Position numbers and translations under genes: made by a program. A stretch of 22,965 nt of DNA from a virus, in the IMG/VR virus record IMGVR_UViG_3300010883_000525, positions 1 to 22,965 of that record; one strand, 5' to 3'. The notes below the pieces were generated by a model, which made no database searches, had not been told where the DNA came from, and worked only from the letters and a program-made list of their open reading frames with translations. The stretch's first letter is position 1; each line of letters opens with the position of its first letter. Of this stretch, positions 1 through 22,965 are shown piece by piece.

Positions 1-38
1 ACATTGCCTGTGAAATTTTTAGTGCTATTCTTTATCAT
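1..38 (-). CDS. Start of a minus-strand gene, cut by the window edge
   Basis: Only the first 12 codons are inside the window (MIKNSTKNFTGN, then cut), so the product cannot be named. The start is supported by its promoter rather than by the protein. A TTGACT box at 73-68 and a TAAATT box at 50-45 lie 17 bases apart on the minus strand, and the A of the ATG falls on the expected +1. The -35 box begins one base after the stop codon of the preceding minus-strand ORF, so genes here are packed tightly. Confidence 0.45.
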   Translation of the reverse strand, partial: MIKNSTKNFTGN

Positions 39-73
39 ATATACAATTTAATGGATTATTGGGTAAAAGTCAA
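39..73 (-). promoter_or_regulatory. Sigma70-like promoter giving a leaderless start at 38
   Basis: On the minus strand TTGACT (73-68), a 17-base spacer and TAAATT (50-45) are followed by six bases and then ATG. Counting the last base of the -10 box as -7 puts +1 exactly on the A of the ATG. No Shine-Dalgarno sequence could be transcribed. Confidence 0.55.
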
Positions 74-74
74 A

Positions 75-221
75 TTATTTATTAATTATTTTAGGTTGAC
101 CAAAGCAGATAATCAACTGCGTGTTTCCTGTGTTGATTTCTGCGTTACAAGTTGCAAGAAAAGCTTTTCTCATTTTCTTTGAGCTAGTTATTTTATTTAA
201 AGCGTTTTTTAAATTCCTCAT
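75..221 (-). CDS. Small basic protein of 48 residues, unknown function
   Basis: The minus-strand ORF runs from ATG at 221 to TAA at 75 and encodes 48 residues beginning MRNLKNALNKITSSKKM. The N-terminal third is rich in Lys, Arg and Asn. The rest contains two Cys (CNAE and ICFG) and a short hydrophobic stretch. The start codon lies one base after the stop of the 20-residue ORF upstream, which suggests translational coupling on the transcript starting at 285. An A6 run lies just before that upstream stop, so a frameshift joining the two is conceivable but unsupported. I do not recognise the family. Placement on a minus-strand unit with a strong promoter fits a small early host-takeover protein, which is inference only. 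Confidence 0.45.
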   Translation of the reverse strand: MRNLKNALNKITSSKKMRKAFLATCNAEINTGNTQLIICFGQPKIINK

Positions 222-222
222 A

Positions 223-285
223 TTATTTTTTAAGTTTTGGTAAAACGATTGCTAGTAGGATTTTTTCTCTTTCTGTTAAGTTCAT
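223..285 (-). CDS. Tiny 20-residue ORF behind a consensus promoter
   Basis: Twenty codons from ATG at 285, reading MNLTEREKILLAIVLPKLKK. The peptide would be amphipathic, with charged ends and a hydrophobic centre (ILLAIVLP). It is too short to trust on coding grounds. Its start coincides with the +1 of the best promoter in the window, so either it is a real leader peptide or the transcript mainly serves the 48-residue ORF immediately downstream. Confidence 0.35.
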   Translation of the reverse strand: MNLTEREKILLAIVLPKLKK

Positions 286-320
286 ATATACAATGTAAGG
301 CAGAAAGGTCAGTTTGTCAA
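286..320 (-). promoter_or_regulatory. Consensus sigma70 promoter with leaderless start at 285
   Basis: On the minus strand there is a perfect TTGACA (320-315), a 17-base spacer and TACATT (297-292), with the expected +1 on the A of the ATG at 285. The bases after the -10 box (GTATAT then ATG) are identical to those before the ATG at 38, so the two minus-strand promoters are close copies. The consensus -35 suggests use by the host housekeeping polymerase early in infection. Confidence 0.65.
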
Positions 321-571
321 GCTATTGTTGAAAAAACTTTGCATAATTTATTTACTCAAGTGTAAGATATAACATGACACAACACACCAACTAACCACAC
401 AACAAGAACAATGTCAAGCATAAACCCTACCCTTTTTTTAGATAATACAAAGCAAGCTATTCTGAGATAATGGCGGGGGGTGGTTTATTTCAATTTCATT
501 TTTAGATACAACCATTTGAAAAAATAGCAAAACACAAAAAAATCCGACCCCTATTTATTTATAGAGTAATT

Positions 572-584
572 TATAATGATACTA
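572..584 (+). promoter_or_regulatory. TATAAT box placed for a start at 585
   Basis: A perfect TATAAT occupies 572-577, seven bases before the ATG at 585. It overlaps the alternative upstream ATG at 576, so that longer start is unlikely to be transcribed. No convincing -35 box is seen 16-18 bases upstream, so the site is weaker evidence than the promoters at 286-320 or 3437-3471. Confidence 0.4.
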
Positions 585-776
585 ATGGACAACAACAAAA
601 GACAAGTAGAAATAAAACACAAGATAGATACTACCCTTGTGGCTGAATATTATATAAAAGCAAAAAAAGAGAAAGGAGAAAAGCGCCGAAAGCTCCTTAA
701 GCAAGCCTTTTATTTAAGTAGGCACATTGGTAAATATTTAGTAGTTAGTATTAACCCCGAAAGTTATATCCCTTGA
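585..776 (+). CDS. Small highly charged protein of 63 residues
   Basis: It begins MDNNKRQVEIKHK and is rich in Lys and Arg, with a helical look in the middle (YYIKAKKEKGEKRRKLLKQ) and a hydrophobic C-terminal end. No family is recognised. I chose ATG 585 over ATG 576 because a TATAAT box at 572-577 covers the upstream ATG and sits at leaderless spacing from 585. The longer form would add only MIL. It is the first + strand gene after the control region and is followed 27 bases later by the MELDFS gene. Confidence 0.55.
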   Translation: MDNNKRQVEIKHKIDTTLVAEYYIKAKKEKGEKRRKLLKQAFYLSRHIGKYLVVSINPESYIP

Positions 777-787
777 TTATTAAAAAG

Positions 788-803
788 GTGTATTAATTAA
801 GAC
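788..803 (+). promoter_or_regulatory. GTGTA box before the gene at 804
   Basis: GTGTATTAATTAAGAC lies directly before the ATG, with GTGTA starting 16 bases upstream. It belongs to a set of six similar boxes in the window. AAGGTG at 785-790 also resembles a Shine-Dalgarno sequence, but it is about 13 bases from the start, which is long. No clear -35 box is present. Confidence 0.4.
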
Positions 804-1325
804 ATGGAGTTAGATTTTTCAGAACAGATAAAAAAGCGCTATCAAGGTAGTGAAGAAGAAATTAATGATGAAGTTTTTGCCGCCGAAGCTCAATCAGGCA
901 AGAAATTAAATAAACCATTCAGAACACCGAAAGGTCCAAAAAAGTTTTCCGTATACGTCAAAAATGACAAAGGTAATATAGTAAAAGTAAACTTCGGAGA
1001 TCCAAACATGGAAATCAAGCGTGACAATCCAGCTAGAAGGAAAAGCTTTCGAGCTCGACATAAATGTGAAAGTCCGGGGCCAAAATGGAAAGCTAAATAT
1101 TGGAGCTGTAAAATGTGGTCAAAAAAAAGCGTAACTGATGTAACTAAAGGTAACGAAGAAGAAGAGGAGTTAAAAAGTTTAGACGAATCGGACGCGGAAG
1201 ATTCTAACATTTTCGACAACATAAGGAATAAAAAAGCCTACTGTAAAGACAACCCTTCTGCTGAAAAATGTCAAAAGGAAGATCGACCATCCAAAAAGAA
1301 CTGGAAAAAAGCCCAAGACGGATAA
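804..1325 (+). CDS. Putative head-associated protein with MELDFS N-terminus
   Basis: This 173-residue protein is rich in Lys, Glu and Asp. Residues 47-105 form the only ordered-looking block: KKFSVYVKNDKGNIVKVNFG, then DPNMEIKRDNPARRKSFRAR and a Cys-containing PGPKWKAKYWSCKMW segment. I associate this block with phage proteins encoded near head genes, often next to or fused with prohead proteases; that is recollection, not a search. Acidic low-complexity sequence follows, then a second Cys pair (AYCKDNPSAEKC). The first ten residues match those of the charged protein at 10747 in eight positions, although the genes are almost 10 kb apart. This suggests a shared localisation tag, perhaps for packaging into the prohead. 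Function is unproven. Confidence 0.6.
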   Translation: MELDFSEQIKKRYQGSEEEINDEVFAAEAQSGKKLNKPFRTPKGPKKFSVYVKNDKGNIVKVNFGDPNMEIKRDNPARRKSFRARHKCESPGPKWKAKYWSCKMWSKKSVTDVTKGNEEEEELKSLDESDAEDSNIFDNIRNKKAYCKDNPSAEKCQKEDRPSKKNWKKAQDG

Positions 1326-1385
1326 GGATGAAAAAATAAGTTTTAACTAGAAAAAGAGCTATAACCGCTTTACCATATATAACAT

Positions 1386-1595
1386 ATGGAACCTAATAAA
1401 GAAAAAGTAATCTTAAACATAGCAAATAATATAATCAACGACATGAACATGGAAAAGATTGTTCAAGTCTGCCGTGACTTTGCGGTGTTCAAAGCTGAAG
1501 AATATTATGACGATCTCAAGCCGGAAGAGCAAGAAGATTTAACAAAAAAAATAATCGATGGCATTAATTCTCTATCGGAAGAGGAGCCTTCTTAA
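1386..1595 (+). CDS. Small acidic helical protein, unknown
   Basis: Sixty-nine residues from ATG 1386, with a helical pattern throughout: IANNIINDMNMEKIVQVCRD, then FKAEEYYDDLKPEEQEDL and an acidic tail. One Cys. It resembles small uncharacterised phage proteins with a repeating VIQVC..FA..EA pattern, but I cannot name a family. The start lies in an inverted repeat (CCATAT at 1373-1378 and ATATGG at 1384-1389), with TATATA at 1376-1381. Its 3' end overlaps the end of the converging minus-strand gene by 32 bases, so the two transcripts would be partly antisense. Confidence 0.6.
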   Translation: MEPNKEKVILNIANNIINDMNMEKIVQVCRDFAVFKAEEYYDDLKPEEQEDLTKKIIDGINSLSEEEPS

Positions 1596-1797
1596 ACTGC
1601 ATTATCGAGGAGGTGGCTCCATGGGCAATAGTACGACTACAATAAAAGTTGTATTTTAACAAGCGGCGTTGGATTTCTTTACTAAAAAGCGCAGGAGCAT
1701 TCAAGATTAAAACTTGAGGATCGCCATTAGAGTCCAGCTTGGCTGGTATGAATTCATGAGAAAATTCCCAACAAAGATTACTTATTTCTTCCTTCAC
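1564..1797 (-). CDS. Second gene of a minus-strand pair, unknown
   Basis: A 77-residue ORF that begins with GTG at 1797; no ATG is usable except one near the C-terminus. It overlaps the end of the antitoxin-like gene by 20 bases, as coupled genes often do, and AAGAG lies about seven bases upstream of the GTG. The protein has conserved-looking Trp, Cys and Arg residues (NLCWEFSHEF, IQRRLLKYNFYCSRTIAHGA) and no membrane segment. No toxin family is recognised, and it is far shorter than RES toxins, the usual partners of MbcA/ParS/Xre antitoxins. Its position makes it a candidate partner of the upstream product, by inference only. Confidence 0.5.
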   Translation of the reverse strand: MKEEISNLCWEFSHEFIPAKLDSNGDPQVLILNAPALFSKEIQRRLLKYNFYCSRTIAHGATSSIMQFKKAPLPIEN

Positions 1798-2038
1798 TTT
1801 TAAACTCTTTAATTAAGTCTATTACAGTTTGCAAATTGCCCTCTAGCATTAAGTTTGCTGGTGTTTTACCCTCATGCTCAGGTAAGGGTGTATTTAGCCA
1901 TACTGTAGCGCCGTAAATGGTATGATGCTTTGCGATAGCTGTCATGATCTCGTATTTTGTATTGCCGGCATCGCCCAAGCAAAATTCGATCTTATCCCCC
2001 TCTGCTGTTACTTTAGCTTTCTTGCTTTTGTCCTTCAT
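1778..2038 (-). CDS. MbcA/ParS/Xre antitoxin-like small protein
   Basis: Eighty-six residues. The C-terminal half reads as the toxin-binding domain of MbcA/ParS/Xre antitoxins (DUF2384 type): a helix, then VWLNTPLPEHEGKTPANLML, then EGNLQTVIDLIKEF. This matches the family pattern WL.TP.P...G.TP...L..G....V...L. The N-terminal half is short, and a full Xre-like DNA-binding helix-turn-helix is not evident. In bacteria such proteins neutralise RES-type toxins. Here no RES gene is nearby and the downstream gene is an unknown 77-residue protein. The pair runs against the + strand genes around it and has its own GTGTA promoter. It may counter host toxin-antitoxin defence, act as a regulator, or be an unrelated fold with the same motif. 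Confidence 0.55.
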   Translation of the reverse strand: MKDKSKKAKVTAEGDKIEFCLGDAGNTKYEIMTAIAKHHTIYGATVWLNTPLPEHEGKTPANLMLEGNLQTVIDLIKEFKSEGRNK

Positions 2039-2053
2039 TGGCTATATATACAC
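2039..2053 (-). promoter_or_regulatory. GTGTA box giving a leaderless start at 2038
   Basis: On the minus strand GTGTATATATAGCCA directly precedes the ATG. TATATA at 2050-2045 places +1 on the A of the ATG. The expected -35 position (2073-2068) is only AATATA. It lies back to back with the phoH promoter, leaving about 46 bases between the two GTGTA boxes. Confidence 0.5.
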
Positions 2054-2099
2054 TAATTACTATTATATATATTTAAAGACGGTCAGTCAAGTAAAAAGA

Positions 2100-2114
2100 G
2101 TGTACTATAAGTTA
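2100..2114 (+). promoter_or_regulatory. GTGTA box setting the phoH start at 2115
   Basis: GTGTACTATAAGTTA directly precedes ATG 2115. TACTAT at 2103-2108 puts +1 on the A of the ATG. The same TACTATAAGT string occurs before the gene at 22739. This decides the phoH start against longer in-frame extensions that would run through the divergent promoter and antitoxin-like gene. No -35 box is seen. Confidence 0.5.
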
Positions 2115-2819
2115 ATGGTAAAAAAGCCGAAAATTGAGATACCTCAATTAAAATTGACCTTCAAGATTAACAACTTGAAGTTGACAGACAAGCAGAAGGA
2201 ATTCTTAGCCTTAGCATTAGGAGAGGAGATCCAAGTCATGTTCGTAAGTGGGCCTGCTGGCTCAACAAAGACATATATGGCAGTTTATGCTGCCTTGCGT
2301 CACTTAAGTGCTAATGAAGACTTAGACCTGCTCTATGTCAGAACAGTGATAGAAAGCGCTGAAAAGGGACTGGGAGCATTACCCGGAGATATAGAAGAGA
2401 AGTTCAATCCATACATGATGCCTCTTGAGGATAAATTAATGGAAATGTTACCTAAAAATACCACAGCTAAAGCCGAAATGCTAAGCAATGGGCGTCTACA
2501 AGCAATGCCAATAAATTATCTAAGAGGAGCTAGCTGGAAAGATAAAATAGTAATCGCGGACGAAGCACAAAATTTCACGTTCAAGGAATTGACAACCTTA
2601 ATTACTAGACTTGGAATGGGGTGCAAGCTTTTTATATGTGGGGACTTCATGCAGAGCGACATAAATGGCAAAAGCGGATTCTCTGATATGTTTAAGGTTT
2701 TTGATGACGAAGAAAGTGTCAAAAAGGGCATTCACGCCTTCACATTCACAAAGGAAGATATCATGAGAAGCCCTCTTCAGAAATTTATAGTTGGGAAGCT
2801 AGAGAAAAAATTAGTGTAA
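2115..2819 (+). CDS. phoH: PhoH-like P-loop ATPase
   Basis: A 234-residue PhoH-family ATPase, the usual length of the phage single-domain form. The P-loop is at residues 46-53 (GPAGSTKT), Walker B at about 144-153 (KIVIADEAQN), and the GDFMQSD segment of the sensor region follows. The Walker A Gly normally found before the Lys is Thr (GPAGTGKT expected). The reading frame stays open upstream to 1944, but that part reads as a hydrophobic string opposite the divergent gene. A GTGTA/TACTAT promoter fixes the start at 2115. PhoH is frequent in phages of aquatic bacteria, and its role in infection is unsettled; RNA or nucleotide handling is suspected. The next gene follows 10 bases after its stop. 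Confidence 0.9.
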   Translation: MVKKPKIEIPQLKLTFKINNLKLTDKQKEFLALALGEEIQVMFVSGPAGSTKTYMAVYAALRHLSANEDLDLLYVRTVIESAEKGLGALPGDIEEKFNPYMMPLEDKLMEMLPKNTTAKAEMLSNGRLQAMPINYLRGASWKDKIVIADEAQNFTFKELTTLITRLGMGCKLFICGDFMQSDINGKSGFSDMFKVFDDEESVKKGIHAFTFTKEDIMRSPLQKFIVGKLEKKLV

Positions 2820-2829
2820 TGTAGAAAAT
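2814..2829 (+). promoter_or_regulatory. GTGTA box before the GAF gene
   Basis: GTGTAATGTAGAAAAT lies between the last codons of phoH and ATG 2830. TAATGT at 2817-2822 would put +1 one base before the ATG. TTGGGA at 2791-2796 is 20 bases upstream of it, which is too far for a good -35. The box would let the GAF gene be expressed independently of phoH. Confidence 0.35.
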
Positions 2830-3411
2830 ATGGAACCTTTTTACACCTTGCTAGCAGCAGCAATTTCAGCCATAGCCACCTTAGGTAGCGTATGGATAGG
2901 AAGAAAAATAAAATGTCGAGCAAAAGATGATACAGTAGTAACCGAGACTATTCAGAACGGAAATGTCTATACTGCTTTAGGTTTTTTATTAAATGAATCG
3001 AAAGCTGATAGAGCATATGTAATGGAATTCCATAATGGGCAATATTACTTTTCTGGACGAGGCCAGCAAAAATTTAGCTGTACTTACGAAACTGTAAATC
3101 AAGGTATAAGCGCTGAGTTTAAAAACTCACAAAACCATAGAATATCTAATTTTCATCATTACATAAATGAATTAATAAATGATGGACACTTTGAGCATAG
3201 TCAGACAGAAGATATAAAAGACTTAGCTTTTAAGAATATGATAGAATCTAAAGGCGTGAAAAGTGTATTTAACGTTCCATTAAAAACGCTCAATGGAAAA
3301 ATAATAGGCATACTTGGTATAGATTACGTAAGGTCAAGTAATCAATTTTCAGAGAAAGATTTATCCTTCATGAGGAATCAGGCTAGGATAGTGGCGGGAT
3401 ATTTACGCTAG
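2830..3411 (+). CDS. Membrane-anchored GAF-domain protein
   Basis: 193 residues. An N-terminal hydrophobic helix at about 4-24 (FYTLLAAAISAIATLGSVWI) is followed by basic residues, so the rest should face the cytoplasm. Residues 45-192 read as a GAF domain: ALGFLLNESKADRAYVMEFH, then NGQYYFSGR, and late in the domain SVFNVPLKTLNGKIIGILGI with a closing helix (FSEKDLSFMRNQARIVAGYL). GAF domains bind small ligands such as cyclic nucleotides or sense redox state. No output domain (kinase, cyclase or DNA-binding) is attached, so it would act through a partner or simply bind its ligand. Signal sensing, nucleotide-signal sequestration as an anti-defence role, or host membrane modulation are all possible. 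The ligand cannot be read from the sequence. Confidence 0.7.
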   Translation: MEPFYTLLAAAISAIATLGSVWIGRKIKCRAKDDTVVTETIQNGNVYTALGFLLNESKADRAYVMEFHNGQYYFSGRGQQKFSCTYETVNQGISAEFKNSQNHRISNFHHYINELINDGHFEHSQTEDIKDLAFKNMIESKGVKSVFNVPLKTLNGKIIGILGIDYVRSSNQFSEKDLSFMRNQARIVAGYLR

Positions 3412-3436
3412 TATTAGCTCTAAAATAATAATTTCA

Positions 3437-3471
3437 TTGAATTCTTCATGGATTTAGTGTAGAATAAGTGT
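3437..3471 (+). promoter_or_regulatory. Strong sigma70-like promoter, leaderless start at 3472
   Basis: TTGAAT (3437-3442), a 17-base spacer and TAGAAT (3460-3465) are followed by six bases and ATG, so +1 is the A of the start codon. GTG immediately before the -10 box makes it also a member of the GTGTA set. It lies in the 60-base gap after the GAF gene and would drive the zinc-ribbon, sigma-like and following overlapping genes. Confidence 0.65.
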
Positions 3472-3846
3472 ATGAACTCTGAATTTTGTATGCAGTGCGG
3501 ATCTAAGGTGGAATTTTCACTTAGAGCTCCGAACTTCTGCCCATCGTGCGGAAATAAGTTTAATGAGAACGCTGAAGCTTCTTCAACTAAAGAGGGTGAG
3601 GACACTGGTGATCCGGTTGAGCCGACCTCAATACCCAGTATATCAAAACTTGAATACTCCATCGGGGAAATGCCCGGCCAAGTTACCTTTGGTGATTTGG
3701 CAGCGCAAACCCAATCGTCCCAGCAGCCCTATGAGAAAATGGCTCGGAGGCCTACACCACCAAACGTTAAGGGTGAAGATATTTTAAAGGTTACTATGGC
3801 TGAATGCTCTTCTGCTCGCCAGCCCGAGGACGTAAGTGGGGAATAA
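3472..3846 (+). CDS. N-terminal zinc-ribbon protein
   Basis: 124 residues. Residues 6-26 form a four-cysteine zinc ribbon (Cys6, Cys9, Cys23, Cys26; CMQC and CPSC knuckles). The remainder is Pro, Ser, Glu and Gln rich and looks disordered, with a short more ordered segment around EDILKVTMAEC. Such ribbons usually mediate nucleic-acid or protein contacts. Its end overlaps the sigma-like gene by 11 bases, and the two share a promoter, which suggests a transcription-related role, perhaps as a partner of the sigma-like factor. That is inference from position only. Confidence 0.6.
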   Translation: MNSEFCMQCGSKVEFSLRAPNFCPSCGNKFNENAEASSTKEGEDTGDPVEPTSIPSISKLEYSIGEMPGQVTFGDLAAQTQSSQQPYEKMARRPTPPNVKGEDILKVTMAECSSARQPEDVSGE

Positions 3847-4561
3847 AAAGAGTAGATACGAAGATGAGCATGCAACTATAGAGGAAGAATTAAAAAAAAG
3901 AAAAGGAAAATGGTTCCTTACTTCTTTAGCTTGGATAGACTTTGATGATGTAAAACAAATCATCAGGACGCACATTTATAAAAAATGGGATCAATGGGAT
4001 CAAGAAAGGCCATTAAAACCATGGCTCAACCGCATCATATCAAATCAGCTAAAAAACATACTTAGAAACTTTTACAGTAATTTCGCAAAACCATGTTTAA
4101 GTTGCCCGTTTAATCAAAGCGGCATAACCGAAGAAGGGGAATACGGATTATGTGGCTTTACAAAAAGTAAAACCCAATGCAGTGAATGCCCACTCTACGC
4201 GAAATGGGAAAAAACTAAAAAAGCTGCATATGACATAAAGATGGCTGTGGCATTAGAAAATCATACTCATACTTTATATAGCGATAAGTCTTCATCTTTT
4301 GAACTGGAAGAAGCGGGGCGTAAACTTAACCTCGAACTGGCAAAAGTGCTAAGTGAAAAAAACTACTCAATATATAAAATGCTTTTTATAGAAAACTTAA
4401 CTGATGAAGAAGTCGCACTTAAACTTGGCTATCGAACTACTGAAAAAGGACGAAAGGCCGGTTATAAACAACTCAAAAACTTAAAGAAACAATTTAAAGA
4501 AAAAGCTGAAAAAATATTAAAAACCAAAGACATTTTTTATGGACAAGATAAATTTATCTGA
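3836..4561 (+). CDS. Phage sigma-70-like factor with cysteine cluster
   Basis: 241 residues from a GTG start, chosen because GAGGA at 3826-3830 sits five bases upstream. Residues 35-80 resemble sigma region 2: DFDDVKQIIRTHIYKKWDQW, then DQERPLKPWLNRIISNQLKN. Residues about 172-220 resemble region 4 with a helix-turn-helix (LTDEEVALKLGY). Between them lies an insert with Cys87, Cys90, Cys106, Cys115 and Cys118, which probably binds zinc. This is the architecture of an ECF-like sigma factor that redirects host RNA polymerase, most likely to late phage promoters. The GTGTA boxes of this window are candidate targets, but that link is untested. The next gene starts inside its last 23 bases. Confidence 0.7.
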   Translation: MGNKKSRYEDEHATIEEELKKRKGKWFLTSLAWIDFDDVKQIIRTHIYKKWDQWDQERPLKPWLNRIISNQLKNILRNFYSNFAKPCLSCPFNQSGITEEGEYGLCGFTKSKTQCSECPLYAKWEKTKKAAYDIKMAVALENHTHTLYSDKSSSFELEEAGRKLNLELAKVLSEKNYSIYKMLFIENLTDEEVALKLGYRTTEKGRKAGYKQLKNLKKQFKEKAEKILKTKDIFYGQDKFI

Positions 4562-5597
4562 AGAGCAAAAGCAATATATAGACGACAACTACCAAACGAC
4601 GCCCAACCTGCTCGAACTAACTAAGTCTGCATTCATGGACGCCACCCTAGACGGGCGTTCTCGTGAAGGTCGAGCGGTTAGGGAATATATGGCGACTAAG
4701 GATTATAAATACATCACTACTAAACACCCTAAGGTTAAGGGAGTTAATCTTAACGAAGATCAAAAAGAGTTTATTTTAGAAAATGTAGATGCTGGGATGA
4801 AGGCGTTTGAAATCACTCGGCTTGTATTTCCTGACGGTAATGTTACCCCTCTTAGCAAGGAAACCTTAACTGTTGCGGAATTTATTAAAGTTCACGCTCC
4901 TGAAAAAGTAAACCAAAAAGATACTGCTCTAGGAAGAAGATATATCCCCGTCAGGGAAATGGATGAGGTTATTGAAAAAGTAAACAAGTGCACGGATCAA
5001 GTATTCTCAACCGAAAGACTTACCGTTCAGACCCGCAAATCTCTTGAAAAACTTACAGGATTCCTTAGAGCTCCAAGGTTAGTTCAAACGATAAATAACT
5101 ATACAAACAAAAGCGATAGGGATTTATTTGAAGCTGAGTTCGTAAGAGCGACATGGGATAAGCCCGATTTAACTTCTGATGAGGTTAATTTATATATTAA
5201 CGTCTGTATTGATTATATTAATTTAATGAACATTCAGAAAGCTGTAGATAAGCTTAATCAAATGTTTGAAGATTGTGAAGACCAAAGAGATATGACGGTT
5301 AGACTTGCTGAGTTATTAAAAACAAAAAGCGAGGAATATAATCAATGTGAAAAGCGAATGGAGAGCTTGATAACCAGACTGAACGGAGATAGGGCGAAAA
5401 GAGTTCAAAATAGACATCAACAAAATGCCTCAATACTTAGTCTTGTTCAAATGTTCCAAGAAGAGGAAGAGAGAGAAGTAATGATAAAGATTGCAGAGAT
5501 GCAGAAAAAACTTGTTTTAAAAGAAGCTAATGATCTTGAGTCCATGCCCGACTGGAAAGCTAGAGTTCTTGGCTTAAGAAAAGAGGATGTTATTTAA
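4539..5597 (+). CDS. Unknown protein with duplicated N-terminal module
   Basis: 352 residues, overlapping the sigma-like gene by 23 bases. Two similar modules occupy about residues 5-58 and 71-124. Each begins NLxExQKxxI and continues with helices and a final basic or acidic helix (compare NLSEEQKQYIDDNY with NLNEDQKEFILENV). The middle and C-terminal parts are helical and charged, with a likely coiled coil at about 240-335. No enzyme motif is seen. The helical, possibly DNA-binding N-terminal repeats and the location two genes before the large terminase make a small terminase subunit possible. The length and C-terminal coiled coil could equally suit a sigma-associated regulator. I do not recognise a family. 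Confidence 0.6.
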   Translation: MDKINLSEEQKQYIDDNYQTTPNLLELTKSAFMDATLDGRSREGRAVREYMATKDYKYITTKHPKVKGVNLNEDQKEFILENVDAGMKAFEITRLVFPDGNVTPLSKETLTVAEFIKVHAPEKVNQKDTALGRRYIPVREMDEVIEKVNKCTDQVFSTERLTVQTRKSLEKLTGFLRAPRLVQTINNYTNKSDRDLFEAEFVRATWDKPDLTSDEVNLYINVCIDYINLMNIQKAVDKLNQMFEDCEDQRDMTVRLAELLKTKSEEYNQCEKRMESLITRLNGDRAKRVQNRHQQNASILSLVQMFQEEEEREVMIKIAEMQKKLVLKEANDLESMPDWKARVLGLRKEDVI

Positions 5598-5615
5598 ATA
5601 GTCCTAAAGTTATCA

Positions 5616-6569
5616 ATGCAAGAAGAATATACATGCAAAGAGTGTCAGGGTCAATTTAAATCCGAAGGCGCGCTGCACAAGCACATTAAAGCGCACGACC
5701 TTATCGTTGCTGAATATTATACCAGACATTATCCTAGATATAATAAACTCAATGGAGAACCTCTTCCTTTTAAGAATAAGTTTGATTACTTTAATACAGA
5801 TTTCTCTACAAGAGATCAAATGATTACATGGTGCAATAATCATAACAATAAACAAGATATAGAAGAATACATACTTAAACAATTAAATAACAGGGTAAAA
5901 CAAAAAGAATTAAAATATGCTCCTAACCATATCGAAATAGAAATAAATAAATTACCGCCCATCGAGATCTACAAGCAGAACTTTGGCGGTTATGGACAAG
6001 CTTGCTTAAAGCTTGGCCTTGAACCTATATATGATAAAGGTATAACACAGTACTTCTTTAAGAATACAAATTCAATAGAAGAAATTCCAATATTCATAGA
6101 CACTAGAGAACAACAACCTCTTTCTTTTAAAAATAGCCAAAGCTTAAAGCTTGACTTCGGCGACTATACTATGAGTGGCGACAACTACACTTATACATAC
6201 GTTGACCGCAAAAGCGAGAGTGACTTCAAGGGAACCTTAGGTATGGGCTTTAAGCGCTTCCGTAGGGAGCTGCAGAGGGCAAAGGATTTTAATTCTTATT
6301 TATATATTGTTACTGAAAGTAGTATTAGTAATATAGAGCGCAATAATAATTATAGTCCTCATAGGTCTAATCTTTCTTATATATGGCATAATATGAGATT
6401 ACTTACTCATGAGTTTAAAGGTAATTGTCAATTTGTATTTACTGAGAATAGAGCTAATTCCGAATTACTTATTCCTAAATTACTTTTTCATGGCAAAGAA
6501 TTATGGAATGTTGATTTGCAATATTTTTTTGATAAGTTCGGTTCTAATGTATATAATAAACATGGATGA
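5616..6569 (+). CDS. C2H2 zinc finger plus ERCC4-type nuclease
   Basis: 317 residues in three parts. Residues 7-27 are a classic C2H2 finger (Cys7, Cys10, His23, His27; spacing 2-12-3). Residues 113-137 (PPIEIYKQNFGGYGQACLKL and onward) match the short helical repeat found in homing-type endonucleases (HNH_repeat). Residues 158-245 contain the ERCC4/XPF nuclease core: IFIDTREQQ with Asp162, LDFGDY with Asp183, and VDRKSESD with Asp197, Arg198 and Lys199. The usual ERK is DRK. ERCC4 nucleases cut branched or flapped DNA. With two DNA-binding modules and a place just before terminase, it may be a free-standing homing-type nuclease, or trim or resolve DNA for packaging. No HNH or GIY-YIG motif is seen. 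Confidence 0.7.
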   Translation: MQEEYTCKECQGQFKSEGALHKHIKAHDLIVAEYYTRHYPRYNKLNGEPLPFKNKFDYFNTDFSTRDQMITWCNNHNNKQDIEEYILKQLNNRVKQKELKYAPNHIEIEINKLPPIEIYKQNFGGYGQACLKLGLEPIYDKGITQYFFKNTNSIEEIPIFIDTREQQPLSFKNSQSLKLDFGDYTMSGDNYTYTYVDRKSESDFKGTLGMGFKRFRRELQRAKDFNSYLYIVTESSISNIERNNNYSPHRSNLSYIWHNMRLLTHEFKGNCQFVFTENRANSELLIPKLLFHGKELWNVDLQYFFDKFGSNVYNKHG

Positions 6570-6699
6570 TGATAGAAATCTTTTATTACCCGATATCCCT
6601 ACGGGACTATCGGATGATTGCTTTGAAGAAGCTTTAGTCCATTTAATAACCGAACGCGATAATGACTTGGATAGACGGAACCCAACAGGAGAGGAATAA
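6562..6699 (+). CDS. Possible 45-residue acidic protein
   Basis: The ORF starts at ATG 6562, inside the last codons of the nuclease gene (8-base overlap), and ends at 6699, overlapping the terminase start by 38 bases. The product begins MDDDRNLLLPDIPTGLSDDC and is strongly acidic. The ATG lies close to the nuclease stop in the way translationally coupled genes do, and it fills the only gap between nuclease and terminase. It is far too short for a typical small terminase subunit. An alternative is that it is non-coding leader sequence for the terminase gene. Confidence 0.4.
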   Translation: MDDDRNLLLPDIPTGLSDDCFEEALVHLITERDNDLDRRNPTGEE

Positions 6700-8536
6700 A
6701 TACTCTTCGTCGATTAACGACGAAATACTTGCCAAGAAAGGGTTTCTCGAAGAGCGGGAAGCCAAAATACTTTTATACAAGTTTCTTCGTAGTAATACTA
6801 CATTTGCAGTTGATATGCTTAGTGGTGTTAAATTATTTCCATTCCAACATATGGCTGTAAAGGCCATGATGGAGTCGGACTATTTTATGGGAGTTTGGTC
6901 TCGAGGTATGTCGAAGTCTTTCACTACAGGCATTTTTGCCTTTCTTGATGCAATCATGAATCAAGGTGTTGAGATTGGCATTATTTCTAAATCTTTTCGT
7001 CAGTCTAAAATGATTTTCAAAAAAATAGAAGACATTCTCGCAAAGCCTGAAGCGGCAATGCTAGCGCAATGTGTCACCCGCAAAGCTAAGAATAACGATC
7101 AATGGACTCTAGAAATTGGCTCGAGTCGAATCCACGCCTTACCGCTAGGGGATGGAGAGAAACTTAGAGGGTTTCGCTTTCATAGAATCATAATTGACGA
7201 ATTTCTTTTAATGCCTGAGAGAATTTATAACGAAGTTATTGTCCCCTTCCTATCGGTAGTAGAAAACCCTACCGAACGTGAAGAACTTTATAATTTGGAA
7301 ACCAAGATGATCGATGAGGGAAAAATGACCGAAGAAGAGCGTCATGCGTGGCCTAATAATAAATTAATAATGTTATCCTCTGCTTCTTATAAATTTGAAT
7401 ACATGTACAAGCTTTATGAGAAGTTTGATCATTTAATCCAAGGGAAGATTCCTGAAGGTGGAAATGCCCATAGAACTATTATGCATTTTAGTTATGATTG
7501 CGCTCCGGGACAATTATATGATCAAAATTTAATTAACCAAGCTAAGGCTAGTATGAGTCAAAGTCAGTTTGATAGGGAATTTGGGGCTGTATTTACAGAT
7601 GATAGTTCGGGGTATTTTAAAATATCAAAAATGGCTAAATGCACTATAACTGACGGTAATGCTCCTTGTGTTGAAGTTGCTGGGGAACCGGGAGATAAAT
7701 ATTTATTAGCCTTTGACCCTAGTTGGGCAGAAAGTGAAAGTAGTGATGACTTCGCCATACATGTTTTTAAATTAAATGATGAAAGTCATTCAGGGACCCT
7801 CGTACATAGCTATGCTTTATCAGGAGCACGAATGAAGGATCATATTTTTTATTTCCATTATTTATTAACTAATTTTAATATTGTTTCAATAGTAGGAGAT
7901 TACAATGGAGGCGTCCAGTTCATGAGCGCGTGCAATGAGAGTAGCTTATTTAAACAAAAAAACTTGAAGATAGGAAATATTTCTGCCGATCTAGATAGTC
8001 CAGAAAACTACCAAGAGGGGCTTAGAAAAGCTAAATTGGATTACAATTTAAATGAAAAAAAGATATGCATACTTCGCAAACCTACTTCTCAATGGATCAG
8101 GACAGCTAACGAATTATTACAATCTAACTTCGACCATGGAAGAATATTTTTTGGGGCGAGAGCTGTCAATGACGACTACCAGAAGCAAAGAAGCAAAAAG
8201 ATACCCATAAAGGATTTGAAATTTCTTCGTCGTATAGATGATTCAGATAAGCAAAGTGATGCGGCTAAAATGATAGACTTTGTCGAGCACCAAGTAGATA
8301 TTATTAGAAAAACTAAATCCGAATGTGCTCTTATCCAAATAAAAACAACTTCTCAAGGAACTCAAACATTTGACCTGCCTGACAATCTAAAAAGGCAAAC
8401 AGGACCAGAAAAAGCGCGAAAAGACTCCTACTCCGCATTTGTACTAGGTAACTGGATGATTAAGATTTATTATGATATGCATAACATCCAAGAAACACAA
8501 GAAACCGCCACCTTTACTCCTGTATTTATTGCCTAA
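6662..8536 (+). CDS. terL: Large terminase subunit (packaging ATPase and nuclease)
   Basis: 624 residues, typical for TerL. The N-terminal ATPase has an adenine-region FPFQ, a P-loop-like WSRGMSKSF at residues 79-87 and Walker B RIIIDE with Asp179 and Glu180. The C-terminal RNase H-like nuclease supplies three acidic positions: Asp352 (LLAFDPSW), Asp413 (VGDYNGG) and Asp533 (KQSDAAKMID). The P-loop has Ser instead of Gly before the Lys. TerL powers DNA translocation into the prohead through the portal and cuts concatemers. The start overlaps the small acidic ORF and lacks a clear Shine-Dalgarno sequence; GAGAGGAAT lies just downstream of it, with no alternative start near. Its final 60 or so residues (QIKTTSQGTQ and onward) lie beyond the nuclease core. 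Confidence 0.93.
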   Translation: MTWIDGTQQERNKYSSSINDEILAKKGFLEEREAKILLYKFLRSNTTFAVDMLSGVKLFPFQHMAVKAMMESDYFMGVWSRGMSKSFTTGIFAFLDAIMNQGVEIGIISKSFRQSKMIFKKIEDILAKPEAAMLAQCVTRKAKNNDQWTLEIGSSRIHALPLGDGEKLRGFRFHRIIIDEFLLMPERIYNEVIVPFLSVVENPTEREELYNLETKMIDEGKMTEEERHAWPNNKLIMLSSASYKFEYMYKLYEKFDHLIQGKIPEGGNAHRTIMHFSYDCAPGQLYDQNLINQAKASMSQSQFDREFGAVFTDDSSGYFKISKMAKCTITDGNAPCVEVAGEPGDKYLLAFDPSWAESESSDDFAIHVFKLNDESHSGTLVHSYALSGARMKDHIFYFHYLLTNFNIVSIVGDYNGGVQFMSACNESSLFKQKNLKIGNISADLDSPENYQEGLRKAKLDYNLNEKKICILRKPTSQWIRTANELLQSNFDHGRIFFGARAVNDDYQKQRSKKIPIKDLKFLRRIDDSDKQSDAAKMIDFVEHQVDIIRKTKSECALIQIKTTSQGTQTFDLPDNLKRQTGPEKARKDSYSAFVLGNWMIKIYYDMHNIQETQETATFTPVFIA

Positions 8537-8613
8537 GGTGTATTTGCATAAAGTCCCAAAGTTAACTTTTAACTTTTAGTAGACTTTTGGGTTGCTTTGG
8601 TGTATCATAATGC
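8537..8613 (+). promoter_or_regulatory. Promoter region of the portal-capsid unit
   Basis: TAGACT (8580-8585), a 17-base spacer and TATCAT (8603-8608) lie five bases before ATG 8614, close to leaderless spacing. GTG precedes the -10 box, giving the GTGTA motif. A second GTGTAT copy stands at 8538 right after the terminase stop. A perfect 12-base palindrome, AAAGTTAACTTT, occupies 8558-8569, and an imperfect CCCAAAGT/ACTTTTGGG pair spans 8555-8591. The palindrome could be an operator, and the longer pair a weak hairpin. No Shine-Dalgarno sequence precedes the portal start. Confidence 0.5.
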
Positions 8614-10731
8614 ATGGCCAAACGTAAATATAATAAAAAAGCTGAATACTGGAAACAGTTTAGCCCTAGCATTGAGAAAGAAAGTTTAGCGAAAGCGGCT
8701 TTAAATGACGAAGAGAATATCGGCCCAATCATAGCGGGCGAACCTTACTATACCCAGACAGCCAAAGCAAATTATGAGCGTACGGGATCTGGTAGGGGCG
8801 GCGTGAGCAGAACAAATACTAGAATGAATTCAGCGACTGTAGCTCCAAAGCTATGGAAGTACGCGAATATCCGAGAAGGAATGCTCCCTTTTTATTACAC
8901 AAAGCTTGGGGCTGACGTAAGAGATTGCATATTACTTTGCCAGAAGGCTTATGCTAATATTCCAATTTTTCGAAATGTTATTGATATTATGTCTGAGTTT
9001 GCTAATACCGAACTTTATCTAGAAGGAGGGACAGAGAAGTCTCGTAATTTTATTGACAAATGGTTGCAGAAAGTAAAAATATGGAATCTTAAGGATCAAT
9101 TTTTTAGAGAATATTACAGGAGTGGTAATGTATTTATGTACAGGCTAGACAGTAAGTTTAGTAGTGAAGATTTCGCTAAAATGTCAACTATATATGGTTC
9201 TGAATTTATGAAGCCCGGACAAATTCCAATCAGGTATATTCTGCTTAATCCGTATGATATAGCTACTGTTAGGAATACGAATTTTCAAGGCCAAGTCTAC
9301 CGTAAAGTATTGTCCGAGTTTGAGCTAGAAAGATTACAGGATCCAAAAACAGACTACGATGTTGAAGTTCTTAAAAGCTTACCAAAAGAAACTCAAGATT
9401 TAATTAAGGAGGGGGGATATGGATTTGAGGGTATATCTATGGAGCTTGATCCTGATAAATTAACTTTTGCTTTCTATAAGAAGCAAGATTATGAGCCTTT
9501 TGCTATTCCTTTCGGTTTTCCTGTATTGGACGATTTGAACTGGAAACTAGAACTCAAAAAAGTAGATCAATCAATAACCAGAACGATTGAGAATGTTATC
9601 TTGCTAATAACAATGGGCAATACTCCTGATAAGGGAGGAATAAACCCGCATAACCTAAAGGCCATGCAATCCTTATTCTCTAATGAGAGTATAGGTAGAG
9701 TTCTTGTGAGTGATTATACTACTAAAGCTGAATTTATTATTCCCGACCTCAATAGAGTATTAGGTCCTGAGAAATATGAAATAGTTGACAAGGATATCAA
9801 AGAGGCTTTACAAAATGTAGTAGTAGGACAAGAGAGATACAGCAATACTCAAGTTAAGGCACAGATTTTTCTAGAAAGATTAAAAGAGGCTAGGAATGCA
9901 TTCCTACAAGATTTCTTAATACCTCAAGTAAAATTAGTTTGTCAAAATTTAGGGTTCCGCAAATATCCAACCATTAAGTTTCAAGAAATTGATCTCAAGG
10001 ATGAAGTTCAATTACAAAGAGTTACTACGCGTCTTATGGAGCTTGGTATACTAACCCCAGAGCAAGGTATTACTACTATAAAGACTGGACATTATCCTGA
10101 AGGTTCAGAGTTACCTAAGAAGCAAGAAGCTTATATAGACCAACGCCAAAAAGGTTACTATACGCCACTTGTTGGAGGTCAGCCTTTAATGCCTGACGGA
10201 GAAGGAGGGGGTATGCCTGAGAACACCAATGAGCCAGAAAGTGAAAAACCAACCGTTAAGAACGTAGTAGATGATGAAAGTATAGAGCCCGGAGCAGGTC
10301 CAGTTACAGTAGGACGACCTAGCAAAAAGATAAAACAAGAGCGGGGCAGGCCTAGCGGTTCAGACGGTAGAGATAATTTAAAGCTAACAACCAAGGCAGT
10401 CCAAGATGTGGTTTACGAGATAGAGGATTTATTAAAGTTCGCTCAAAAAGAAATGCGTAGCTCTCATAAAGTCAAAAGACTTTCCAATGACAAGAAAACT
10501 TTATTAGATGAATTATGTAAAACTGTAGTTATATCTACGAACAAAGATGAGTGGAGAGATAAAGTAACTTCGTGCATTAAAGACTTTTCAGGGATAGAGC
10601 GATTAAGCCCTTTACCAGAAGTCTTAGAAGCCTCTCAGGATCATGAATTAGAAATTTATCCTGCAGCCTTAGTTCACCACGCTCAAGAAAAAGATTCTCA
10701 AACCTCTAAAAACTGTGTAAAAAAGCAATAA
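8614..10731 (+). CDS. Portal protein
   Basis: 705 residues. It forms the dodecameric ring at one head vertex through which DNA enters and leaves. The body (about residues 80-525) has portal-like features: a wing and stem region with LLNPYDIATVRN, FPVLDDLNWKLELKKVDQS and FLERLKEARNAFLQDFLIPQ, and the order directly after terminase is the normal one. A Gly/Pro/Glu-rich linker (about 525-590) leads to an unusual helical tail (about 590-690, QDVVYEIEDLLKFAQKEM and onward), which may contact the scaffold or internal proteins. The start is set by the promoter just upstream rather than by a ribosome binding site. Assignment rests on length, order and general pattern. Confidence 0.85.
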   Translation: MAKRKYNKKAEYWKQFSPSIEKESLAKAALNDEENIGPIIAGEPYYTQTAKANYERTGSGRGGVSRTNTRMNSATVAPKLWKYANIREGMLPFYYTKLGADVRDCILLCQKAYANIPIFRNVIDIMSEFANTELYLEGGTEKSRNFIDKWLQKVKIWNLKDQFFREYYRSGNVFMYRLDSKFSSEDFAKMSTIYGSEFMKPGQIPIRYILLNPYDIATVRNTNFQGQVYRKVLSEFELERLQDPKTDYDVEVLKSLPKETQDLIKEGGYGFEGISMELDPDKLTFAFYKKQDYEPFAIPFGFPVLDDLNWKLELKKVDQSITRTIENVILLITMGNTPDKGGINPHNLKAMQSLFSNESIGRVLVSDYTTKAEFIIPDLNRVLGPEKYEIVDKDIKEALQNVVVGQERYSNTQVKAQIFLERLKEARNAFLQDFLIPQVKLVCQNLGFRKYPTIKFQEIDLKDEVQLQRVTTRLMELGILTPEQGITTIKTGHYPEGSELPKKQEAYIDQRQKGYYTPLVGGQPLMPDGEGGGMPENTNEPESEKPTVKNVVDDESIEPGAGPVTVGRPSKKIKQERGRPSGSDGRDNLKLTTKAVQDVVYEIEDLLKFAQKEMRSSHKVKRLSNDKKTLLDELCKTVVISTNKDEWRDKVTSCIKDFSGIERLSPLPEVLEASQDHELEIYPAALVHHAQEKDSQTSKNCVKKQ

Positions 10732-10746
10732 CTAACCACTTTTATT

Positions 10747-11802
10747 ATGGAACTTGATTTTTCTAAACGTATTAAAGACTCTTCGGAGTTACAGCAAATG
10801 ATTGCTGAACAAAAAAGCCGTAAGCAGATTAATGATCTGCCTGACTCAGATTTTGCATACATAACTCCGGGAGGCAAAAAGACTGATGGGAAAACTGTCC
10901 CTAGATCATTAAGGCACCTCCCAATAATGGATTGTGCTCATGTTAAGAATGCTTTAGCACGCCTACCCCAAACAAAAATTCCAGCAGCAGCTAAGGCTCA
11001 AGCTTTAACTAAAATCAAAGCCGCCGCTAAAAAGTGCGGAATTGAAGTTAGCGAGTCCACAGCTAAAGACTGGGAGAAAACTGACAAAGACGAACTCAAG
11101 AAAGACGATAAAAAAGAAAAAAAAGAACATTACAAGGACGCGGTAAAAGATGATGATAGTAAACTCGAAAAGCTTAAAAAGGACAAACCATCCGAAAAGA
11201 AAAGCGCAGAGACTAAAGATCTTAAAAAAGATGTTAAATACGATAAGGATAAAGAATCCAATGCCGCAAGCCCAGCACAAAAAGCTGCAAGAGAAAAATT
11301 TAAAGAAATGATCCGCAAGAAAAAAGGTGGCGGAGACAAAGACTCTGATGACGACAAAGATTCTGGTGACGACAAAAAGTCTGACGATAAGAAATCTGAT
11401 GACAAGAAATCTGATGACAAGAAAGGCGATAGTGAAAAATCTAAAGCTTCAAACCCTTACAACAATCGGACTCTGAATAAAAACGAAGCTAATTACGAAA
11501 GCCGAGACAAGAAAGAACTTAAGCAAGATGACAAGGGTCAAAAAGAAAAGCATGAAAAAGATGCTATAAAAGATGACAAAAAACAAGTCAAAGACATCGA
11601 CAGAGATGAGAAAGAAGATAAGAAGGCTCTCGAAGAAGATGAGGCGATGATGACTAAAAAGGTAGCAATGAACATGGAAGAGGATGACGCAATGAAAAAA
11701 ATGCGCTCACAAGTAGCTTTACTAAAACAAGAAAAGGCTACAATGCAAACAAAATTAGATGCTATGATGAAAAAAATGCCAGCATCTGATGTTGAAACCT
11801 AA
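10747..11802 (+). CDS. Highly charged MELDFS protein, probable internal head protein
   Basis: 351 residues. The N-terminus MELDFSKRIK matches the gene at 804 in eight of ten positions. Residues about 36-100 form a compact block (DFAYITPGGKKTDGKTVPRS, then ALARLPQTKIP and IKAAAKKCGIEV) that I have seen described near or fused to phage prohead proteases and portals (DUF6582-like), from memory. The rest is Lys/Asp/Glu low complexity containing a 27-residue duplicated module and a KSDDK repeat, ending in a Met-rich coiled coil (about 300-345). It lies between portal and protease-scaffold, where internal core or scaffold-associated proteins are usually encoded. The start of the next gene overlaps its last 14 bases. 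Role inferred from position and composition. Confidence 0.6.
   Translation: MELDFSKRIKDSSELQQMIAEQKSRKQINDLPDSDFAYITPGGKKTDGKTVPRSLRHLPIMDCAHVKNALARLPQTKIPAAAKAQALTKIKAAAKKCGIEVSESTAKDWEKTDKDELKKDDKKEKKEHYKDAVKDDDSKLEKLKKDKPSEKKSAETKDLKKDVKYDKDKESNAASPAQKAAREKFKEMIRKKKGGGDKDSDDDKDSGDDKKSDDKKSDDKKSDDKKGDSEKSKASNPYNNRTLNKNEANYESRDKKELKQDDKGQKEKHEKDAIKDDKKQVKDIDRDEKEDKKALEEDEAMMTKKVAMNMEEDDAMKKMRSQVALLKQEKATMQTKLDAMMKKMPASDVET
11083..11585 (+). repeat. Duplicated coding module within the charged head protein
   Basis: Two copies of a charged module lie at about 11083-11160 and 11506-11585. They read DKDELKKDDKKEKKEHYKDA and DKKELKQDDKGQKEKHEKDA at their starts, and both continue with V/I-K-D-D. 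The DNA copies differ at many synonymous sites, so the duplication is not recent or the region drifts quickly. Confidence 0.6.
11341..11430 (+). repeat. Degenerate 15-base tandem repeat (KSDDK)
   Basis: Consecutive units of about 15 bases based on GACAAGAAATCTGAT encode KSDDK repeated about four times, preceded by two looser DKDSDD/DKDSGD units. Such arrays change length by slippage, so strains may differ here. Confidence 0.75.
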
Positions 11803-14095
11803 GATACAGCACTCTATTTCAACAGTCCAAAACGTTGATTCTAAACGTTATGGATTGTCTCAAGAATTGAGAAATAAAGCGTCGATACCCTCGACGCTTA
11901 TTTCGTTAAAAGATATACCGTACTCTTCGTTCAATAGAAACTCTAGCATTGAGACAGCTAACGAGTTAAAATCTATAAAGCAATCTCAAAGAAATATTCC
12001 TGAATGGTACACTCCTGAATATGCAGAAAGACTAGATAATGATTTCTTAGGACTATTTAAAGATTATGCAAAAACTAACGATTTAAGCATAGACGAAAGA
12101 TATATAACAGAAACACTTAAAGATTTAGATGGTTTTATAATTTCTTTAAAGGGTTTTTATGATAGGCCTAGACCTGCTGATTTAAAAGACTACCATGGGG
12201 TTAATATAGATGTTGATAAAAGCGACACTTCGCAAACTCCTTCGTATCCAAGTGGGCATGCATTACAGGGTAAGTTAATCTATAGATTGTTAGAGATAGA
12301 CAACCCGTCTCATTCGGAAAATCTCAAAAAAATAAGTGATCAAATAAGTTATGCCCGCATACTCAGGGGGGTTCATTTCCCGAGCGATAATGAATTCGGC
12401 CATAGAATCGTAGATAAATATTTAATGCCCAAAATAAATAAAACTGTGTATTTAAAAACTAAAGCATCCAAGCAAATTATGAAAAAAGATAATCCCTTTA
12501 AGTACATAAGCTCCTTTGAGAGCGAGATTGCAGCGTCATGTGTTGATGGTAGCTGTAAGAGATTTAATATTAGCGAAGCTTCACTAGACACATTAAGACC
12601 GCTAATTCCAGAAGAAGTAGACTTAAGTAAGAATATAGACTTACTTGGGGTTGCATTCAATGCTGCAGTAGTAAATAAATTTAATAAAAATGGTGATGGT
12701 ATAGATACTGAGACAGCCCTAACTGTTAGTGATTATTTTATTAATAAACCAACTAACATAGAACACAATAAAGAAAAAGTAGTTGGTCATATTATCTCTT
12801 CCGCATTTAGCGACATAAGCACAAGCGAACTTTTAGACCCAGAACAATTAGCTGGAACATTAGATCCTTTTAATATTGCATTAGGCGCTTTAGTTTATAA
12901 AGTTGTTAATCCATCATTTGCTAGGATGTTAGAGCAGACAGATGATGGAGAGGAATTTCACGATCAGATATCAGCAAGTTGGGAGATAGGGTTTAATGAT
13001 TACTACATAGCTCTCGGCAGTAAAGACTTGAAAGAAGCTGAATTAATTACTGATAGAGCGCAGATAAAAGAATTTAAACAATATCTTCAAGCTTACGATG
13101 GTGAAGGCAAGATGGAGGATGGTACCTTAGTTAATCGTCTAGTAATTGGGGAAATATATCCTTTAGGGATAGGCTTTACAGCTACTCCAGCCGCTGAAGT
13201 AAAGGGGGTTGTAGTTAAAAATCAACAAAAAATACAACTGCAAAAAGACAAAGCAGCCGCAGAGGTTATAGAAGTAAGGAATACGCATACAGTTCAAAAA
13301 AGAATTAAAAGTAAAAAAAATAGTTCCCTTTCTGAAGAAAATGATGTAAACAAGTCAAACGCATTAATTATGGATACTAAAGATCTAATAGAACAAATCG
13401 AAGGCCTGTTAACGGACCAGCTTAAATCTAAGCTACCTGAAGAGGCTATCGCTAGCGTTTCTAGAGTAATGATGGACGCCATCAAGCAAAAAGACGAACT
13501 TTGGCAAAACGCAAAGGCTGAAAAAGAAAACGCCCTTTCCGAAGCTAAAGAACGTCATGACATCCTCGCAACCGAAGTTGATTCGGTTAAGGAGCAGCTT
13601 GTGGCTACAGAAAAAGCTTTAGGAGAACTAGCAGAAGAAAAACGTCTTCGCGAAGCTAAAGACCTCTTTAATTTACGCATGGGAGTCATTACTGAAGCCT
13701 ATGAGTTAAGAGAAGAAGACTTAAGAATCGTCGCGTCAGAGCTTTCTGAGCTTGATCATCAAGACGAAGCTTTCGCATCTTACAGAGAAAAACTTGACAT
13801 CATATGGGAACATAAGACTAAAGCTCATCTTAAGACTCAAGAAGAGGCCTTCCAGTCCCGCTTAGAAGAAGCGGTACAAGAACGCCTTTCAACACTTAGC
13901 GAAAGTGCAGCTTCAACAAAAACTGAATCTCCGGATACTTCTGACGAAGTAATCGAAGATATATTGGAAAATGTAGAAGAAGAATCTTCCGCTACAATTA
14001 CCAACAATAACGAAGCGGCTTCTGCTGAAGAACTTTCGCTACGAGACAGGTTTAATAAAGCCTTCTCATCTGAAAACATTCAAATCAAATATTAA
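11789..14095 (+). CDS. PAP2 phosphatase - prohead protease - scaffold fusion
   Basis: 768 residues with three parts. Residues about 60-215 carry all three PAP2/haloperoxidase motifs: K-x6-RP (Lys121, Arg128, Pro129), PSGH (154-157), and R-x5-H-x3-D (Arg190, His196, Asp200, in ARILRGVHFPSD). Residues about 270-480 read as a phage prohead serine protease: GVAFNAAVVNKFNKNGDGID, then KPTNIEHNKEKVVGHI with His326, and a candidate Ser at 395 or 397 (ISASWEIGF). From Met528 the protein is a long helical scaffold with coiled coil, ending in a charged capsid-binding-type tail (LSLRDRFNKAF). Protease-scaffold fusions are known. I do not know of a PAP2 domain joined to one. Self-cleavage would release the phosphatase inside the head. 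The scaffold half uses codons more like the capsid gene than the first half does. The gene start overlaps the previous gene by 14 bases. Confidence 0.8.
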   Translation: MLKPKIQHSISTVQNVDSKRYGLSQELRNKASIPSTLISLKDIPYSSFNRNSSIETANELKSIKQSQRNIPEWYTPEYAERLDNDFLGLFKDYAKTNDLSIDERYITETLKDLDGFIISLKGFYDRPRPADLKDYHGVNIDVDKSDTSQTPSYPSGHALQGKLIYRLLEIDNPSHSENLKKISDQISYARILRGVHFPSDNEFGHRIVDKYLMPKINKTVYLKTKASKQIMKKDNPFKYISSFESEIAASCVDGSCKRFNISEASLDTLRPLIPEEVDLSKNIDLLGVAFNAAVVNKFNKNGDGIDTETALTVSDYFINKPTNIEHNKEKVVGHIISSAFSDISTSELLDPEQLAGTLDPFNIALGALVYKVVNPSFARMLEQTDDGEEFHDQISASWEIGFNDYYIALGSKDLKEAELITDRAQIKEFKQYLQAYDGEGKMEDGTLVNRLVIGEIYPLGIGFTATPAAEVKGVVVKNQQKIQLQKDKAAAEVIEVRNTHTVQKRIKSKKNSSLSEENDVNKSNALIMDTKDLIEQIEGLLTDQLKSKLPEEAIASVSRVMMDAIKQKDELWQNAKAEKENALSEAKERHDILATEVDSVKEQLVATEKALGELAEEKRLREAKDLFNLRMGVITEAYELREEDLRIVASELSELDHQDEAFASYREKLDIIWEHKTKAHLKTQEEAFQSRLEEAVQERLSTLSESAASTKTESPDTSDEVIEDILENVEEESSATITNNNEAASAEELSLRDRFNKAFSSENIQIKY
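13370..14095 (+). CDS. Possible separately started scaffold protein
   Basis: An in-frame ATG at 13370 (Met528 of the fusion) would give a 241-residue free scaffold, as lambda Nu3 is made from within gene C. The context TTAATTATGG resembles the A/T-rich starts of the head genes (before 10747, 14099 and 19008), none of which has a Shine-Dalgarno sequence. Codon choice changes near this point toward the CTT, CGT, GCT and GAA-rich style of the following structural genes, as expected if this half is made in greater amount. No promoter is evident, so it would need internal translation initiation. Confidence 0.4.
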   Translation: MDTKDLIEQIEGLLTDQLKSKLPEEAIASVSRVMMDAIKQKDELWQNAKAEKENALSEAKERHDILATEVDSVKEQLVATEKALGELAEEKRLREAKDLFNLRMGVITEAYELREEDLRIVASELSELDHQDEAFASYREKLDIIWEHKTKAHLKTQEEAFQSRLEEAVQERLSTLSESAASTKTESPDTSDEVIEDILENVEEESSATITNNNEAASAEELSLRDRFNKAFSSENIQIKY

Positions 14096-14098
14096 ATT

Positions 14099-14776
14099 AT
14101 GGCTATAAGACTACTACCATTCCGTCAGTACGCCGAAGAAGATGTTGTAAATCTGTACGCCAGTGACAAAGTCAACGCACAAGTTGATACTGTTCAGGGC
14201 GGCGGAGATGCTGGCATCTTTGTCAAGGTCAGTGCTGGGGACTTCAGTCTTGATCCCATCCAATACGCAGATAGTACTTACCTCGGTAAGACTGATTATC
14301 CGTTTATTGGGAGAGATCAATACCCGTCAGTCCCACTCAAAATAACGCCCGCTACGTCCGGTTCTACCGTTCTGGGGATTACATTGTTACAAACCGCCCT
14401 CGCGGACGAAAACGGTGAAAAGCTTCTCTACTATCCGCAGAAAAAGCTAGAAACTCAATCCGTCCTTACAGGAGAAGCCGTTCCCGTTCTTGGGAAAGGT
14501 ATAATTACTTTAGCTAATGGCGCAGGCTCTTTGCCTCGTGCGATTGATGGCGACGTAAATATTGGAGACCACCTTTGGGTTAGAAATGCTGGACTTGTTA
14601 CTGGAGTAGCTACTCCTGACTTAGTTCCTGCTGACTGTCAAAGCATTGGCCAAGTAATTGGAACTGGAGTTCGCGAAAATCGCGGTGTCTCTACTGACCA
14701 ATTTGCTGGAGCTTCTGTTGGGACAGGCGTTGCTAACCAAAGCGGACTCTATGCTGTTGTTCGTATTAACTGCTAA
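14099..14776 (+). CDS. Probable head decoration protein
   Basis: 225 residues, starting three bases after the scaffold stop and ending 12 bases before the major capsid gene. It is a beta-rich protein with many Gly, Val and Thr residues. It begins MAIRLLPFRQYAEEDVVNLY, followed by a Gly-rich turn (VQGGGDAGIFVKVSAGD), and ends in a compact segment (QSGLYAVVRINC). The place between scaffold and capsid is where decoration or stabilisation proteins (gpD-like) are commonly encoded. It is larger than lambda gpD (about 110 residues) and could have two domains. A head fibre is an alternative. Codon use resembles the capsid gene, which suggests high expression. Confidence 0.6.
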   Translation: MAIRLLPFRQYAEEDVVNLYASDKVNAQVDTVQGGGDAGIFVKVSAGDFSLDPIQYADSTYLGKTDYPFIGRDQYPSVPLKITPATSGSTVLGITLLQTALADENGEKLLYYPQKKLETQSVLTGEAVPVLGKGIITLANGAGSLPRAIDGDVNIGDHLWVRNAGLVTGVATPDLVPADCQSIGQVIGTGVRENRGVSTDQFAGASVGTGVANQSGLYAVVRINC

Positions 14777-14788
14777 CTTTTAAAGATA

Positions 14789-15907
14789 ATGAATATTACT
14801 CTTAAGCGCACCGACGAGCAAGTAGAGCTTGTAAAGGCGATGGCATCCCGTGACCGTACCATAGCGTACGAAGCTCAAGCCGCTCTGGCCGAGTTCATGG
14901 GTCCCGTACTTGCGGAAGTTGTTAACCAAGCTCCTGTAGTGAGCAATTTGTTTAGCTCTTTTTCATTTAACGCCGATAGTAACCCTAGTCTTCCACTTGA
15001 TCTCTATTATGATATCAATGCTGATGACTATGTTAAGGTTTATAGTACAACGGTCCCCGGTGGTTTACCCACCAACCAAGTGCTTCCCACTGCTAGTGAA
15101 TTAAAATTCACAACCTATCGTCTCGATAGTGCTGTAAGTTTTGATCGTCGCTACGCTCTTCAATCACGTCTTGACGTGATCGGGAAGTCAATGACCCGCG
15201 TTGCTCAGGAAGTTCTGTTAAAGCAGATTTCTACCTCAGCAAATCTTATCCTTGGATCTTTGGCTGATGCCGAAACTAATGGGGAATCTCATGTCATGGA
15301 CCAAGCGTCTGCGACACTTGGATTCACATTGGCCGACTTCAATAAGCTTGTAACTAAAGCAAAACGCATTAATACTGCGTGGACCGGTGGTACAGCAGAA
15401 GGAGCCGTAAAAGGAATTACTGATCTCATTGTTTCTCCTGAAACAATGGAAGACCTTCGTGCCATGTCTTACAACCCTGTAAATACGGCTCAGGCAGCTT
15501 CTGGAACAACTTCCATCGCTGCTCCTGAATCCTTCCGATCTGGTGTTTTCACCAACGGTGGAGTGCCAGAATTATATGGTATCGGACTTATGGAAATCAA
15601 TGAGTTAGGACCTAACAGAAAATTCTGTAGGCTCATGAATACCTTTATGAGTGCATCTAGTGTTCCGGGCAACTCTTCGTTGTTCGGAGCTGGAGATGAC
15701 CTCGTTATTGGTATTGACCGATCACGCGAATCTTTGATTCGTGCAGTTGCAACTGATGCTGAAAGTGGCGCTGAGTTTACGCTCACCGCTGATGATCAGT
15801 ATAGCAACCGTCAGCAAAAGCTGGGTTGGTTCGGCTCTCTTGAAGAAGGTCGTATGATTGTCGATAACCGCGTTCTTACCGGCGTAGTTGTTGCAGGTCA
15901 CGGTTAA
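14789..15907 (+). CDS. Major capsid protein
   Basis: 372 residues, in the range of HK97-fold capsid proteins. The N-terminal helix (EQVELVKAMASRDRTIAYEA) is followed by an E-loop-like stretch, and later come helix-rich segments (LDVIGKSMTRVAQEVLLKQI) typical of the spine helix and a core of beta strands ending in LGWFGSLEEGRMIVDNRVLT. It follows scaffold and decoration genes and is followed at once by the strongest terminator of the window, as expected for the most abundant virion protein. There is no long N-terminal delta region, in agreement with a separate scaffold. Only a weak AAAGA precedes the start. Confidence 0.88.
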   Translation: MNITLKRTDEQVELVKAMASRDRTIAYEAQAALAEFMGPVLAEVVNQAPVVSNLFSSFSFNADSNPSLPLDLYYDINADDYVKVYSTTVPGGLPTNQVLPTASELKFTTYRLDSAVSFDRRYALQSRLDVIGKSMTRVAQEVLLKQISTSANLILGSLADAETNGESHVMDQASATLGFTLADFNKLVTKAKRINTAWTGGTAEGAVKGITDLIVSPETMEDLRAMSYNPVNTAQAASGTTSIAAPESFRSGVFTNGGVPELYGIGLMEINELGPNRKFCRLMNTFMSASSVPGNSSLFGAGDDLVIGIDRSRESLIRAVATDAESGAEFTLTADDQYSNRQQKLGWFGSLEEGRMIVDNRVLTGVVVAGHG

Positions 15908-15930
15908 TAACCGAATCTGAAAAACATTTA

Positions 15931-15962
15931 AAAACCCGCCCTCGTAAGGGGGCGGGTTTTTT
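15931..15962 (+). terminator. Strong intrinsic terminator after the capsid gene
   Basis: AAAACCCGCCC (15931-15941) pairs perfectly with GGGCGGGTTTT (15950-15960). A C-G and a T-G pair extend the stem toward a GTAA loop, and T continues to 15962. It closes the head operon 24 bases after the capsid stop codon. Confidence 0.92.
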
Positions 15963-15976
15963 ATATTCTCTAAAAG

Positions 15977-16004
15977 TTGAATTTCGTGTAAAATCGAGTA
16001 TAAT
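15977..16004 (+). promoter_or_regulatory. Sigma70-like promoter for the neck genes
   Basis: TTGAAT (15977-15982), a 16-base spacer and a perfect TATAAT (15999-16004) lie just after the terminator. The expected +1 is near 16011, leaving an 18-base A/T-rich leader with no Shine-Dalgarno sequence before ATG 16029. GTGTA occurs inside the spacer at 15986. This restarts transcription for the neck and connector genes. Confidence 0.6.
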
Positions 16005-16028
16005 AATACTTTAAAACCAATTATTACT

Positions 16029-16472
16029 ATGCCTAAACAAAAAAAGAAAACACCGGTTCGCGAAACATCCAAAGCGAAATCTATTAAAAAACCTACGTCA
16101 CCTAGGACTGTCCTAGACAATATGAAAGTGGCTGACGGACGAGCCAGTAATATGGCGAACACTATCGACGAAGTAAAGAACCTAGAAGAATTACTAGGGG
16201 TCAAGCAAAGCAACCCTTTTAGAACTACCAGTCAAGAGATCTTGACCGAGAGGTTAACAGAGATGACTTTGACAGATCTTCAATCTTTCGCTGTTACTTT
16301 AGGGATACTGCCTAGTGGGAACAAATTAAATTTAAAAACTAAAATCATTAAAGCTTTTAAATCTCACGGAGGAGCAGGAGCTGGCTACAATATTGGCTGG
16401 CAGAGACCCTTAGTGGACCCTACTAGTCAAGCAGCAGCAGATATATTAAAAATCTCTAGAGAAGGTTTCTAA
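16029..16472 (+). CDS. Virion-region protein with SAP/Rho-N-like segment
   Basis: 147 residues. The first 30 are basic and Pro/Thr-rich and probably disordered (MPKQKKKTPVRETSKAKSIK). Residues about 74-112 (LTERLTEMTLTDLQSFAVTL, then GILPSGNKLNLKTKIIKAF) have the helix-turn-helix look of SAP or Rho-N-terminal domains, which bind nucleic acid. Similar segments turn up in small phage proteins beside the capsid gene. The C-terminal part is Gly-rich and ends DPTSQAAADILKISREGF. The next gene starts at the base after its stop codon. A DNA-contacting head or neck role is possible but unproven. Confidence 0.6.
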   Translation: MPKQKKKTPVRETSKAKSIKKPTSPRTVLDNMKVADGRASNMANTIDEVKNLEELLGVKQSNPFRTTSQEILTERLTEMTLTDLQSFAVTLGILPSGNKLNLKTKIIKAFKSHGGAGAGYNIGWQRPLVDPTSQAAADILKISREGF

Positions 16473-16970
16473 ATGGCTAAATTGGGGGAGGTAGCTACTC
16501 AGATTTATGATAATGAGTTCGATGACGAGACGACTGAGTTAAAAAGAAAATATAGAATTCAGCGTATTTCTGGATGGCTGGAGGGAAATTTAGGGCAGTT
16601 TAATAATTTGTGCTATACAAGTTTTGGCACAGGCTCGGAATTTAAACTTGAGGAATCCAGTATATTATCTCAATTATACTTAGCAGACTATTATACCAAG
16701 CAAGCTAGATGTGTTCTTAACCAATCTGCTACAGGATCTACAGACTGGACTCGTTTAAGTGAAGGAGATACTACTATAGTAAGAACTAATAAAGTAGACC
16801 TATCAAGAGTTTATAGAAATTTAGCGAAAGATGCCTCTGAAGAAATAAAAGAGTTAGTCTATTCTTATAATTCTTTTCAAGCTCAACCGGTTCAAACTGC
16901 CGGATTTGACGGGGGTTTCGTAATTGGAAGTGGAAGCGGAGCTTACTTTAGATATCCATATCTTCCCTAA
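16473..16970 (+). CDS. Probable head-tail connector (adaptor)
   Basis: 165 residues. The N-terminal two thirds are helical (IQRISGWLEGNLGQFNNLCY, ILSQLYLADYYTKQARCVLN, YRNLAKDASEEIKELVYSYN), as in gp6/gp15-type adaptor proteins that bind the portal. A Gly-rich tail ends in aromatic residues (GSGSGAYFRYPYLP). AGAGAAGG at 16457-16464 provides a Shine-Dalgarno sequence. As the second gene after the capsid terminator it is in the usual place for the first connector protein. The exact family was not confirmed. Confidence 0.6.
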   Translation: MAKLGEVATQIYDNEFDDETTELKRKYRIQRISGWLEGNLGQFNNLCYTSFGTGSEFKLEESSILSQLYLADYYTKQARCVLNQSATGSTDWTRLSEGDTTIVRTNKVDLSRVYRNLAKDASEEIKELVYSYNSFQAQPVQTAGFDGGFVIGSGSGAYFRYPYLP

Positions 16971-16975
16971 TTACG

Positions 16976-17422
16976 ATGGGCTCTCTTATTTCAGATAGTG
17001 ATAAGGTTAATATAGGTAATGTATTTAATGATATGCATGATACATTCGCTCAACCTGTTACTGTATTCCAACAAGAAAATGCTATTTTCGTTTCTACTAA
17101 TAGTACATACAACGCACTTTATGGGCGCTTAAATAACCAGCAAACCACTAGATCGAAAGTTACACAAACCACTGTTCAAGCAAGGATACTTTACCGTCAA
17201 GACCAAAAAGAAATAGATTTGCCCGGTACTAGAGCGCAAGTAAATGTGCCCTTAGGGGAAGGAGTAGTGAGGGTGAAAATTGACCCTGCTGGCTATGAAT
17301 TATTCAAGAAGGCTACTAATATTGAGATTGATGGTCAAGCATTGCGAATAGTAACAGACGCAGGAAGAATAGGACCTTTCACTGTTCATTTTTACACTCT
17401 TTATTTAAGACAGGCTGATTAA
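16976..17422 (+). CDS. Probable head-completion (stopper) protein
   Basis: 148 residues, mainly beta after a short helical start. It begins MGSLISDSDKVNIGNVFNDM, and a long strand-rich section follows (VQARILYRQDQKEIDLPGT, EGVVRVKIDPAGYELFKKAT, GPFTVHFYTLYLRQAD). Size, beta content and place between adaptor and tail-completion genes suggest the stopper ring that closes the head after packaging. The start lies five bases after the previous stop and the end overlaps the next ATG by one base (TAATG). Confidence 0.5.
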   Translation: MGSLISDSDKVNIGNVFNDMHDTFAQPVTVFQQENAIFVSTNSTYNALYGRLNNQQTTRSKVTQTTVQARILYRQDQKEIDLPGTRAQVNVPLGEGVVRVKIDPAGYELFKKATNIEIDGQALRIVTDAGRIGPFTVHFYTLYLRQAD

Positions 17423-18039
17423 TGAGAAAAGCTAGGATAAATATTAAGGGATTAAAATCAGAAATAGCAAAAAAAGGATTTCCGACCTTTAAAGCGCAAG
17501 CTGTGCCCAGAATTGAAAGAAAGTTTAAACAAGAAACTCTCAAGCTTTTAGCGGCATTTGAAGATCATCCCGTAACGAAAGAGATAAGAGAAGGCCCCGG
17601 AGCAACAAATTCCTCGGGAACACTGGGTGGATATGGAAACCTTTTTACTTTTATTGGTTTTGGAAGTGGTCAAGATCCCATTTCTCCTATCAGGAGTTTG
17701 CTCGCTAAGTCCATAAAAGTGGTGGCAGTAAGAAAGAAAAGAAACGAGCTGGGCCTTACCTTAACCTTTTCCGTACCAACAGAAGCTCAAATAGCCGAAG
17801 TAAGTCCTTTACCATGGGCGACCTCAAGTTGGGTAGAAGCTGTAGAAAAAGGAATGAGTGGAGCTGGTAGGTATCTTTACTCACAGCAAAAAGGAAGATT
17901 TAAAACAAGTAGGTCAGGTCAGGGTATCGAAGCAAGTGTGGAAATAAGGGGATCTTCGACCTCTCAGCCGATACAATATGTATCTAAGTTGTTATCCAAC
18001 ATGCTTAAAGATATAGAAAGATCTCTCAAGAGAATATGA
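17422..18039 (+). CDS. Probable tail-completion or neck protein
   Basis: 205 residues. The basic N-terminal part (MRKARINIKGLKSEIAKKGF, then RIERKFKQETLKLLAAFEDH) is followed by Gly-rich loops (GPGATNSSGTLGGYGNLFTF) and a mixed domain ending in a helix (KLLSNMLKDIERSLKRI). The arrangement resembles HK97 gp10-type neck proteins, which often begin with a basic helix, but the similarity is only in pattern and order. Its start shares one base with the previous stop, and its end overlaps the next start by four bases, so it is translationally coupled on both sides. Confidence 0.5.
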   Translation: MRKARINIKGLKSEIAKKGFPTFKAQAVPRIERKFKQETLKLLAAFEDHPVTKEIREGPGATNSSGTLGGYGNLFTFIGFGSGQDPISPIRSLLAKSIKVVAVRKKRNELGLTLTFSVPTEAQIAEVSPLPWATSSWVEAVEKGMSGAGRYLYSQQKGRFKTSRSGQGIEASVEIRGSSTSQPIQYVSKLLSNMLKDIERSLKRI

Positions 18040-18953
18040 AACCACAATTTGACCACAAGGTACTTAGTAGTTTTTATTTATGGTTCGACGATAGAATAAC
18101 AAGATACGGCGAAGCTGTAGAAACAGGAATTAACCAACAGTTTTATTATTCTAATCTGAATGTAGATATTCCATCTAATCAAGTAGCTTACTATAGCCCC
18201 GACCGTCAGTTAGTTGCGAATGGTACAGGAGTTCCTTCAGGAGTCTATATTAGTGGTGGTGCCTTTGGGTCGTCTTATTCTTGGGTGGATCAAGGCGGGG
18301 ATACCAATACAGGTTTATTAATTGATTTTGACAAGGGAAGAGTTATATTAAAGTCTGAGGTAGGAACTACTCTAGCTATTAGTGGAGATTTTGAAAGAAA
18401 GACGATGAATTGTTATATAACAAACGAGTCAGAAGAAGAGCTACTATTTAATACTGATTTTCTTCTCTCTGCCGAGGAGGATGAAACATTTTTACAAAGC
18501 GTAACAGGCCTAGGTACTCCTAATTATACAGTACCAGCATCTTTCTTAAGTTATAACTCAAGTAATAACGTGCCTTTTGCTCTAGGAGGAATGCAAGATA
18601 CTAAGAGTCATATCAGAGCATTGGTTATAGCTAATGATAATTTTAGTTTAGATGGAATGCTTTCCTTGTTTAGAGACTCAACAGAAACTTGTGTTCCTTT
18701 AGTAGATTTTGCTAATTTTCCATTTGGAGAATATTTTCATATAAAAAATCCTCCTTATACCTATACCGGAATTTACAGTCAGATCATGGACAATAATGGC
18801 AATTATGCTTTTATTGAAAAAATAACCTGCTCGAAGATGTACGATACAGCAGGTTCTGCTACTACTATTCCTCGTAATATGAGGATTGGTTTTATAGACT
18901 TTACTATTAGTACGCCAAGACTTCCTAAATTAGACATTGCTCCTAGCGAATAA
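18036..18953 (+). CDS. Virion structural protein of the neck-tail junction, unknown
   Basis: 305 residues, strand-rich with many Asn, Ser, Gly and Phe residues. The opening (KVLSSFYLWFDDRITRYGEA) is helical. The middle has a Gly-rich, Ser-rich stretch (GVYISGGAFGSSYSWVDQGG) and several short beta segments, and the end reads NMRIGFIDFTISTPRLPKLD. No enzyme motif is present. As the last gene before the tail-tube gene it may be the tail terminator, though it is about twice the usual length, or a neck decoration protein. I do not recognise a family. Confidence 0.5.
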   Translation: MKPQFDHKVLSSFYLWFDDRITRYGEAVETGINQQFYYSNLNVDIPSNQVAYYSPDRQLVANGTGVPSGVYISGGAFGSSYSWVDQGGDTNTGLLIDFDKGRVILKSEVGTTLAISGDFERKTMNCYITNESEEELLFNTDFLLSAEEDETFLQSVTGLGTPNYTVPASFLSYNSSNNVPFALGGMQDTKSHIRALVIANDNFSLDGMLSLFRDSTETCVPLVDFANFPFGEYFHIKNPPYTYTGIYSQIMDNNGNYAFIEKITCSKMYDTAGSATTIPRNMRIGFIDFTISTPRLPKLDIAPSE

Positions 18954-19007
18954 AAAAGTTCTCTTTTAAGATTTTTTGCTGTAATAAGGGTTAAACATTT
19001 ATTTATT

Positions 19008-20159
19008 ATGGCTAGAAAACGTATTATCTATCAAAGTGAGGCCCTCTATGCGGGCAAGACTGGAGAATCCAGCCCCCAACAACTACATCGTGTTCAAGAT
19101 GTTAGTCATTCCATTGAAGTGGCTAGACAGGACATTAATGAGTTTGGTAAGCTGGCTGCTCTTAGTCGTGAAGTTATTGAACCACCAACAGTTGGGTTGG
19201 ATTTTACCTATTATGTGGTTGATGGCTTTAATGAGGCAAGCGGGTTAGGATTTACCGTTCAGGGTATAACAACCGACGCACAAACAAGTGCTGTATCAGG
19301 GCTTATGGCCGAGCAGACAACTATCAACGATGTAGCAGAAAAAAATTATTATATTTTAACTGTACCAGAAGGAGAGGATGCGAGTTCGCTTCCGAAAGCA
19401 ACACCTTATACAGCAGGTGAATATTTAAACATGGGAGTCATTGGTGTAGGTAATGGATATATTACTAGTTATACTATGGACGCTTCTGTTGGAGATATTC
19501 CTACGGCTAGTTGTAGTATAGAAGCTTCAAATCTTAGATTTGATAAGAGTGGCGACGGATTTCAGAACCCTGCGATTTCTACTACTGATGGAACCGCAAA
19601 ACCGGGTACCGTTAAAATCCCTAAATCCACTACTGGTAATCTTTCTGCTGCGGCTTTACGCCCCGGTGATGTAAGTATAACTTTTGGATCTGCGGGCTTG
19701 CAAGCTGGTGGAGCGATCTTACCCGGCATGACTGCTGCTGGTACTGATGGAGCTTCAGGAGCTAATGTTCAAAGCTTTAGTATTGATTTACCATTAGGTC
19801 GTACACCTCTTCAACGTATGGGTAATATATTCCCATTCTCTAGAGAGTTAGACTTTCCTATCGCGGTATCTATGTCAGTTACTGCTAACTTAACCGAAAT
19901 TGCTTCAGGAGCGCTTCGTGATCTGCTTTGTAATGAAGCTATTAAGCGTGACATCGTAGTTACAATGAAAAATCGTTGTGACGGTGGTAAAAGTATGGTA
20001 TACACAATGAAAGGTGCTATCTTAGATTCTCAAAACATGAGCTCTACTATTGGCGACAACAAGAGTGTTGAACTTTCATTTAGTACTCAAATTGGCGGAC
20101 CTTCTGATAGCGCAAACGGAATCTTTATATCCGGCACAAGCGGAGCTTGGAATCCGTAA
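19008..20159 (+). CDS. Probable major tail tube protein, duplicated fold
   Basis: 383 residues. Two halves share the same order of elements. Each begins with a VQxxSxSI-type strand (VQDVSHSIEVARQDINEFGK and VQSFSIDLPLGRTPLQRMGN), continues with an FxxxxxxxVS/T strand block, and ends with a strand pair around a G-D-I/N-type turn (YTMDASVGDIPTASCSIEAS and YTMKGAILDSQNMSSTIGDN). T5 pb6 has such a doubled tail-tube domain and builds trimeric rings that mimic hexamers; the same may hold here. The leader at 18954-19007 has TGTAAT (18980-18985) without a clear -35, then an A/T-rich stretch without a Shine-Dalgarno sequence. A strong terminator follows. Three paralogues come next. Confidence 0.75.
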   Translation: MARKRIIYQSEALYAGKTGESSPQQLHRVQDVSHSIEVARQDINEFGKLAALSREVIEPPTVGLDFTYYVVDGFNEASGLGFTVQGITTDAQTSAVSGLMAEQTTINDVAEKNYYILTVPEGEDASSLPKATPYTAGEYLNMGVIGVGNGYITSYTMDASVGDIPTASCSIEASNLRFDKSGDGFQNPAISTTDGTAKPGTVKIPKSTTGNLSAAALRPGDVSITFGSAGLQAGGAILPGMTAAGTDGASGANVQSFSIDLPLGRTPLQRMGNIFPFSRELDFPIAVSMSVTANLTEIASGALRDLLCNEAIKRDIVVTMKNRCDGGKSMVYTMKGAILDSQNMSSTIGDNKSVELSFSTQIGGPSDSANGIFISGTSGAWNP

Positions 20160-20180
20160 TATCGATCATTATTTCAAACA

Positions 20181-20214
20181 AAAAAAGCCTTCGGTTCTCG
20201 CCGGAGGCTTTTTT
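20181..20214 (+). terminator. Strong intrinsic terminator after the tail tube gene
   Basis: AAAAAAGCCTTCGG (20181-20194) pairs with CCGGAGGCTTTTTT (20201-20214), with one G-U pair and the loop TTCTCG. It separates the presumed abundant tube protein from the three paralogous genes, which would then be read at lower level by read-through. Confidence 0.9.
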
Positions 20215-20232
20215 GTGTAAAGAGGAATAGGT

Positions 20233-21087
20233 ATGGTATACGGCAGAAATTATTATCCCGATCAACAGGTGTTTATCGGAGGAATGGGAGGGTCTCCACA
20301 AGAACTAAAGGGAGTTCAATCTTTTGATGGAAGTTGGTCCGTACCTTACGAACAAATGACGGCGGCTGGATATAATTTTGTTGGTAATGAAGTGGCGGGA
20401 GAATTAGTTGGGGAAGTTTCAGTAGAAAGATTTATTGTTGAATCAGGAGACTTTGTTACAGGACTAATGCAAAATGCAGTGAGTGGTTATTTGGTTTATG
20501 GTAAAAACGAATCATACGATAAAGTTTTTAATTTTAATAAAGGATATATAACTTCGTACAATTCGTCTTGCTCACTAGGCGAGGTTGCTAGCTCTAATCT
20601 CAACTTAACAGCCTACGGGGGAATAGGTAAAATAAACTCTGAAAGCCGAACTTATTCACCTATTGTCCCTGCAGTAGCCACTGCCAATAATATCTCATTA
20701 ACTACTGATTTTGGTGAGACTAACGCAATACAATCTTATGATCTTAGTATTTCTTTAGAGCGCAGTCCTGTTAATAAAATAGGAGAATCTTTTAACACTA
20801 ATGACTTTACTGTCAACTTACCCATATTAGCTTCTGTAAGTTTTGAAGTGTTAGTTAATGATTATGAAGTTAAAAATGTAAGAGATGTTATCTGTGGGGA
20901 CTTTTTAAGCAATCTTGTGATTGCATTAAATAAATGCGCTGGCGAAAACATAAGAACTTTTACCTTAAGTAACGCCAATTTAACAGAGTCCTCGATACAG
21001 GCAGGTATAGGTAATGATATGACATTATCTATATCTTATGAAGCTTATTATAATTCAATAACAGGAGCAATAGATAGTATTTTCTAA
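20233..21087 (+). CDS. Tail-tube-like paralogue 1
   Basis: 284 residues. Clearly related to the protein at 19008: GYITSYNSSCSLGEVASSNL matches GYITSYTMDASVGDIPTAS, and IQSYDLSISLERSPVNKIGE matches VQSFSIDLPLGRTPLQRMGN. Further shared spots are VRDVICGDFLSNLVIALNKC and IQAGIGNDMTLSISYEA. It has the same two-domain plan in shorter form. AGAGGA at 20221-20226 is a good Shine-Dalgarno sequence six bases upstream. No promoter was found after the terminator, so expression is probably by read-through. It may form a different ring near the tail end or the initiator complex. Confidence 0.7.
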   Translation: MVYGRNYYPDQQVFIGGMGGSPQELKGVQSFDGSWSVPYEQMTAAGYNFVGNEVAGELVGEVSVERFIVESGDFVTGLMQNAVSGYLVYGKNESYDKVFNFNKGYITSYNSSCSLGEVASSNLNLTAYGGIGKINSESRTYSPIVPAVATANNISLTTDFGETNAIQSYDLSISLERSPVNKIGESFNTNDFTVNLPILASVSFEVLVNDYEVKNVRDVICGDFLSNLVIALNKCAGENIRTFTLSNANLTESSIQAGIGNDMTLSISYEAYYNSITGAIDSIF

Positions 21088-21920
21088 TGAGCTTGAATTT
21101 TAGAAACATGGGCGTGAGTATTAGTGGTAAGGATAGTTCCTTGACAAGCTCTTATTACGCGGATTCAATTAGTGTATCCGAAAGCTTATCTGCTTTAAAT
21201 TTTGGAACACTTGGTAGTAATCAGGTAGCTACTGCAACAGCTAAGGCCCCAGAAGGTTCCTTGGATGTATCGTTTTATATAACTACAGGACAAGAAATTA
21301 CTGCGATAACTGGGCATTATGGCAGGACTGGTTTTATTGAAGTTCAAGCCGGCCCCTTTAAGGTAGAAGACGCCCTGTTGCAATCTTTTAACTTTTCCGT
21401 AGACCCTCTTGGTTTAATAATGGGGTCGATGGGCTACCAATACTACGGGCAACTTAAGTCTGGATCGGCTGCGCCTTTACCGTCTTCCCCCACTATAAAG
21501 CCGGCCCACGGCGCAACAAGCTCTGTACAGGCTGCATCTATAGGAGTAAGCGGAGTATTGAGTGCTACTTATGATTTTTCCCAATCTTATGATGTTGGTT
21601 TTTCTATTGGTAGTTCAAAGCCTGCTAGAGTCACTTTTCAAGAAATGACAAAAAGTCTAGATATAGAGGCACAGGCGCAAGATGTAAATTTCGAACAAAG
21701 CAGCCTTACTGGAACTTCTGGAATCTGTCTGAGCCCAAGTGGTACAGCTGGATTTTCGCCAAAAAGCGGAATAGTTTCATTGAAAAATTTATGCAGTGAG
21801 CAGATCGGCGTCTTAGATGTTGTAGGCTTTCTAGAGAGTAGGAGTTTTGATTCCGCACCTAATACAAACGTCGCTGAATCTTTATCTATAGTATCAGTCT
21901 CAAGAGAAGGAGAGTGTTAA
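21087..21920 (+). CDS. Tail-tube-like paralogue 2
   Basis: 277 residues, sharing one base with the previous stop (TAATG). Two domains are joined by a Pro/Ser/Ala linker (APLPSSPTIKPAHGATS). The first runs to about residue 130 and ends LLQSFNFSVDPLGLIMGSMG. The second starts near 155 with YDFSQSYDVGFSIGSSKPAR and ends SLSIVSVSRE. The S-Q-S-Y entry and the closing C..QIG.L...G.L.SR segment recur in paralogue 3. Identity with the main tube protein is low, so relatedness rests on the shared layout and on neighbour similarity. Confidence 0.6.
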   Translation: MSLNFRNMGVSISGKDSSLTSSYYADSISVSESLSALNFGTLGSNQVATATAKAPEGSLDVSFYITTGQEITAITGHYGRTGFIEVQAGPFKVEDALLQSFNFSVDPLGLIMGSMGYQYYGQLKSGSAAPLPSSPTIKPAHGATSSVQAASIGVSGVLSATYDFSQSYDVGFSIGSSKPARVTFQEMTKSLDIEAQAQDVNFEQSSLTGTSGICLSPSGTAGFSPKSGIVSLKNLCSEQIGVLDVVGFLESRSFDSAPNTNVAESLSIVSVSREGEC

Positions 21921-22703
21921 ATGAGTACATGTTATAAAAATTTTCCAGTTGTAATAAACTACGCAGACGGAACTAACGAGGTGGTTTATGGAAACACTAT
22001 AAATTTGAGTGAAAGTGTGCCGTTAGAGCATGCTGACTCTCTGGGGGTAAAGGGCTCATCAACCGTATTTAACACACAAGCATCTCAAGGTTCAATATCA
22101 ATTGACTCTTATATGACAGGAGATGTGTCAAAATCCTTATCATTAATAGAATCAAATACTCAACAATTAACTATCAATCTAGGCCCCTATAAAACTCCTT
22201 CTCCATGTGTTCTATCCTCTTTTTCAGTAAACGTGGTTATTGGAGAACCTTTAGTCATTAGTAGAGAGTATCAATACCATGGTTCTATTATAACCACTTC
22301 TACACCTAGTGTTGCAGCCCCTACTGTGGTACCTATAGTTCCTGAGGGTGTTTCTATATCTGGTTATTCCGCAATAGGGGGATCTAATATTATTACTGAT
22401 ATTTCATGGAGCGTTAGTCAATCGTATCAGCAGTTTAATTTACTTGGTAATGTAACCCCTGTCATGGTTTATAGTCAAGGAGAAAAAACTTTAGATATTA
22501 ATGGAGAAGGATTTACTGAAGATTTAATGAAATCATCTTCTGCTGGCTGCGTAGTTCCTCCTAAAAATTATAGTGTTATAATTAGCGGTTGTGGTCAAGA
22601 ATTAGGAACCCTAGGCATTAGTGGCTACATGAGCTCTAGGAGTTCAGAGATTTCAGTCGGGGAGGTGGAAAGGAATTCTGTTTCTATTATTCAATATTTA
22701 TAA
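21921..22703 (+). CDS. Tail-tube-like paralogue 3
   Basis: 260 residues. Layout as in paralogue 2: a first domain ending LSSFSVNVVIGEPLVISREY, a Pro/Val-rich linker (STPSVAAPTVVPIVPEGVS), and a second domain with ISWSVSQSYQQFNLLGNVTP and the closing CGQELGTLGISGYMSSRSSE. Compare the latter with CSEQIGVLDVVGFLESRSFD in paralogue 2. AAGGAGAG about eight bases before the ATG is a good Shine-Dalgarno sequence. Three Cys are present. It ends the run of tube-like genes and is followed by a new promoter. Confidence 0.6.
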   Translation: MSTCYKNFPVVINYADGTNEVVYGNTINLSESVPLEHADSLGVKGSSTVFNTQASQGSISIDSYMTGDVSKSLSLIESNTQQLTINLGPYKTPSPCVLSSFSVNVVIGEPLVISREYQYHGSIITTSTPSVAAPTVVPIVPEGVSISGYSAIGGSNIITDISWSVSQSYQQFNLLGNVTPVMVYSQGEKTLDINGEGFTEDLMKSSSAGCVVPPKNYSVIISGCGQELGTLGISGYMSSRSSEISVGEVERNSVSIIQYL

Positions 22704-22738
22704 TTGAAAAAGTCAAGCATTTATCATACTATAAGTAT
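22704..22738 (+). promoter_or_regulatory. Sigma70-like promoter, leaderless start at 22739
   Basis: TTGAAA (22704-22709), a 17-base spacer and TACTAT (22727-22732) are followed by six bases and ATG, so +1 is the A of the start codon. ATACT/AGTAT flank the -10 region as a small inverted repeat. The -10 region TACTATAAGT is the same as before phoH. The -35 overlaps the end of the preceding tail gene. Confidence 0.65.
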
Positions 22739-22965
22739 ATGGATCAAATTAAATTAAATGAGATGATGGAGTTTCAAGTAAATAGGAATATCATAAATTT
22801 ATACAAATCTTTTTTAATTATGATGGAGGATATGCATCACCAACATAAAACAAATTTTACTAAACTAAAAATGGTTCTACCTGAAGAATCTAATCTTATA
22901 GATCAGGCGGACTACTGGACAGAAGAAACTATGGAGCATCTCAGGAAAAGGATACTCGATACAGG
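22739..22965 (+). CDS. Start of a helical protein, cut by the window edge
   Basis: Seventy-five codons are visible without a stop. The sequence starts MDQIKLNEMMEFQVNRNIIN and continues with a Met- and His-containing helical stretch (FLIMMEDMHHQHKTNFTKLK), then DQADYWTEETMEHLRKRI. It is too short for tail-tube folds and has a helical, charged character. In this position a tail assembly chaperone or a small regulatory protein would be possible, but nothing identifies it. The start is supported by the leaderless-type promoter and the absence of an alternative upstream. Confidence 0.7.
   Translation, partial: MDQIKLNEMMEFQVNRNIINLYKSFLIMMEDMHHQHKTNFTKLKMVLPEESNLIDQADYWTEETMEHLRKRILDT

Follow-up and report, generated by a model that had tools for sequence, protein, structure and literature searches.

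The window, by which we mean the whole stretch of DNA analysed, is an IMG/VR virus record of 22,965 bases and is a fragment. Its features are listed in Table 1. A single ORF in this record joins a PAP2-type phosphatase, a prohead protease and a predicted scaffold. The initial annotation had described the frame as uninterrupted, which was confirmed, and K121, R128, P129, P154-S-G-H157, R190, H196, D200, E325 and H326 were all found where it had placed them. The Lys/Asp-rich gene shares 14 nt at its 3' end with the start of the fused ORF, an overlap that possibly provides translational coupling. The protease gene adjoins the portal, scaffold and capsid genes. The capsid gene was assigned by position; its product had no family match in Pfam or PHROG and no match among the cultured phages of INPHARED. 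The scaffold is a putative assignment, made only from its position between the protease and putative capsid genes, its coiled-coil-like composition and its conservation. The phages bearing the fusion are uncultured and probably marine.

Table 1. Features of the head gene region in the window, with the evidence for each.
Feature	Coordinates	Strand	Evidence
Terminase large subunit (T4 gp17-type)	6662..8536	+	Pfam Terminase_6N 2.9e-10; phrog_2 3.9e-25
Portal protein	8614..10731	+	phrog_2739 E 0.0029; tblastn to Bacillus phage Slash portal E 8e-9
GTGTA signal	10715..10719	+	32 nt 5' of gene 10747..11802
Lys/Asp-rich gene	10747..11802	+	phrog_16160 E 3.3e-5 (function unknown)
Fused ORF: PAP2 phosphatase, prohead protease and scaffold, 768 aa	11789..14095	+	Ten further contigs alike
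PAP2/class A acid phosphatase-like domain, residues 1-230	11789..12478	+	Pfam, PDB phmmer, AlphaFold, fold match
Catalytic motif K121-x6-R128-P129	12149..12175	+	Alignment of PAP2 proteins
Catalytic motif PSGH 154-157	12248..12259	+	Alignment of PAP2 proteins
Catalytic motif R190-x5-H196-x3-D200	12356..12388	+	Alignment of PAP2 proteins
GTGTA signal in PAP2 coding tail, codons V220-Y221	12446..12450	+	33 nt 5' of Met231
Met231, probable internal start	12479..12481	+	Aligns with the initiation codon in unfused protease genes
Prohead protease domain, residues 231-527	12479..13369	+	T4 gp21 fold match; conservation
TGTAA element at V520, 5' of internal scaffold start	13345..13349	+	DNA-level conservation
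Met528, probable internal scaffold start	13370..13372	+	Met at or beside aligned column in relatives
Scaffold region (inferred)	13370..14095	+	Position; charged, coil-like sequence; conserved in relatives
Conserved gene between scaffold and putative capsid gene	14099..14776	+	Same location in relatives
Putative major capsid protein	14789..15907	+	Position and strong conservation only

The Pfam PAP2 family matched residues 119-204 (E 2.7e-6; 27.6 bits, cut-off 27.2), and a phmmer search of the PDB found class A acid phosphatases (E 4e-5) with their catalytic residues aligned. AlphaFold produced a compact model of residues 1-235 with a pLDDT of 90.4. The solved structures that matched this model best were the acid phosphatases 7f17/7f18 (Z 17.1, 184-190 residues). 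The match to 7f17 had an rmsd of 2.8 over 184 residues, and the all-helical PAP2 core fold was present. Judged by overall fold, the model is confidently PAP2 and gave no ground for rejecting the domain proposed for this region. When 21 fused and standalone PAP2 proteins were aligned, the residues of the KX6RP, PSGH and RX5HX3D motifs were invariant or nearly so; K121, R126, R128 and P129 did not vary at all, and the catalytic residues were invariant among the fused proteins. No membrane segment or signal peptide was detected in the PAP2 domain (maximum 19-residue hydropathy 0.42). The domain has its complete set of catalytic residues, and we predict a soluble class A acid phosphatase-like enzyme that is active. 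Dephosphorylation of lipids, one of the functions first suggested, is unlikely because the domain has no membrane segment and its nearest structures are soluble class A enzymes.

The window protease matched no sequence family, no convincing Pfam or PHROG match was found in 48 relatives, and fold comparison was therefore used. The protease model (pLDDT 75) matched T4 gp21 best (5jbl; Z 9.6 over 126 residues), in keeping with a gp21-type fold as one of those originally put forward. Herpesvirus proteases ranked next (Z 6-7.6), and sequence identity to gp21 was 8%. The model is thus assigned the T4 gp21/herpesvirus (assemblin) fold. H326 (in KPTNIEH), H334 and S395/S397 (in SASWE) are invariant, and this conservation makes them candidates for the catalytic Ser and His. 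The linker between PAP2 and protease is short, with no recognisable cleavage site.

Two internal Met codons of the fused ORF appear to be start sites. The column of Met231 holds Met in every fused protein while its flanks vary, and it corresponds to the start of the unfused protease genes. GTGTA lies 33-39 nt 5' of this Met in 10/10 fused loci, within invariant codons of the PAP2 tail, where it uses the valine codon GTG (11% of valines there). The same sequence precedes 35 of the 44 distinct unfused protease starts. It is also enriched 5' of genes in this lineage. Against an expectation of 0.6 per bin, it occurred 41 times between -11 and -20, and 20 and 16 times in the two bins that cover -31 to -50. 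At the scaffold start, the Val codon GTA with a preceding T was found in 50/50 distinct loci. The full TGTAA was kept at the DNA level in 49/50, although the preceding residue varies, and an in-frame ATG followed within 42 nt in all 50. A sigma-70 promoter scan gave no more sites than shuffled sequences. GTGTA is best read as a lineage-specific upstream signal, and GTGTA and TGTAA may drive expression. Because conserved internal starts occur together with these embedded signals, we propose separate PAP2-protease-scaffold, protease-scaffold and scaffold products, with PAP2 probably a minority tag. PAP2 would therefore be expected in the prohead at a fraction of the protease copy number, and separate short products do not fit the earlier idea that the phosphatase enters at about scaffold copy number. 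The nested design did not feature in the initial annotation.

The fusion is real, as had been proposed, and recurrent, since it is present in frame in the window and in ten further IMG/VR contigs from other samples. The three-part order was the same in these related genomes, and no frameshift separated phosphatase from protease. The fused relatives form three clades (PAP2 identity 38-57%) on both the protease and portal trees; the trees require three changes, which fits a separate origin in each clade as well as a single origin followed by losses. Within clades, the dN/dS of PAP2 was about 0.10-0.14 for informative pairs, showing that the domain is under selection, and dS exceeded 1 within a fused clade. 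About 74 of 80 relatives have an identical gene order without PAP2, and it is therefore dispensable. PAP2 was not found elsewhere in 27 contigs of unfused relatives, which are possibly fragments. Conversely, the protease was not found in 12 contigs with a distant PAP2, these being fragments or other lineages. INPHARED gave no match to the fusion and only weak matches to the PAP2 part. A search of the available literature found no description of a PAP2-protease-scaffold fusion; several "PAP2" matches referred to a phage of that name or to a peptide unrelated to the enzyme.

The PAP2 family occurs widely in viral sequence data, with at least 591 matches in viral contigs. In a separate, T4-like clade (100% tree support), 26 of the 27 distinct proteins begin with a T4 internal-protein-like peptide followed by [IL]xE, compared with 8 of 165 other ORFs there. 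The 27 proteins are not independent because they belong to one clade. The corresponding N-termini in T4 are MKTYQEFIAE (ipII/ipIII) and MKTFKEF (ipI). The function of such capsid-targeting sequences (CTS) and their Glu-specific cleavage have been described (PMC9026906; PMC5694885; PMC3012670). In this T4-like clade, the sequences to which PAP2 is fused had no Pfam match and one PHROG match of unknown function, and the T4-like fusion itself had no match in INPHARED. The window protein begins MLKPKIQHSIS and does not carry a T4-type targeting peptide ending in [IL]xE. The fusion and the CTS-like N-termini thus appear to tie the PAP2 family to the prohead by two unrelated routes.

That the phosphatase is fused to the head protease and scaffold points to its carriage within the virion. 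The most likely purpose is still the one first put forward, entry into the prohead. We think it fairly probable that the ORF is a three-tier nested head gene whose minority PAP2 form is packaged, released proteolytically and probably transferred to the host along with the DNA. Translation from 11789 would produce PAP2-protease-scaffold, GTGTA at 12446 with the ATG at 12479 would give protease-scaffold, and TGTAA at 13345 with the ATG at 13370 would give scaffold alone. The long form, as the minority product, would use its scaffold tail to co-assemble into the core of the prohead, in the way that gpC of lambda uses its Nu3-like part. As the head matures, proteolysis would cut the PAP2 domain free. 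At about 26 kDa, it would be retained in the capsid because it is too large to exit the shell with the small peptides. Like the internal proteins of T4, it would probably accompany the DNA into the next host, where it would act as a soluble phosphomonoesterase, with nucleotides or other small phosphates as the most plausible targets. More tentatively, and with a little under even confidence, we suggest that a virion-packaged acid phosphatase is widespread in environmental phages. This strategy would have arisen on at least two occasions, through T4-type targeting peptides in the T4-like clade and through the protease-scaffold fusion, with the window lineage placing its protease and scaffold signals inside upstream coding sequence to obtain three graded products from one frame.

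The phosphatase could instead be a cytoplasmic metabolic enzyme for nucleotide or phosphate salvage, fused when a standalone gene beside the protease lost its stop codon, and tolerated through the protease's own start and cutting by the protease. Many related phages have a standalone PAP2 gene of about 200-232 aa, and in many other phages such genes show no obvious targeting sequence. In L095, which has homologous terminase and portal genes, a standalone PAP2 lies one gene past the portal gene and groups with the fused domains (tree support 90). PhoN, a class A acid phosphatase encoded by marine magroviruses, has been reported as one of their auxiliary metabolic genes, and the passages on it show no link to the head, unlike the window PAP2 (PMC10160649). 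The embedded start and signal would also make the protease independent of the fusion. However, one stop codon would split the genes, and the in-frame fusion has been kept in three clades despite the dS above 1; the T4-like clade also appears to enter the prohead by a different route. We regard a cytoplasmic enzyme as unlikely, but as an account to be taken seriously.

The other alternatives carry less weight. PAP2 could serve the protease chiefly as a pro-domain, with a structural or regulatory role such as delaying it or helping it to dimerise, and its catalysis would then be unimportant. Its compact model and its place N-terminal to a protease that needs temporal control would suit such a role, which is nonetheless improbable given the near invariance of the catalytic residues in fused and standalone proteins, the low dN/dS and the lack of PAP2 in most relatives. 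Haloperoxidase-like chemistry, also raised in the initial annotation, is possible on the fold alone, as haloperoxidases align to the model at Z 12-15. Class A acid phosphatases of similar size rank first by both sequence and fold, whereas haloperoxidase chains are far larger, and a vanadium haloperoxidase is very improbable. Lastly, an assembly or sequencing artefact might be suspected in a fragmentary record but is refuted by the ten in-frame contigs from other samples, since their PAP2 domains have diverged so far, and it can be given practically no weight.

In lambda gpC/Nu3 and similar genes, protease and scaffold share one frame, and an internal start yields scaffold alone. The window ORF resembles these in its single frame and predicted internal start, but differs in its gp21/herpesvirus protease fold, the PAP2 tier in front and the embedded signal before the protease start. 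With T4 gp21 it shares the fold and a gene location between the portal and putative capsid genes; in T4, gp21 and the scaffold gp22 are separate genes, and gp21 is not known to carry a phosphatase. T4 IPI/IPII/IPIII and Alt are CTS-bearing head proteins that are injected, and the T4-like PAP2 clade has a similar N-terminus. In the window, the carrier would be the protease-scaffold itself and the cargo a phosphatase. Few head-borne phage enzymes are known, and these act ahead of any phage gene expression. Building a phosphatase into the head protease would add a new kind of cargo and a novel loading route. The proposed nested arrangement, with its signals placed inside coding sequence, also offers a testable rule by which an uncultured lineage would set the relative amounts of scaffold, protease and cargo.

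Bacterial class A acid phosphatases are secreted. The window PAP2 is like the non-specific enzymes PhoN, PhoC and Pseudomonas 7f17 in its fold, its KX6RP, PSGH and RX5HX3D motifs and its predicted solubility; unlike them, it lacks both a signal peptide and a membrane segment and is joined to a capsid protease. It also has Ala at position 189, where the canonical motif has Ser before R190; this Ser is present in L017/L089.

The initial annotation had proposed that a PAP2 phosphatase, a prohead protease and a scaffold share one frame. Translation gives a single frame of 768 residues at 11789-14095 without interruption, and all the residues it named (K121, R128, PSGH at 154-157, R190/H196/D200 and EH at 325-326) lie where it placed them. 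Residues 119-204 match Pfam PAP2 marginally over its cut-off, and a sequence search matched the PAP2 part to class A acid phosphatases in the PDB (4e-5), with the catalytic residues lined up. The structure prediction it had called for gave a confident AlphaFold model of residues 1-235 (mean pLDDT 90.4) with an acid phosphatase fold, matching Pseudomonas acid phosphatase 7f17/7f18 (Z 17.1). In a hydropathy scan, no stretch of the PAP2 domain reached the hydrophobicity expected of a signal peptide or membrane segment. Together, these results argue that the N-terminal PAP2 domain is soluble and resembles class A acid phosphatases, and its fold and residues predict an enzyme. A hairpin early in its coding sequence could reduce the long product or be due to chance.

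Residues 231-527 are recognised by no sequence family in searches with the window and its relatives. The model of this part (pLDDT 75) has T4 gp21 as its top match among solved structures (Z 9.6), followed by herpesvirus proteases (Z 6-7.6); in BFVD it matches many proteins annotated as prohead proteases. The candidate catalytic residues H326, H334, S395 and S397 are invariant across the aligned protease family. The label scaffold was given to the remainder of the frame from where it lies and from its charged sequence of coil-like character.

A viral scan with the fused protein found 197 relatives. Of the 80 taken, about 74 match residues 234-768 only and a few match the whole fusion; their common gene order is terminase, portal, protease-scaffold and putative capsid. 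With a second viral scan, the search for the same three-part order that had been suggested found the fusion in ten contigs besides the window (L002/L085, L003/L086 and L017/L089 are duplicate fetches of one contig each). These fall into three clades on both the protease and portal trees, and PAP2 dN/dS within clades is about 0.10-0.14 for pairs with enough sites. The fusion is not an artefact, since ten other contigs in three clades carry it. Three changes of fusion state are required on the two trees, so three separate origins or a single origin followed by losses would both fit. In the relative L095, a standalone PAP2 that clusters with the fused PAP2 lies one gene downstream of the homologous portal gene, which looks like the pre-fusion state.

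Unfused protease genes begin at the residue aligned to Met231, which is kept in every fused protein while neighbouring residues vary. In this phage lineage, the pentamer GTGTA occurs 41 times in the bin 11 to 20 nt before genes and 20 and 16 times in the two bins covering 31 to 50 nt, against 0.6 expected per bin from its rate within genes. A strong excess 11-50 nt upstream of genes is seen in the window and L001-L089 (contigs of relatives), and GTGTA is probably a lineage-specific expression signal. It lies upstream of the protease start in 35 of 44 distinct unfused loci, and 33-39 nt upstream of Met231, within coding sequence, in all 10 fused loci examined. There it is encoded by invariant Val-Tyr codons; GTG makes up 11% of valine codons in these genes. 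The linker between protease and scaffold holds a second element, TGTAA, with an in-frame ATG downstream: the valine codon is GTA with T before it in 50/50 distinct loci, though the preceding residue varies, and the ATG follows within 42 nt in 50/50. We read GTGTA and TGTAA as putative expression signals of the protease and the scaffold, respectively, and they may act in transcription; a sigma-70 scan found nothing unusual.

A separate PAP2 clade (tree support 100) occurs in T4-like phages, near UvsX, a deoxyribonucleotidase and a T4-type DNA polymerase closest to those of cyanophages (52%). Among its distinct proteins, 26/27 have MKTFxQ-like N-termini with [IL]xE, versus 8/165 other ORFs of those loci. 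These starts resemble those of T4 ipI (MKTFKEF) and of ipII and ipIII (MKTYQEFIAE). In T4, peptides of this kind target their proteins to the core of the prohead and are removed by cleavage after Glu (PMC9026906, PMC5694885, PMC3012670). Since the 27 proteins are akin, the count is one shared trait, not 27 events. PAP2 proteins of the T4-like loci L112-L177 have about 700-800 aa and lie near the deoxyribonucleotidase gene; their C-terminal parts match no Pfam family.

Because two unrelated routes appear to lead PAP2 to the prohead, a prohead-packaged phosphatase is the best reading and a somewhat probable one. The long product would enter the prohead core via its scaffold tail and be cut during head maturation, and the phosphatase would remain in the head. 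The strongest competing reading takes PAP2 as a metabolic enzyme of the cytoplasm whose fusion is tolerated; in its favour, PMC10160649 reports a class A acid phosphatase as a metabolic gene in marine archaeal viruses. The deoxyribonucleotidase beside the T4-like PAP2 hints, no more, at nucleotides as substrate.

Nested scaffold starts, head-packaged proteins and viral acid phosphatases are already known separately. The three-part fusion was absent from described phages in the collection searched, and no paper describing it was found, which is weak evidence given partial coverage of the literature. We know of no described phage with the combination of these parts, nor of one with the signals within coding sequence.

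Queried with 21 PAP2 domains, viral sequences yielded at least 591 loci, and bacterial and archaeal genomes yielded 31 with similar patterns. Among the best 80 viral loci, PAP2 is standalone, fused to the window-type protease or within other long proteins. In another lineage it adjoins terminase and portal genes, and in a further one it neighbours a phrog_7595 protein or is joined to it in one frame.

Coordinates of features in the window and in relatives' loci
Sequence	Positions	Strand	Feature
Window	804-1325		phrog_7595 domain, in the window's left part
Window	5616-6569		ERCC4-type nuclease match; C2H2 zinc-finger match at the N-terminus, weak and under the cut-off
Window	11789-14095	+	Fused PAP2-protease-scaffold frame
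Window	11877-11899		Terminator-like 9-pair hairpin, ~90 nt into PAP2 coding sequence
L095	3741-4874		Gene of the tubulin/FtsZ family (Pfam 6e-11), flanked by portal and standalone PAP2
L096	1398-6410		1,670-aa frame, possibly a polyprotein; PAP2 at ~residues 1193-1342
L149	4810-5661		phrog_7595, gene before PAP2
L154	5335-6522		phrog_7595 fused to PAP2
L171	5794-6987		One frame, PAP2 then stretch with HEIGH, a zinc metallopeptidase motif
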